This document shows, piece by piece, positions 1 through 64,000 of a DNA stretch of 64,000 bases. Position 1 is the first letter of the stretch; the number at the start of each line of letters is the position of its first letter. Below the pieces are notes generated by a model. That model was not told the origin of the DNA. It did not search any database and was given only the letters and a program-made list of their open reading frames with translations. This stretch comes from Peptococcaceae bacterium BRH_c8a. Its GTDB lineage: Bacteria; Bacillota; Desulfotomaculia; Desulfotomaculales; Desulfallaceae. The stretch is taken from NCBI GenBank assembly GCA_000961575.1, contig LADP01000005.1, positions 163,815-227,814 on the forward strand, written 5' to 3'. A program made the translations under genes and the position numbers.

Positions 1-414
1 GCCCACACGGCTAAAGTTTTTATCCAGCATGACTTTTTTGTAGAAGCTGATGCTTTTTAATAATTGACAGGCTAAAGAAGCGTCGTCGGCTCTAGCCCAA
101 CTTTCTCCGCTAATGGAGTTGCCGGCTGACCTCTTAAAAGATGTACCTGCTATAGGCGCAGTGTCTTTTAAATAACCTCTGGCAGCCAAGGCCTGTGCTT
201 TTTTCATGGCCTGGGCGGAAAGAGCCTGGTCTACAGTTAACGGAGATACCCCGGCATTGGAGCGGGTTTCGTTAATCTGGCCGGTGACAGCCTGCTCTCC
301 CGCTTCACCGGTAGCGGCCGAGGCCGACGGTAACATTGCCACTGTCAGTAGCAATGATAAAACAAGAAGTGTTAAAAGGGTAGCTATTGATTGGTTGATG
401 AGACGTTTATGCAT
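1..414 (-). CDS. Secreted CAP/SCP-domain protein (partial, C-terminus beyond window start)
   Basis: Reverse-strand frame open from ATG at 414 to the window edge: MHKRLINQSIATLLTLLVLSLLLTVAMLPSASA (signal peptide) then NETRSNAGVSPLTVDQALSAQAMKKAQALAARGYL, typical of the CAP domain N-terminus. Absent from the ORF track because it is truncated by the edge. Confidence 0.75.
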   Translation of the reverse strand, partial: MHKRLINQSIATLLTLLVLSLLLTVAMLPSASAATGEAGEQAVTGQINETRSNAGVSPLTVDQALSAQAMKKAQALAARGYLKDTAPIAGTSFKRSAGNSISGESWARADDASLACQLLKSISFYKKVMLDKNFSRVG

Positions 415-429
415 ATTATGCCCCTCTCT

Positions 430-575
430 TTTTGCAGCCTCCGGAGTTAGCTGACGGGTTCGGTAAAAGATAACCCTACCCGGAATTAACGCCAACGGCG
501 TTGCCGGGATTCACCCCACTAAACCAGGTGGTTCCTCCGTACCCAACAATATGGGATTAGGCTATTTATGTCGTG
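430..575 (-). promoter_or_regulatory. c-di-AMP riboswitch (ydaO/yuaA leader)
   Basis: Reverse complement reads ...GGGTACGGAGGAACCACCTGGTTTAGTGGGGTGAATCCCGGC...TAGGGTTATCTTTTACCGAACCCGTCAGCTAACTCCGGAGGC..., matching the conserved ydaO blocks (GGGGUGAAUC; CCCGUCAGCUAACUCCG.AGGC), directly upstream of the CAP gene. Confidence 0.85.
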
Positions 576-924
576 ATTAGAATTTAGCTGGAACTGAAAC
601 AGTTTCTCTAACCCTCCTTTCAACTAATGCGCTACAGACATGTTCACTACTTGATTAGCTGTCTGAAAAGCACCCTGTGTATGGAAAAAAAACCAGGTTC
701 TTTAAAGTTATTCGTATCTTGCCATGTGTTTTAGTGGGTAGCTTAAGATATTTTTTTAACTGGAAGGTTTGCCCATTGAGTGCAACCATAATTTGCATCC
801 CGCCACACCCACCTAATTATTAGAGTTGTTTCCGTATATCTTGAAGAAATGTAAAAGAGGGTTCTTTTAACGAAGCCGATTCTATTGTTTTTTTTAATGT
901 TGGGATCGGGAAGACAGGGAGGAA

Positions 925-1566
925 ATGATGTTTATGCCAAATATGGTTTTGCGGGTATGCTTTATTTTGCTTATATTAGCGTTGTCATTCAATGTTAGCG
1001 TTGCGGCTGCCGATCCGCCCGCTAAAGAGACTTATTACGTGGTTGCCGGCGATAATCTTTATAATATTGGAATAAAATACGGTGTGTCTCATGGCGATTT
1101 AATGAGCGCTAATGAACTTGATTCCACTACTATCCGACCAGGGCAGACACTAATTATACCCACTGGTCGTACGGGGCCCGGGCAGGCAAGCAGGGGAAAT
1201 AACAATCGCGGGGAAGCCGATTTACTAGCCCGGTTAATCCAGGCAGAAGCAGCTTCCGAACCGTATCCAGCCAAGGTGGCCGTAGGAGCGGTAGTATTAA
1301 ATCGTGTTAACAGTTCACTATTCCCCAATTCAATAAGACTAGTTATCAATCAGGTAACCAATGGAACCTACCAATTTACCCCGGTATTAAACGGTAGTAT
1401 TAACAGGGCCGCCGGAGCCGAAGCTGTTCAGGCGGCACAGGAAGCGTTAAGTGGAGCGGATCCAACCGAGGGGGCGTTATTTTTCTTTTCGACGGGCGTT
1501 ACCGATAAACACCTGCAATCACGTCCAGTGAGCATGGTGGTGGGTAAACTTACTTTTGCTTTGTGA
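925..1566 (+). CDS. LysM-containing SleB/CwlJ-type spore cortex-lytic cell wall hydrolase
   Basis: Signal peptide, LysM (YYVVAGDNLYNIGIKYGVSHGDLMSANELDSTTIRPGQTLIIP), then hydrolase_2 motif (DLLARLIQAEAASEPYPAKVAVGAVVLNRV). Confidence 0.9.
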   Translation: MMFMPNMVLRVCFILLILALSFNVSVAAADPPAKETYYVVAGDNLYNIGIKYGVSHGDLMSANELDSTTIRPGQTLIIPTGRTGPGQASRGNNNRGEADLLARLIQAEAASEPYPAKVAVGAVVLNRVNSSLFPNSIRLVINQVTNGTYQFTPVLNGSINRAAGAEAVQAAQEALSGADPTEGALFFFSTGVTDKHLQSRPVSMVVGKLTFAL

Positions 1567-1869
1567 TACAGTCGTACTAACTTATACTACGCTTGCCACT
1601 AACGTTAAATAATGTAAATTATGTAATTGTAACACAAACGTGATGCTGATAGTGTATAATATGTATAAGTTCCGTTATAAACATAGTGTTTACCGGGACG
1701 AGCCAGTTAAGCTTTTAACTGTTACCAGGGCCATTTCAAATTGTCTCTCGGGTGTTCTTGCCGCGCGGAGAATTTGTAAATGGCTCCTTTGTTTACATAC
1801 ATCAACGATTAATTTTTTTTGTTACCCATTAAAAACGTTGCCCGGTGCGCGTAGATTTATATAAGCGGA

Positions 1870-2610
1870 GTGATTTTGATGCCGAAAGAGAGGAGCCTTA
1901 AACAGGCCCTAGTTGCAGCCCAAAAGGGAGATCCGGCAGCTCGAGATGAATTGATTAAATCGAATTTAGATTTTATAGCCAGAGTTAGTTCCCAAACCTG
2001 TAAAAAGTATCTCACCTGGGGCAACGACGATGAACTAAGTATTGCCCAGGTGGCTTTTAATGAAGCTATAGATAAGTACAGACCCGGTGGAGGGGCGTCG
2101 TTTCAAGGCTATGCCAGGCGAGTTATTCACAGTCGACTAGTGGACTATATCCGCAAGGAGTCCAGGCATAATCATCTTTCGCTTACTCCAATGAACCCCG
2201 GTGACGAAGAACTTAGCCGGCATGATGTAATAGCTTCAACTGAGCACTATCAGGAAGGTCAGCAGCAGGCAGTGTTGGCTGCGGTGGTGGATGAATTCAT
2301 CAATGTGCTGAAACAGTATTCGGTTACTCTTGACGAATTGGTAAAGATATCACCCAAGCATAGGGACAGCAAGGAAACACTGCAACAGGTGGCTCACTGT
2401 CTGGCTAATGAACCTGAGCTTATGGAATACCTGAAAAAATACAAACTGCTGCCGATAAAGAAGCTTGAAACATTGACCGGTGTAAAGCGCAGAGTTTTAG
2501 AAAAAGGGCGCAAATACACCATTGCACTGGCATTGATACTCTCTGAGGACAGGTTTTATCCACTGAGAGATTTTACCCAACTGCCGGGTAACAGGAAAAG
2601 AGGTGCCTAA
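1870..2610 (+). CDS. sigI: RNA polymerase sigma-I factor
   Basis: AQKGDPAARDELIKSNLDFIARVSSQTCKKYLTWGNDDELSIAQVAFNEAIDKYRPGGGASFQGYARRVIHSRLVDYIRKE; followed by an rsgI-like gene. Confidence 0.88.
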   Translation: MILMPKERSLKQALVAAQKGDPAARDELIKSNLDFIARVSSQTCKKYLTWGNDDELSIAQVAFNEAIDKYRPGGGASFQGYARRVIHSRLVDYIRKESRHNHLSLTPMNPGDEELSRHDVIASTEHYQEGQQQAVLAAVVDEFINVLKQYSVTLDELVKISPKHRDSKETLQQVAHCLANEPELMEYLKKYKLLPIKKLETLTGVKRRVLEKGRKYTIALALILSEDRFYPLRDFTQLPGNRKRGA

Positions 2611-3976
2611 CGTGATGAACCAAAAAGGCGTAGTCATGAGGGTAACGGGCAAAAAAACTGTTGTTTATACTACCAAAGGGGATTTTATCCAAATAAATAC
2701 CCCAGCCCCAAATCCACTAGTGGGGCAAACCATTGATTTTTGTATCAAGTCTCGGCCAGTTTTCACAATGAATGCCCTTTTTAAATATGCCACCACTGCG
2801 GCGGTATTGTTTCTTGTATTAGCCCTGGGACTTATGTACCCGCTTTTATGGCCGCTGGGCGGGGCCGTGGCCTCGGTTGAGCTGAATATCAACGATGGGA
2901 TTAGTTTGCAGCTTAATAAAGATGGGAAGGTAACCAACGTACATAATGCGGGGGTGGAATTAGACAGCACCGCTGATGGCTTACCGCTTAAAGGGATGGA
3001 TGTTTACCAGGCAGTTAAGATGATTGTAGAAGATGCCGGTTTAAAAGGTGATTTTGGCCATGAGCAGAGTATTGTCATGGTCAGCGTAGTACCCGTGGTC
3101 AAGAGCGGGGCAGACGCGGTTGACTCCGACAAACTGCGGGGTGTGGTTCATGAAGAACTGCTTAAGCAAAATGCCAACGGTGTGGTTATGGTGGGCGAAT
3201 TGAGCAGGGAGACCGGCAGCAAGGCCCAGAATTTAGGTATGACAGCAAACAATTATCTTGTATATGAACGCTGCCAGCGAGACGGTCTTGATGTGCAGGC
3301 AGATGTTTTTCGCGAGCGTAATGTTCGGGAAGCCATGGTTGAGGTTAATGTTTCACTGCCTAAGCTCTTTCCAGGGGAATATTTGGAAGTAACCCGGCAA
3401 GATAGTATTAAAACGGAAGAAAAAGAAGAAGTAATTGTATATACCGGGCAACAGGTGCAGGAACAAATACCCGAACGGGTGGTGACGGAATCAAGGCGTC
3501 TCCAGCCGGGTAGCAGGAGTTCAATCCTGCGAGGTAAGGAAGGACAGGTGCGGGTATCTAAGTACGAGGAAGCGGAGAACGGTGTCAGAGCTGTGACCGG
3601 CCATAATTGGTCTTTGGGTAGTACCACTACAAACCAGGCGAAAAAATTAACCGGTAGCGTTATTGACCGGAACGGGTTGCCTATCGGGGAGACCGGGGTA
3701 AAACACAGGGACACCATAAATATTTACCGGGAGCAAAATAACCGGGAATCAATTATAAAAGCTGAACCGCTCCCAGTGCATAGGGAAAATTTAGTTGAGC
3801 ACGGTAGCCAGGCTGAACCAGATTATTTGGTTGAACCTGATTACCTGGTTGAGCGTGGCAGTTTAAATGAGCAGAAGGATTATTTATCCCAGTCAGATTC
3901 GAGGAACAGGGATTATAATCGCTTTAACCATCTAGAAAATACAAAAGAAAAGAAATTAGATGCTCCCTTACTATAG
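2603..3976 (+). CDS. rsgI: RsgI-family anti-sigma-I factor
   Basis: Overlaps sigI end; N-terminal RsgI domain (KGVVMRVTGKKTVVYTTKGDFIQI), one TM helix, conserved extracytoplasmic domain, then a charged C-terminus with EPDYLVEPDYLVE repeats. Confidence 0.82.
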   Translation: MPNVMNQKGVVMRVTGKKTVVYTTKGDFIQINTPAPNPLVGQTIDFCIKSRPVFTMNALFKYATTAAVLFLVLALGLMYPLLWPLGGAVASVELNINDGISLQLNKDGKVTNVHNAGVELDSTADGLPLKGMDVYQAVKMIVEDAGLKGDFGHEQSIVMVSVVPVVKSGADAVDSDKLRGVVHEELLKQNANGVVMVGELSRETGSKAQNLGMTANNYLVYERCQRDGLDVQADVFRERNVREAMVEVNVSLPKLFPGEYLEVTRQDSIKTEEKEEVIVYTGQQVQEQIPERVVTESRRLQPGSRSSILRGKEGQVRVSKYEEAENGVRAVTGHNWSLGSTTTNQAKKLTGSVIDRNGLPIGETGVKHRDTINIYREQNNRESIIKAEPLPVHRENLVEHGSQAEPDYLVEPDYLVERGSLNEQKDYLSQSDSRNRDYNRFNHLENTKEKKLDAPLL

Positions 3977-4054
3977 TCCAATATAATTTAATTCGCTGCT
4001 CGTAACTTAAACTTTTAATTGACTACAGATAGCTAACCATGTAGAATTAATTTC

Positions 4055-4185
4055 AAAGGGGAGTAGTCGCCCGGTTTCCGGGTTGTCAAATCGTCAGTAC
4101 GGCCATCGGGCCCGGTTTGACATAGCTTATTTAAACAGCTAGGCGAGACCTTCGCGCAATTAGCGTGAAGGTCTCGCTTTTTGTA
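4055..4185 (+). promoter_or_regulatory. yybP-ykoY (Mn2+) riboswitch with terminal hairpin
   Basis: AAAGGGGAGTAG at the 5' side and AGGCGAGACCTTCGCGCAATTAGCGTGAAGGTCTCGCTTTTT at the 3' side are the hallmark conserved blocks; upstream of a cation exchanger. Confidence 0.85.
4143..4182 (+). terminator. Intrinsic terminator of the yybP-ykoY leader
   Basis: GCGAGACCTTCGCGC-AATTA-GCGTGAAGGTCTCGC followed by TTTTT. Confidence 0.85.
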
Positions 4186-4257
4186 TATATTAAGGTTTGA
4201 AAAAGACAAGTCTCAAAGTTCTGTTTAACAAACTTAAAACTGAGAAAGGAATAGACT

Positions 4258-5250
4258 ATGTTTATAACATTGTACCTGGTTGGTGGACTGGCGTTAATCT
4301 TGTTTAGCGCTGAACTTTTTACCAATGGGATAGAATGGCTGGGTAAAAAGTTAAAACTATCCGAGGGAGCGGTGGGCAGTGTACTGGCTGCAGTGGGTAC
4401 AGCTTTGCCCGAGTCGATGATCCCCGTTATGGCTATTTTGTTTGGCACCGGTGAAGCGTCGCACGAGATAGGCATTGGTGCTATTTTAGGAGCGCCTTTT
4501 ATGCTGGCTACACTAGCTTTATCTATCACCGGTATTGCCGCATTGATATGCAAGGTGAATGGAGAAAAGCGGGAGTGCATGTTGATAGACCAATCCATAA
4601 TGAGACGGGATCTTGGCTTCTTTATGCTGGTTTACTCGATAGCTATTCTGGCTGCATTTTTACCCCAGGATTTTAAAAGCCCCGTGGCTGTATTACTTGT
4701 GTTGGCTTACTTTTTTTATGTTGCCCGTACACTTAAGGCTGGCAGTACCCTTTGCGAAACCGAACTAAAACCCCTGCATTTTGCCAGAAAACAGCAGGAA
4801 CCGTCAACCAGGGTAATAGTGCTGCAGGTGCTTACCGCCCTGGGGGGCATTATCGTCGGTGCACATTTATTTGTGCAAGGTATTACGCATGTGGCTGAAA
4901 TACTGCATATATCCCCATTTGTGTTGGCTATTTTTATTGCGCCTATTGCCACAGAACTGCCCGAGAAATTTAATAGCCTGATTTGGGTGCGCCAGTGCAA
5001 GGACACTTTGGCCCTGGGTAACATAACCGGTGCCATGGTGTTTCAAAGTTCGATGATTCCCGCACTGGGTATCGCTTTAACACCGTGGGAGTTGTCGGGT
5101 TTGGCTCTTATCAGTGCTTTACTGGCACTAGTCGGGGCCAGTGTTGTTTATCTGACCTTGCGGATAAAAAAAGCCATCCGTCCGGCAACACTTGCTTTTA
5201 ACGGCGTATTTTATATTATATTTATTGTTGCGGCGGTGGTATTGCATTAA
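4258..5250 (+). CDS. CaCA-family sodium/calcium (cation) exchanger
   Basis: Multi-TM protein with duplicated alpha-repeat-like motifs (AVGTALPESMIPVMAILFG; FIAPIATELPEKFNSLIW). Confidence 0.85.
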   Translation: MFITLYLVGGLALILFSAELFTNGIEWLGKKLKLSEGAVGSVLAAVGTALPESMIPVMAILFGTGEASHEIGIGAILGAPFMLATLALSITGIAALICKVNGEKRECMLIDQSIMRRDLGFFMLVYSIAILAAFLPQDFKSPVAVLLVLAYFFYVARTLKAGSTLCETELKPLHFARKQQEPSTRVIVLQVLTALGGIIVGAHLFVQGITHVAEILHISPFVLAIFIAPIATELPEKFNSLIWVRQCKDTLALGNITGAMVFQSSMIPALGIALTPWELSGLALISALLALVGASVVYLTLRIKKAIRPATLAFNGVFYIIFIVAAVVLH

Positions 5251-5334
5251 ACGCTAATTAGCCAAAGGTTGCACTTTTTTAAATATCGGGATATATTCGG
5301 AAGGGAAGATAACAAAGCAGTAATTATATAATGT

Positions 5335-5991
5335 TTGGTGGTATGTCGGGTGGATTATAAAGATTTAGCCATTGAATTAGTTAACCTTCATGGTTATTGG
5401 GCCCTGTTTGTAACGATGTTTGTTGATACTATGGGTATACCCATGCCTTCAAAAACCATGCTCGTGCTCTCCGGTTACTTTGTAACCTTGGGGATATTTG
5501 ATTTGCAGCGGATTTTTATTGTGGCTCTGGTGGGTACATTAGGTGGTTTTGCCAGTGGCTATACCATTGGAAGCAAACTGGGTGTGCCCTTTATTCAAAA
5601 ATACGGCAAGTATGTATTTATTACCCCCGAAAAAATAACCCGATTGGAAACATGGTTTACCCGGTTTGGGAATTTTGCCATCATAATAGCCTATTTTTTA
5701 CCGGTTGCCCGCAGTGTTGTGCCATATATAGCAGGGGTATGTAAAATGCCGTTTATTAAGGTAATGACATTCGCAATTATAGGAGCAACCTGTTGGATTA
5801 TATCACTTATATTATTTGGCTATGTTGTTGGGCAAAATCAAGCCGAGATTCTAAGCTTTTTAGTGGATTATTACCTTTATTTAATTGTCGGTGGGTTAGT
5901 ATTAACCGTTACACTAATCTTTGTTCAAAAGTATAGAAAAAGTAAGAAACCCAAAAGTAAGCCCCCAGAAGACAGTGATACGAATAATTAA
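5335..5991 (+). CDS. DedA family (VTT domain) membrane protein
   Basis: VTMFVDTMGIPMPSKTMLVLSGYFVTLG...GYTIGSKLG...FGNFAIIIAYFLPVARSVVPYIAGVCKMPF; start codon uncertain. Confidence 0.88.
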   Translation: MVVCRVDYKDLAIELVNLHGYWALFVTMFVDTMGIPMPSKTMLVLSGYFVTLGIFDLQRIFIVALVGTLGGFASGYTIGSKLGVPFIQKYGKYVFITPEKITRLETWFTRFGNFAIIIAYFLPVARSVVPYIAGVCKMPFIKVMTFAIIGATCWIISLILFGYVVGQNQAEILSFLVDYYLYLIVGGLVLTVTLIFVQKYRKSKKPKSKPPEDSDTNN

Positions 5992-6148
5992 AGTGTAACT
6001 TTAATAAATGAAAGTAATTTAAATAAGTAATTACAAAATTATGGTGGGATTTGAAAAATAAACAGGAACGATACTATGTTTTGTCGAAAGTAAATCTACT
6101 TATAATTTGACTTATTATATTCAACTGGTCACGGAGGTGCCTGATAAA

Positions 6149-7057
6149 GTGAGATTATTAACGCGTTCCGATTTTGATGGTCTGGCATGTGCCACCCTTT
6201 TGCTTGAACTTAACCTTGTCGATTCTTTTAAGTTTGTCCACCCCAAAGATGTTCAGGATGGTTTAATTGAGGTTAATAAAAATGACATCCTGGCGAATGT
6301 TCCATTTGCCAAGGGCTGCGGCCTTTGGTTTGACCACCACAGCTCGGAAGAAGAACGCGGGAGTCTGAAAGAAGAATTTGCCGGTCGGTCTGAACAAGCC
6401 CCGTCCTGCGCTCGGGTTATCTATAATTATTACGGTGGTAGTAGTAAATTTGGCGCTAATCTTAATGAGTTGATGGCTGCTGTTGACAAGGCTGATGCTG
6501 CTCAGTTTACAGTGCAAGAGATACTTAACCCTGAAGGTTGGGTACTGCTTGCATTTGTAATGGATCCACGAACCGGGTTGGGACGGTTTCGCCAGTTTCG
6601 GATTAGCAACTATCAACTAATGGAGAAACTGGCTAACGATATCAGGTATAAATCAATTGACCAGATCCTTAGTGATTATGATGTCAGGGAAAGGGTTGAC
6701 CTGTATTTCGAACAGACTGAATTATTTAAAAAAATGGTCAGAAAGTATTCCACTGTTCATAATAATGTGTTGGTAACCGACCTGCGTGGAGTTGACCCCA
6801 TTTATTCAGGGAACCGCTTTATTCCGTATGCGTTGTGTCCCGACGTGAATATAAGCATTTGGGCTATCGAAGGCAAACTGGGCAATTCCGTGTTCACCTG
6901 CGGTAAAAGCATTATCAATCGCAACTCTAATAAAAATATCGGCTCGGTTATGTTGCAGTACGGTGGCGGTGGTCATTTCAACGTAGGGACTTGTCAGGTA
7001 CCGCATGAGCAGGCCGAGCAGATCCTTGAAGTATTAATTCAAAAATTTCAGGATTAG
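6149..7057 (+). CDS. DHH-family phosphoesterase / exopolyphosphatase-like protein
   Basis: RSDFDGLACATLL, WFDHHSSEE, GGGGHFNVGTCQVP; GGAGGTG 9-10 nt upstream favours the GTG at 6149 over the track start at 6107. Confidence 0.8.
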   Translation: MRLLTRSDFDGLACATLLLELNLVDSFKFVHPKDVQDGLIEVNKNDILANVPFAKGCGLWFDHHSSEEERGSLKEEFAGRSEQAPSCARVIYNYYGGSSKFGANLNELMAAVDKADAAQFTVQEILNPEGWVLLAFVMDPRTGLGRFRQFRISNYQLMEKLANDIRYKSIDQILSDYDVRERVDLYFEQTELFKKMVRKYSTVHNNVLVTDLRGVDPIYSGNRFIPYALCPDVNISIWAIEGKLGNSVFTCGKSIINRNSNKNIGSVMLQYGGGGHFNVGTCQVPHEQAEQILEVLIQKFQD

Positions 7058-7112
7058 CACTTGGATTTAAGGGTTTTTTCATTTACATACTAAATTCCCC
7101 ATACGGTATACC

Positions 7113-7145
7113 AGCGGCGCCCTTACAGGGCGCTATTTTGGTTTA
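7113..7145 (+). terminator. Putative intrinsic terminator
   Basis: GCGCCCT-TAC-AGGGCGC followed by a T-rich stretch downstream of the DHH gene. Confidence 0.6.
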
Positions 7146-7258
7146 TTAATAGGTTTTTCTGTAAAAAAATACCCATTGCCCAATGTTCGACATTTTCCCC
7201 AAAGGATATGACAGGCAATTTGTAAAATAAATATAACTTTAACTTTTACAGTAAAGAA

Positions 7259-9841
7259 ATGAGGTTATATTGTTTGAAAGAGGAAGATAAGTCAAAAGAA
7301 CAACTAATAGAGGAAAATAAACTGTTGCGCGGGCAAATTAAAGCATTGAAACAGGCAAACAAAATGCAAGGTATACTTGCCGACTTGGTTGAGAACCTCC
7401 CTAACGGAATTATCGTTACCGATTTGGACAGTCGCATAATTTATGTTAATAAGGCTATCGAAAAATTAACCGGTTACCAGCACCGGGAATTGATTGGGCA
7501 GTTTCCAGTCATTTTTAATGCCGAAATAAATGCCGATGAAATTCAGCAACAAATTGTTAATTGCATGCAGCGTAATAAAAACTGGTGTGGAGAGATTTTA
7601 CAGCAGCGCAAAAAAGGCAGCAAATATAAAGCGGAATTGGAAATGTTCCCCGTACAACAAAAAGATGGTGCAATTATTGCGTGGGCCAGCATTCAGCGTG
7701 ATATTGAAGCATTGAGGGAGAGCGAGGAACGATATCGCAAGCTGGTTGAACTATCACCGGATGCTATAGCCGTTTATAGTGAAGGTAAAATTATTTTAAT
7801 TAACAATATGGGGGCAAAACTTTACGGTGTTGCAAGCCCCCAGGAACTAATTGGAAGGCAGGCGATGGATTTTGTTCACCCTGATTTCCACCAACTAGTA
7901 AAGAAACGAGTACAGCAAATGTTAATCAGTGGTGAAACTGCCGCTTTAGCTGAAGAAAAATTTATTGTGTCTGACGGAAGTATTATCGATGTGGAGGTTG
8001 CAGCGGCTCCGCTTTACTTTAAAGGTAAGCCCGCGGTGCAAGTTGTCGTTCGGGATATCACTTGGCGCAAACAAGCAGAGAAAGCGCTGGAAACTGAACG
8101 GCAGAGACTGTTTTCTCTCCTGGATGGACTTCCGGCACTGCTTTACCTCCAAACTCCAAATTATCGTGTCTGCTTTGCCAACCGTTATTTCAGAGAGTTA
8201 TTTGGTGAACCGGGGGACAAACTATGTTATTCAATTATTGAGGGTAGGTCTGTTCCATGTGAGAACTGCCCGGCATTATATGTGATGGAAAAGCAGAATC
8301 CCTGTGTGTGTGAACGCACCGCGTGTAATGGGCGCACTTTCCAGGTAAGCTACAATCCGTATTATGATGTTGACGGCACCCCAATGGTGTTAGTTTCGGG
8401 CATTGATATTACCGAGCGCAAAAAGGCAGAAGAAACTTTGCGCGTATCCGAAGAGCGGTTTGCCAAAGCGTTTCATAGTAATCCTGCTGCCATGGCCATT
8501 ACAACCTTAGATGGCTATTATATCGATGTTAACAAAAGTTTTATTAACGTTACCGGTTTTAACCGGGAAGAACTTTTAGGCAGGTCGTCGGTTAAATTAG
8601 GCATCTGGTTTGATGTAGATGAAAGAACCCGGTATGGTAAGGAAATATTAAGTAACGGTGCCATTTACGATGTGGAGTTTAAGTTCCGCAAAAAAGCAGG
8701 TGAGGTAAGAACAGGGCTTCTTTCAGTGGAGTTAATTGATATTAGTGGTGAAAGGTGCTTTTTAAGTTTATTTAGTGACATTACAGAGAGCAAGCAGATG
8801 CAGGCGGCTTTAAGAAGGGCGCAACGTGATAAGGAAATTATTCTTGAGTCTATATCAGAACTGGTAGTTTATCATGATCCAAACATGATTATTAAGTGGG
8901 CCAATAAATCTGCCGGTAAGTCAGGCGGCATGACCGCTGCTCAATTAGTGGGACTTCATTGCTATGAAGTTTGGTATCATCGTGAAGATCCGTGCCCGGG
9001 CTGTCCGGTTAAAAAATCCCTTGCATCCGGCAAATTTGAAGAAAGAGAAACAATTGGTCCTGACGGGAGTATTTGGCTGGTTAAGGCTTACCCGGTGATA
9101 GAGAAAGATGCAATCGTTGGTATTGTGGAGGTGGCTCGTGATGTAACAGAACGCCGGCAGGTGCAAATAGAGATGGCCAGGTTTGAACGGTTAAATCTAA
9201 TTGGTCAGATGGCGGCGGGTATCGGTCACGAAGTTAGGAATCCCATGACCACTGTGCATGGCTTTTTGCAACTGTTAAAAGGCAAAGAGAAGTGTAATGA
9301 TTACATTGGATATTTTGATCTAATGCTTGAAGAACTAGACAGGGCCAATAGCATAATTACACAATTTCTTTCTCTAGCTAAAAAGAAGCCAGAAAAGAAA
9401 CAGATGCATAACCTAAATTCCATATTGCAAACTATTTCTCCACTTATCCAGGCCGATGCTTACAGTTTAGATAAACAACTAATATTACAGTTAAACAGCA
9501 TACCAGATTTGATACTAGACGATAAAGAAATCCGCCAACTTATATTTAATCTGGCACGTAATGGTTTGGAAGCAATGCAACCGGGTGGGAGTTTAACAAT
9601 TAAAACGTATGTTGAGGGTCAAGAAGTGGTTTTAGCTTTTCAAGACCAGGGCACTGGAATTGAACCGGAGGTGTTTTCTAAACTGGGCACCCCATTTTTT
9701 ACCACCAAAGATAACGGTACGGGTTTAGGACTCGCGGTTTGTTACAGTATTGTTGCCAGGCACAATGCAAGGATGAATGCCGAGTCCGGCCCTTATGGCA
9801 CTACTTTCTTTGTACAGTTCCAGTTGGGGTTTCCAAGTTAA
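7259..9841 (+). CDS. Multi-PAS domain sensor histidine kinase
   Basis: Repeated PAS motifs (NGIIVTDLDSRIIYVNKAIEKLTGYQ etc.), HisKA (IGHEVRNPMTTVHGFLQLL), HATPase_c (QGTGIEPEVFSKLGTPFFTTKDNGTGLGLAVC). Confidence 0.93.
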   Translation: MRLYCLKEEDKSKEQLIEENKLLRGQIKALKQANKMQGILADLVENLPNGIIVTDLDSRIIYVNKAIEKLTGYQHRELIGQFPVIFNAEINADEIQQQIVNCMQRNKNWCGEILQQRKKGSKYKAELEMFPVQQKDGAIIAWASIQRDIEALRESEERYRKLVELSPDAIAVYSEGKIILINNMGAKLYGVASPQELIGRQAMDFVHPDFHQLVKKRVQQMLISGETAALAEEKFIVSDGSIIDVEVAAAPLYFKGKPAVQVVVRDITWRKQAEKALETERQRLFSLLDGLPALLYLQTPNYRVCFANRYFRELFGEPGDKLCYSIIEGRSVPCENCPALYVMEKQNPCVCERTACNGRTFQVSYNPYYDVDGTPMVLVSGIDITERKKAEETLRVSEERFAKAFHSNPAAMAITTLDGYYIDVNKSFINVTGFNREELLGRSSVKLGIWFDVDERTRYGKEILSNGAIYDVEFKFRKKAGEVRTGLLSVELIDISGERCFLSLFSDITESKQMQAALRRAQRDKEIILESISELVVYHDPNMIIKWANKSAGKSGGMTAAQLVGLHCYEVWYHREDPCPGCPVKKSLASGKFEERETIGPDGSIWLVKAYPVIEKDAIVGIVEVARDVTERRQVQIEMARFERLNLIGQMAAGIGHEVRNPMTTVHGFLQLLKGKEKCNDYIGYFDLMLEELDRANSIITQFLSLAKKKPEKKQMHNLNSILQTISPLIQADAYSLDKQLILQLNSIPDLILDDKEIRQLIFNLARNGLEAMQPGGSLTIKTYVEGQEVVLAFQDQGTGIEPEVFSKLGTPFFTTKDNGTGLGLAVCYSIVARHNARMNAESGPYGTTFFVQFQLGFPS

Positions 9842-10705
9842 TGAAATAGAAGGCTGTATTTCCCTATAAATCACGTTGGGAATTGCACTTAATTGTTGTA
9901 GATGGCTTATGAGCTCATTTGAGAAAAGTTGCGGATTATCCAACATCGAATAATGGCCGCAATTCGGAAGAATACGTAATCGGGAATTTGGTATGGCCTG
10001 ATGCAATCTCAGGCCCCAGTACGCAGGGAGAAAACGATCATATTGTCCCCATAGGATGGTTGTTGGCGCAGTGATAAACGGCAAGTGGGGAACTAAAACC
10101 TGAGTTTCATGATGCTCTAAAGCGCCGGCTGCCAGCTGTAGAGCTTTATAATCTTCAGGAGTCTTAAAAGGCGATGTAAAAGCTTCAATTATATCTGCTG
10201 TGAGCATTTTTTGATTATGCATCCCCACCCGCAGCATTTGTTGGATTATTAATGGTGAGGGTTCAAATTCAGGCGCTGTGGGCCAGCGCATTGATACCAC
10301 CGTAGGTAATGGCCAGTTGCTAAAACAAACGCCGTCGGCAACGGTAATACTTATAACCCGTTCAGGATTATTAACAGCCAGTATTTGCACGATTCCCCCG
10401 CCAAGGTCGTGCCCTACAAAATGGGCTTTTTCTATTCCTAATTGATCTAAAATGGAAAGGATATGTTGCGCTTGGCTGTGCAAAGTTAAGTCTTCAATAG
10501 GGCCTCTGGAAGATTGGCCATACCCCAAAAGGTCAGGTGCTATTGTAGTATACCGGTCACCTAAAAAAGTCATCACCTGATGCCAGAGAAATGAATGTGT
10601 CGGTATTCCATGAATAAAAACCACAGCAGGACCGTTTTGGCCAATATTTCTATAAAAAAACTGATAACGCCCGGACTGGATAAATCCTTCCTTTATTGGA
10701 TTCAC
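9725..10705 (-). CDS. Alpha/beta hydrolase
   Basis: AVVFIHGIPTHSFLWHQV, VGHDLGGGIVQ (nucleophile elbow), catalytic His region NCGHYSMLDNP; C-terminal tail overlaps the convergent kinase gene. Confidence 0.88.
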   Translation of the reverse strand: MNPIKEGFIQSGRYQFFYRNIGQNGPAVVFIHGIPTHSFLWHQVMTFLGDRYTTIAPDLLGYGQSSRGPIEDLTLHSQAQHILSILDQLGIEKAHFVGHDLGGGIVQILAVNNPERVISITVADGVCFSNWPLPTVVSMRWPTAPEFEPSPLIIQQMLRVGMHNQKMLTADIIEAFTSPFKTPEDYKALQLAAGALEHHETQVLVPHLPFITAPTTILWGQYDRFLPAYWGLRLHQAIPNSRLRILPNCGHYSMLDNPQLFSNELISHLQQLSAIPNVIYREIQPSISLTWKPQLELYKESSAIRAGLGIHPCIVPGNNTVTNRES

Positions 10706-10760
10706 ATATCACATCTCCTTTTTATGGTTGGCAGTCCATATTTTTCAAGGGTTTCAAATG

Positions 10761-11438
10761 CTAATGCTGCTGATCTGGATTTTGAAAGGCGGGAGCTTGC
10801 GGATCCTGAACATCGAAGTATTTACCCGGTTTGGATAGGTTAAAATAAAGCCTGGCATCCTTATCTACGCCCCAGTCCCTATTTGAGCCTGTATCCTGGA
10901 TTTTTGTGAAAGCCTCCCTAAATAGAGTGTTATGTGCCTCTTCACGGTTAAGAAGGAAGTCAATCATCTGCCTCACATGTTTGTCGTTGATTTGCCTGTG
11001 GAGGTACTCGTAAACTACTTTTGCCCTTTGTTCCGCAGCAATGTTAGAGAGAAGATCGGCTGGTAAATCACCGGTGACGTTAACATACGCAGCAGTCCAG
11101 GGAACACCGGAACCGTTTGTAAGATAGGGAGCAAGGCCAGTTAATACCTGGCTTTCAATAGTTCCCGATTGTACCGCTTGGGCGTTGACATCATGACCGT
11201 TTAGAAGGTTTACGGCGGTGGCAACCATTTCCATGTGGCTCAATTCCTCAGCGGCAATATCCATAAAAAGATCTTTAATTTCAGGATCTTTTATTCGGAA
11301 ACTCTGGGAAATATATTGCATTGCTGCTTTAAGTTCGCCCTGCGGACCGCCAAGCTGCTCTGTTAACATTGCGGCATAGGTTGGGTTAGGCTTCTCCACC
11401 CGAACCATTTGTAATAGGTTTTTATCATGTTTAAACAT
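10761..11438 (-). CDS. Manganese catalase family protein (CotJC-like)
   Basis: ELKAAMQYISQSFRIKDPEIKDLFMDIAAEELSHMEMVATAVNLLNG and NIAAEQRAKVVYEYL...NREEAHNTLF. Confidence 0.92.
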   Translation of the reverse strand: MFKHDKNLLQMVRVEKPNPTYAAMLTEQLGGPQGELKAAMQYISQSFRIKDPEIKDLFMDIAAEELSHMEMVATAVNLLNGHDVNAQAVQSGTIESQVLTGLAPYLTNGSGVPWTAAYVNVTGDLPADLLSNIAAEQRAKVVYEYLHRQINDKHVRQMIDFLLNREEAHNTLFREAFTKIQDTGSNRDWGVDKDARLYFNLSKPGKYFDVQDPQAPAFQNPDQQH

Positions 11439-11651
11439 ATTATTTCCCCCCTAGAATTTTTTTTAGTTGTATCCATCAGGATGTAAACTTATGTAACCTT
11501 GCTGTAAGAATCAGGGGATTCTAAAAAAGATTCATGTTTACTCGTCAAGTGCCTATTACGTTTTATAGACTTTTTGGTTAAAGACTATGGCCACACCACG
11601 AAAAATAATTCCCTTTAATAGGGAATTATAAAAACAAATTTGAAATGCTAT

Positions 11652-11807
11652 TTATTTCTTATTATACCCACCATAGCCGCCCCCAAAGCCCCAAAATCCC
11701 ATACCGAATACCAGCAGGATCAGGACCAAAAAGAGGATAAAGCTTCCATCAAAGTAAGTACCACCGGTATAACCGCCGCCGGTAGTGGCACCTCCGCCAT
11801 AACCCAT
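11652..11807 (-). CDS. YjcZ-family small glycine-rich protein (51 aa)
   Basis: Manual translation: MGYGGGATTGGGYTGGTYFDGSFILFLVLILLVFGMGFWGFGGGYGGYNKK*, with GGAGG upstream; below the ORF-track size cutoff. Confidence 0.85.
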   Translation of the reverse strand: MGYGGGATTGGGYTGGTYFDGSFILFLVLILLVFGMGFWGFGGGYGGYNKK

Positions 11808-12021
11808 AGATTTAGCCTCCTTTTTTATGTTTATTAATTTAGTTGACTTATATTATGAAAACCACAAGGTAAATGTTACCAACACTTAAACTTAACCCAT
11901 CTCGAGTGAAAAAAGGTGGCATTAAATTTAGTCACAACTATTCTGCAACCTACCTAATGTAACCTATAAAAACAACCTCAACGGGCATCATATAACCTAA
12001 ACGTAAGGAGGAACTTAATAA

Positions 12022-12750
12022 ATGCCTTTTTGGGAAGCCCAACAAAGCCTTACCGTAGTTCAGTGGTTGGCAAGGGTAGCGGTTATATATTTTTACTTAT
12101 TATTATTAGCCAAGCTAATGGGGCAGAGGGAAATCGGCAGGTTAACCCTTTTTGACTTCATTATAAGTATTATAATCGGAAGCACCGCGGCCGGTGCGCT
12201 CAGCAGCAGTACCAGCGGTCTTGGTGGGGTAATGATAACAGTGGGCGCATTGGCTGTTTTTCAAATAATTTTAAGTATTTTATCACTGAAGTTTTCCAGG
12301 TTAAGAAGAGTTGTAGAGGAAGAGCCTATAATTTTAGTGCAAAACGGCAAGCTTCTTGAACAGGCCATGAAAAAAACCAGGATTAATCTTGATGATTTGA
12401 TGTCACAATTAAGGATTAGAGGTTATTTCTTTTTGGGACAAGTTGAGTTTGCCATCCTTGAACCAGAAGGTAAAATAAGCGTCCTGCCAAAATCCCAGAA
12501 TAGAGCTGTAACACCTCAGGACTTGGGTTTAGCAACAAAATATGAAGGGTACCCTACCATGCTTATTGAAGACGGCAACATTATTAATGAAAATTTAAAG
12601 AGGAACAATTTATCTGAAAAGTGGCTTTATGAACAACTACAAAATTTTAAGATCAGTTCCCCTAAAGATGTTCTTGCTGCAATGCTTGATACGCAGGGGA
12701 GATTTTATTATAGCCTTAAAAATTCAGCTTCAGAGAGAACTGCATCCTAG
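12022..12750 (+). CDS. DUF421 (YetF-like) membrane protein
   Basis: N-terminal TM helices, LLLAKLMGQREIGRLTLFDFIISIIIGSTAAG and VEEEPIILVQNGKLLEQAMKKTRINLDDLMSQLRIRGYF. Confidence 0.9.
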   Translation: MPFWEAQQSLTVVQWLARVAVIYFYLLLLAKLMGQREIGRLTLFDFIISIIIGSTAAGALSSSTSGLGGVMITVGALAVFQIILSILSLKFSRLRRVVEEEPIILVQNGKLLEQAMKKTRINLDDLMSQLRIRGYFFLGQVEFAILEPEGKISVLPKSQNRAVTPQDLGLATKYEGYPTMLIEDGNIINENLKRNNLSEKWLYEQLQNFKISSPKDVLAAMLDTQGRFYYSLKNSASERTAS

Positions 12751-12780
12751 CGGTGGCCTTTAAATCCGGGAGGTGAAAAG

Positions 12781-13161
12781 ATGTATTTTGACCGGGAAAA
12801 AATCCGTCTTTGGTTGGCCCTGGTCTGGGTAGTAACAGTCGGGTTTATGTGGTACGGATTTAACGTTGGATTAAACGACCCAAATAAAATTATGCTATCG
12901 GCCCTGGATAGACTCGAAAGCAGCGTTATCCAGGAAGACTGGGAACAGGCAGGGGCCGAAATTTCTTTGTTAAATAATACCTTCATGGCCAATGAATTCT
13001 TAATCAGAGTCACAAACTCTCCTGAGGATTTAAGCACTTTCCGACGTGAATTAAATGAAGCTGCCGTTTTAGTGAAAAATCAGGCAGACGATGTAATAAC
13101 TCAAATTGGCGGGTTAAAAGAAGAAGTTATGACTATAACCACGGTATTTTCAGGTATTTAG
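12781..13161 (+). CDS. DUF4363-like protein
   Basis: Small protein with one N-terminal TM lying between two DUF421 genes; family call by context and pattern. Confidence 0.65.
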   Translation: MYFDREKIRLWLALVWVVTVGFMWYGFNVGLNDPNKIMLSALDRLESSVIQEDWEQAGAEISLLNNTFMANEFLIRVTNSPEDLSTFRRELNEAAVLVKNQADDVITQIGGLKEEVMTITTVFSGI

Positions 13162-13175
13162 GAGGTCAACCGAAA

Positions 13176-13844
13176 GTGGAATTGTTTGCCTACGGGACGA
13201 AGGTAATTATAATCTTTCTTATAGCCTACTTTGGGGCCCGCGTATTAACAAAAAAAGCCATTGCGGAAATGACCGCTTATGAAATAGCCGGGATTTTTAT
13301 ATTGTCCAATGTGGCTGCCGAACCGTTGGTAACAAAAGTAACTATGAGGGCCGTCTATGGAACGGGCCTGCTAATTTTTCTTATTTGGATAACCTCACAC
13401 CTAGCTATTTTCAACAAACTGACCCCAATTATGGAGCATTCACCAACGGTGGTAGTCAAAAACGGCCAGTTGGATATGTCGGCATTAAAAGCAACTTCTT
13501 TGAGTTTAAACCAGTTTATGGGTTTGCTGCGGGCAAAAGGATACGATAAGGTAACCGATGTTGAGTTTGCTGTCTTGGAGCCTCAGGGGAGGTTATCGGC
13601 CTTTCCCAAGTCCCAAAAAAGACCTGTTAACCCCAGTGACTTGAGTGTTCCAACCCAATACGAGGGACTTACTTTGCCCCTGGTCATGGATGGGTCCATT
13701 TTAGAGAATAATCTTCGCCATGCTAACTTGACCAAGGACTGGCTTTTAAGCGCGTTAAGTTACCAGGGCATAAAGGAATTCAGCAAAGAAGTGGCCTTAG
13801 CTGAGCTGGATACCCAGGGTAATCTGTTAGTCTCCAGAAAATGA
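13176..13844 (+). CDS. DUF421 (YetF-like) membrane protein
   Basis: Paralogous to 12022-12750: TKKAIAEMTAYEIAGIFILSNVAAEPL, HSPTVVVKNGQLDMSALKATSLSLNQFMGLLRAKGYDKVTDVEFAVLEPQGRLSAFPKS. Confidence 0.9.
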   Translation: MELFAYGTKVIIIFLIAYFGARVLTKKAIAEMTAYEIAGIFILSNVAAEPLVTKVTMRAVYGTGLLIFLIWITSHLAIFNKLTPIMEHSPTVVVKNGQLDMSALKATSLSLNQFMGLLRAKGYDKVTDVEFAVLEPQGRLSAFPKSQKRPVNPSDLSVPTQYEGLTLPLVMDGSILENNLRHANLTKDWLLSALSYQGIKEFSKEVALAELDTQGNLLVSRK

Positions 13845-13970
13845 ATATTTAATCTATTTTCTTTATTTCTGTGCTTAACATCCAAAGCAACAACTCTGTA
13901 ATTTTATTTAGTGAATTTATCTTTATGGTACCCGCTGTATCTTCTACCCGGTTTCTGCTTCTTGGTACAA

Positions 13971-13996
13971 AAACACCCTCACAAAGAGGGTGTTTA
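13971..13996 (+). terminator. Putative terminator downstream of DUF421 cluster
   Basis: AACACCCTC-ACAAA-GAGGGTGTTT inverted repeat. Confidence 0.65.
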
Positions 13997-14028
13997 AATA
14001 AGTTCAAACTAAAATCTAAACTTTGATT

Positions 14029-14145
14029 TTACTTAGCTTCATATTCTCCATAGCCGCCGAAAAATCCAGTACCGAAGACCAGCAGGATCAGGATTAAAAA
14101 GAGTATAAAGCCCCCATTAGAACTTCCGCCTGCACCGTAACCCAT
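14029..14145 (-). CDS. YjcZ-like small glycine-rich protein (38 aa)
   Basis: Manual translation: MGYGAGGSSNGGFILFLILILLVFGTGFFGGYGEYEAK*; below ORF-track cutoff. Confidence 0.8.
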   Translation of the reverse strand: MGYGAGGSSNGGFILFLILILLVFGTGFFGGYGEYEAK

Positions 14146-14176
14146 TAAAAAATCACTCCCTATTTTTTATGATAGT

Positions 14177-14320
14177 TTAACTAACGCAACCGCCGCCAAA
14201 GCCCCAAAACCCCATACCAAAGACCAACAGGATTAGGACTAGGAAGAGGATAAAGCTGCCATCAAAATAACTACCGCCGGTGTAGCCGCCGCCGGTAGTG
14301 GCACCTCCGCCGTAACCCAT
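14177..14320 (-). CDS. YjcZ-like small glycine-rich protein (47 aa)
   Basis: Manual translation: MGYGGGATTGGGYTGGSYFDGSFILFLVLILLVFGMGFWGFGGGCVS*; near-identical to the protein at 11652-11807. Confidence 0.83.
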   Translation of the reverse strand: MGYGGGATTGGGYTGGSYFDGSFILFLVLILLVFGMGFWGFGGGCVS

Positions 14321-14564
14321 AGTTTTTTCCTCCCCACTTCATTTACTTCTCGCTTTATGCTATGCAAATACCAAGGAAATTGCTACCATTTAACCGCTCT
14401 GCTATTCATGCCAGCGTCAACATACGTGTCAAATTTTAATACTTAGGTGCTATACACATAAAAGTTTATGAAAATATGAACATAACCATAATTTATATTG
14501 CAAAACATTCCTTTATTGGTTAATATTAAGTGTGTGTTAAAAAATAAAGAAAGGAGGGGAGAGT

Positions 14565-15182
14565 TTGAGGAACAATAAAAAATTCTATTTAATGAGTATC
14601 CTTTTGGCCATTACGTTGTTTGCCAGCGCAGGTTTGGTATTCGCGTCGGGAACAACCTTTGAAGCCCTTGCAGCCAACTTCAATTTCAACATTAACGGTG
14701 AGAAAGCTGAGTTGTCCGAACAACCGGTGGTTATTGACGGTAAAACTTATCTGCCTGTTCGGGCCATGGGCGAAGCAATGGGTAAAAGGATTGGCTGGGA
14801 TCAGGATACAAAAACTATAATTATTGACGAACTTCTAGCCGACGGAACTTACAAGGCAGAAGAACCGGCGTTCAACGAGCACGGTTGGAAAGCCATGGTG
14901 GAAGTAACCGTAATGGATGGCATAATATCCGAAGCTAAATTTGACGAAGTTAACGAACAAGGGGTCTACAAAAGCCAGGACGAGGCTTACCTGGAACAGT
15001 ACAAACAAGTCGCCGGCCAAGATATGCTGGAAGCAATCAAGGCATTGGAAACCGCACTGGTCAGTGCCCAAAACGTAGACCTGGTGGACGCAGTCTCCGG
15101 CGCCACATATGCTTCAGGCAGTTTCAATGCCCTGGTAGCGCAGGCTCTGGCAGCCGGCCCGGTGGAAGCAGGCCAGAATTAA
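14565..15182 (+). CDS. Secreted copper-amine-oxidase-N (stalk) domain plus FMN-binding domain protein
   Basis: Signal peptide; stalk motif VVIDGKTYLPVRAMGEAMGKRIGWDQDTKTIII; FMN_bind C-terminus with DAVSGAT (Dxx(S/T)GA(S/T)) FMNylation motif. Confidence 0.82.
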   Translation: MRNNKKFYLMSILLAITLFASAGLVFASGTTFEALAANFNFNINGEKAELSEQPVVIDGKTYLPVRAMGEAMGKRIGWDQDTKTIIIDELLADGTYKAEEPAFNEHGWKAMVEVTVMDGIISEAKFDEVNEQGVYKSQDEAYLEQYKQVAGQDMLEAIKALETALVSAQNVDLVDAVSGATYASGSFNALVAQALAAGPVEAGQN

Positions 15183-15212
15183 ATACTTTAGACAAGGCGA
15201 ATCAATGTAAGT

Positions 15213-15246
15213 GGAGCCCATGAGCAGGATTTTCTCATGGGCTTTA
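15213..15246 (+). terminator. Putative terminator
   Basis: AGCCCATGAG-CAGGATTTT-CTCATGGGCTTT hairpin after the FMN-binding gene. Confidence 0.65.
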
Positions 15247-15310
15247 ACAGTTAACCATTTAGCCATTAATAATTTGGATTAATCAAGCTTTGGCAGGAGG
15301 AAAAGACCCC

Positions 15311-16342
15311 GTGGTAAAAAAATACTTGACTATGCTTGTAATTTTGTTATTCGTACTAACGGGCTGCACAGCTGAAAAAAAAGTCTCCACTGAAGTCTTT
15401 ACCGCCGAGAAATACCTGTTAGGAACTGACATTACAGTAAGCATTGAAACGGGCGAAGAAGCCAACCTGATTTGTAATGAAGTTTTTAGCCGGGTTAAGG
15501 ATATCGAAGACAAGATGTCGGCTCATAGCGGAGACAGCGAAATAGCCCTTTTAAATGCGGGAGCCGGCAAAGAAAAAACAGTATTAAGTGCACAGACATA
15601 TCACGTTTTAAGTCAGGCCACTGAATTTGCTGCTATCACAGGAGGAGCCTTTGACCCCACCATCGGATCCCTAGTACAGCTTTGGGGCATTAACTCCGGA
15701 AACGGAAAAGTACCTGTTGAGCAGGATATTCAAAAAAGCATTGCCCTAGTTAATTATAAATCACTGCAACTTGCCCAAGACGGAACCAATTGCACGGCAT
15801 ATCTTCCCCACCAGGGGCAAATAGTTGATCTGGGCGGCATTGCCAAGGGCTATGCCGGTGACGAAGCAAAACAAATATTACTGGCTAACGGAATCAAAAG
15901 CGGCATGATTAATTTAGGTGGCAATATTGTGGCCATCGGTAAAAAAAAGGACGGCAGCCATTGGCGTGTCGGGATCCAAAATCCCCTGGCCCCAAGGGGC
16001 ACCTTCCTGGGCATTGTACAGTTGGATGACAAATCGGTGGTGAGTTCAGGTGCTTACGAACGTTACTTTATAAAAGATGGTAAACGATATCACCATATTA
16101 TCGACCCAAATACCGGCCATCCTTCTGAGAGTGATTTGATAGGCGTGACCATTATTGCCGACCAGGGCATTGCCGCTGACGCTCTATCCACCGGAGTCTT
16201 CGTCTTGGGCCTGGAAAAAGGGATAAAACTTGTGGACAGCCTGCAGGGTGTAGATGCAATATTGATTGCGGCAGATAAAAAGGTGTTTACAACCCGGGGA
16301 ATTGAGGATTTCAAGCTGACTGACGGCGATTTCAGCTTATGA
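15311..16342 (+). CDS. apbE: FAD:protein FMN transferase (ApbE family lipoprotein)
   Basis: Lipobox LTGC; GTDITVSIETG, GGAFDPTIGSLVQLWG, VDLGGIAKGYAGDEA, GNIVAIGKKKDGSHWRVGIQNP, HHIIDPNTGHPSESDLIGVTI. GTG start after AGGAGG. Confidence 0.93.
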   Translation: MVKKYLTMLVILLFVLTGCTAEKKVSTEVFTAEKYLLGTDITVSIETGEEANLICNEVFSRVKDIEDKMSAHSGDSEIALLNAGAGKEKTVLSAQTYHVLSQATEFAAITGGAFDPTIGSLVQLWGINSGNGKVPVEQDIQKSIALVNYKSLQLAQDGTNCTAYLPHQGQIVDLGGIAKGYAGDEAKQILLANGIKSGMINLGGNIVAIGKKKDGSHWRVGIQNPLAPRGTFLGIVQLDDKSVVSSGAYERYFIKDGKRYHHIIDPNTGHPSESDLIGVTIIADQGIAADALSTGVFVLGLEKGIKLVDSLQGVDAILIAADKKVFTTRGIEDFKLTDGDFSL

Positions 16343-16719
16343 AAAACATTAACAAACTTATACCGCTGCTACTGGTTCTGGCCATAGTATTAAGTTTCTC
16401 CGCCAGGCACTTTTTCGAACAGAACCAAAGTTCCGAACTAAACACAACATCGATATACAAAAACGGAACAATTTATAAGCGGATTAATTTAACAGCCGTT
16501 CCGGTTACGGAGTTTATTATCACCGATGATGGCGGTCATTTTAATATAATAGAAATAAAGAACGGTCAGGTGCGGGTTAAAGAATCGAACTGCCCCAACA
16601 AAATATGTGTCAACACCGGGTGGCTGTCCAAACCCGGCCAGATGTCCGTGTGCGTACCCAACGGACTAAAAGTTATTATTGAAGGCAAGCCTGCTGATAT
16701 TGATGATATATCGTATTAG
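16339..16719 (+). CDS. NusG domain II-containing protein
   Basis: N-terminal TM then NGTIYKRINLTAVPVTEFII...VRVKESNCPNKICVNTGWLSKPGQMSVCVPNGLKVIIEG. Confidence 0.85.
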   Translation: MKNINKLIPLLLVLAIVLSFSARHFFEQNQSSELNTTSIYKNGTIYKRINLTAVPVTEFIITDDGGHFNIIEIKNGQVRVKESNCPNKICVNTGWLSKPGQMSVCVPNGLKVIIEGKPADIDDISY

Positions 16720-16760
16720 CTCTTTTAGCCCTTAATACTAACCGTGAGAGGTATAGAACA

Positions 16761-17288
16761 ATGCTAACAACCAGGCGCCTAGTTATCATATCTTTGTTCG
16801 TTGCCCAGGCAACCGCACTTAATCTAGTAGAAAGATTCTTTGTGCTTCCCATTGCCATTCCCGGTGTAAAACTGGGACTGGCCAATATCATCACCATGCT
16901 GGCCATACTTCTGCTGGGGTTTAAGGAAGCTATTTTTATTGTTATCGTGCGTTGCTCCCTGGCAGCCCTACTTGGAGGAGGCCCGTTTAGTTTTTTATTC
17001 AGCATTACCGGTGGCCTGCTAAGCGCGCTGGTTATGATATTACTATGGAAGAAATTATCGAGCCATATCAGCATTATCAGCATTAGCCTGGTGGGTGCTG
17101 TTGTTCACAATATTGGGCAGCTGTTTGTGGCCAGCATTATTGTTCAGGACTTTCGGATTTACGTATACCTTCCTGTTCTGCTTGTCTCGGCCCTTATAAC
17201 AGGCTGTATTGTGGGGCTGGTAACTCAACATTCGTATAATACCCTGCAAAAAAACACACAACTTTTCAAGGACTCACACATTACTTAG
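16761..17288 (+). CDS. Gx transporter family protein (heptaprenyl diphosphate synthase component I-like)
   Basis: ALNLVERFFVLPIAIPGVKLGLANIITMLAILLLGFKEAIFIVIVRC...LLGGGPFSFLFSITGGLLS. Confidence 0.85.
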   Translation: MLTTRRLVIISLFVAQATALNLVERFFVLPIAIPGVKLGLANIITMLAILLLGFKEAIFIVIVRCSLAALLGGGPFSFLFSITGGLLSALVMILLWKKLSSHISIISISLVGAVVHNIGQLFVASIIVQDFRIYVYLPVLLVSALITGCIVGLVTQHSYNTLQKNTQLFKDSHIT

Positions 17289-17349
17289 TTGATATCTAAG
17301 AATACCAATAAAACTCATCCAACGTGCTATTTTGGGAAAAATGTGCACC

Positions 17350-17378
17350 TTGACAAACAGCACCGATAAACTTATAAT
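17350..17378 (+). promoter_or_regulatory. SigA-type promoter of tRNA-Leu
   Basis: TTGACA-17 bp-TATAAT. Confidence 0.8.
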
Positions 17379-17397
17379 GATATTTGCACGAAAACGG

Positions 17398-17480
17398 GTC
17401 GGAGTGGCGGAATCGGCAGACGCGTACGTTTGAGGGGCGTATGGGAGACCATGCGGGTTCAAGTCCCGCCTCCGACACCA
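17398..17480 (+). tRNA. tRNA-Leu (anticodon GAG)
   Basis: Acceptor GTCGGAG/CTCCGAC, encoded CCA, anticodon arm TACGT-TTGAGGG-GCGTA, long variable arm, T arm GCGGG-TTCAAGT-CCCGC. Confidence 0.95.
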
Positions 17481-17546
17481 TCTTTATCCGCACTAAGCGG
17501 AATCTTAAATATAATGTCAATACAATCATCATTAAAGACCTTTATC

Positions 17547-17575
17547 GAATGGACATATAAGTCCATTCTTTTTTT
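17547..17575 (+). terminator. Terminator downstream of tRNA-Leu
   Basis: GAATGGAC-ATATAA-GTCCATTC followed by TTTTTTT. Confidence 0.8.
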
Positions 17576-17689
17576 GCATTCCACTAGGTTTTCCCGTTTA
17601 ACCAGTATGTTTTTTATGGCTAATAAATATGTAAGCGAGCGAGGACTGTTTAACCTTGCTTTTGTGTCAGTGAATAAAAAAGATAAACA

Positions 17690-17881
17690 TTAATCCCAAT
17701 TTCTATTTGTTTCTTTTACATATATTCTTACGCTACCACAATCTTTACATAAATCGGCATAGAACCACTCTACTTGTGGAACAAGAAAATTGACATGCCT
17801 TAAGCCTGTTTTAAAATTTCCTGAACCTACGGATATGCCCTTTTCAATATTATTTGAACCACAATAAATGCATTTATCCAT
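17690..17881 (-). CDS. Small zinc-ribbon-like protein
   Basis: 63 aa with two CxxC motifs (CIYCGSNN ... CKDCGSVRIYV). Confidence 0.55.
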   Translation of the reverse strand: MDKCIYCGSNNIEKGISVGSGNFKTGLRHVNFLVPQVEWFYADLCKDCGSVRIYVKETNRNWD

Positions 17882-18100
17882 TTTGCAACCCCTATTTTAA
17901 ATACATTATTTTACTGTAGGTACATTATAACAAAATCTTTAGCTGTTGCGCTAAATAAACATTCTGCGTCACAGCAGTAAACTTGACCGATTAGGCCCGA
18001 AGCAAAAAAAAATCACCCCATAAGCTGGATCAAAAATGAATCTTTTTGTGGAGGGCGAAGCGTACCCTTTGCACAAAATCCGGGTATATCCGGGCATAAG

Positions 18101-18130
18101 TAAGACTGGTCACTAATGCGACCAGTCTTA
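18101..18130. terminator. Hairpin downstream of the acyl-CoA ligase gene
   Basis: TAAGACTGGTC-ACTAATGC-GACCAGTCTTA perfect 11-bp stem; weak T-run. Confidence 0.5.
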
Positions 18131-18155
18131 CCAAAATATGCGATGAATTAGATTA

Positions 18156-19772
18156 CTACTTGTTAGCCTCCTCGTCCCGTAAAATCCTTCTTAACACCTT
18201 GCCTACAATGGTTTTGGGCAGTTCGGTGCGGAACTCCACTTTTCTGGGCGCCTTATATTTGGCCAGGTTTGCCCGGCAGTGGTCTATGATTTCATTTTCG
18301 GTGGCACTTTCGCCCGGCTTCAGCACAATAAATGCTTTCACCGCTTCCCCAAGATATTCGTCCGGTACTCCGGCTACAACAGCTTCCATAATTTTGGGGT
18401 GCTCAAACAATACTTCCTCGATATCTCGGGGGTAAATGTTATAGCCGCCGGAAATAATCATGTCCTTTTTGCGGTCAACTATAAAACAGTATCCATCATC
18501 ATCCATTTTGGCAATATCGCCGGTGTGCAGCCAGCCGTTGCGCAGCACCTGCTCGGTCTCTTGCGGCATGTTCCAGTATCCCTTCATTACCTGGGGACCC
18601 TTAACACACAGTTCGCCTAATTCATTGGGGGGCATTTCGTTTGCACCGGTTTCCAGGTCTGCTATTTTGCTGTCGGTATCAGGCATGGGCAAGCCGATGG
18701 AGCCGGCTTTACGCATACCGGCCAGCGGTTGACAGTGGGTTACCGGGGTGGCCTCGGATAGCCCATACCCTTCCACCAGAAAACCTCCGGTAATAGCCTC
18801 AAACTTTTCTGCGACTTCCACCGGCAACGGTGCCGAACCACTGATGCAGTATTTAATTGACTTGATGTTATATGCCTGTACATTGGGGAAGTTGTTAATG
18901 GCAATATACATGGTGGGTACGCCGGGAAACAGTGTGGGTTGATACACGTTAATTGCTTCCAGGCATTCTTTGATCTCAAACCGTGGCAAAACAATCATGG
19001 TTGAGGAATTTATTATGCTTAGATTCATGCACGTGGTCATGCCGTACGAGTGGAAAAACGGTAGAATACTCAGGATTTTTTCTTTACCGTATTCGATATC
19101 CTTCATCCACTCCAACAACTGAAGGACGTTGGCGGAAATGTTGCGGTGGGTCAGCATGGCACCTTTGGACACCCCGGTAGTGCCGCCGGTGTACTGGAAC
19201 ACAGCGACGTCCTCGTCCATACTCACAGGTACCTGGTTAAATACCGGGGGGTATTTTTTTAACAAATCCTCGGCTAGCAGCGCGTTTTCATCGGCGGCTC
19301 CGCAAGGTTGGCCTAAAGCAAAAAGGATCACATTCTTTAACGGTGTCTGGTTACGGATGTACTTAATTCGTGGGTAAAACGCATCATAGGCAATAATTGT
19401 CTCAGCACCAGAATCATTTAAAATATGATCCAACTCTTTCTCAACATACATGGGGTTTACTTGTACAACTGTTGCACCCATTTTTAGCGTGGCCATGTAA
19501 CCTAAGACATATTGGGGACAGTTGGGAGCCATTATAGCCACTCGGTCACCTTTTTGCACACCCAAATCGACAAGGGCGCCCGCGCACATATTTACCATGG
19601 CGGCAAGCATTTGATAGGGCATTTTTACACCGGCAAATAGAATAGCATCTTGCTGCGGGAATTCACCGGCTGCTTTGTCTAGGTATTGGGGCATGGTCAA
19701 ATCAGGATAATTAATACTGGGACGGACTCCAGCCTGATAATTCTTAAACCAAACCCTGTTAGGGTCAACCAT
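18156..19772 (-). CDS. Long-chain fatty-acid--CoA ligase (AMP-dependent synthetase)
   Basis: AMP-binding signature YTGGTTGVSKGAMLTHRN; EGYGLSEATPVTH; GWLHTGDIAKMDDDGYCFIVDRKKDMIISGGYNIYPRDIEEVL; PKTIVGKVLRR. Confidence 0.95.
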   Translation of the reverse strand: MVDPNRVWFKNYQAGVRPSINYPDLTMPQYLDKAAGEFPQQDAILFAGVKMPYQMLAAMVNMCAGALVDLGVQKGDRVAIMAPNCPQYVLGYMATLKMGATVVQVNPMYVEKELDHILNDSGAETIIAYDAFYPRIKYIRNQTPLKNVILFALGQPCGAADENALLAEDLLKKYPPVFNQVPVSMDEDVAVFQYTGGTTGVSKGAMLTHRNISANVLQLLEWMKDIEYGKEKILSILPFFHSYGMTTCMNLSIINSSTMIVLPRFEIKECLEAINVYQPTLFPGVPTMYIAINNFPNVQAYNIKSIKYCISGSAPLPVEVAEKFEAITGGFLVEGYGLSEATPVTHCQPLAGMRKAGSIGLPMPDTDSKIADLETGANEMPPNELGELCVKGPQVMKGYWNMPQETEQVLRNGWLHTGDIAKMDDDGYCFIVDRKKDMIISGGYNIYPRDIEEVLFEHPKIMEAVVAGVPDEYLGEAVKAFIVLKPGESATENEIIDHCRANLAKYKAPRKVEFRTELPKTIVGKVLRRILRDEEANK

Positions 19773-19958
19773 AAATGCACCTCCTGAAGCATTTTTAATA
19801 ACTGCAAAAAATCAAGTAATTAATTATACAACGAATAGTTCAAAATATTCAATTAATTATAAAAACATTTCTTGTATGAGCTTATGTTCAACAATAGCGC
19901 TAAATGTTATTATAATCCAACATTTTTGGTAGCGGTCAGCAAAGCATGCGCGCAAATC

Positions 19959-22900
19959 CTATTTGTTAAATGTAACAAAAAATGTCGTCCCGCTTGAGTC
20001 AGTTTTTACATGGATAATTGCGTTGTGTCGGGCTGCAACACTGTAGCAGACTGCCAATCCTAGCCCTGTGCCGTTGTCTTTGTCGGTTACGAAGGGTGTA
20101 CCTAATGTTTCCAACACTTTTGGTTTAATGCCGCAGCCCTCGTCCTGTATTGCAAGTACCATGTTTTCGCCATTCATGAAGGTTTTAATAGTCAGGTTAC
20201 CACCCGGGGACATTGCTTCTATCCCGTTTCGGGTCAGATTGAGAATAAGCTGGCAAATTTCTTTTTCATCTGCATAAATATTGGCTATTTCATTTAACTC
20301 TAGCTTTACCGACATATTAAATTTAAAAGCATCCGCCTGTATCAAAGGGTAAAGTCTCTTTATAATTACATTAAAATCATGCATTCCTTTTTTTATGGGT
20401 TTGTTTTTGGCCAGCGATAGAAACTGGGTAATGATTGAATTTGCCCTGTCTAGTTCTTCAATCATCAGTTCAAAATGCGGTTTATTGGCATTGAACTCTT
20501 TCTTTTCAGCGAACATTTGCAAAAAACCACGCACTGTGGTCATTGGGTTTCTTACTTCATGGCCAATGCCGGCGGCCATCTGACCAACGAGGTTAAGTCG
20601 TTCCAAGCGGGTCATTTCTTCTTGAAATTTTTTTATCTCAGTTATGTCCAGCAGGGACCCCACATGTTTGTGCGTTCCCGGTATTGGGGCAACTGACATC
20701 AATACATTCCTGATGTTTTTTAGCTTATCCACAAAACGAAACTCGAACCTGGTTGGTACCATGTCCGGTTCCAATAGCCTGTCAAAATGGCATTTAACCA
20801 GTTCATCCAAATCTTCCGGCAGCACAAATTCAATCCAACTTTTTTCCCCTTCTATTTCACCTTTGGCATAGCCGGACAGTTTGGCAAACCCCGTGTTAAC
20901 TAGTTCTATTGTCGTGTCCTCAAGACTAATTATTGTTGCAGTTCCGGTGTTTTCAAAAATGGTACGGTACAGCGATTCAGATTCTTTAATTCTTTCTTCG
21001 GCTATTTTACTTGCTGTTATATCGCGACTGCAGAATACAGTTCCGGTAACGTAGCCTTTTTCGTCCAGTAAAAGGCTACCACTGCATTCTATCCATAAGT
21101 AGCTTCCGTTACGATGCCGGTACCGGAAGATTGCCTTCCCCGAAGATTTGGTCATTAGTGCTTCGTTTACAACCGCCATCACACCAGGCAAGTCGTCAGA
21201 GTGTGTAAATTCAAAGATCGAACTGCCAACGAGGTCTGTTGGTTTAAAGCCCAGCCATTTTTTATATGAAGGACTGGCATACCTAATAATAAAGTTTTCA
21301 TCAGTTAAACAAAGCATATCTAACATATTGTCGGTGATAATGCGCAAGCGTTCTTCATTATCGCGTAATGCTTTTTCCGCCCGGTCTCTTTTGTTTTGCA
21401 TGTCTATTTTTTGGATGGCAATTTCCACCTGACTGGCGGCTGCTTTTAAAAAATTTATTTCATCCTGTTTCCAGGTGCGGCGGTACATGACCTGATTAAA
21501 AACCAAGCAATAATAAGCCCGGTCCCGAAAAGAAAAAGGGTACCACAGCCCGCTCTTAATATGCATATAGTTGTGCAGTACTTCCCCGGAACCGTCATTG
21601 ACGGCCTGGGGGTTGACACAGTCAAAGTGGCTTTCTATCCACTCCCTGTGTTCCAGCATGAATGTACTGCCGCCAATGAAAGTGTCCAGGCTGTATGTAT
21701 CCAGAGTTGGTGTTATCCCAGGTGATTCGGGGTTTAGCCATTCCGACAGCCCTTTAACATGGTAGTGGCCAAAATCAATATCATAAATTAGGGAACGGTC
21801 TACAGCAAGGGTTTTACCGATAATGGCCGCGGTATTGCTTAATATTGTATTAGTTTCGCTATTAATAATTATGTTTTCAGCAATTTGATTTAAAGCGTTG
21901 GAATATAACAATTGTTCTTCTAGACGTTTTTTTTGCTCAATTAGTTGTACTTCTAAGTTTTTACGTTCAGTAATGTCATGGGCTACAACAGTGGCTCCTA
22001 CTGGGCTGCCGTTTTTATACATAAACCGGGCATTAATTATAGACCATATTTCTCGGCCGTCTTTGGTTCTAATTTTAAATTCGGTTACCATGGGAACTTT
22101 TGAGCCTAGAAAATGGTTTTTTAAACGATTTCTAAAATGTTTTCTACTTTCCGGGGTCAGTATTTCAAACGGATTTAAAGCGTAAAATTCTTCTTTTGTA
22201 TACCCCAAGTACTCAAGTATTACATCGTTAGCACTTACAAATTTTTGATTTACAAAGTCTATCTCATAAATACCAGCCGGCGCATATTTAAAAATTTGTC
22301 TATATTTTTCCTCGCTGGCGCGCAGCTTTTCTTCCGCTTGCTTGCGCTCGGTAATATCAATGCCCAGCACCAGGGTTAGCATTGTATCATCTATATCATA
22401 AAAAGGATAACAGTACATTTGATAGGTGCGTCCTTTGAGACTAGTCCACTCATATTCCAGCGCACACCCGGTCTCAAAAACCTTTAAGGTTTGGCAATGC
22501 TTGCACGGTTCATTGTTGCCTTGGGCCACTATCTCATAACAATGGAGGTTTTCCCTGGATACGCCGATATGTTCCCCAAAATAACGGTTGGCAAACCGGA
22601 TAGTATAGTCAGGTGCCTGCAGATAGACTAGCGCAGGTAGTTCATCCAGCACGGAAAACAACCGCTGCTGCTCTATTTCAGCCATTTTTTGGGCCTGCTT
22701 GCTGACAGTTATATTCTGTTGTATGCTGGCGAAAGCATTTGGTACTCCCTGCTCGTCTGGGATGGAAAAAACTTTAACCTCAGCCAGGTAAGTGCTGCCG
22801 TCCTTGCGTTTTTGTGACAACTCACCCCGCCAGTTATGGCTGTTTTTTAAACAATTAATTATTTCTTGCTGAATATCATCAGCGTTGGGCTCGTTATTAA

Positions 22901-23054
22901 ATATGATTGGCGATTTTCCAATCAATTCGTGGCGTAAATAGCCAGTACACTGTTCTGCGGCTTTATTTACAAATGTTATAAGTCCATCCAGATCAGTGAT
23001 GATAATTGCATTAGGCAGGTTTTCACCTAGTAAAGCTAGGGTTTGTTGAGTCAA
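19959..23054 (-). CDS. Multi-PAS (plus GAF-like) sensor histidine kinase
   Basis: Several PAS/PAC motifs, HisKA IGHEVRNPMTTVRGFLQMF, HATPase EGCGIKPKVLETLGTPFVTDKDNGTGLGLAVC; paralogous to 7259-9841. Confidence 0.93.
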   Translation of the reverse strand: MTQQTLALLGENLPNAIIITDLDGLITFVNKAAEQCTGYLRHELIGKSPIIFNNEPNADDIQQEIINCLKNSHNWRGELSQKRKDGSTYLAEVKVFSIPDEQGVPNAFASIQQNITVSKQAQKMAEIEQQRLFSVLDELPALVYLQAPDYTIRFANRYFGEHIGVSRENLHCYEIVAQGNNEPCKHCQTLKVFETGCALEYEWTSLKGRTYQMYCYPFYDIDDTMLTLVLGIDITERKQAEEKLRASEEKYRQIFKYAPAGIYEIDFVNQKFVSANDVILEYLGYTKEEFYALNPFEILTPESRKHFRNRLKNHFLGSKVPMVTEFKIRTKDGREIWSIINARFMYKNGSPVGATVVAHDITERKNLEVQLIEQKKRLEEQLLYSNALNQIAENIIINSETNTILSNTAAIIGKTLAVDRSLIYDIDFGHYHVKGLSEWLNPESPGITPTLDTYSLDTFIGGSTFMLEHREWIESHFDCVNPQAVNDGSGEVLHNYMHIKSGLWYPFSFRDRAYYCLVFNQVMYRRTWKQDEINFLKAAASQVEIAIQKIDMQNKRDRAEKALRDNEERLRIITDNMLDMLCLTDENFIIRYASPSYKKWLGFKPTDLVGSSIFEFTHSDDLPGVMAVVNEALMTKSSGKAIFRYRHRNGSYLWIECSGSLLLDEKGYVTGTVFCSRDITASKIAEERIKESESLYRTIFENTGTATIISLEDTTIELVNTGFAKLSGYAKGEIEGEKSWIEFVLPEDLDELVKCHFDRLLEPDMVPTRFEFRFVDKLKNIRNVLMSVAPIPGTHKHVGSLLDITEIKKFQEEMTRLERLNLVGQMAAGIGHEVRNPMTTVRGFLQMFAEKKEFNANKPHFELMIEELDRANSIITQFLSLAKNKPIKKGMHDFNVIIKRLYPLIQADAFKFNMSVKLELNEIANIYADEKEICQLILNLTRNGIEAMSPGGNLTIKTFMNGENMVLAIQDEGCGIKPKVLETLGTPFVTDKDNGTGLGLAVCYSVAARHNAIIHVKTDSSGTTFFVTFNK

Positions 23055-23211
23055 TTTTAAGTCACTCCGGAAAAAGTTATAAAAAAGTACGTACCGTTTT
23101 GGTACGTACTTAAAGAAAATTTCAAAAAAACCTTCAGAGATTTTGTCGAATTAAAGAACTTATGTCAAAATAATCTATATTTAAACTCAAATATCCCATG
23201 TATAGAGGTAA

Positions 23212-23793
23212 TTATGAAATTTTGTGTCTTAATTCCTTGCCGTATAACCAACTGTACACCTTGTAATTCCACAACACTTTGCTGACAAAATTTCTGGTTT
23301 CCGGGAAAGGGATGTTGTCGATGTCCCTGATGTTCCCGGAAATTTTTTCTTCATCCAGCCAGTTGCGTACGTTACCCCGTCCTCCGTTATAGGCAGCCAA
23401 CACCATAATTTTGTTGCCGCCGAATTCCTGCTGCAAGTCGGCAATGTACCAGGCGCCCATGCTGATGCAGGTGTCAGGATCGAAAAGCAGGTCAGGGTGA
23501 AAGGGACCGGTACCACTTTGGCGGGCAATCCACTCTCCGGTTTCGGGCATAATCTGCATTAAACCCCTGGCGCCCTTTGGTGAGACGGCGTTGGGGTTGA
23601 AGTTGCTTTCAGTTTTCATAATAGCGGTAAGCAGGTAGGGGTCTATTCCGGCGTTGGCGGAATGCTGGAATATAGCGTTGTAGTAGGGCATGGGGTAAAA
23701 TTGTTTTATTATGGCGTCATAATTTAAAACCGCTGTTATTAAAAGGATAAGCAGCAGTAATCTGAATATGTTAATTCTGTATCTGCGGGCCAA
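23212..23793 (-). CDS. Lytic transglycosylase (SLT domain)
   Basis: AGIDPYLLTAIMKTESNFNPNAVSPKGARGLMQIMPETGEWIA...LAAYNGGRGNVRNWL. Confidence 0.92.
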   Translation of the reverse strand: MARRYRINIFRLLLLILLITAVLNYDAIIKQFYPMPYYNAIFQHSANAGIDPYLLTAIMKTESNFNPNAVSPKGARGLMQIMPETGEWIARQSGTGPFHPDLLFDPDTCISMGAWYIADLQQEFGGNKIMVLAAYNGGRGNVRNWLDEEKISGNIRDIDNIPFPETRNFVSKVLWNYKVYSWLYGKELRHKIS

Positions 23794-23799
23794 TGTCTA

Positions 23800-24408
23800 T
23801 CACTCCGGACTGTTTGTTTTTATCGCTACTTTCCATGTCCGCAACACCTGTAGCCTGGTGGCATTCAGGGTGCCGCTGTTGTCAATAATCCGGTGGGCCA
23901 GAGGGATTTTTTCTTCCTGGGGCAGTTGGGCGTTCATACGACGGAGCGCATCTTCCTCGGAACCGTCTCGGGCGGTTACTCGGACCAGTTGAGTTACGGG
24001 ATCTACAGTAACCAGCCACAATTCGTCCATTAAAAGGTGCATGCCTGTTTCAATCATCAGGGGGGCTTCAATCACCAGCAGCGGTGCATTGCCATTTATT
24101 CTGTAATCGGCAATGGTCTGCAGGGTTACAGCTCTTATATCCGGGTGTACTATGCCATTAAGTCGATCCCGAGCTCGGGGGTCTGTAAAAACTAGTTGTG
24201 CCATTCGTGCACGATTTAATGTGCCGTCTGGATTAAGTGCCTGCCTGCCGAAAACAGCCATTATTTTCTGCAGTGCCGGGGTGCCGGGCGCTACCACATC
24301 CCGGGCCACTTGATCGGTGTCAAGAACCAGAGCGCCAAGTTCATTCAGCATACGGGCCACAGTGCTCTTGCCGCTGCCTATGTTTCCTGTCAGTCCCACT
24401 ACAGGCAT
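23800..24408 (-). CDS. coaE: Dephospho-CoA kinase
   Basis: MPVVGLTGNIGSGKSTVARMLNELGALVLDTDQVARDVV; HPDIR; EAPLMIETG. Confidence 0.95.
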   Translation of the reverse strand: MPVVGLTGNIGSGKSTVARMLNELGALVLDTDQVARDVVAPGTPALQKIMAVFGRQALNPDGTLNRARMAQLVFTDPRARDRLNGIVHPDIRAVTLQTIADYRINGNAPLLVIEAPLMIETGMHLLMDELWLVTVDPVTQLVRVTARDGSEEDALRRMNAQLPQEEKIPLAHRIIDNSGTLNATRLQVLRTWKVAIKTNSPE

Positions 24409-24577
24409 GATTATTCTCCTAGATCAACAATTATTAATATTCGACTGATTTTAGGCCTGTCCTTCCGGGTGGTAAAAATATAGTCCGGCAGCAGCCGAAC
24501 TGCTTCAGAACACGAAGCATTGCCGGGATTTAATCTTTTACACCAAACCAACCAAAAATTTTTTAAGGAGAGGCTAA

Positions 24578-25231
24578 CTAGTGAATTTTAAAAAGACCTA
24601 GAGCAATGAGAATGAATCCCGGCAGGGTGCTTATTTTTTGGCTTAAACCGGTAGCTATGGCGCCCATGCCGGCCTGCAGTCCCAGGTAAGTGAGCGCGAA
24701 GTGCCCAATACCAACCATCAGCGCGGTGGGCAGGATACTAAAACCCAGCATGGATACGGCGAATCCCGCTGCAAAGGCGTCCAGCGCCAGGGCTAAACCC
24801 AGCAGGACAGCCTCCTTGGATGAAATGGTTCCTGATTTATCCAGGTCGGCCCGGGATGGTTCCCGTAGGATTTGAATCACCAGACCCAGGGAACGAATGT
24901 GAATTTTTATTATGGTACTGGGATTATCCTCATCCGGGGTCTCCTTACCACGGTTTTTACGCCTGCTTTCCTGCAGGGACTGAATTAGTACCCAAAGGCC
25001 GATGAGCAGTAAAATAACTCCGCCCAGCCTGTGGGCGAAGATTGGGGAAAAATAACCGGCCAGTGCGCTGCCCATCAGCATGGACATGGTTATTGCCCCC
25101 ATGGACATGATACTGATGATAGCCAGCGAGGTGACAGGCAGCTTGATATTGCGTACCCCGTACGCCACGCCGGCCGCAAAGGAATCCATGTTTAAAGCCA
25201 GCGCAAACAAAGCCAGGGCCAGCAACTCCAT
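24578..25231 (-). CDS. ytaF: Sporulation membrane protein YtaF (MntP-like)
   Basis: LALALNMDSFAAGVAYGVRNIKLPVTSLAIISI, LGLALALDAFAAGFAVSMLGFS. Confidence 0.9.
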   Translation of the reverse strand: MELLALALFALALNMDSFAAGVAYGVRNIKLPVTSLAIISIMSMGAITMSMLMGSALAGYFSPIFAHRLGGVILLLIGLWVLIQSLQESRRKNRGKETPDEDNPSTIIKIHIRSLGLVIQILREPSRADLDKSGTISSKEAVLLGLALALDAFAAGFAVSMLGFSILPTALMVGIGHFALTYLGLQAGMGAIATGLSQKISTLPGFILIALGLFKIH

Positions 25232-25320
25232 TCGACTTTCCCTCCCGTAGCGGTATCTTTGCCTCTTTAAATACTATGGCTGGGAAAGTCGAAGTGTGAT
25301 TGGCAGGCCGGGTCGCTAAT

Positions 25321-26151
25321 TTATGTATCTTTTTGGCAGGCGGTGCAGAAATAGGAACTGCGGCCCCCGACCTTGATGCGGGTGATAGCGGTGCCGCAGT
25401 ATGCACATGGCTGTCCTTCGCGGTTATACACCCGCAACAGTTCCTGGTAGTTTCCCTCGCGGCCGTCTCCGTCTACGTAGTCGCGCATGGACGTGCCCCG
25501 GTTGGCAATACCTTCTTGCAGCACCTCGATAATGGAGCGGTACAGACTGGCAATCTCACGGGTTGACAGGGTGCGAGCAATTCGCTCGGGATGAATGCGG
25601 GAGCGGTGCAAAGCTTCGTCGGCGTATATGTTGCCAATGCCGGCAATGAATGTCTGATCTAGTAGCAATGATTTTAGACGCACGCGCTTACGTTTAAGTT
25701 CCCGGCGCAGGAATTCACGAGAAAAATCATGGCCTAGCGGCTCAGGACCCAAATCTTTAAGCCCTTTAACCTGATCCAATTGCCGGGTCTGTGCTAGCAG
25801 AATACGGCCAAACTGGCGCATGTCGGCGAAACGAAGTTCATTTCCGTCGCTGAGATGAAACACCACGTGGGTATGCCGTGGCGGGGGGGCTTCGGGCCGG
25901 GCATAAACAAGCCGTCCGGTCATGCGTAGATGTACTACCAGTACGCCGCCGCCGGATAAGTGGATAAGCAGATATTTGCCCCGGCGGCCCAGTCGGGTAA
26001 TTTTTTTTCCGGAGACCCCGGCGGTAAATTCCGCGAGGCCGGGTTCCCGAATAATCTTGGGCATCTCTATATTTACGCCGGTTATTGTTAGGCCGGCCAG
26101 ATTCTTTTCTAAGGTATTCTTAACTGTTTCTACTTCCGGCAGTTCGGGCAT
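25321..26151 (-). CDS. mutM: Formamidopyrimidine-DNA glycosylase
   Basis: MPELPEVETVKNTLEKNL..., C-terminal zinc finger CAYCGTAITRIKVGGRSSYFCTACQ. Confidence 0.96.
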   Translation of the reverse strand: MPELPEVETVKNTLEKNLAGLTITGVNIEMPKIIREPGLAEFTAGVSGKKITRLGRRGKYLLIHLSGGGVLVVHLRMTGRLVYARPEAPPPRHTHVVFHLSDGNELRFADMRQFGRILLAQTRQLDQVKGLKDLGPEPLGHDFSREFLRRELKRKRVRLKSLLLDQTFIAGIGNIYADEALHRSRIHPERIARTLSTREIASLYRSIIEVLQEGIANRGTSMRDYVDGDGREGNYQELLRVYNREGQPCAYCGTAITRIKVGGRSSYFCTACQKDT

Positions 26152-26155
26152 TTGA

Positions 26156-28801
26156 CTACACCTTTCTCACGTCGTACCAATTTGGCCCTGTTTTAAGATC
26201 TACCACTAGAGGTACGTCAAGCTGCAATGCATTTTGCATATATTCGCGCACCATTTGTTTGGCCTGCTCCAATTCGCCTGCCGGCACGTCGAATATAAGC
26301 TCGTCGTGCACCTGCAATATCATCTTGGTTTCCATACCCCGGTTCTTCAATTCTTCATTTATTCTAACCATGGCCAGTTTAATTATGTCTGCGGCACTGC
26401 CCTGGATGGGCGTGTTAACTGCGGTACGTTCGCCGAAGGCACGGGTCATGCGGTTGGAACTGAACAGATCCGGCAAGTAACGGCGGCGGTTTAGCATAGT
26501 GGTGGCGTAGCCTTGGTCTTTGGCCTCGGCAATTTTGCGGCTAATGAAATCTTTCACCCCGCTGTAACGGGCAAAATAACTCCTAATATAATCGCCGGCC
26601 TCAGCCCGGCTAACCCGGATGTCTCGGGCTAGTCCAAAGTCGCTGATGCCGTAAACAATGCCAAAATTTACCGCTTTGGCCCGGCTGCGCAGTTCCGCTG
26701 TCACCTGTTCCATGGGCACCCCGAACACCTCCGAAGCAGTACGGGTGTGAATGTCCTGGCTTTTAATAAAAGCGTCCACCAGATTGGTATCCCCGGACAT
26801 GTGGGCCAAAATGCGCAGTTCAACCTGCGAATAGTCCGCCGCCAGAATCACGTTGCCTTCCCGGCGGGGGATAAAACACCGCCGGATTTTACGGCCCTGT
26901 TCCAGTCGAATGGGGATATTTTGCAAATTCGGTTCCGAACTGGATAGCCGGCCGGTGGTGGTGACATTTTGATGGAACGTGGTATGGATGCGCCCTGTAA
27001 AAGGATTAATCAGTGCGGCTAGACCGTCGATATAAGTTGACTTTAACTTGGCAAGTTGACGGTATTCTAAAATTTGGCTGACTATTTCGTGGGATGCAGC
27101 TAGTTCTTCCAACACCGAGGCATCAGTGGAATAGCCAGTCTTGGTACGTTTAATTACCGGCAAGTTAAGTTTTTCAAAAAGTATGTGACCTAACTGTTTG
27201 GTGGAGTTAATATTGAATTTCTCGCCTGCCAGGCGGTAAATTTCCAGTACCAGTTGGTCTATCTGCCGGCCTGTTTCCTCGCCCATATCACGCAGTACGT
27301 CCGGGTTTATCGCTACACCGTCAATTTCCATTTCGGCCAGTATGGATACCAGAGGCAATTCCACGTCGTAATAAAGCCTGTCCATGCCCAGTTCGGTCAA
27401 CTTAGTGTCCAGGATGCCGGTCAGTCTGCTGAGGATCTCTGCGCCGGCAGCTAGGGCGGGCTCGTCTTCTACAGGCAGTATTAGGTTCATATACTGAGCT
27501 GCCAGAGTGGATGGTGTGGTCTGGGATGTCCCGGGGTTTAAAAGGTAGGCGGCCAAAGCTGCATCGAAGGACAAACCTTCCAACCGGCGGTTGTGCCGGT
27601 GCAGCAACCAAATGGCTTGTTTGCCGTTAAAACACAGTTTGCCCGGGCGGGAGCAGGCGCACAGGTCGCCGACAAGATCTAAAGCGGCGGGCTGTTCTCG
27701 CACCGGCAGTAGATAAACCGTGCCGTTTTCAGGCACCAGTACGGCCCGGTTGATGCCGCGTTCCCGGTTGCCTTCCAGCAGCAGTGCAACCTTATCGGCA
27801 GCGCCGGCCATTTCTCTTAAGTCATGCAATGCCTGTTCGGTGGCGGGGCTATCGTAATGCACCCGGTAGGTATCTGTTCCGGCGTTGTCGCCGGACGGCT
27901 GTTTCGGGGTGCCGGGCAACCCTTCCTGGTTGCCCACCTTGTCAATGATGCTGCGGACCAGGGTTTTAAACTCCAACCGGCTGAATATTTCCAGCAGTGC
28001 CTGGTAATTTGGGCCGGGCCAGTGCAGTGTTTGGTGGTCGAACTCCAGTGGTGTTTGGCAGTCAATGGTGCCCAACTGTTTGGATAACAGCGCCTGGTCT
28101 TTGTATTCAACTATCTTATTACGCCAGCGGGGCGGCAGCCCGGCCGCGTTTTCTACGACCTTTTCCAAGGATCCGTATTCCTGAATCAACTTCATCGCTG
28201 TTTTTTCGCCAATTCCCGGCACGCCAGGGATATTATCCGACGTGTCTCCCATGAGGCCTTTGATATCAATCAGCTGGGACGGGGTGACGCCATAGCGATC
28301 CCATACCCGCCCTTCGTCGTATTCTTCAGTCTCAGTAATGCCTTTCTGGGTCAGCATTACTTTCACCCGCGGCGAAACAAGCTGCAGCGCGTCCCGGTCA
28401 CCGGTAAGAATCACGCTTTCCAGGTTGCTGCTTGCGGCGATGCAGGTCAGTGTGCCGATGATGTCGTCAGCTTCGTAATTATCCAGTTCCAAAAAGGGTA
28501 TGCGCATACAATTGAGCACTTCCTTGACCACGGGGAACTGGGGTTTCAACTCGGGTGGGGTGGCTGTACGCTTGGCCTTGTATTCGGCGTAGCTCTCATG
28601 CCTGAAAGTGGTTCTTCCTTTGTCAAAAGCCACTGCGATATAGTCTGGTTCCACCAACTGAAGCACCTTCAACAGCATGGTGGTGAAACCGTAAACTGCG
28701 TTGGTCACTGTGCCGTCGCTGGTAGACAGTGGCGGCAGGGCGTGAAACGCGCGGTGAATCAGGCTGTTGCCGTCGATGATTAAAAAACGATTATGGGACA
28801 T
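26156..28801 (-). CDS. polA: DNA polymerase I
   Basis: N-terminal FLIIDGNSLIHRAFHALPPL 5' nuclease; C-terminal DYSQVELRILAHMSGD, QVHDELIFDVP. Start trimmed to MSHNRFLIIDG at 28801 (track ORF extends to 28969). Confidence 0.96.
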   Translation of the reverse strand: MSHNRFLIIDGNSLIHRAFHALPPLSTSDGTVTNAVYGFTTMLLKVLQLVEPDYIAVAFDKGRTTFRHESYAEYKAKRTATPPELKPQFPVVKEVLNCMRIPFLELDNYEADDIIGTLTCIAASSNLESVILTGDRDALQLVSPRVKVMLTQKGITETEEYDEGRVWDRYGVTPSQLIDIKGLMGDTSDNIPGVPGIGEKTAMKLIQEYGSLEKVVENAAGLPPRWRNKIVEYKDQALLSKQLGTIDCQTPLEFDHQTLHWPGPNYQALLEIFSRLEFKTLVRSIIDKVGNQEGLPGTPKQPSGDNAGTDTYRVHYDSPATEQALHDLREMAGAADKVALLLEGNRERGINRAVLVPENGTVYLLPVREQPAALDLVGDLCACSRPGKLCFNGKQAIWLLHRHNRRLEGLSFDAALAAYLLNPGTSQTTPSTLAAQYMNLILPVEDEPALAAGAEILSRLTGILDTKLTELGMDRLYYDVELPLVSILAEMEIDGVAINPDVLRDMGEETGRQIDQLVLEIYRLAGEKFNINSTKQLGHILFEKLNLPVIKRTKTGYSTDASVLEELAASHEIVSQILEYRQLAKLKSTYIDGLAALINPFTGRIHTTFHQNVTTTGRLSSSEPNLQNIPIRLEQGRKIRRCFIPRREGNVILAADYSQVELRILAHMSGDTNLVDAFIKSQDIHTRTASEVFGVPMEQVTAELRSRAKAVNFGIVYGISDFGLARDIRVSRAEAGDYIRSYFARYSGVKDFISRKIAEAKDQGYATTMLNRRRYLPDLFSSNRMTRAFGERTAVNTPIQGSAADIIKLAMVRINEELKNRGMETKMILQVHDELIFDVPAGELEQAKQMVREYMQNALQLDVPLVVDLKTGPNWYDVRKV

Positions 28802-28961
28802 CGGAGTTACCTTCCTTTTAAATTTATGATTCAGTATTTTCCACAGCTCGGACATAAATACCTGCCTGCAGTTCCTTATTGCCCCAATTAGTCGTTTGGT
28901 TACGGCAGGACTTTGGTTTAGGGTGGTCGAAATATATAAGCAATGACTGGAGGTTGCGAAA

Positions 28962-30410
28962 ATGCCCAAACGGTTGGCTTTTCTAATAGTCCTTTTACTG
29001 GCGTTTTTTTCTTGGGTGTGGCCGGCCGTTGCGGCGGATGAGAAAAGTGAAGACCCGGCACTGATTATGGAAGTAATGGAATTGGTTCGGGATTATCATT
29101 TATATGATCCGGAGCCGGGAGTTTTAACCGACGGAGCTATCCGGGGCATGCTGTACGAGATTGGCGACCCGTATGCCGATTACTTTGACCCTGAAACACT
29201 GCAGAGTTTTACCGATTCGCTAAACGGTGATCTTATCGGTGTAGGGGTGGAACTGATAAGCCATGATGGTTACCCTGTTGTGATTGGTGTTTTCCCGGGT
29301 ACCCCCGCCCAGCGGGGCGGTTTACAGATTGATGACCTGATTATAGCTGTGGATGGCAATAGTACGGTTGACCGGCCTTTAGACGAAGTAGCCGCGGAAA
29401 TACGCGGCCCCCAAGATACCAGGGTGTTACTGACCATCAGTCGCGGGGACAAAGAGTTTGATGTGACTTTGCAGCGGGCAGAAGTACACGTGCCATCGGT
29501 GAATTATGAAATGCTGGCCGGTAAAACCGGTTATATTGCAGTAAATTCTTTTGGTTCACATACTACTGGTGAGTTTGAGTCTGCACTCAGGGAATTGCGC
29601 AGGATGGAAATGTCGACCTTAATTATTGACCTGCGGGGCAACGGGGGCGGTTACTTACACGAAGCTGTTGACATGCTGGACAATTTCTTACCCGCTCGTT
29701 CGGTGGTAGTATACAGCGTGGATAACAGAGACCTTACAGAGGAAATTCGCACCAATCAGGCTCCTACAGTGACAGATATACCAATGGTAGTGATTACAGA
29801 TCTGAACAGTGCCAGTTCTTCAGAGATTCTAGCCGGAGCGCTCAGGGATTACGGACTGGCCAGGCTGGTGGGAGGCGTTACTTACGGTAAGGGCGTTGTA
29901 CAAACAATGATTCCTTTAAGTAACGGTGGTGCCCTGAAAATTACTACAGCCAGATACCTTACTCCTGCGGGTACTGATATAGACCTTACCGGGCTGCGGC
30001 CCGATCACCAGGTGCTTACTCAGGCCATGCAAAAAGAGGTGGCCTGGCAGTTGTTAAATCCCCTTGATAATCCGAACCTCAGCTTTATAACCGGTGAAGA
30101 AGCTCTGTTAAACGGGCGTAAAACAGGTCTGATACTGGATGTGCTAAACGTGGGGGGGCGGGAGTATTTGCCCATACGGCCGGTACTGGAGTCTATGTTG
30201 TACCAGGTGTATGGGGAAGAAGAAAAATTGCGTGTAGTCGACGAGAAAAAAGAAAAAATGGAGTTCCAGATAGATGGTAATGGTTCTGTCAGTGGTTCGG
30301 ACATCATCATCAAAGAAGGAGTCGAATATATTGCCGTAGATTTATTTCCCCAGCTGAATATAAATGTTAATAGGGATGGAAAAGTTTATAAACTGGAGCG
30401 TTGGTTATAA
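28962..30410 (+). CDS. S41 family C-terminal processing peptidase with PDZ and C-terminal stalk-like domain
   Basis: GIGDPY-type motif, PDZ (GVFPGTPAQRGGLQIDDLIIAVDG), catalytic SASSSEILAGALRDYG...VGGVTYGKGVVQ; C-terminal NVGGREYLPIRPVLESM stalk-like motif. Confidence 0.9.
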   Translation: MPKRLAFLIVLLLAFFSWVWPAVAADEKSEDPALIMEVMELVRDYHLYDPEPGVLTDGAIRGMLYEIGDPYADYFDPETLQSFTDSLNGDLIGVGVELISHDGYPVVIGVFPGTPAQRGGLQIDDLIIAVDGNSTVDRPLDEVAAEIRGPQDTRVLLTISRGDKEFDVTLQRAEVHVPSVNYEMLAGKTGYIAVNSFGSHTTGEFESALRELRRMEMSTLIIDLRGNGGGYLHEAVDMLDNFLPARSVVVYSVDNRDLTEEIRTNQAPTVTDIPMVVITDLNSASSSEILAGALRDYGLARLVGGVTYGKGVVQTMIPLSNGGALKITTARYLTPAGTDIDLTGLRPDHQVLTQAMQKEVAWQLLNPLDNPNLSFITGEEALLNGRKTGLILDVLNVGGREYLPIRPVLESMLYQVYGEEEKLRVVDEKKEKMEFQIDGNGSVSGSDIIIKEGVEYIAVDLFPQLNINVNRDGKVYKLERWL

Positions 30411-30471
30411 CTGGTTTTAAGCTTGATATACCTATGGATTAACCGGTTTAACCGGGAGGAGGTGCTCTTGG

Positions 30472-31812
30472 ATGCCAGATAAACAGTCTCTGTGTGGTGA
30501 CGGTAAAAAGAAGGGATCAGGCTGCGAAAATAATAGCAATGTAATTGATTTAAGCCAGTACCGCCGGTGGCGCAGGGGGCAGCATCTCCGCAGGAGCTTG
30601 GCTGAATTTGCCGACAGCGAAATTTTCACTGAAGAAATAGACATCGCCCGGGAAATTTACTTTAGCGTATTGGATCCAGATTTAGTTGATGAAAAAGACG
30701 ATTTCCTAATGGAGCGATTTTTTGAATGGTTTATTTTTGATTACCGGATCCGCGGGAAATCGATTTTAGATTATTTCGGCATGACCGGAGGCCTTGCCCG
30801 CGATGAAAAGGTTTTGCTGGAAAAGTGGAAGCGGGCTAGGAGTTCAGTTTACCAGGTGTTACAATTAGGGAACGAATATGAAATCACCTTGCGGGACGTA
30901 ATTCGTAACAAAGATATGAAAGTTAGGGATCGTCAGGCTGCCTGCGAAATTGAACCGGGTCATATGCTGTATATTCGCGTACTGCCCCTGGGCGAAGAAA
31001 ACGAATTTTCCACCGGCGGACTGATTTTGCCCGGGTATTTTGAAAGTTATCTGCTGAACAGAGTAAAAATAGACTCTGAGGTTTTTTGGAGCAAACGAAA
31101 CCGGCGGGGTAGTTGGGACATTTATCTGCGGGATCGGGCCCATATGTTAAACGCTATGGTTATGGAGATGGGAACACTATGGGAATTGCCGGAGGAAAGA
31201 TCTGATCCTAAAATAAAACCAGACTCACAAGAAATAGCTGATGATGTTGAGCCGGGTCGGCAGCCGAACAACGTACTGGATTATTTTTATGACCGCTGGA
31301 TTAATGAACCCATGGATCTACTGATGGGAAAAACTCCGCTAGAGGCTTATAAAACAAAGCCCGGCCGTGAAAAGTTGCAAAAGCTGCTTTTAAAGCTGGA
31401 AAAAGTAGGAGATGTAGGCTCCCAACCGTCCATGGATTTATCCGTATTGTGGAAAAGATTAAGCTCTGAACAGGAGCATTCAGACACTGGTGGCAAAAAA
31501 AATATCTCTGACATTAATACCGGTGACGGGGATGTAGCAGCTTTAATTAGCGACGGTTTGCAAAGAATGGGGTACCAATCACAGCAGGTGAACAATGCTG
31601 TTGATATGTGGCGGCAATACCAAGACCTGGCCAGCCCTACCTTTAGAAAGCCTGGCGCTTGGGCAGCAGCGGTGATATATGCACTGGCCAGATCTCAGGG
31701 GAATGATGGGGTTAACCAAAACCTTTTGGCGCAGATGTTTAACGTATCTGCTACCACTATCTCCAACAACTACAGTAGCATCCGACGCACCCTCCAACTT
31801 GACGGTAAATAG
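30472..31812 (+). CDS. Uncharacterised multidomain protein with C-terminal HTH-like segment
   Basis: 446 aa ORF with upstream GGGAGGAGGTG; WINEPMDLLMGKTPLEAYKTKPGREKLQKLLLKLE motif and C-terminal PGAWAAAVIYALARSQGNDGVNQNLLAQMFNVSATTISNNYSSIRRTL. Confidence 0.7.
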   Translation: MPDKQSLCGDGKKKGSGCENNSNVIDLSQYRRWRRGQHLRRSLAEFADSEIFTEEIDIAREIYFSVLDPDLVDEKDDFLMERFFEWFIFDYRIRGKSILDYFGMTGGLARDEKVLLEKWKRARSSVYQVLQLGNEYEITLRDVIRNKDMKVRDRQAACEIEPGHMLYIRVLPLGEENEFSTGGLILPGYFESYLLNRVKIDSEVFWSKRNRRGSWDIYLRDRAHMLNAMVMEMGTLWELPEERSDPKIKPDSQEIADDVEPGRQPNNVLDYFYDRWINEPMDLLMGKTPLEAYKTKPGREKLQKLLLKLEKVGDVGSQPSMDLSVLWKRLSSEQEHSDTGGKKNISDINTGDGDVAALISDGLQRMGYQSQQVNNAVDMWRQYQDLASPTFRKPGAWAAAVIYALARSQGNDGVNQNLLAQMFNVSATTISNNYSSIRRTLQLDGK

Positions 31813-31855
31813 CGTATAAACGCAGGATTGGTGTTTTTAAGAGCGGGGTTGTTTT

Positions 31856-32497
31856 ATGAGCGTAATTCTGGGCGCGTTGAACGCGGTTTTAGAATTTATG
31901 GTACATGAAGTAACTGCTTTTATTGCCTCCCTGGGGTACTGGGGTATTGCATTGGGGATGGCCATCGAAAGCGCTTGTATACCACTACCAAGTGAAGTTA
32001 TACTGCCATTTGGCGGCTATCTGGTTTCCACAGGGCAGTTGAATTTTTTTGGGGCTGCTATGGCAGGCACCATGGGCGGCTTGGGTGGTTCAATTGTATC
32101 TTACTATATCGGTTACAAAGGTGGTCGGCCATTTCTGAGGAAATACGGCCGGCTTTTCGGCTTTTCTGAAAAACATTTCTTGCAGGCCGAGGAGTGGTTT
32201 GGACGTTACGGTGAGGCCACCGTGTTTTTTACCCGCCTGATGCCAGTAGTACGCACGTTTATCTCTTTGCCAGCCGGCATTTCGGGGATGAACTTTTATA
32301 AATTTGTTTTATATTCTTTCCTTGGTTCACTGCCCTGGTGTTTTTTTCTTACTTACCTGGGTCTCAAACTTGGCGAAAACTGGTTGGCTCTAAAACCGTG
32401 GTTCCACCGGATGGACATTTTAATCGTGGCGGGCATCCTGGCACTGCTGGCATGGTGGCTGATTAAGAGGCACCGGAACAAAAAACTCTGGATCTAA
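31856..32497 (+). CDS. DedA family (VTT domain) membrane protein
   Basis: IESACIPLPSEVILPFGGYLVSTGQLNFFGAAMAGTMGGLGGSIVSYYIGYKGGRPFL...FFTRLMPVVRTFISLPAGISGM. Confidence 0.93.
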   Translation: MSVILGALNAVLEFMVHEVTAFIASLGYWGIALGMAIESACIPLPSEVILPFGGYLVSTGQLNFFGAAMAGTMGGLGGSIVSYYIGYKGGRPFLRKYGRLFGFSEKHFLQAEEWFGRYGEATVFFTRLMPVVRTFISLPAGISGMNFYKFVLYSFLGSLPWCFFLTYLGLKLGENWLALKPWFHRMDILIVAGILALLAWWLIKRHRNKKLWI

Positions 32498-32646
32498 ATA
32501 GTTTCCCCTGAAAAACTAAGCATAACTGGGGTTTGGTGTTAATCGGAGGGTTACGTAGGAGCTCGCTCAAGCATAACGGCGAGTAGTAACCCGGAGATTA
32601 ACACCAAACCCCTTACCAAGACTTTTTCAGGAGACACTAAATAGTT
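32494..32646. mobile_element. Candidate MITE-like foldback element with flanking direct repeats
   Basis: CTAAATAGTT at 32494-32503 and 32637-32646 flank a segment with long inverted arms GGGGTTTGGTGTTAATC...GATTAACACCAAACCCC and outer CTGAAAAA...TTTTTCAG. Confidence 0.5.
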
Positions 32647-32659
32647 ACCAATAAAGATA

Positions 32660-32697
32660 AAATGCGAAGGAGAAATATCTCCTTCGCATTTTTTATT
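32660..32697. terminator. Bidirectional terminator between dedA and the deacetylase gene
   Basis: AATGCGAAGGAGA-AATA-TCTCCTTCGCATT followed by TTTT. Confidence 0.8.
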
Positions 32698-32743
32698 GGC
32701 CTTTGCTCCATAATACTTATTGTAAGTGTGACAAAAAGTTCTT

Positions 32744-33505
32744 TTAGTCAATAACACCCGGACCATGCTTAAGCAATTCAGAAACCGTCACTAATTTGTA
32801 GCCCTTTTCCCGCAGGCCGTCTATCACAGCTGGTAGTGCCGCCGGGGTACGATCACAGGTGTCACTGGCATGCATTAAGATGATGGCACCCGGGTGTGCT
32901 TTCTCCAGTACCCGGTTTATAATCTGATCCACGGAGCGGTCTTTCATCCAGTCCAGGGAATCGTCACTCCATTGGATCACTTTATAATCCAGCTCCTGAG
33001 CCGTGTTCAGAACCATATCGTTCCAGTGTCCGTTAGGCGTACGAATTAAGCGGGGACTCACCCCGGTGACCTCTTTAATGGATTCATGGGCGGTCATCAT
33101 ATCACTTTTGACCCACTCACTGCTTCGGTCGCCGTAGTTTACATGTTCATTGCCATGGCTGGCAATTTCATGCCCCTCGGCGGCCAGTCTTTTAGGAAAC
33201 TCCGGGTATTTTTTTACCCACGGACCGCTTAAAAAGAAGGTTGATTTCACATCTTTGTCTTTAAGGATATCCATTATCGGCCCCGGCACTTTGGTGCCCC
33301 AGCTTATGTCAAAGGTAAGCGCAACTATCTTTTCATCGGTTTGTACCTTGTAGATGGCGTGCGGTTTAGGCTCCACCGTAGCTGGAACGGTGTTTTGCTG
33401 CAGCATCACCACGAAAAGGACGGCGGATATAACCAGTAGTGTGCCCATCATCAAATTGCGTCTGAGCTTACGCATGTTCAGCAGGTAAATACGCACATCT
33501 TTCAC
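32744..33505 (-). CDS. Polysaccharide deacetylase family protein
   Basis: NodB motifs: VALTFDISWGTK, EGHEIASHGNEHVNY, RTPNGHWND, ILMHASDTCDRTPAALPAVIDGLREKGYKLVTVSELL. Confidence 0.92.
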   Translation of the reverse strand: MKDVRIYLLNMRKLRRNLMMGTLLVISAVLFVVMLQQNTVPATVEPKPHAIYKVQTDEKIVALTFDISWGTKVPGPIMDILKDKDVKSTFFLSGPWVKKYPEFPKRLAAEGHEIASHGNEHVNYGDRSSEWVKSDMMTAHESIKEVTGVSPRLIRTPNGHWNDMVLNTAQELDYKVIQWSDDSLDWMKDRSVDQIINRVLEKAHPGAIILMHASDTCDRTPAALPAVIDGLREKGYKLVTVSELLKHGPGVID

Positions 33506-33621
33506 CTCTTTACTCCTTACATAATTATCAAGCTGTTTAATTTTTATTTGCCTGTTATGGGCTGTATGTCCAAAGTTTGGGTTTTTGGAGATGGAAATAT
33601 TTCCAGGAAGGGTGAACGATC

Positions 33622-34758
33622 TTGGGCCTTTGTATATTGCGGGCGATGGTTTGTTTTTTTGTGTTTGCGGTGTTGTGTAATATGGGCGGCTCTTTTGCCC
33701 GGGCAGATGAATTGCGTGTAAATGCCCGGGCTGCTATACTAATGGATGCAGATACCGGACAAGTTTACTTTGCGCATAACGCAGACAAGAGAAGGTCACC
33801 GGCCAGCTTGACCAAGCTAATGACTGCCATCATAGCGGTGGAGAATGCTAAACCCGAAGAAGTAGTGGATGTCAGTAAGAAGGCGGCTAACGTTTCAGTT
33901 GGTTCAACTATTCACCTAAACGAAGGTGAGCAAATTACTCTGGGTAACCTGCTGAAAGCGGCCCTAATCGCCTCAGCCAACGATTCTACGGTGGCTATCG
34001 CCGAGCATGTGGGAGGCAGCCATGATGCATTTATTTATCAGATGAACCGAAAAGCGTTGTTAATTGGCGCCCGGGATACTGGGTATGCCAATACCAATGG
34101 TTACTATGATCCCAAGCATTACTCCACAGCCTATGATATGGGTGTAATTACTCGTTATGCGCTGGAAAAGCCCCAGATTAACGGCCTGGTACGAACCAAA
34201 GCAGCAGTAGTCAAGTGGATTAATCCCCAGGAACGGGAAGCGGAAATAACCACTACCAACCGGCTGCTAAAAAATGATCAATTGCCGGGTATTGACGGCG
34301 TAAAAACCGGCAGCACCCCACGGGCAGGTAATTGCTTAATAGCATCTGCCACCAGGGGCGAACGCAGATTAATTGCGGTGGTGCTGCACGCCGGTGACCG
34401 TTACAAAGAAGCAGCCAAACTGCTGGAGTATGGGTTTAACGAGGTGCATCCGGTGGTGATATTCCCTGCCGGCGGTGAGTTAGCCCGCGTAAACGTTAAA
34501 GAGGGTCAAGAATCATTTGTCGGAATGACCGTGGCGGATCCGGTAAGGGTAAACATAGCCCGTGACCAACTCCAAAATATCCAACTAAAGATTAAGCTTG
34601 ATGAAAAACTGAAAGCGCCGGTACGGGAGGGTCAGTTGGTGGGTCATGCCGAATTTACGGTACATGGGTATCGTTTAATTAAAGCGCCCCTGGTGGCTGT
34701 TAAGGAAGTACAACCCGAAAATTCATTTGCCCGGTTAATGTACTGGCTTTCCAAATAA
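33622..34758 (+). CDS. dacF: D-alanyl-D-alanine carboxypeptidase (DacF-like PBP)
   Basis: SPASLTKLMTAI (SxxK), ASANDSTVAIAEHVGGS (SxN), DGVKTGSTPRAGNC (KTG). Confidence 0.93.
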   Translation: MGLCILRAMVCFFVFAVLCNMGGSFARADELRVNARAAILMDADTGQVYFAHNADKRRSPASLTKLMTAIIAVENAKPEEVVDVSKKAANVSVGSTIHLNEGEQITLGNLLKAALIASANDSTVAIAEHVGGSHDAFIYQMNRKALLIGARDTGYANTNGYYDPKHYSTAYDMGVITRYALEKPQINGLVRTKAAVVKWINPQEREAEITTTNRLLKNDQLPGIDGVKTGSTPRAGNCLIASATRGERRLIAVVLHAGDRYKEAAKLLEYGFNEVHPVVIFPAGGELARVNVKEGQESFVGMTVADPVRVNIARDQLQNIQLKIKLDEKLKAPVREGQLVGHAEFTVHGYRLIKAPLVAVKEVQPENSFARLMYWLSK

Positions 34759-34762
34759 CCCA

Positions 34763-34801
34763 GCGGGAAGGAACGGCAATTTAAAACCGCTCCTTCCTGC
34801 A
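34763..34801 (+). terminator. Putative terminator downstream of dacF
   Basis: GGGAAGGAACGG...CCGCTCCTTCCTG imperfect inverted repeat. Confidence 0.45.
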
Positions 34802-34897
34802 GCCAAATCGGGTTTACCCGCCGGTGTTGGTTATCGTTTAGCAATGTACGTCTTAGAGTCCTGATAGGTATTGCGCGGGCTCGGTGGGATCTGCCAC

Positions 34898-34926
34898 TTG
34901 ACATTTTACGTGCCATAAGGCATAAT
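34898..34926 (+). promoter_or_regulatory. Promoter of tRNA-Val
   Basis: TTGACA-17 bp-CATAAT. Confidence 0.65.
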
Positions 34927-34954
34927 AAATGTTGCAACAATTGAAGTAGGCATT

Positions 34955-35030
34955 TGGGTGCATGGCTCAGGGGGAGAGCACTTCCCTGACGCGGAAGGGG
35001 TCGTAGGTTCAAATCCTACTGCACCCACCA
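34955..35030 (+). tRNA. tRNA-Val (anticodon GAC)
   Basis: Acceptor TGGGTGC/GCACCCA with encoded CCA; anticodon arm CTTCC-CTGACGC-GGAAG; T arm GTAGG-TTCAAAT-CCTAC. Confidence 0.95.
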
Positions 35031-35130
35031 CAGGCAATATTAAAAAAACTCGCCAAGTCCTAGTTAATATGGGCAGGCGGGTTTTTTAATATTTGATAAC
35101 GCTTCTCAAGTTAACAGGTCAAATGATAAG

Positions 35131-35457
35131 CTAATGGGCGCTGTTACTGTATTGAAGTCCGGCAACACCGATTATTATTAGACCAATAGAAATAATTTTC
35201 ATGGCCGTCAGTGGTTCTTTAAACCACAGTATCCCCAGTGTGACTATTAGGGCGGTGCCAAGACCGGACCACACGGCGTAAGCCACGCTGACGTCTATTT
35301 TTTTTAAGGCCATGGTTAAAGATATAATGCTTAACAGATAAAAGACAAACAAAAATACGGAAGGCAACAGTCTTGTAAACCCCTGGGAGAGTTTCATGCA
35401 CGTGGTGCCTGCTACTTCGAGCACTATAGCAACAGTAAGATAAAACAAAATATACAC
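35131..35457 (-). CDS. Small multidrug resistance (SMR) family transporter
   Basis: MYILFYLTVAIVLEVAGTTCMKLSQGF...DVSVAYAVWSGLGTALIVTLGILWFKEPLTAMKIISIGLIIIGVAGLQ. Confidence 0.93.
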   Translation of the reverse strand: MYILFYLTVAIVLEVAGTTCMKLSQGFTRLLPSVFLFVFYLLSIISLTMALKKIDVSVAYAVWSGLGTALIVTLGILWFKEPLTAMKIISIGLIIIGVAGLQYSNSAH

Positions 35458-35549
35458 TCCAATTTAAGACGTAATTTATTTTCAGTGCCTGAGAAGGTAA
35501 AAGTGTAATGGGACGATTATCATCTAACTGGGGTCTCAATAGCTTGCAT

Positions 35550-35726
35550 CTATGGATTGCACATGGTCATGATGCCCGCCATCACAAGCATAACAGCAAA
35601 TACGCCCAGGTAAATAAAGCAACCTTTTTTCATTTTTTGAGAATTTAGTTCTTGCTCAGCTAAGTCCCCGGTATTATTGTCCTTTTTTACTTCCGGACAA
35701 GAATCACAATTTTTGTCGTCTATCAA
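35550..35726 (-). CDS. Small single-TM protein with N-terminal CxxC (58 aa), TTG start
   Basis: Manual translation: MIDDKNCDSCPEVKKDNNTGDLAEQELNSQKMKKGCFIYLGVFAVMLVMAGIMTMCNP*; AAGGGG upstream of the TTG. Not in ORF track. Confidence 0.5.
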   Translation of the reverse strand: MIDDKNCDSCPEVKKDNNTGDLAEQELNSQKMKKGCFIYLGVFAVMLVMAGIMTMCNP

Positions 35727-35837
35727 AATAATATCCCCTTTGTGCTTAAGAAAGCAATATTTTTGCGCTTTACGGGTTATTGTATCATGATTGAATACCT
35801 TGAAAAAACATTTTTCTCTATCCGCCTATAAGCTAAG

Positions 35838-35882
35838 TAAAAAGCCCGGCACCGTTGTTGTTAACGACGTCGGGCTTTTTTA
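35838..35882. terminator. Putative bidirectional terminator
   Basis: AAAAAGCCCGGC...GTCGGGCTTTTT inverted repeat. Confidence 0.6.
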
Positions 35883-35925
35883 TGTTGTTACCGGTTAACC
35901 CCTCACCGGGTGACCGGACAATTTA

Positions 35926-36234
35926 TTATGTGTTCGCATTCAACACCCATTCGGATTGCTTAAAGGTTTGTGCGATTTGCTCCTCAGGGGAAATGTACGG
36001 TTTATACCACCCTTTTTTAATTGACAGGGCAGTCATGCCTTCATGAGCCATGACGCTTTGACTTAGAAACTCACTGCACATGCGCCTTATTTCCGGTGTG
36101 GATGATTCAAGGGTGGCGCCAAGGTACGCGGTTGCGGATCCTTTTAGGCCCATTAAGGTATCATTGGCTATAACCTGGTCGTTTATCTTGAAGTCGTCAT
36201 CATTGCCTAAAATATTTTGTAATAAAGATGCCAT
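35926..36234 (-). CDS. CotF-like spore coat protein
   Basis: VIANDTLMGLKGSATAYLGATLESSTPEIRRMCSEFLSQSVMAHEGMTALSIKKGWYKPY typical of the coat F family. Confidence 0.82.
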   Translation of the reverse strand: MASLLQNILGNDDDFKINDQVIANDTLMGLKGSATAYLGATLESSTPEIRRMCSEFLSQSVMAHEGMTALSIKKGWYKPYISPEEQIAQTFKQSEWVLNANT

Positions 36235-36450
36235 CTAATGCACCTCCGTCCTGACGATGTTATTCTCACTTATAAACTGCTGCATGTTTTTGAGTCTGGC
36301 CTCGCTGGCCTGAATTCCGGACTTAAAAGCGGTCATCATTTCATCGTCATTGATTAGAACTTGGGTTGCCTTGGCCTTGGCTATGGCATTGGCTTCCATT
36401 TGCATCAATTCCCTTAATTGAAGCATTTCTGCAGTGGAAATATCTCTCAA
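36235..36450 (-). CDS. Small CotF-associated protein
   Basis: 71 aa helical protein immediately upstream of and abutting the CotF-like gene. Confidence 0.65.
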   Translation of the reverse strand: MRDISTAEMLQLRELMQMEANAIAKAKATQVLINDDEMMTAFKSGIQASEARLKNMQQFISENNIVRTEVH

Positions 36451-36547
36451 TATGCTTGAACCTCCTTTGGTTACGATAAATAAATTCTTTCCCTTATAGC
36501 TTCTTTTTATGTGGATACTTTCGAATGGTATTAAAAAAAACGTATTA

Positions 36548-36742
36548 TTATTGAGGTTTAACCGGTTTTCCTGCGGTTGCAGGCCAGCCTAACCTAATAA
36601 ATTCGATTCCGTTGGTGAAGAAAGATGAGAGTTTCACCCAGCCCAGAATTTCATATTTTTCGATAACTTTTTGAATGCCGAAACGGTTGTTATCGAGTAC
36701 CTGGAACGTTTCAAAATCAACATACTGACGGTGACATTGCAC
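36548..36742 (-). CDS. Hypothetical small protein
   Basis: 64 aa ORF in the same orientation as the CotF pair, preceded by GGAGG (AAGGAGGCGGC) on the minus strand. Confidence 0.45.
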   Translation of the reverse strand: MQCHRQYVDFETFQVLDNNRFGIQKVIEKYEILGWVKLSSFFTNGIEFIRLGWPATAGKPVKPQ

Positions 36743-36778
36743 TTATCTAGCCGCCTCCTTAAAAAACTAAATCCCTTA

Positions 36779-37021
36779 TTACATGTTTTTTAGATTTCTT
36801 TTTAGCCACTCCCAACGTATTAACACATGAGTTAATACAAGAATGACGAATATTAAGGATACCCATTTATGGATGTCACTTATTAACCAGGTTAGGCCGT
36901 TGTTTCCGGGACCGTGCGGGAATACCAACCAAACTAGAAGACCGGTTAATACACTGATAGAGAAAAGTGCCAGCATGCCCGTTGCCAATATTATTCTTAT
37001 CGGGTTTTTCATCTTAACCAC
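36779..37021 (-). CDS. DUF4405-like small membrane protein
   Basis: Two TM helices with His residues in helix context (HKWVSLIFVILVLTHVLIRWEW). Confidence 0.65.
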   Translation of the reverse strand: MVKMKNPIRIILATGMLALFSISVLTGLLVWLVFPHGPGNNGLTWLISDIHKWVSLIFVILVLTHVLIRWEWLKRNLKNM

Positions 37022-37202
37022 CTCATAATAGAATATTAAACTCTAAAGCTTTTTTAGTACAGCAGTGAATAAAATTCCTGACGGTCAAGTATAAATGTTA
37101 CTTATTCTAAATTTAAAAAACAATGACTTCACATTTGATTCAGGGTGTAGTAAGATGATAAATATATAATTTATCATTATCTCCGGGGAGGATTTTAACA
37201 AT

Positions 37203-38113
37203 ATGCTGGACAATCAACTATTAATTTTTGTTACTGTTGCGGAAAAAAAAACTTCTCCCGGGCAGCGGAAGCGCTAAGCGTATCCCAACCAGCCATCAGC
37301 CAGCACATCCACACCCTTGAGGAGTATTACGGAGCCAGACTCTTTGAGCGTTCCAGTAAAAGGGTTGAATTAACTCAAGCCGGTTCCACGCTTTATGTGT
37401 ACGCTAAAGATATTTTGGAAATGCACCGAGTAGCCAAACGGGCTGTCTCCGATCTTGTGGAAATGGTTACAGGTACTTTGACCATTGGGGCTAGTTTTAC
37501 CGTGGGAGAGTATGTACTGCCACGTTTAATGGCGGCCTTTTCACGCAAGTTTCCGGACGTAAAATTTGCTGTAACAATTGGCAACACTGAGTTCGTGCAC
37601 GAGCGCGCACGGGAAAACAGCATCGACATCGGTCTTGTAGAGGGTATTGTTGAAGACCCGCAGCTAAAAATTAGCAAATTTTTGGATGATGAAATGATCT
37701 TCATAGTGTCCCGGGAGCATGCCTTGGCCGGTGCCGGTTATCTGGAGCAGGCTCAGGCGGCAGAAAAGCTTGGTAACGCGGTGTTTATAATCCGTGAAGA
37801 AGGCTCGGGCACGCGCCTGGCCATGGAAAACATGCTGCGCAGGCTGGATTTTAGACCCTCACACATTATCACTTTAGGTAGCACGCAGGCTATTAAAGAG
37901 GCTGTAGAAGCCAACCTCGGCATATCTATGCTGTCCAAGTGGACGCTGCGCAAGGAGCTAAAACTTGGCTCCTTAAAACCGATGCGGATTAAGGATTTTT
38001 ATACCACCCGTGGCTTCTATCTAATCCAGCACAGGGAAAAGTTTAAATCAAGAGCCACCGAGGAATTTGGACGGTTCGTGCTGGATCAAGACTTGACAGG
38101 CGTGCTTCGTTAA
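37203..38113 (+). pseudogene. LysR-family transcriptional regulator, reading frame interrupted in a poly-A tract
   Basis: ATG at 37203 encodes MLDNQLLIFVTVAEKK, then A9 (37243-37251) shifts frame to an early stop; one extra A restores NFSRAAEALSVSQPAISQHIHTLEEYYGARLFERSSKRVELTQAGSTLYVYAKD, continuous with the track ORF at 37397. Confidence 0.8.
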
Positions 38114-38157
38114 ATTTTTAAAAAAATATTTAAAATTTTTTCCTTGAATATATCTCT

Positions 38158-38190
38158 CATAAACACCAGCCTTTTGGTTGGTGTTTATTT
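38158..38190 (+). terminator. Putative terminator after the LysR gene
   Basis: ATAAACACCAGCC-TTTT-GGTTGGTGTTTAT. Confidence 0.7.
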
Positions 38191-38278
38191 ATTACCGGGC
38201 ATTGCAAATTGATTTTTTGTTCATACTGGTAGTGCAATTACATGGCCTGCAGTATACCGTTTTTTTCTTTCACATATA

Positions 38279-39166
38279 ATGTTTACAAGAAAGGAAGTGA
38301 ACCGCGTGTCCTCATGTATTTCCATCGGCGCCGCCCATCATCAAGAACTGCTTAAAAACCAACTCGACCGTGAACTGCGGGCCCTGGAAAGCCGGGGCTT
38401 AAAAATTCGCCTGCAAGAAAAGCCCTTGGGCTGGCTCACCTTCCTCGACTGCAGTATTTCCGGTTCCGGAAACCTGGAAACTATTATCCGGCGCCGGGTG
38501 GCGGGCATTATAACTGATTTAATTCTGAACAACTGGGAAGCGACACTGTTAAAACATATAATTAGGGAAAATTACTACTATTTTAATGACGATGAAAAAG
38601 GCACCATCTATGATTATGCCCAGAAAAAATTAAATTTCAGTGACCATAGCAGGAAGCATAACAAAGTACTTATTCTACGCCGTCTAACCGAGTACATGGA
38701 AGCAAATAACGATATAAATATTGACGGCTTTATCCGTTTTAGGCTTAAGGACTATGTTAACGAACTTTACGACATTGCAGACCAGGCTGCAGACGATTTC
38801 ATTATGGATCGGGAGTACCAGGAGTTTATCGAATTGCTAAAATACTTCGTTGAAGTTCAGGATCCGAGAGAGGAATTGGTAAATGTGGTCTTGAGACCTA
38901 ATGGTGCTTTTAAACTTTTTGATGAGCAAGCCCAGATAATTAACAGTGATTATCTGGAAGAGTTTATGCTCAACATCACCGAGAACGAGATTAATTATGA
39001 GGATATGCTGATTAGCGCCCTTATAACTGTGGCCCCGAAAAAAATAGTGTTCCATCCCGGTGGTGGCAAGATGCCCCATAACACAGTGGATACCGTAAGC
39101 AAGGTGTTTGGCGGTCGCGTATCCGTTTGTGATGGTTGCCCCCTCTGTATCAAAGACAGCAATTGA
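38279..39166 (+). CDS. ytxC: Putative sporulation protein YtxC
   Basis: DGFIRFRLKDYVNELYDIADQAADDFIMDREYQEFIELLKYFVEVQ and C-terminal ALITVAPKKIVFHPGGGKMPHNTVDTVSKVFGGRVSVCDGCPLC; upstream of thrS. Confidence 0.88.
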   Translation: MFTRKEVNRVSSCISIGAAHHQELLKNQLDRELRALESRGLKIRLQEKPLGWLTFLDCSISGSGNLETIIRRRVAGIITDLILNNWEATLLKHIIRENYYYFNDDEKGTIYDYAQKKLNFSDHSRKHNKVLILRRLTEYMEANNDINIDGFIRFRLKDYVNELYDIADQAADDFIMDREYQEFIELLKYFVEVQDPREELVNVVLRPNGAFKLFDEQAQIINSDYLEEFMLNITENEINYEDMLISALITVAPKKIVFHPGGGKMPHNTVDTVSKVFGGRVSVCDGCPLCIKDSN

Positions 39167-39179
39167 TACAGATTGTTAT

Positions 39180-39208
39180 TTGACAACGGAAAGGCAGGTT
39201 AATATAAT
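39180..39208 (+). promoter_or_regulatory. Promoter of the thrS leader
   Basis: TTGACA-17 bp-TATAAT. Confidence 0.8.
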
Positions 39209-39234
39209 GTATCGTAAGGATTGAATATAAGTAT

Positions 39235-39545
39235 AAAACGGTAATGATGAGGACGAGTAATCTCCTACCGGAACTCAGAGAGAGGGCATCACTGGCTGAA
39301 AGTGTCCTTGTTTTACGGAGAGCATGAAAACCACCCTCTAAACCGCTGCCTGCAAGTTTAAAGTACAGGAAACGAAGCTCGATTTTGAACCGAACCAATC
39401 GAACCTCGAACCCCGAACTTCGAACTTCGAAAAATGGCCGGCCCGGCACCGTTAACGCCAACTGAGATAAGCCCGTTAGGGTTAATCAGGGTGGAACCGT
39501 GGGATTGCAGTCCTGCCCCTGGCATATATGCCAGGGGCTTTTTGA
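39235..39545 (+). promoter_or_regulatory. T-box leader (threonine) with terminator
   Basis: AATGATGAGGACGAGTAA Stem I start, candidate specifier ACC (39330-39332) in GAAAACCACCC, T-box AGGGTGGAACCGTGG, terminator GCCCCTGGCATATATGCCAGGGGCTTTTT. Confidence 0.92.
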
Positions 39546-39577
39546 TTTTTAACTCATAATGGGAAGGGGTTTCATAA

Positions 39578-41503
39578 ATGATTAATATTACTTTAAAAGA
39601 CGGGTCTGTACGCCGGTACGAATCTGGCACATCGTTGCTGGAAATGGCGTTTGATATCAGTCCCAGGCTGGCCAAGGAAACACTGGTAGCCAAGGTAAAC
39701 GGCAGACTGGTGGACTTGAATACCAAGTTGAACGGTGACGCCGAGGTGGAGTTTCTCACTTTTGACAGCGAGGAAGGACGGGAGGCGTTCAGGCACAGTG
39801 CGTCACACGTAATGGCGCAAGCTGTGCAACGACTTTTCCCGGGGACTAAGTTGGCGATTGGTCCTGCTATTGCCGATGGTTTTTATTACGACTTTGATTC
39901 ACCACATAAGTTTACTCCTGAGGAAATGGAAAAAATCGAAACTGAGATGAATAAAATTATTAAGGAAGACCTGCCTTTCACCCGGGTAGAATTATCCCGC
40001 GATGAAGCCCTAAAAAATTTCGGCAATCGGCAGGAACAGTATAAGGTCGAGCTGGTAGAAGACCTACCCGGGGATGTGGTGATTTCCTGCTACCGGCAGG
40101 GCGATTTTGAGGATCTCTGTGCCGGACCTCATGTACCTTCAACCGGCCGATTGAAAGCTGTAAAGTTGCTGAACTTGGCCGGGGCGTACTGGCGGGGAGA
40201 CGAGCGCAATAAAATGCTGCAGCGCATCTATGGTACAGCTTTCCCCAAAAAGGCGCACTTGGAAGAACACCTGCACCGTCTGGAAGAGGCCAAACGCAGG
40301 GATCACCGCAAGCTGGGCGTGGAACTGGATCTGTTTAGCATCCAGGAAGAGGGGCCAGGGTTCCCGTTCTTCCACCCCAAGGGTATGATTCTGCGCAACG
40401 AACTGCTGAACTTCTGGCGGGAAGAACATAAGAAGCGGGGTTACGACGAGATCAGTACTCCCGTAATCCTGAACCGTGTGCTGTGGGAACGCAGTGGCCA
40501 TTGGGATCATTATCGGGAAAATATGTACTATACCAAGATTGATGAAACTGATTATGCTGTTAAGCCCATGAATTGCCCCGGTGGCATGCTGGTTTATAAG
40601 GGGCGGCTGCATAGTTACCGTGAACTGCCCATACGCATGGCGGAACTGGGTTTGGTGCACCGGCACGAACTATCCGGTACCCTGCACGGTTTGATGCGGG
40701 TACGTTGTTTCACCCAGGACGACGCTCATATCTACATGCTGCCATCCCAGATCCGGGATGAAATTATCGGCGTCATAGACTTGGTGGACTATTTTTATAA
40801 AAAGTTCGGTTTTGAATACCATGTGGAACTGTCTACCAAACCTGAAAAGGCCATGGGCTCGGACGAAATATGGGAACAGGCCACTAATGCTTTGCAAGAA
40901 GCGCTGGAAAGCAAGGGTATGGCCTACAAAATAAATGCAGGTGATGGTGCTTTTTATGGGCCCAAGATTGACTTCCATCTTAAGGATTGTCTGGGCCGGA
41001 CCTGGCAATGCGGCACCATCCAGCTGGATTTCCAGATGCCTGAGTTGTTCGACCTCACTTACGTTGGTGAGGACAATCAAAAGCACCGGCCGGTAATGAT
41101 TCACCGGGTGGTGTTCGGTAGCATTGAACGGTTTATCGGCATCCTTACCGAGCACTTCGCCGGTGCATTTCCCGCCTGGCTGGCTCCGGTACAAGTTAAA
41201 GTGATGCCCATCACCGACCGGCAGCTTGAATATGCCGAAAAGGTGTTCCGGGAACTGGACGCCCTCGGGATACGGGCGGAATTGGACGCCCGTAATGAAA
41301 AGGTTAACTATAAGATCAGGGAAGCCCAGGCGCAAAAGATTCCTTACATGTTGGTAATTGGTGACCGGGAGGCTGCCGCCGGTACGGTCGCGGTACGGCA
41401 CCGGGGCAGGGGCGACCTGGGCGCGGTGGAACTGGGCCGGTTTACGGATGAAATTGTTAAGGAAATAAAAGATAGGGAAAACAGTTTGGCCTGTGAACAT
41501 TAA
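39578..41503 (+). CDS. thrS: Threonyl-tRNA synthetase
   Basis: TGS domain start; HSASHVMAQAVQRLFP; YAVKPMNCPGGMLVYK; class II motifs through HRVVFGSIERFIGILTEHFAGAFPAWLAPVQV. Confidence 0.98.
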   Translation: MINITLKDGSVRRYESGTSLLEMAFDISPRLAKETLVAKVNGRLVDLNTKLNGDAEVEFLTFDSEEGREAFRHSASHVMAQAVQRLFPGTKLAIGPAIADGFYYDFDSPHKFTPEEMEKIETEMNKIIKEDLPFTRVELSRDEALKNFGNRQEQYKVELVEDLPGDVVISCYRQGDFEDLCAGPHVPSTGRLKAVKLLNLAGAYWRGDERNKMLQRIYGTAFPKKAHLEEHLHRLEEAKRRDHRKLGVELDLFSIQEEGPGFPFFHPKGMILRNELLNFWREEHKKRGYDEISTPVILNRVLWERSGHWDHYRENMYYTKIDETDYAVKPMNCPGGMLVYKGRLHSYRELPIRMAELGLVHRHELSGTLHGLMRVRCFTQDDAHIYMLPSQIRDEIIGVIDLVDYFYKKFGFEYHVELSTKPEKAMGSDEIWEQATNALQEALESKGMAYKINAGDGAFYGPKIDFHLKDCLGRTWQCGTIQLDFQMPELFDLTYVGEDNQKHRPVMIHRVVFGSIERFIGILTEHFAGAFPAWLAPVQVKVMPITDRQLEYAEKVFRELDALGIRAELDARNEKVNYKIREAQAQKIPYMLVIGDREAAAGTVAVRHRGRGDLGAVELGRFTDEIVKEIKDRENSLACEH

Positions 41504-41626
41504 CTAATATTTAAAAGTCAAAGGTCATCATCTATAGTATTAAGCGTCTAATTTTAGTGTTTTAAAATGGGAATTATAATAATTTTCGTATACTTTAGAC
41601 TTTAAACTTTCGACTAATACTTGACG

Positions 41627-41656
41627 TTGACGGGTTCGGGGAGTTTGTGATATAAT
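41627..41656 (+). promoter_or_regulatory. Promoter of infC-rpmI-rplT
   Basis: TTGACG-18 bp-TATAAT. Confidence 0.7.
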
Positions 41657-41669
41657 AACGCGAGTTAAA

Positions 41670-41820
41670 TATGGTTAAAAGTAGAAGCCGCTCGCTTCTC
41701 ACCCCGTGACGCTAAAAGTGCAGCAGTCCAAGGGTCAACGGTAAGATATGCTATGGTTGCAATTACAGGCATATTAACGGAAATGCTTAATCGTTAAGCG
41801 GGTGGAAAACCCGCTTTTTT
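41670..41820 (+). promoter_or_regulatory. infC leader (L20-type autoregulatory leader) with terminator
   Basis: Structured leader AGAAGCCGCTCGCTTCTCACC... ending in terminator AGCGGGT-GGAAA-ACCCGCTTTTTT, directly upstream of infC. Confidence 0.7.
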
Positions 41821-41844
41821 ATTTTTGCTGGGAGGTGAAATGTT

Positions 41845-42423
41845 ATTTCCAAAGATCATCGGATAAATGACCATATCCGAGCCAGAGAGGTCAGAACGGT
41901 AGATGCAGACGGAGGCCAACTGGGAGTGCTACCCCTACGTGAAGCGTTGCGTTTAGCTGAAGAAAAGCAAATGGATTTGGTTGAGGTAGCGCCGCAGGCC
42001 AAACCGCCGGTGTGTCGCATAATGGATTACGGTAAATTCAGGTATGAACAAAGTAAGAAAGAAAAAGAAGCTAAGAAAAAACAACGGGTCATTACCGTTA
42101 AAGAGGTTAAACTACGCCCTAATATTGACGATCATGACTTTGATGTCAAAGCAAAAAACGCTATTCGTTTTCTAAAGGATGGCGATAAGGTAAAAGCCAC
42201 CATTATGTTTCGGGGCCGTCAGATAGTGCACCCGGAATTGGGCAGAAAACTTTTAATCAGGCTGGCCGGCGAGGTCGTCGAACTGGCCAATGTGGAAAGA
42301 ACGCCCAAATTGGAAGGTAAAAACATGATCATGATCCTATCGCCCAAACTGCAGCCGCAGCAACAGCCCGAACAACAAACGCAGCCACAAACACAGCCAC
42401 AATCTTCGCAGCAGCAGGAGTAG
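41845..42423 (+). CDS. infC: Translation initiation factor IF-3 (ATT start)
   Basis: GGGAGGTGAAATGTT-ATT TCC AAA GAT CAT CGG ATA AAT GAC... gives (M)SKDHRINDHIRAREVRTVDADGGQLGVLPLREAL; track ORF starts internally at GTG 41926. Confidence 0.93.
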   Translation: MSKDHRINDHIRAREVRTVDADGGQLGVLPLREALRLAEEKQMDLVEVAPQAKPPVCRIMDYGKFRYEQSKKEKEAKKKQRVITVKEVKLRPNIDDHDFDVKAKNAIRFLKDGDKVKATIMFRGRQIVHPELGRKLLIRLAGEVVELANVERTPKLEGKNMIMILSPKLQPQQQPEQQTQPQTQPQSSQQQE

Positions 42424-42478
42424 GTAGCCGAAAGAGAAGAACCTAATTTATTGCAGTAACGGAAGGAGTGAACCTGCC

Positions 42479-42670
42479 TTGCCTAAGATTAAGACGCATC
42501 GCGGTGCCGCCAAACGCTTCAAAAAAACCGGAACAGGCAAATTTAAGTCTGAGCATGCATTCCACAGTCATATTCTGGGGAAAAAGAGCCCCAAGCGTAA
42601 GCGCAATTTGCGCAAATCTACGGTTGCGAGCCATGCTGACGCGGGAAAACTAAAGCGTCTTCTCCCCTAA
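42479..42670 (+). CDS. rpmI: 50S ribosomal protein L35
   Basis: [50 protein letters not shown] start. Confidence 0.96.
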
Positions 42671-42707
42671 CCGTTCCAAGTGAGTTTCAGTAAAAGGAGG
42701 AATTGAC

Positions 42708-43067
42708 ATGCCACGGGCGAAGAGCAGTGTGGTTTCAAGAAACAGACATAAAAAAATTCTAAAACTAGCTAAAGGTTACCGGGGCTCCAAGAGCAAACTG
42801 TTCCGGGTTGCCAACCAGCAAGTAATGAAATCCCTTTCTTATGCATACCGGGATCGTAAAAACAAAAAACGTGATTTCAGACGGCTGTGGATAGCTCGTA
42901 TTAACGCTGCCGCACGGAATAACGGTATGAGTTATAACCGTTTTATGAACGGCCTGAAGAATGCTGGTGTAGATATTAACCGTAAAGTTCTGGCCGATTT
43001 AGCTGTCAATGACGGTACTGCCTTTGGCCAACTGGTGAGTTTGGCTAAAGACAACGCCAAGGCATAA
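42708..43067 (+). CDS. rplT: 50S ribosomal protein L20
   Basis: [83 protein letters not shown]. Confidence 0.98.
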
Positions 43068-43094
43068 CAGCCCAATATATGGCCCATCAGCAAA

Positions 43095-43125
43095 TAAGCA
43101 TGGCATAGTCACCATGCTTATTTTG
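43095..43125 (+). terminator. Terminator of infC-rpmI-rplT
   Basis: TAAGCATGG...CCATGCTTA followed by TTTTGGTTTT. Confidence 0.7.
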
Positions 43126-43162
43126 GTTTTAGTGTATAAACTATTATGTTGGAGGTGCCGCG

Positions 43163-43966
43163 TTGCTTAGCAGGAGCAACCCCCGCGTTAAGTTTATACG
43201 GCGTCTGGCCCGGCGGCGGGTCAGGGAACTAGAGGGTAAATTCCTTGTTGAAGGGGTTCGCTTCCTGGAAGAGGCAATCCGGGAGAAATGGCCGCTGCAG
43301 CAGGTTATCTATACACCAGAACTAGCCGAAAACGGCCGGGGTGTCGGACTACTGGAAACCCTGAAGAAGCAGGGCGTGCCAATTTATGTAGTGGACGGGG
43401 AACTGTTTGCGGAATTGGCGGAAACCGAGTCTCCCCAGGGGATTATGGCGGTAGCGGAAATGTCCGCCCGACCTGAATTGGATCCACAAATCCTTTTAAG
43501 CGGTACTAGCGATTTACTGGTGCTGGTTGACGGAGTACGCGATCCGGGCAACTTGGGCACCATCATTCGTTGTGCTGACGCATACGGAGCCGGTGGGGTG
43601 CTGATGCTAAAAGGCACGGTCGATCCATATAACGCTAAAACGCTGCGTGCCACCATGGGAGCTATATTTCGCGTGCCTTTGCTGCCGGTGGAGAATACGA
43701 ATCGCCTGCCGGCGGTTCTTGATGCAGGTGGTTGGAAACTGGTGGCAGGGGATCCTGCCGCAGGTCGGCTGCTCAACCATTGTGACCTCACTAGCCGGGT
43801 GGTTCTGGCGGTGGGGGGAGAGGCCGATGGTTTTTCCAATTCCATCAGCCAGGCGTTTTGGGAGACAGTCCGTATACCAATGCCCGGGCGGGCGGAATCA
43901 TTGAACGCCGGTGTGGCGGCTGGTATCTTACTTTACGAAGCGACACGGCAGCGGATGGAGCGTTAA
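43163..43966 (+). CDS. TrmH/SpoU family RNA methyltransferase
   Basis: LLVLVDGVRDPGNLGTIIRCADAYGAGGVLM...IPMPGRAESLNAGVAAGILLYEA. Confidence 0.93.
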   Translation: MLSRSNPRVKFIRRLARRRVRELEGKFLVEGVRFLEEAIREKWPLQQVIYTPELAENGRGVGLLETLKKQGVPIYVVDGELFAELAETESPQGIMAVAEMSARPELDPQILLSGTSDLLVLVDGVRDPGNLGTIIRCADAYGAGGVLMLKGTVDPYNAKTLRATMGAIFRVPLLPVENTNRLPAVLDAGGWKLVAGDPAAGRLLNHCDLTSRVVLAVGGEADGFSNSISQAFWETVRIPMPGRAESLNAGVAAGILLYEATRQRMER

Positions 43967-44018
43967 TTCTAGCAGACCTGAAGTATAACAATGCAGTTTC
44001 ATTTTTTAGTTAACTTCC

Positions 44019-44047
44019 TTGTTTTGATTTCGACCGTATGATATAAT
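44019..44047 (+). promoter_or_regulatory. Promoter of the pheST leader
   Basis: TTGTTT-17 bp-TATAAT. Confidence 0.65.
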
Positions 44048-44084
44048 CAGTAACAGCAAAAGGTCCCCAAAGAATGAGGGAAAG

Positions 44085-44120
44085 GTTGTGGTTAAATGTT
44101 TTTAACCGCCGACTTTTTTT
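44085..44120 (+). terminator. Terminator-like hairpin upstream of the Phe T-box
   Basis: GTTGTGGTTAAA-TGT-TTTTAACCGCCGAC (wobble-containing stem) followed by TTTTTTT, about 35-70 nt after the predicted TSS. Confidence 0.5.
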
Positions 44121-44199
44121 GGAGGCTGTTTGAGGCTACTGGTTCCGTCCGCGCGTATATTCTGTACAGAAGGTTGGCTGTACATTAGAGTAAATCGAG

Positions 44200-44467
44200 A
44201 ACAGTGATGATGGGGATAAGTAAGCGGTAATTGCCTTTACAGGGAGTGTAGGCCGTCGACTGGGAGCCTGCTAAAAGCGCAACCCGCCGAAATTCACCCC
44301 GGAACTGCAGCTGAACGTTCATTCAGTAGGTGTAGCCGGTTTTCCCGCCGTTATACGGGATCCAAAAACGGTGGTTACCGTTTTTGGGCTGAGCGGTTGT
44401 GCACTTATGCCTGAATTAGGGTGGTACCGCGGATTTTATTAATCCGTCCCTGGAGGGCGGTTTTTTT
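44200..44467 (+). promoter_or_regulatory. T-box leader (phenylalanine) with terminator
   Basis: GTGATGATGGGGATAAGTAA Stem I start, candidate specifier TTC (44293-44295) in GAAATTCACCC, T-box AGGGTGGTACCGCGG, terminator CCGTCCCTGGAGGGCGGTTTTTTT. Confidence 0.92.
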
Positions 44468-44647
44468 ATGTCCAGATATAATGGTAATAATAAGTGCTAT
44501 AGGTAGTAGCTACTCAGGGGTCATAATAAAACTTATTCAACAAGAGGTTGGTAAATTACGTAAACGCAAATTCTCGGTGCTTTCTGGATTATGAATTATG
44601 ACTACTTAAATAATAGCAACGTTAAGTTTATATTGAGGAGGATGAAC

Positions 44648-45670
44648 ATGGAAGAAAAGCTAAAAAACCTGCTTTTAGATGCCAGCCAGGCGTTATCCAG
44701 TGCCACAGACCTTGATCAGTTAAACGATATCAGGGTACGTTATCTGGGTAAAAAAGGCATCCTTACCGGGGTGCTGCGCGGCATGGGCGCTCTTTCCGCC
44801 GAGGAGCGGCCGCGCATCGGCCAGCTGGCTAATGAGGTGCGGGAAAAACTCGAAGATGTGCTGAACAGTCGTACATACAAAATAAAAAACAGGGTTAAGG
44901 AAGCCAGGCTGGAGCAAGAGAAGATAGACGTAACACTGCCGGGCACTGCTTTTATGACCGGCAGCAGGCACCCTCTGGCCGTAATTCAGGAAGAAATGGA
45001 AGACATTTTTTTATGGATGGGTTATGCCATTGAAGTAGGCCCGGAAATTGAACTCGACTATTATAACTTTGAAGCTTTGAACTTTCCGGCCGAACACCCG
45101 GCCAGGGATATGCAGGATTCATTTTTTACGGCGCCTGGGGTTCTGCTCAGGACTCACACGTCTCCGGTTCAGGTGCGGACCATGGAACGCACCAACCCTG
45201 CCCTGCCGGTGCGGATAATTGCACCAGGCCGTGTTTACCGCCGCGATGATGATGCCACACATTCGCCAATGTTTAACCAGGTAGAAGGGCTAGTCATCGA
45301 CAAGCGGGTTACTTTTGGCGACCTAAAGGGAACGCTGAGGGTGTTTGCAGAAAAAATGTTTGGCCCGGAAACCAGAACCAGATTCCGGCCTAGTTTTTTT
45401 CCCTTTACCGAACCCAGTGCCGAGATGGATATCTCCTGCACCACCTGTGGTGGCAAGGGCTGCCGCGTATGTTCCCATACCGGCTGGCTTGAGATTCTGG
45501 GCTGCGGGATGATTCACCCCCGGGTTCTGGAAGCCGGTGGTTATAACCCCGAGGAAGTTACCGGCTTCGCCTTTGGCATGGGCGTAGAACGGATTGCCAT
45601 GCTCAAGTACAGCCTTGATGACATGCGGTTGCTTTTTGATAATGATCTGCGTTTTTTAGCTCAATTTTAG
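44648..45670 (+). CDS. pheS: Phenylalanyl-tRNA synthetase alpha subunit
   Basis: [40 protein letters not shown]...[13 protein letters not shown]...[22 protein letters not shown]. Track ORF extends upstream to 44591. Confidence 0.97.
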
Positions 45671-45765
45671 GTGTTCAAATATGATGATACTTTGGGAAAC
45701 CGACCGTAGATTTAAAACGTCTAGAATATTTTAAACAAGGATTCAACCGAGGGAGGTTACTTTAG

Positions 45766-48192
45766 TTGCGCGTTTCATATAACTGGTTACGTGAGTTTGT
45801 TGACCTGGGCGGCATTTCACCTTATGAATTGGCCGATCGTCTGACCATGCTGGGTTTAGCCGCCGAGGGCATTGAGGAACCCGGTAAGGGAATTGAGAAG
45901 GTATATACCGGCAAAATATTGCAAATCGAAGCCCACCCCAATGCGGACAAGCTGGTTATCTGCCGGGTAGTTACAGTGGGCGGGGAAGAGGTGCAAATTG
46001 TTACCGGTGCCACCAATGTTACTGAGGGCGATGTAGTTCCGGTAGCGGTGGTGGGGGCCAAACTGGCCGGCGGTCTGGCGATTAAAAAGGCCAAACTGCG
46101 CGGGATAGAATCACGGGGCATGTTATGCTCGGGCCAGGAACTGGGGCTTGATCCATCCACCATGCCTGCAGACCAAGCTCACGGAATTATGATTTTGGCC
46201 GCCGACACACCATTGGGCGTAGACGTAAAGCCATTAATCGGCCTTGACGACGTGGTTCTGGAACTGGAGTTGACACCTAACCGGGGTGACTGCCTGAGCA
46301 TACTTGGGGTGGCCAGGGAAGTGGCAGCTATTTTGGGTAAACCGCTGCAAATGCCGCCTACCGAACCGCTGGAGACAGTCCCGGGCGGGGAAGAGCCCGT
46401 GCGGGTAGACATTGAAGAACCGGAACTTTGCCGCCGTTACGTAGCCCGGTTGCTTATAAATGTACAGGCGGGGCCTTCACCGGCCTGGATGCAACACCGA
46501 CTCCGGGCGGTGGGGGTACGTCCAATTAGTAATGTGGTGGACGTGACTAATTACGTGATGATGGAACTGGGCCAGCCGCTGCATGCCTTTGATTATCATA
46601 AGCTGCAGGACGGCCATATTATTGTGCGGCGGGCCGTCGAGGACGAAATTATTATCTCCCTGGATAACGTGGCAAGGAAACTAAACCCAGAAATGCTGGT
46701 CATCACCGACCCGTCGGGACCAGTAGCCGTAGCCGGTGTAATGGGTGGATTGGATTCCGAGGTTACCGAAATCACCGGTGCGGTGCTGCTGGAGTCCGCT
46801 TACTTTAACCCGGTGAGCATACGGCGCACTGCCAGGGATCTGGCTTTGCATTCTGAATCATCATCACGTTTTGAACACGGTATTGATATCACAGGTTGTC
46901 AGCGGGCTGCTGACCGGGCCGCCCGCTTGCTGGCGGAGATGGGCGCCGCCCAAGTTGTGGACCTGGTGGTGGATAATTATGCAGCGCCGGTGGTGGAAAA
47001 AACCATTTTATTGCGCCCGGATCGGGTACGCCACGTGCTGGATGTGGATTTGACACCGGCCGAAATAACCGGCCTGCTGGCCAGTCTGCATTTTGAAGTG
47101 CAAGAAGACGCCAACGGACTTATGGTCACGGTGCCCGGACACAGACCGGACATTGCCATTGAGGAAGACCTGATTGAAGAAGTGGCCCGACTACACGGAT
47201 ACGGCCGGATCCCCGATACATTGCCCACAGGGGTGATGACCTCAGGTTCCCTGCCCGGTACTCACCTCCTGGCCCGGCAGGTGCGCAGTTTTTTGTCCCG
47301 GGGCGGGTTTTACGAAGTGGTCACGTATAGTTTCCACAGTCCCCGGGTATTTGACCGATTGGGGGTACCTGATGATAACCCCCTGCGACAAACAGTGAAC
47401 CTGCAAAACCCACTGAGTGAAGAACAATCTGTAATGCGCACCCAGCTTTACCCGGGGTTACTGGATGTTTTGCAGCGCAACAGCAACCGCCGTAACCGGG
47501 ATGCCGCAATTTTTGAAATGGGCCGGGTGTTTTTTCCCACTACCGGTAAATCGCTTCCTAAAGAAGTTACGGTACTGGCCGCCGCTGTGACCGGCCGGAC
47601 GCCGGGCGGGTGGAATAGCCGCTCTGTGGATATGGATTTCTATTTCCTTAAGGGTGCCCTGGGCGTATTGTTAGCTGATGCCGGGGTCGAGAACGTGACG
47701 TACAAACCGGAAGCGAATGTGCCGGGATTCCATCCGGGGCGAGTAGCAACAATTTATTCCGGTGAGCAGAAATTGGGTATCATTGGCGAGCTACACCCTG
47801 ATGCCCAAGATGCTTACGATCTGAAGCAGCGGGTTACAGTGTTTGAGTTGAATTTTGACCTCTTGGCTGTAGCCGCAGGCAGGCCGATGGTTTATCAACC
47901 GTTGCCCAAATTCCCGGGAGTGGAGAGGGATCTGGCTCTGCTGGCTCGTATTGACGTTCCGGCTTCCAGTCTGTTGGAAGTGATTTATCATGAGGGTGGA
48001 TCTATACTGCGGGACGTACGGTTGTTTGATGTATATCAAGGCGAACAGGTGGCTGAGGGGTATCGAAGCATAGCTTTCTCCCTGCAGTTTCAGTCTGATG
48101 ACCGGACGCTCACTGATGAGGAGGTTTCCGGGAAGGTAGCTCTCATCACCGTGGCTCTTGAAAAAGAGCTGGGTGCTACGTTGAGGGATTAG
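45766..48192 (+). CDS. pheT: Phenylalanyl-tRNA synthetase beta subunit
   Basis: MRVSYNWLREFVDLGG..., tRNA-binding EMAP-like domain, B3/B4, B5 domains, C-terminal FDX-ACB. Confidence 0.97.
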   Translation: MRVSYNWLREFVDLGGISPYELADRLTMLGLAAEGIEEPGKGIEKVYTGKILQIEAHPNADKLVICRVVTVGGEEVQIVTGATNVTEGDVVPVAVVGAKLAGGLAIKKAKLRGIESRGMLCSGQELGLDPSTMPADQAHGIMILAADTPLGVDVKPLIGLDDVVLELELTPNRGDCLSILGVAREVAAILGKPLQMPPTEPLETVPGGEEPVRVDIEEPELCRRYVARLLINVQAGPSPAWMQHRLRAVGVRPISNVVDVTNYVMMELGQPLHAFDYHKLQDGHIIVRRAVEDEIIISLDNVARKLNPEMLVITDPSGPVAVAGVMGGLDSEVTEITGAVLLESAYFNPVSIRRTARDLALHSESSSRFEHGIDITGCQRAADRAARLLAEMGAAQVVDLVVDNYAAPVVEKTILLRPDRVRHVLDVDLTPAEITGLLASLHFEVQEDANGLMVTVPGHRPDIAIEEDLIEEVARLHGYGRIPDTLPTGVMTSGSLPGTHLLARQVRSFLSRGGFYEVVTYSFHSPRVFDRLGVPDDNPLRQTVNLQNPLSEEQSVMRTQLYPGLLDVLQRNSNRRNRDAAIFEMGRVFFPTTGKSLPKEVTVLAAAVTGRTPGGWNSRSVDMDFYFLKGALGVLLADAGVENVTYKPEANVPGFHPGRVATIYSGEQKLGIIGELHPDAQDAYDLKQRVTVFELNFDLLAVAAGRPMVYQPLPKFPGVERDLALLARIDVPASSLLEVIYHEGGSILRDVRLFDVYQGEQVAEGYRSIAFSLQFQSDDRTLTDEEVSGKVALITVALEKELGATLRD

Positions 48193-48214
48193 ACAAAAAT
48201 AATAAGTAACTACT

Positions 48215-48298
48215 TAGGAGTCAGGATTCAGAACTCAGCGTTGAGAGAGCTGTTTTTATTCTCAGAGCATTTTTGAATTCTGACTCCTGAATTCTTAA
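48215..48298. repeat. Intergenic foldback repeat (GTCAG/TCAGAA family)
   Basis: AGGAGTCAGGATTCAGAACTCAGC...TTGAATTCTGACTCCTGAATTCTT; 15/16 matching inverted arms AGGAGTCAG(G/A)ATTCA. Confidence 0.6.
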
Positions 48299-48408
48299 TA
48301 TCTGAATAATAACGTAAATAGCATGAAAAAATGTCCTTTGTAGCAGGAATATGGTATTAGATGTAGAATTAGCAACCAATGTGCCAAATACGCTGGGGAG
48401 GGCGGGCC

Positions 48409-48678
48409 ATGTCAGATGATCAAAACCGGGTAGATGTAGAGATATACGGTGTGCGCTATACCCTGAAAGGGGACGCGACGCCTGAGACGATGGTTAATAT
48501 GTCTCGAGACGTGGACGAAAAAATGAGGCAGGTGTTGCAGCGTAACCCAAGGTTGTCACTTTATAAGGCAGCCGTACTAACAGCCCTGAACATGGCAGAA
48601 GAGTTAAACGCCTTAAAAGAAGAATATAACAATTTGGTTAATATGCTGGAACCCGAGCGCAAAAAGAAAAGCAAATAA
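48409..48678 (+). CDS. zapA: Cell division protein ZapA
   Basis: MSDDQNRVDVEIYGVRYTLKGDATPETMVNMSRDVDEKMRQVLQRNPRLSLYKAAVLTALNMAEEL. Confidence 0.88.
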   Translation: MSDDQNRVDVEIYGVRYTLKGDATPETMVNMSRDVDEKMRQVLQRNPRLSLYKAAVLTALNMAEELNALKEEYNNLVNMLEPERKKKSK

Positions 48679-48679
48679 A

Positions 48680-48712
48680 ACTCATGGAGCGGGCTTCATG
48701 AGTTTTTTTATA
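48680..48712 (+). terminator. Terminator downstream of zapA
   Basis: AACTCATG-GAGCGGGCTT-CATGAGTT followed by TTTTT. Confidence 0.75.
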
Positions 48713-48773
48713 TTTCTTGAGGCAAATTATAAGTAAGCATATGATATTAATAAATATGGGGGAAGTTGCTTCA

Positions 48774-50489
48774 GTGCGCAATATGGAAATTGCTTGGGTT
48801 TTTAGCCAACTTGCGGACATGCTGGAATATAAAGGCGGTGATTTTTTTAAAGTCCGGGCCTACCGCCGGGCGGCGCGGTCTATTGCCGGACTGGAAAACC
48901 CGGTAGCTGATCTGTATAAACACAACCAGCTCAAGAACGTGCCGGGGTTGGGTAAAAACATTATTGCCAAAATTGGTGAACTGTTATCCACCGGTGAGCT
49001 AAAATTGCTCAAGGAGCTGCAGCATGATGTACCTTCCAGCTTGATGGAACTGATGACCCTGCCTGGACTGGGGCCCAAGCGAGTACAACTGCTTCATGAA
49101 CAACTTGGTGTTGCCACCCTGGCAGAGTTGGAGACGGCAGCCCGAGCCGGCAAAGTGCGTAAACTTCCGGGCCTTGGCTCCAAAACCGAGCAAGAAATTG
49201 TACGCAGTCTTACCCGGCTGAGGAAAAAAACCGGACTTCTTACTCTGGGTGCAGCCCGGGAGCTTGCCCGGGGACTGGAAGATTACCTGCACCAAATGGC
49301 GGCAGTGCAAAGAGTTGAAGTGGTCGGCCAGGTCAGGCGGTGGACCAAACTGGTGGACAGTGTAGACTTGCTGGTGGTGGCCCGGGATACCGATGAGGTA
49401 CTGGATTCCTTGATTATTCACCCGAACATTGGGGAGGTACTTTGGCGGGAAAAAGACCGACTGCAGCTCGTTAGCCGCTGGGGAGTGAACGTGGATTTGA
49501 CTGTAGTGCCCGAGGAACAGTTCTGGTATGCTCTGCTTTGTAGCACAGGCAGCCAGGAGCATTACCGCCGTCTGCAGTTTATCGCCTGGCAACGGGGCTG
49601 GCGTTTAAGCCGGCAGGGCCTTTTCCCGCGCGCCGGGGGGGAAAGGCCCCGGGTGGAAGGAGAGGAAGATATATACCGATTGCTGGGATTGCAGTACATT
49701 GTCCCGGAACTACGGGAAAACAGCGGTGAGCTGGGTGCAGCCCAGCGGGATGCACTGCCACAGTTGCTGGAAACCGGAGACATCCGCGGTGACCTGCACG
49801 TGCATAGCGATTGGAGCGACGGAACAAGCAGCATTGAGGACATGGTCAAGCAGGCCCACAAAAAAGGGTACTCGTACCTGGCTATCACGGATCACTCCGA
49901 ATCGTTGAAGATTGCCAGGGGACTGGCCAGTGAAAAACTGCTGGCCCAGCATGCCCGAATCCGTGAATTGAATCGGCAATGGGAAGACTTTGAGGTTTTA
50001 ACCGGCATCGAGGTGGATATCTTGGCTGACGGCAGTCTGGACTGCCCGGATGAAGTGCTGGCCGATACAGATGTGGTTGTTGCTTCAGTACACAGCGGTT
50101 TTAAACAGGGCCGGGAGCAGCTAATGAACCGCATCCAGTCTGCCATCGCTCATGAGTACGTTGACATCATCGGGCACCCTACAGGCCGACTGTTAGGGCA
50201 CCGGGAACCCTATGACGTGGATGTGGAAGAAATAATTGAAACCGCTGCCCGTTATGGTAAGGTATTGGAGATTAACGCTTCACCCGACAGGTTGGATCTG
50301 GACGAGTTTTACGTCCGTCTGGCCCGGGAAAGCGGGGTGCGAGTTGCTATTAATACCGATGCCCATGACCTGTTCAGGCTGGACGATATGGTTTTTGGCG
50401 TATCGGTTGCCAGGCGGGCTTGCTTGGAACCGAAACACGTATTAAATACCATGCCGCTGTCGGAATTAATGCAGGTGTTGCGTAAATGA
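48774..50489 (+). CDS. polX: DNA polymerase/3'-5' exonuclease PolX
   Basis: N-terminal Pol X domain ([40 protein letters not shown]) and C-terminal PHP domain ([36 protein letters not shown]); exact start among 48717/48774/48783 uncertain. Confidence 0.94.
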
Positions 50490-51076
50490 AAGAAGACGGG
50501 TTAATCCGATCCCCGCTACCCAGGGATTTTTACGGCCGGGATACTGTTAATGTGGCCAGAGAACTACCCGGGTGTATGCTAGTGCATCATACTCAGGAGG
50601 GAACCACCGCCGGTATCATAGTTGAAACAGAGGCTTATTTACAGGGAGACCCGGCCTGCCATGCATCCCGGGGGATAACACCGCGCAATAGTCCCATGTT
50701 TGGCCCGCCGGGGTTTACTTATGTTTACTTTACATACGGAATGCATTATTGCTTTAACGTGGTTTCAGCCGCTGAAGGGGTAGGTGAAGCGGTGTTAATC
50801 AGGGCGCTTGAGCCGGTTTTGGGAGTCGAACTGATGAAAATCCGCCGCAAGCGGGAAAACACCCATGAACTGTGCTCGGGACCGGCCAAACTTACCCAGG
50901 CTCTGGCCATAGGGAAAGAGCAGAACCGCTGCGATCTCACAGGGGAGCAAATTTATATATGTTTGGCCAGACCCGCCGCGCCACTTGTAACCACAACCCG
51001 GATTGGCATCCGGGAAGGGGCGGAATTGCCGTTGCGTTTTTATCTGGAAGGCAGTAAATATGTGTCCAGAAAATAA
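50486..51076 (+). CDS. DNA-3-methyladenine glycosylase (AAG/MPG family)
   Basis: [71 protein letters not shown]. Confidence 0.95.
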
Positions 51077-51089
51077 CATATTATTAGTA

Positions 51090-51147
51090 CACAGTAGTCA
51101 GAACTCAGTAGTCAGAATAAGAAAGCCAGCTAATTCTGACTAACAGA
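51090..51147. repeat. Intergenic short repeat, second member of the TCAGAACTCAG family
   Basis: CAGTAGTCAGAACTCAGTAGTCAGAATAAGAAAGCCAGCTAATTCTGACTAAC; shares TCAGAACTCAG with 48228-48238. Confidence 0.6.
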
Positions 51148-51200
51148 ATAGTAACATACAGTATTTTAATGAACCGGTATTTTGAGAGGAGAGTATACAA

Positions 51201-52154
51201 TTGAATATCAGGGAAATTTATGAATACGTAATTGCCAGGGGTATCGAAAAGGACCCGCGGGGTGCAAATGCTGTGGCTGCGCAGTTGGAAAGGGAAAAGA
51301 AACGCTATACTGATTTGAAAGAAGAAGACAAAAAGGATTATGACACTGATCGATTGGTCAACCCTTACAGTGACACCAGGGTTTTGTTTGGTGACCCCGA
51401 AATCCAGGTGCGTCGAATGCTGGTTGGTGTGGATATCGAAGTAGGAGAGGTGCTGCTGGCGGATCGGTTGGCCGAAAAGGGAAAACCGGTAGACCTGATT
51501 ATGTCGCACCACCCCGAAGGAAAAGCCCTGGCTGGTCTGCATGATGTGATGCATCTGCAGGAAGACATTTTAGCCCGGTTTGGAGTACCTATAAACGTAG
51601 CCGAGGGTATCATGGCCTCCCGCATAGGAGAGGTCAAACGAGGGCTCATGCCCATTAACCACAACCGGGCTGTGGACGCCGCCAAAATACTGGGCATACC
51701 TATCATGAGTGCCCATACTGTGGCCGATAACCAGGTAGCCACGTTTCTACAGGAGATAATAGAGCAAGAAGAACCCAAAACCCTGTTGGACATCGTCAAA
51801 CTGTTAAAGACAATTCCAGAATATGCCGAGGCCGTTAAAAACAACGCCGGCCCCAGTATTGTGGTAGGTAGCAAAGAACGTCGGGCCGGCAAGGTGCTGG
51901 TAGATATGACCGGTGGTACCAGTGGTTCGCAGGACGCATACGCCAAGCTGGCCCAGGCCGGAGTGGGCACGCTGCTAGTGATGCACATAAGCGAGAAACA
52001 CCGTAAAGAAGCCGAAAAGAACCACGTCAATGTGATCATTGCCGGGCACATGGCCAGTGACTCAGTGGGTATGAACCTACTTTTGGACGGTTTAGTACAG
52101 CAGGGAGTAGAGATTATCCCCTGCGCCGGTATCATCCGGCATAAACGCAGCTAA
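51201..52154 (+). CDS. NIF3/NGG1p-interacting-factor family protein
   Basis: MLVGVDIEVGEVLLADRLAEKGKPVDLIMSHHPEGKALAGLHDVM...MPINHNRAVDAAKILGIPIMSAHTVADN...NVIIAGHMASDSVGMNLLLD. Confidence 0.82.
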   Translation: MNIREIYEYVIARGIEKDPRGANAVAAQLEREKKRYTDLKEEDKKDYDTDRLVNPYSDTRVLFGDPEIQVRRMLVGVDIEVGEVLLADRLAEKGKPVDLIMSHHPEGKALAGLHDVMHLQEDILARFGVPINVAEGIMASRIGEVKRGLMPINHNRAVDAAKILGIPIMSAHTVADNQVATFLQEIIEQEEPKTLLDIVKLLKTIPEYAEAVKNNAGPSIVVGSKERRAGKVLVDMTGGTSGSQDAYAKLAQAGVGTLLVMHISEKHRKEAEKNHVNVIIAGHMASDSVGMNLLLDGLVQQGVEIIPCAGIIRHKRS

Positions 52155-52169
52155 AAAACAAGCAGACGA

Positions 52170-52204
52170 TTCAAGTTGGGGACGCAATCGTCTCCCAACT
52201 TGAA
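52170..52204. repeat. Perfect inverted repeat in the NIF3 / U32 peptidase intergenic region
   Basis: TTCAAGTTGGG...CCCAACTTGAA, 11-bp arms, no T-run. Confidence 0.75.
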
Positions 52205-52222
52205 TAAGCGGGAGGTTTTTCT

Positions 52223-54757
52223 ATGAAAAGGCCGGAATTACTGGCCCCGGCCGGCGGAAGAGACGCACTGGTGGCGGCGGTACAGAACGGAGCTGACGCA
52301 GTGTACCTGGGCGGTCGGCAGTTTAACGCCCGCCGTGGCGCCAACAATTTTGATCTCAAAGAATTGGCCGAAGTGATTGAATATGCCCACATGCGGGGCG
52401 TAAAGATCTATGTTACGGTTAACATTTTGCTGGCAGACACCGAATTGCGAGAAGCGGTTCGTTTTTTACATGCTATATATAATGCCGGTGCCGATGCCGC
52501 TATCGTGCAGGATTTGGGTTTAATCAGGCTGGCCCGGTTGGTGGTACCTGAATTGGAGTTGCACGCCAGTACCCAGATGACCGCTCATAACCTGCCCGGG
52601 GTGGAGTTTTTACGGGAGGCGGGATTAAAAAGGGTGGTATTGGCCCGGGAAATGGATCTGGATTCAGTGCGGCACATCAGGGAGCGCGCCGGGGTACAGT
52701 TGGAAACTTTTGTCCACGGAGCGCTGTGTATTTGTTATTCCGGTCAATGCTTGATGTCCAGCATGATCGGCGGCCGGAGTGGTAACCGGGGGCGCTGCGC
52801 CCAGCCCTGCCGCCTGGAGTATCGTCTGGTAGACAAAAGCGGGAAGCCGGTGGCTGATGCCGGCCAATGGGGTGAGTACCTGCTCAGTCCCAAAGACCTT
52901 AATCTTAGCGATTATGTACCGCGTCTGATGGCCGCTGGAATTGATTCCTTTAAAATTGAGGGGCGCATGCGCAGGCCTGAATATGTGGCTACGGTGATTA
53001 GAATTTACCGGGAACTAATCGACCGGGCCCTGGTCGGCGGGGATTTTGCTGTAACCAACGAAGAGAACGTAGACCTGGCTCAGATATTCAACCGGGGTTT
53101 TTCCAGCGGTTACTTCTTTGGCAACCTTGGTCAAGATTTGATGAGTTACAAGCGCCCGAATAACAGAGGCGTGCTGCTTGGCCGCGTCAAGCACTACAAC
53201 CAGCGGGCCGGGCGGGTGGAAATAGAACTTGAAGCACCGCTGGCGGTCGGTGACGGTATTGAGGTGTGGGTAACCCGGGGCGGCCGGGTGGGCAAAGAGG
53301 TGCACGGATTGTGGGTAAACGGTAATAAAGTGGAGTCTGCTGTTGCCGGCACGGTAGTGGAAATTGAAATGGAAGGGCACGTCCGGCCAGGGGATCGTGT
53401 TTTTAAAACCCACAATGCTGAATTAATGAACAGAGCCCTGCAGTCTTATGCTTCCAGCCGGGAAAAGCTACGTATACCGTTGGACATGCGGGTAAGGGCA
53501 CGGGTAGGGGAGCCGTTGACACTGGAGGCCGATGACCGGGATGGGATCAATGTTATCATTCAAACCGGCACGGTGGGTGAACCGGCTCAAAGACGTCCCC
53601 TAACGGCCGAATTCCTGGTCGGGCAGTTGGGTCGGCTGGGCAACACTCCCTTTGTACTTGACGGCTTGGAATGTGATATCGAGGGCCAAGTAATGGTACC
53701 CGTAAGTGAAATAAACGATGTGCGCCGGCGGGTGGTGGAAATGATTGCCCGGGAAAGAGTAAAGAGGCGTTTGCCGGCTCCACTGGCCATAGATAGAATG
53801 GAACGCGGGCTTGCTTTAGCTCTGGCAGACTGGGAGGATGCTGCACCTAGGCGGTTTCCTAAGCTGGCGGTGGCGGTAAGCGGTCCGCGGGCAGTGCGGG
53901 CGGCTGTGGAAAATGGAGCTGAAATTATATATTATAACGGTGAAGGTTTCCGCAGCCAGGACAAACCAACCCAAGCAGATGTTTTAGGAGCGCGGAAGGC
54001 TTGTCGGGAAGCGGGGGTTACTTTTATACCGGTGACACCTCGCATCTTGCATGATTTGGATCTAGAGCGGTACAGAGAAGAGTTAAAATCAATGCTGGAA
54101 CTGAACCCTGATGGAATTATGGCCGCTGGTTATGGGTTACTGCCTGTGCTGCGGGAGATAACGGACCTGCCGTTGGCGGCGGATTTTCCATTTAACGTGT
54201 TCAACCGTCAAGCGGCTATTTTCCTTAAAGAACAGGGTTTGTTTCGGGTTACCCTGTCACCGGAGCTGACTGGGGAACAGGTGCGGGAACTGGCTGCCGG
54301 GATGCCCCTGGAAACTGAATTGATTGTGCACGGTTTTATGCCGCTGATGGTTTCACGTTATTGTGCGGTGGGCAGCTTGTTGGGTGGTAGATGCGAAGAC
54401 AAAAAATGTACGGTACCCTGTCGTAGTGGTTCTTTTGGCCTGCTGGACCGTAAGGATGTGGTTTTTCCTGTGGAGACCGACAGCAGCTGCCTGATGCATG
54501 TGTTCAATTCCCGGGAGCTGTGTCTGCTGGATACGCTACCTTACCTGGCAGGGGCGGGTTTGGCTTCGATCCGCATTGAGGCCCGCCGGGATGACGTGAA
54601 ATACGTGGCCAAAACGGTGCGGGCTTACCGGAATATACTGGACGGGCTGCGGGATAAACCAAACCGGTTGCCGGACCTGGAAACAGTTGTGCGCGAATTG
54701 ACTGCCCAAGGGCCAGGTTATACCCGTGGACATTATTACCGCGGTGTAATGGACTAA
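52223..54757 (+). CDS. U32 family peptidase with DUF3656 domain
   Basis: MKRPELLAPAGGRDALVAAVQNGADAVYLGGRQFNARR; CYSGQCLMSSMIGGRSGNRGRCAQPCRLEY; FKIEGRMRRPEYVATVI. Confidence 0.95.
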   Translation: MKRPELLAPAGGRDALVAAVQNGADAVYLGGRQFNARRGANNFDLKELAEVIEYAHMRGVKIYVTVNILLADTELREAVRFLHAIYNAGADAAIVQDLGLIRLARLVVPELELHASTQMTAHNLPGVEFLREAGLKRVVLAREMDLDSVRHIRERAGVQLETFVHGALCICYSGQCLMSSMIGGRSGNRGRCAQPCRLEYRLVDKSGKPVADAGQWGEYLLSPKDLNLSDYVPRLMAAGIDSFKIEGRMRRPEYVATVIRIYRELIDRALVGGDFAVTNEENVDLAQIFNRGFSSGYFFGNLGQDLMSYKRPNNRGVLLGRVKHYNQRAGRVEIELEAPLAVGDGIEVWVTRGGRVGKEVHGLWVNGNKVESAVAGTVVEIEMEGHVRPGDRVFKTHNAELMNRALQSYASSREKLRIPLDMRVRARVGEPLTLEADDRDGINVIIQTGTVGEPAQRRPLTAEFLVGQLGRLGNTPFVLDGLECDIEGQVMVPVSEINDVRRRVVEMIARERVKRRLPAPLAIDRMERGLALALADWEDAAPRRFPKLAVAVSGPRAVRAAVENGAEIIYYNGEGFRSQDKPTQADVLGARKACREAGVTFIPVTPRILHDLDLERYREELKSMLELNPDGIMAAGYGLLPVLREITDLPLAADFPFNVFNRQAAIFLKEQGLFRVTLSPELTGEQVRELAAGMPLETELIVHGFMPLMVSRYCAVGSLLGGRCEDKKCTVPCRSGSFGLLDRKDVVFPVETDSSCLMHVFNSRELCLLDTLPYLAGAGLASIRIEARRDDVKYVAKTVRAYRNILDGLRDKPNRLPDLETVVRELTAQGPGYTRGHYYRGVMD

Positions 54758-54773
54758 AGGGAGATTTATCGAC

Positions 54774-57137
54774 ATGAACGAGCGACATTTAAAACGACTT
54801 GAATTTGAGCGGGTTAAGGAACGGCTGGCGGGATTAGCCGCCTCGGAGCCCGGCCGTGAGCTGGCCTTAAACCTGACCCCCCTGAGGGATATTGATGATA
54901 TTAACGATGCGCTGGCCCGGGTTACCGAGGGCCGGGAAGTGTTGCGTTTGGAACCCAGCGCCCGACTGGACGGGTGGAACGATGTACGGGAGCAGGCGCG
55001 GCGTTGCGCCAGGGGTGGTGTGTTGGAACCTCTGGAATTGTGGCATGTTTTACAAACCTTGACTGCTTCGAGGTTAATCGCTTCTTTTTTTCGCGAGCGG
55101 CGGGATAAATATACCCGGTTAAGCGAAATCGCCTTAGGATTGGGCGATTTTCGGGAAGCTGAGAAGAAAATAAGTGGGGCCATACTGCCGGGTGGGGAAA
55201 TATCTGACCGGGCTTCAGAAAAGCTTTTTAGCCTAAGGAGACGAATTATTGCGACCCAACAGCGTGTCAAGGAAAAGCTGGACTCTATTATTAAGTCAAC
55301 TACCTACCAAAAATACTTGCAGGATCCCATTGTAACCATCCGGGAGAACCGCTATGTGGTGCCTGTAAAGCAGGAATACCGGGCCCAGGTGCCCGGTATT
55401 GTACACGACCAGTCGGCCAGCGGCGCCACCCTATTTATTGAGCCCATGCCGGTTGTGGAAGCTAATAACGAAGTGCGCACCCTGATGGCGGAGGAGAAGC
55501 AGGAGGTGGCCAGGATACTACAGGAACTATCCGCTGCGGTTGGAGATGTGGCGGAGGATCTGCTGTATGCACTGGAAATCCTGGGTCTCTTAGATTTCAT
55601 CATGGCCTGCGCTCGTTACAGCGAAAGCCTTAACGCCCTGGCCCCGCTAGTGGTGCCGGGGGCCAAGCTAGACATTCGAAAAGCGCGTCACCCGCTACTG
55701 CCGGGCAAGGCCGTACCCATTAGCATGCGCCTGGGTGAAAGCTTCGATATGCTGGTGGTCACCGGGCCCAATACCGGTGGCAAGACGGTGGCTCTTAAAA
55801 CGGTGGGGCTGATGGTGGTGATGGCCCATGCCGGGCTGCATTTGCCTGCCGATGAAGGCACCATTATTGGTATGTATAAAGACGTTTTTGTGGATGTAGG
55901 TGACGAGCAGAGCATTGAACAGTCGTTAAGCACATTTTCATCGCATATGTCCAACATTGTGGGTATCTTGTCCCAGGCGGAATCCGGTAGTCTGGTGTTG
56001 CTGGATGAACTGGGAGCGGGAACTGACCCCGACGAGGGCGCGGCATTGGCCCAGGCCATATTGGACCGGCTGCGCGAATTGGGTGCGGCCACGGTGGCCA
56101 CTACCCATTACGGGGAGCTAAAGAATTACGCTTTTACCGGCGAGCGGGTGGAAAATGCCAGTGTGGAGTTTGACCCGGAAACATTAAGGCCAACGTACAG
56201 ACTGCTAATTGGCCGGCCTGGCCAGAGCAACGCATTTGAAATCGCTTTGCGTCTTGGTCTGGACCAAACGGTGGTGCGGCAGGCCCGGGGCTATTTAACC
56301 GTGGAGCAGCGGGAGGTCGCGGATTTGATGCGTGATTTGGAAAAAGCCCGGGTGCAGGCCGAACGGGAAAGGGATGAGGCTGTAAAGCTGCGTCGGGAAG
56401 CCGAAGAAATCAGGGAGGAATACCAAGCACTTGCTGAAAAAATACGCATTCGCAGGGATGAGGTTATCTCTAAGGCGGTGGCGGAATCCAGGGAATTGGT
56501 CAGGAGAACCAGGCGGGAAGCCGATTATCTAGTCGAGGAGCTCAAAACGTCGCTAAAAGAGGAATCATCCCGCGCCCGGGATGCCACTATTGGTGACGCC
56601 AGGCGGCAGCTCAAAAAACTACAGGCTGAACTTGATCAGCAAGCGCCGGATGGTGGGCAGCGTACCGACACTCAGCCGCCCGAAGTGGTGCGACCAGGTG
56701 ATGAAGTCTTTATCCCTCGCTACGGACAACAAGGTACGGTGCTGGATGCGCCGGATCGGGATGGCAACGTGCACGTTCAGGTGGGCATGATTCGGATGAC
56801 CATTAACCGAACAGAACTGCGTGATTCTACTAGTAAAAAAAATAAGCAGCAAGAAACCGGTACTGGAAAACTGGTTCAGCAAAAAGCCCGGGATATTTCT
56901 ACCCGACTAGACCTCAGAGGCACGCGGGTGGAAGATGCGTTGGACGAGGTGGAAAAATACCTGGACGACGCTGTACTGGCCGGTCTTCCCGTAGTGTACC
57001 TTATACACGGCAAAGGAACTGGAGCGCTGCGTTCTGCTGTGCAGCAACTGCTAAGAGAGCACCCGCGGGTTAGTTTTTATCGATTGGGTGAACAGGGAGA
57101 AGGAGGAAGCGGGATTACAGTTGCCGAATTGACTTAA
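54774..57137 (+). CDS. mutS2: Endonuclease MutS2
   Basis: VVTGPNTGGKTVALKTVGLMVVMAHAGLHLPADEG; LLDELGAGTDPDEGAALAQAIL; C-terminal Smr domain LDLRGTRVEDALDEVEKYLDDAVLAGLPVVYLIHGKGTGALRSAV. Confidence 0.97.
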   Translation: MNERHLKRLEFERVKERLAGLAASEPGRELALNLTPLRDIDDINDALARVTEGREVLRLEPSARLDGWNDVREQARRCARGGVLEPLELWHVLQTLTASRLIASFFRERRDKYTRLSEIALGLGDFREAEKKISGAILPGGEISDRASEKLFSLRRRIIATQQRVKEKLDSIIKSTTYQKYLQDPIVTIRENRYVVPVKQEYRAQVPGIVHDQSASGATLFIEPMPVVEANNEVRTLMAEEKQEVARILQELSAAVGDVAEDLLYALEILGLLDFIMACARYSESLNALAPLVVPGAKLDIRKARHPLLPGKAVPISMRLGESFDMLVVTGPNTGGKTVALKTVGLMVVMAHAGLHLPADEGTIIGMYKDVFVDVGDEQSIEQSLSTFSSHMSNIVGILSQAESGSLVLLDELGAGTDPDEGAALAQAILDRLRELGAATVATTHYGELKNYAFTGERVENASVEFDPETLRPTYRLLIGRPGQSNAFEIALRLGLDQTVVRQARGYLTVEQREVADLMRDLEKARVQAERERDEAVKLRREAEEIREEYQALAEKIRIRRDEVISKAVAESRELVRRTRREADYLVEELKTSLKEESSRARDATIGDARRQLKKLQAELDQQAPDGGQRTDTQPPEVVRPGDEVFIPRYGQQGTVLDAPDRDGNVHVQVGMIRMTINRTELRDSTSKKNKQQETGTGKLVQQKARDISTRLDLRGTRVEDALDEVEKYLDDAVLAGLPVVYLIHGKGTGALRSAVQQLLREHPRVSFYRLGEQGEGGSGITVAELT

Positions 57138-57210
57138 ATGAATTAAAGTTTTTAGCTAAAAAAGCGTGATAGGAATACTCTTTTAAGTCAGTTAGTTTAT
57201 AACATAAATA

Positions 57211-57250
57211 AAGAAGATGGCCGTCAACCTGACGTCCATCTTCTTTACGT
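57211..57250. terminator. Bidirectional terminator between mutS2 and the lipoprotein gene
   Basis: AGAAGATGG-CCGTCAACCTGACGT-CCATCTTCTTT. Confidence 0.7.
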
Positions 57251-57273
57251 TAAATCGTATTAACAAAAATTTG

Positions 57274-58362
57274 CTACTTGATTTTCACAGTGTAGAAAAT
57301 ACCGTTTTCGTCGTCACCCTGCAGTCCGAAGGCAACGGTTCGCCCGTCACCACTCCACATGAAGTGACGAGGCGGTTCGTAACCGGCAAGTTCTTGCTCC
57401 AAAATACCGGTACTGCTTTCCAAGTCGAATACCCGGGCACTAAACCGGCCGCCTTCGATGGCCGTTATAAAAATGGCGAATTTACCATCCGGTCCGATGC
57501 TGCCCTCAACCGTGTTGTCTCCTGCAGCAATGTAATCAATTTGCCCGTCGCCAGTATTGAGCAACCCGACAGATGTTTTGGATTCCCCTTCCCATACCAG
57601 CACCAGCATGGTTTCGTTATCGTTAGTTGTATCGCAGTACAGGGCAAATTGGCCGTCATCCATATCGGATACCGGTGTAAATGTGCCCTCGATATCTGCC
57701 AGCATCAGGTCGGAGCGGTACCCGCTTTCCTTGTATTCCTGTTCGCCGGACTTGGATTGATTAGCATGTACGGCAAATAACAAGCCATTGTCATACCAAT
57801 CAACCGGCCTAGAAAGGAAATTAGGAATATTACCAAACTCGTATGTTTTCTTTTCTCCGGTTTCTGCGTTGTATATGAAGTAATCCGATGACCATTCTCG
57901 CACGAACATATACATGAATTTTCCCGAATCCGGCGACCATACTCCGAGATCCAGGGCTGAATCGCCCACGGTTGGGTTTTGATCCACGGAAGTAATAGCG
58001 CCGGTGTCTACGTCTAAAACTTGTAGGCCTAGGTCATCGGTAAAGGCTATTTTCGCGGCATTCGGAGAAAGCATCCCTGACCAGGCGTTGCCAATGGTTT
58101 TAACCTCACCGTTTTCTGGATTCCAGGTGGTCAATTTAGTGCCGGATAAACCAAAAAGAGAACCATCCGGCATAGTGGCGCTGGGGATAAAGTATTTTGG
58201 CGCCTTAGTTTCGGTGATAACAGCAGTATGTACCTGGTGGGGTGGAATTTCTGCTTTAGAATTGTCAACTGGTTCAGGGCGATCGTTTTTTGCACATCCG
58301 GAAGTGAGCAATAAAAAAACTATTAGTGCCATTAATAACTTTTTCAATGATTTCACCTTCAT
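57274..58362 (-). CDS. Lipoprotein with TolB/WD40-like beta-propeller repeats
   Basis: Lipobox LLTSGC; repeated motifs (AFTDDLGLQVLDVDTGAI, GVWSPDSGKFMYMFV, FMWSGDGRTVAFGLQGDDENGIFYTVK). Confidence 0.75.
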   Translation of the reverse strand: MKVKSLKKLLMALIVFLLLTSGCAKNDRPEPVDNSKAEIPPHQVHTAVITETKAPKYFIPSATMPDGSLFGLSGTKLTTWNPENGEVKTIGNAWSGMLSPNAAKIAFTDDLGLQVLDVDTGAITSVDQNPTVGDSALDLGVWSPDSGKFMYMFVREWSSDYFIYNAETGEKKTYEFGNIPNFLSRPVDWYDNGLLFAVHANQSKSGEQEYKESGYRSDLMLADIEGTFTPVSDMDDGQFALYCDTTNDNETMLVLVWEGESKTSVGLLNTGDGQIDYIAAGDNTVEGSIGPDGKFAIFITAIEGGRFSARVFDLESSTGILEQELAGYEPPRHFMWSGDGRTVAFGLQGDDENGIFYTVKIK

Positions 58363-58484
58363 TTTTATTTTTGATTAATGACGAAATTATAGACTAAAAA
58401 TATTATTAAAAAGTTCCCAAAACCCACATGCCTTTGTTCGCTAACTCTATACAGCATAAGTAAAAGTAGGGTGGCATAGCCACC

Positions 58485-60806
58485 CTACCTGCGATTTCCG
58501 TTACCCGGTTTATCGTTCCGGTTGGGGTCGTTATTATTGTCGTCCGAGTCATCCGAATCACCCGGGTTGTAATTAGGATCCGGCCAGGGGAAACCGTTAT
58601 TACCCGGGAAGAATGCAGATTCGGCGCTGTGCACATCGCAAATTTCGGTTGGCAGTCGCTGGTCAAAATCGGCCACGTTTTCTGGCACGGAGTAGGGAAG
58701 TTTAAGCATTACCCGGGTAATGCGATCCGGACAGTATTCATTCGGCAACTGACCTGTTGTAGCGCAAACTTCAGCCAGAACATGCACATTGTCCGTTTCT
58801 GATGGCACCGTGCCGGCGGCGAAGAGGTCGGTCACCAGGTGCTCAGGCGGAGTGTTTGGCCCCGGTAACAGACCGGATTTTTTGTCAACCGTAGCAGAAA
58901 CAATACCTGCCGGGCGTACGAAATTTTGAACCGGTTTGTCCTTGTGTGCCTGCGTCATTACCTCCCGCCAGATTTTAGCTGGGAAAGTACCCCCATAACT
59001 GCGGGACATCCTAGTGGGCTGATCGTAACCGATCCACACTACTCCTACCAGGTCGGGGGTGTAGCCGGCAAACCAGATATCCTTACCCTCGTCCGTGGTA
59101 CCGGTTTTTCCCGCTACGGGGCGGTCGGCTAGTCGGGCGTTTGTGCCGGTACCTGACTGAACCACCGACTGCAACATACTTGTTGTAAGGTAAGCCGTGG
59201 TCTCCTTCATAGCCCGCCTGGGAGAAGGATCGGCTTCATAAATTATGTTACCCTCACGGTCTTCAACTTTCACTATTGCGTGGGGGGTGTTATAGATACC
59301 CTGGTTGGGAAATGCGGCGTAAGCCGCCGCCAACTGCAGCGGGGTTACCTCCTGGCTGCCCAGTGCCATGGCCGGGCCCAGGGCCTGAAAGTTTAAATCC
59401 ATGCGGCTGGCAAATTTGATTGCTTCAGGCATTGTTACATGTTCCATTAACAATTTAACCGCCGCTATGTTAACCGAACTGGTCAACGCAGCGCGCATGG
59501 TGATTAGTCCCTTGAAACCGCCGCTGTCGTTTTTGGGTGCGTAATTACTGTATGCAGGGAACTTGATTGGTGCGTCGTCAATAATACTGGCCGGCCCCAT
59601 GCCTGCAAATTCAATGGCCGGCGCGTAAGCAAGGAGCGGCTTGATTGACGAACCGGGTTGGCGGGGCGACATGGTAGCCCGGTTTAGCGCCCTCATCTGA
59701 GTGTGTTCCCTGCCGCCAACTAGCGCTCTGATGCTGCCGTCCCGAGGATCCAGCACCACCATAGAACCTTGGGGTTGCAGTAATCCTGCTTCGTTTTTGG
59801 TTGAAGCCGGGAAGTTATCAGGCTTGTCCAGGGCAGCTTCAACGTAGCTTTGGATTTTTGGATCCATAGTGGTATAAACTTTTAGACCGCCCGTAAAAAC
59901 CGCGTCCTCGCCGAAACTAGCCAGCAACCGGTCGGTAATATAATCAACAAAGTAGGGGTACGGGTATCTGGACGGTGCGTTTTCGCTTTGTCTAAGTGGT
60001 ATTACTTCAGCTTTAACCTGCTGGTAAGTCGGCTCGTCAATAAAACCGTAAGTCTGCATGTCCTGCAGTACCTGATTGCGACGAGTCATGGCCGCTTCCA
60101 TATTCACATAAGGAGAATAATTGCTGGGTGAGTTAGTTATCCCGGCCAAAACCGCCGATTCATTAATGGTTAATTCCCCGGCATCCTTACCGAAATAAAC
60201 CTGGGCAGCGGCCTGGACGCCGTATGCTCCTTCTCCCAAGTAAATTCGGTTAAGGTACATCCCCAGAATTTCGTCCTTGGAATACCTTCTTTCCAACTGA
60301 AAAGATAATAAAGCCTCTTGAATTTTTCTTTTTATTGTTTGTTCCGGTGTCAAAAAGGACATTTTGACTAACTGCTGGGTAATTGTACTGCCGCCTTGGA
60401 AGACGCGTTCAATACCTATGAAATGGAGTGCGTCGTTAAAAGCAGCACGGAAAATAGCCTTAATTCTGATTCCATGGTGATCGTAAAAAAGATGGTCTTC
60501 GGCTGCCAGGAAGGCTTCCTTGACGTGCTCGGGCAACGAACTAACCGATACTTCAACCCGGTTTTCCAGGCCTATTTGGGTGACTAGCTTTTCATCTTGG
60601 TCGTAAATTTGGGTTGCCGTGGCTGGTACAAGCTTGGCGTCGTCCAACGGCGGCAGGTCTTTAACGCTGACGGCTACCAGTCCCATTGCGGCACCGGCGG
60701 TGGTTAATAAGACGAGAATGGCAATAAAAATAATCAGCCTGAGTGGTTTCAGTCTTTTTTTTCTGCGCTTGTGGTTTCCGTTATTGTTTTTACTACTTTG
60801 TGACAA
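58485..60806 (-). CDS. Penicillin-binding protein 1A (transglycosylase/transpeptidase)
   Basis: AAEDHLFYDHHGIRIKAIFRAAFND, GGSTITQQLVKM, QPGSSIKPLLAYAPAIEF (SxxK), GKTGTTDEGKDIWFAGYTPD; likely TTG start after GGGAGGGA. Confidence 0.95.
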   Translation of the reverse strand: MSQSSKNNNGNHKRRKKRLKPLRLIIFIAILVLLTTAGAAMGLVAVSVKDLPPLDDAKLVPATATQIYDQDEKLVTQIGLENRVEVSVSSLPEHVKEAFLAAEDHLFYDHHGIRIKAIFRAAFNDALHFIGIERVFQGGSTITQQLVKMSFLTPEQTIKRKIQEALLSFQLERRYSKDEILGMYLNRIYLGEGAYGVQAAAQVYFGKDAGELTINESAVLAGITNSPSNYSPYVNMEAAMTRRNQVLQDMQTYGFIDEPTYQQVKAEVIPLRQSENAPSRYPYPYFVDYITDRLLASFGEDAVFTGGLKVYTTMDPKIQSYVEAALDKPDNFPASTKNEAGLLQPQGSMVVLDPRDGSIRALVGGREHTQMRALNRATMSPRQPGSSIKPLLAYAPAIEFAGMGPASIIDDAPIKFPAYSNYAPKNDSGGFKGLITMRAALTSSVNIAAVKLLMEHVTMPEAIKFASRMDLNFQALGPAMALGSQEVTPLQLAAAYAAFPNQGIYNTPHAIVKVEDREGNIIYEADPSPRRAMKETTAYLTTSMLQSVVQSGTGTNARLADRPVAGKTGTTDEGKDIWFAGYTPDLVGVVWIGYDQPTRMSRSYGGTFPAKIWREVMTQAHKDKPVQNFVRPAGIVSATVDKKSGLLPGPNTPPEHLVTDLFAAGTVPSETDNVHVLAEVCATTGQLPNEYCPDRITRVMLKLPYSVPENVADFDQRLPTEICDVHSAESAFFPGNNGFPWPDPNYNPGDSDDSDDNNNDPNRNDKPGNGNRR

Positions 60807-60975
60807 TTTAATCCCTCCCTTAGGGAATCGGGGGCCGGGCACATCAACGCAATTATACCATAACCGATTAAAAAGTATTAGCACAGAAATTGGTATGTCC
60901 GGAACATAATCTTGTAACCCAATACCGATATTGGTATAATTTTAAATTAAGGCCATCTGAAAGGAGTATTTACTA

Positions 60976-62193
60976 ATGCTTTCTGTAGAGAAACAAATGG
61001 AGATTATCAAACGAGGCGTAGTAGAAATAGTGCCGGAAGCAGAATTGGTTGCCAAACTGGAACGTTCCGTAAAAACCGGAGAGCCTTTACATATTAAGCT
61101 GGGCCTTGATCCCACCGCTCCCGATATCCATCTGGGACATACCGTGGTGCTCCAAAAGATTAGACAGTTTCAGGACTTGGGTCACCGAACAACTATCATT
61201 TTGGGAGATTTCACTGCCCGAATCGGAGACCCCACGGGCAAATCGGAAACTAGGAAGCAGCTTACCGAAGAGCAGGTACTGGAAAATGCCAAAACTTATG
61301 AAAGACAAATCTTTAAAGTTTTGGATCCGGCTAGGACAACCCTTACATTTAACAGTAAATGGCTTTCTCCGCTGAACTTCGCGCAGGTTATTGAATTGGC
61401 TGCCAAGTATACTGTAGCCAGGATGTTGGAACGGGATGATTTTGACAAGCGTTTTAAGGAAGGTCTTCCGATTAGTGTACACGAATTTTTCTACCCTCTG
61501 ATGCAGGGTTTTGATTCGGTAGCCCTGCGTGCTGACGTGGAACTGGGTGGTACGGATCAAAAGTTTAATTTGTTGATGGGCCGCACGTTGCAGCGGGAAT
61601 ACGGCCAGGAACCACAGGTGGCCCTGATGATGCCTATTATTGAGGGTACTGACGGTGTGCAAAAGATGAGCAAAAGCCTGGGTAATTATATAGGCATTGA
61701 TGAAAAAGCCGAAGAAATGTACGGCAAAACTATGAGCATACCCGACCAGTTGATGGTTCGGTACTATGAGTTGCTTACCCCCGTATCACTCGACGAGGTG
61801 AGCCGGATCGCCACAGGGATACAAACCGGTGAGGTGCACCCCCGGGATGTCAAGATGCGGTTAGCCCGTGAGATAGTATCTTTCTATCATGATCGAGAAG
61901 CTGCAGTGCGGGCTGAAGAAGAATTTAAACGAGTTTTCCAACAGCACGACCTGCCTGAGGATATGCCCACCTTTAGCGTCTCCGCGGACATGTTGGAAGA
62001 CGGGCGTGTATGGTTGCCGAAACTAATGCAGCAGGCCGGTCTATGTTCCAGCACCAGCGAGGCCAGACGGCTTATCCAGCAGGGCGCGGTAAAGGTAAAT
62101 GGTGAGAGATTCGCAGACACTGAACAAAAATTAAAACCTGAACCGGGGATGGTGATTAAAGCCGGTAAACGAAAGTTTTTACGAATAGAATAG
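60976..62193 (+). CDS. tyrS: Tyrosyl-tRNA synthetase
   Basis: LGLDPTAPDIHLGHTVVLQKIRQFQDLGH; GDFTARIGDPTGKSETRKQLT; KMSKSLGN; C-terminal S4 domain. Confidence 0.98.
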   Translation: MLSVEKQMEIIKRGVVEIVPEAELVAKLERSVKTGEPLHIKLGLDPTAPDIHLGHTVVLQKIRQFQDLGHRTTIILGDFTARIGDPTGKSETRKQLTEEQVLENAKTYERQIFKVLDPARTTLTFNSKWLSPLNFAQVIELAAKYTVARMLERDDFDKRFKEGLPISVHEFFYPLMQGFDSVALRADVELGGTDQKFNLLMGRTLQREYGQEPQVALMMPIIEGTDGVQKMSKSLGNYIGIDEKAEEMYGKTMSIPDQLMVRYYELLTPVSLDEVSRIATGIQTGEVHPRDVKMRLAREIVSFYHDREAAVRAEEEFKRVFQQHDLPEDMPTFSVSADMLEDGRVWLPKLMQQAGLCSSTSEARRLIQQGAVKVNGERFADTEQKLKPEPGMVIKAGKRKFLRIE

Positions 62194-62217
62194 GGTTTCT
62201 TACCATTGAATAGATCC

Positions 62218-62243
62218 AGCGCGCTAAAATGGCGCGCTTTTTT
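62218..62243 (+). terminator. Terminator of tyrS
   Basis: AGCGCGC-TAAAATG-GCGCGCT followed by TTTTT. Confidence 0.75.
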
Positions 62244-62290
62244 CATTGGAAGTCGGTTACCCCCATATACTGATATAAACGAACCATGGG

Positions 62291-62956
62291 GTGAAGCTAA
62301 TGTTCAGAAGAAGAAAGCCCTTTCGCCGACGTTTGGCCTTGTTATTAATGCTGGCACTGGTTTGCGGTGTTTATTTGTTTTTCGATCTGCGGGTTCGCCC
62401 CACGCTTTTGACAGTGGCTGATATTCAGGTTACCAGGATGGCCGTTGAAGCGATTAATAAAACAGTACAACAGGAAGTTTCCCGTAATAACATAGGGTAC
62501 CAGGATTTTATTACTGTACACCGGGACTATAACGGGCGGGTGGCCCTGATGCAAGCCAATACGGTGCAAATAAATAAGCTAGCGGCAGATATAACCCTGG
62601 ATGTGCAGCAAAGGCTGCGCGGTTTGGAAAGAGAGCAGGTCTCTGTTCCGTTCGGCCAAATCATGGGTAGTCGTATTTTTGCTGACCTGGGGCCCCGCAT
62701 AAGTATACGCATTTACCCCATGGGTGTTGTTAACGTGGACGTAATGGATAGTTTTGAACAGGCGGGTATCAACCAGACTCGGCATAAGATATACTTTGAC
62801 TTTACCACCATGGTACGGGTAGTTATACCCCTTTACAGCGGTGAAGTTGAAGTGGTCACCAAGGTTCCGGTGGCGGAAAGCATTATCGTGGGTGATGTCC
62901 CCGACGCGGTAATTAACCTACCCAGCGGAATATTGGGTAGCGGCGGGTTGAAGTGA
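62291..62956 (+). CDS. yunB: Sporulation protein YunB
   Basis: FDLRVRPTLLTVADIQVTRMAVEAINKTVQQEVSRNNIGYQDFITVHRDYNGRVALMQANTVQINKLAADIT...FGQIMGSRIFADLGPRISIRIYPMG. Confidence 0.92.
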   Translation: MKLMFRRRKPFRRRLALLLMLALVCGVYLFFDLRVRPTLLTVADIQVTRMAVEAINKTVQQEVSRNNIGYQDFITVHRDYNGRVALMQANTVQINKLAADITLDVQQRLRGLEREQVSVPFGQIMGSRIFADLGPRISIRIYPMGVVNVDVMDSFEQAGINQTRHKIYFDFTTMVRVVIPLYSGEVEVVTKVPVAESIIVGDVPDAVINLPSGILGSGGLK

Positions 62957-63229
62957 ATTAAGGGTCAGGCAAATGGGTAATGGGGCATTTAGTACACGCT
63001 ATTAATGAAGAATTTATAAAAATAGCAAAAAGTTACGAATAAAAAACGGTCGGGTAAAGAATAATTTATAATGAAGAAATGTTAAAGACTAAGCAATAGG
63101 CTTAGCTGATAGCCCATCACGTAAACTTACATAAATAAGATAGGTTTTCGGGATTGCATATGGTATGGGCATTTGCTTTTAAGTCGGTGTAGCATATTCC
63201 GCCGTGTTAAAAAAAAAGCGTGTTCTCGG

Positions 63230-63259
63230 TTGACACAGATATGTTGAATATGCTATATT
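63230..63259 (+). promoter_or_regulatory. rRNA operon promoter P1
   Basis: TTGACA-18 bp-TATATT upstream of 16S rRNA. Confidence 0.65.
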
Positions 63260-63388
63260 AATTAATCTGTCGTCGACGCGAGTGTCGAAACATAACTGGA
63301 ATAAATTGATGCTTGAACGGCAGCAACGAAAGTGATATTATAAGGGATGTTGGCTCGAGTGAGTCGGTGCAGCAGGGATTAACGGCAC

Positions 63389-63417
63389 TTGACAGTGCAA
63401 AAGAGCCATGATACAAT
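63389..63417 (+). promoter_or_regulatory. rRNA operon promoter P2
   Basis: TTGACA-17 bp-TACAAT upstream of 16S rRNA. Confidence 0.75.
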
Positions 63418-63461
63418 GATAAACGCCGCTGAAAACAAAGTGGCAGAAAACGGTAATAACA

Positions 63462-63480
63462 GGTCTTTGAAAACTAAACA
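63462..63480 (+). promoter_or_regulatory. boxA-like rRNA antitermination element
   Basis: GGTCTTTGAAAACTAAACA, a boxA-like sequence in the rRNA leader. Confidence 0.55.
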
Positions 63481-63586
63481 GAGTAAAGAGAAGCGAAAGC
63501 AAGCGAACAAAAAACCTCGTCAAACAGCTTTTATTAGCTAAAGTAAGCGAGTAATTCTTGAGAATAAAGATTAAACTCTTTATATA

Positions 63587-64000
<414 letters not shown>

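Follow-up and report, generated by a model that had tools for sequence, protein, structure and literature searches.

A MITE at a dedA stop codon in Peptococcaceae bacterium BRH_c8a, its likely mobilisation by an ISNCY-family transposase and the covarying core of its full-length relatives

Results

The window, a stretch of 64,000 nucleotides from the genome of Peptococcaceae bacterium BRH_c8a, harbours a dedA-family gene that is followed by a convergent polysaccharide deacetylase gene. Between the two genes lie a foldback element and a terminator-like hairpin. The features of this locus are as follows (positions in the window):

31856-32497, plus strand: dedA-family gene (VTT domain); open reading frame, Pfam PF09335 with E = 2e-23
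32495-32500, no strand: left target-site duplication TAAATA; copy-flank comparison and copy alignment
32501-32637, plus strand: MITE of 137 bp, an internally deleted copy; copies, flanks and empty site in a congener
32501-32515, plus strand: left terminal inverted repeat GTTTCCCCTGAAAAA; repeat analysis and copy ends
32528-32554, plus strand: 5′ arm of the main inner stem; repeat and fold analysis
32559-32562, no strand: deletion junction GAGC, where 95 nt of the full-length copies are missing; copy alignment
32562-32583, plus strand: small inner hairpin CTCGC...GCGAG, left over from the 3′ side of the deleted core; fold and copy alignment
32586-32612, plus strand: 3′ arm of the main inner stem; repeat and fold analysis
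32623-32637, minus strand: right terminal inverted repeat, plus-strand sequence TTTTTCAGGAGACAC; repeat analysis and copy ends
32638-32643, no strand: right target-site duplication TAAATA; copy-flank comparison and copy alignment
32654-32697, no strand: terminator-like hairpin of the host locus, with an equivalent hairpin in the empty-site congener
32744-33505, minus strand: polysaccharide deacetylase gene (pdaB-like), convergent; open reading frame, Pfam PF01522 with E = 1e-31

The nested inverted arms that had been predicted for the element are real. The inner pair (32528-32554 and 32586-32612) is 27 nt long and 89% complementary, the outer pair spans 32494-32515 and 32623-32644, and the internal motif AAGCATAAC indeed occurs twice, at 32518 and 32569. 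When the ends of the copies were aligned, GTTTCCCCTGAAAAA...TTTTTCAGGAGACAC were found to form imperfect inverted repeats of 15 bp. The element strand is predicted to fold with -67.2 kcal/mol (z = -7.3; 0 of 200 shuffles were as good), and the sequence matches itself in inverted orientation with E = 3e-15. As is usual for a MITE, no transposase gene is present in the 137 bp, and a search of the element region against Rfam gave no match.

A direct repeat of 10 bp had been proposed as the target-site duplication. This repeat, CTAAATAGTT, is present at 32494-32503 and 32637-32646, but the duplicated part is the 6-bp TAAATA; the extra C and GTT are chance matches, the left GTT being the start of the element itself. 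The left repeat does contain the dedA stop codon (TAA, 32495-32497, inside the duplication), and the element does separate dedA from the downstream terminator hairpin at 32654-32697.

Elsewhere in the window we found a second, distant dedA-like gene (about 5386-5946, 28% identity), a T-box leader (44198-44454), a c-di-AMP riboswitch (421-573, minus strand) and, at 63587-64000, the beginning of a 16S rRNA gene.

Dispersed copies, which a MITE-like reading had led one to look for, were found at about 20 loci of the 4.17-Mb genome, with unrelated flanks and beside unrelated genes. Several of these are full-length copies of ~232 bp that harbour an additional, GC-rich module at their centre. The copies are flanked by 6-bp duplications, mostly of the form TANNTA: TAAATA in the window and TATTTA, TAGCTA and TAGTTA in other copies of the same genome. 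The length of 6 bp is fixed in the window, C7, C44 and C18 copies and in relatives, such as Desulfallas sp. Bu1-1 (TAAATA and TAGGTA) and Ca. Desulfopertinax cowenii (TAATGA and TAACTA). The 10-bp duplication was rejected because it is 6 bp in other copies and at an empty site, and a 2-bp TA duplication (IS630-like) because the common flanks are direct 6-mers, for instance TAGTTA/TAGTTA. Stop trinucleotides are contained in TANNTA, and other copies likewise lie on stop codons, as in GAAAAACTGGATAGCTA, where the first G of the element completes TAG. With one pattern or query each, no copies were found in viral contigs, plasmids or phages, and a description of this repeat was not found in the openly licensed literature.

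The dedA locus could be compared with that of a congener (G001), which is collinear at 87-89% identity and does not carry the element. There, window positions 32499-32658 are replaced by 17 nt and the terminator hairpin is retained; the site has diverged at the insertion point (CTAAAAAAAGTT), so that the exact pre-insertion bases are unreadable from G001. Using joined flanks as queries, we searched for further empty sites. At the site of the C44 copy, the sequence is ...AAAATAGCTAAAGATGG in G001 and TAGCTA-element-TAGCTAAAGATGG in the genome of the window (G000), and at that of the short C33 copy a single TAGTTAC was found in G001. An empty site carries one copy of the 6-mer. The C7 and C33:79466 sites were left out of the empty-site count, since another repeat sequence is present there in G001. 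At two sites of copies in the window's genome (L360 and L356 in G001) we observed another foldback repeat, TGTCAT.CTGAGCG...CGCTCAG.ATGACA, as if these sites attract repeats.

An alignment with the full-length copies shows that 95 nt are absent from the window copy between GGAGC and CGAGC. The short C48 and C33 copies are missing the same stretch, with the crossover at another point of the imperfect repeats ACGTAGGAGCT / ACGAACGAGCT, and the loss in the C5:64176 copy is larger than in the window copy. The 95-nt module was presumably lost by slippage or recombination between these imperfect direct repeats at the foot of the hairpin, and hairpin-promoted deletion between direct repeats would account for all short copies.

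Furthermore, we scanned the 113 genomes of the order for the pattern of duplication plus end (TANNTAGNNYCYNCTGAAAAA). It was found in 16 genomes, and the reversed control in none; the matches include inverted pairs 1.6 kb apart. In genome G022, which we take to be Pelotomaculum thermopropionicum SI, these are two insertion sequences with the ends GTGTCCCCTGAAAAA and the duplications TAATTA and TATCTA, and in G035, presumably Ca. Desulforudis audaxviator, four with the ends GATTCTGCTGAAAAA; TAGGTA is the third duplication seen at the partner insertion sequences. The transposases encoded by the full insertion sequences of G022 and G035 are 453-464 aa long; they match NCBIfam NF033593 (ISNCY) with E = 6e-153 and 1e-149 and have DUF772 and DDE domains (Pfam). 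The NF033593 insertion sequences are probably the ISDol1-like subgroup of ISfinder. Similarity between them and the element is limited to the ends (15-18 bp). In the genome and genus of the window, the same search detected no intact ISNCY transposase. In a member of the family (G009), a remnant adjoins an end that is identical to that of the window copy over 16 nt. Transposases of the IS4, IS5 and IS1182 types in the element's own genome were considered as movers and rejected, as they are present without these ends. G035 additionally contains internally deleted derivatives of its insertion sequences of ~0.5 kb (C1:770724-771256, L193, and C1:773922-774455), a second kind of non-autonomous element.

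A structured RNA had been offered as the alternative to a MITE. This reading shifts from the window copy to the full-length copies, which carry a covarying, RNA-like core that the window copy has lost. The core is a hairpin of ~110 nt with helices separated by tandem G.A steps. In an alignment of 26 core sequences (A1), double-sided changes were found in 12 of the 25 canonical pairs, and covariation was 0.217 versus 0.112 +/- 0.009 in shuffles that take no account of relatedness. In a 110-copy alignment (A2), which was fitted to the structure, covariation was 0.367 versus 0.147, again with shuffles that ignore relatedness, and was lost when the partner was slid. The first tandem G.A step is conserved in 25/26 and 26/26 sequences of A1, and in some copies one step is swapped for Watson-Crick pairs (CCTGCGG/CCGCAGG; CCGTAGG/CCTACGG). 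As G.A steps are C.T mismatches on the opposite strand, it seems to be the folding of the G.A strand that is conserved. Two alternative forms of the apical part, GCATGTCTGAG and GCTAGACTTTCG, occur within one genome (e.g. L006 and L007 of A1). A second hairpin repeat, TTGGGGACATTCCCGA...TGTGTCCCCTGACC, sits nested in the core, at roughly the same position in G000:C42:5554 (L037) and, twice, in G001:C140 (L145).

A model built from the core (R1) was used for searches. Among the 113 genomes of the order, 33 contain the core, with up to 33 copies per genome; of 300 genomes sampled from the phylum as a whole, 22 have it, and most of these do not belong to the order. Stems and ends around the core vary by lineage, ISNCY ends being found mainly in two families. 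Rfam searches, including permissive thresholds, placed the core in no known family and returned chance miRNA- or sRNA-like matches or nothing. Several contigs of G085 and G032 (e.g. G085:C58 and G032:C44) end on or beside core copies, so that copy numbers are probably underestimates. In G001:C45:16780-17920 (L144 4280-5424), about five core-bearing units form a tandem array that repeats every 229 nt or so; upstream of it lie open reading frames that by inspection are TetR-like and acyl-CoA-dehydrogenase-like.

Between two codirectional genes, 51 cores are in sense and 11 in antisense orientation (p = 3e-7), counted with heuristic gene calls, with related loci taken separately and with replication and transcription polarity taken together. 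In the ISNCY-framed lineages alone the ratio of sense to antisense is 14:3, one ambiguous locus being counted as sense.

Discussion

The dispersed copies, the duplications, the empty site at dedA and the autonomous insertion sequences with the same ends bear out the MITE-like foldback reading of the original prediction. The mobility of the element is well supported, and we are confident that it is a real MITE copy, normal in kind and degenerate. Very probably it is a non-autonomous MITE that was moved in trans by a transposase of the ISNCY family (NF033593, with DUF772 and DDE domains), a machinery that could be identified because the same ends and the TANNTA duplication bound ISNCY insertion sequences in two genomes. 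Such a transposase would recognise ends like G(T/A)NTCCNCTGAAAAA and cut TANNTA with a 6-bp stagger. That it also moved the window copy is suggested by the sequences of relatives, as no intact transposase is found in the genome or genus of the window. For this reason, the element is probably stranded in its present genome.

Two other origins of the window copy have to be weighed against this. It could be a gene-specific, non-mobile structured RNA at the 3′ end of the dedA transcript, as its strong sense-strand fold, its position between stop codon and terminator and the covariation in the core of its relatives would suggest. However, about 20 copies lie beside unrelated genes, the orthologous dedA locus does without the element, duplications flank it and the covarying core is deleted from this very copy. 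The empty site and the dispersed copies together refute such an RNA for the window copy, and we give this origin hardly any credence. Equally improbable is an origin as a hairpin repeat that moves in single-stranded form with the help of a Y1 transposase of the REP/RAYT or IS200/IS605 type. The hairpin form, the extragenic positions and the strand bias of the core, which replication polarity would explain, are consistent with it, and the lineages without ISNCY ends leave room for another mover. Clean terminal inverted repeats, 6-bp duplications and single-copy empty sites are, in contrast, the mark of a DDE transposase, and DDE insertion sequences with the same ends exist. To our knowledge, Y1 elements leave no target duplication.

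The MITE inserted on the stop codon of dedA (TAA within TAAATA), leaving the host terminator downstream. The dedA gene should still end correctly, but, as the terminator at 32654-32697 is intact, its mRNA should gain a hairpin of ~143 nt in the 3′ untranslated region. Placement on stop codons may reflect both target preference and selection, insertions there being tolerated.

The core of the full-length relatives is apparently an undescribed structured repeat module. It might be a mere quasi-palindrome of mobile DNA without RNA function. In that case, repair templated by the hairpin or correction in cruciforms would have produced the covariation, and the strand bias would stem from replication or from the removal of antisense copies by selection. 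Foldback DNA self-corrects, all copies are repeats and the core was lost without obvious harm in several of them, including that of the window, and we put this explanation not far below an even chance. Template correction, however, should erase mismatches, yet almost every sequence retains the tandem G.A steps, and they lie on the strand that is sense in 51:11 cases. A symmetric-ended DDE transposon gives no obvious reason for such a bias, so that selection at the RNA level is its simplest reading. Covariation and strand bias make an RNA function of the core plausible, if tentative: the core of a full-length element would function as a folded RNA upon sense transcription. With the same reserve, we suggest that the core may represent an undescribed, Bacillota-wide family of structured RNA with nested helices between conserved tandem G.A steps. 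Such a family would spread as a passenger of several distinct miniature elements, have its role in 3′ untranslated regions and between cistrons, and be selected for sense orientation.

For anaerobic Bacillota, the MITE case is complete in ends, duplication, empty sites and partner insertion sequence, and it shows that such MITEs can bring long hairpins onto stop codons. Of greater weight is a conserved folded module that is common to elements with different ends and strongly biased towards the sense strand; should it function as RNA, it would represent a mobile domain of regulatory RNA.

BOX elements of Streptococcus pneumoniae are modular, with outer ends and a structured middle that is variable or absent. 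The element studied here resembles them in this modular plan, a likeness of form; we know of no relation in sequence. The 1.6-kb ISNCY insertion sequences (NF033593) of G022 and G035 share the ends and the 6-bp TANNTA duplication, whereas the window element has no gene and is alike at the ends only. The IS1202 family was also once filed under ISNCY and is similar in size (1.5 kb) and transposase length (PMC10132070). Its members have a TnsB-like transposase, ends beginning with 5′-TGT, duplications of 3-5 or >15 bp and dif targets (PMC10132070), and membership was rejected because the ends of our element begin with G(T/A)N and its duplication is 6 bp. The repeats bcr1-bcr3 of Bacillus cereus, of which bcr1 is specific to the B. 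cereus group according to a title cited in PMC3446304, are likewise dispersed, structured and MITE-like (PMC3446304), again a likeness of form, with no known relation in sequence. They are often part of untranslated regions and operon spacers (PMC3446304), which provides a precedent rather than proof.
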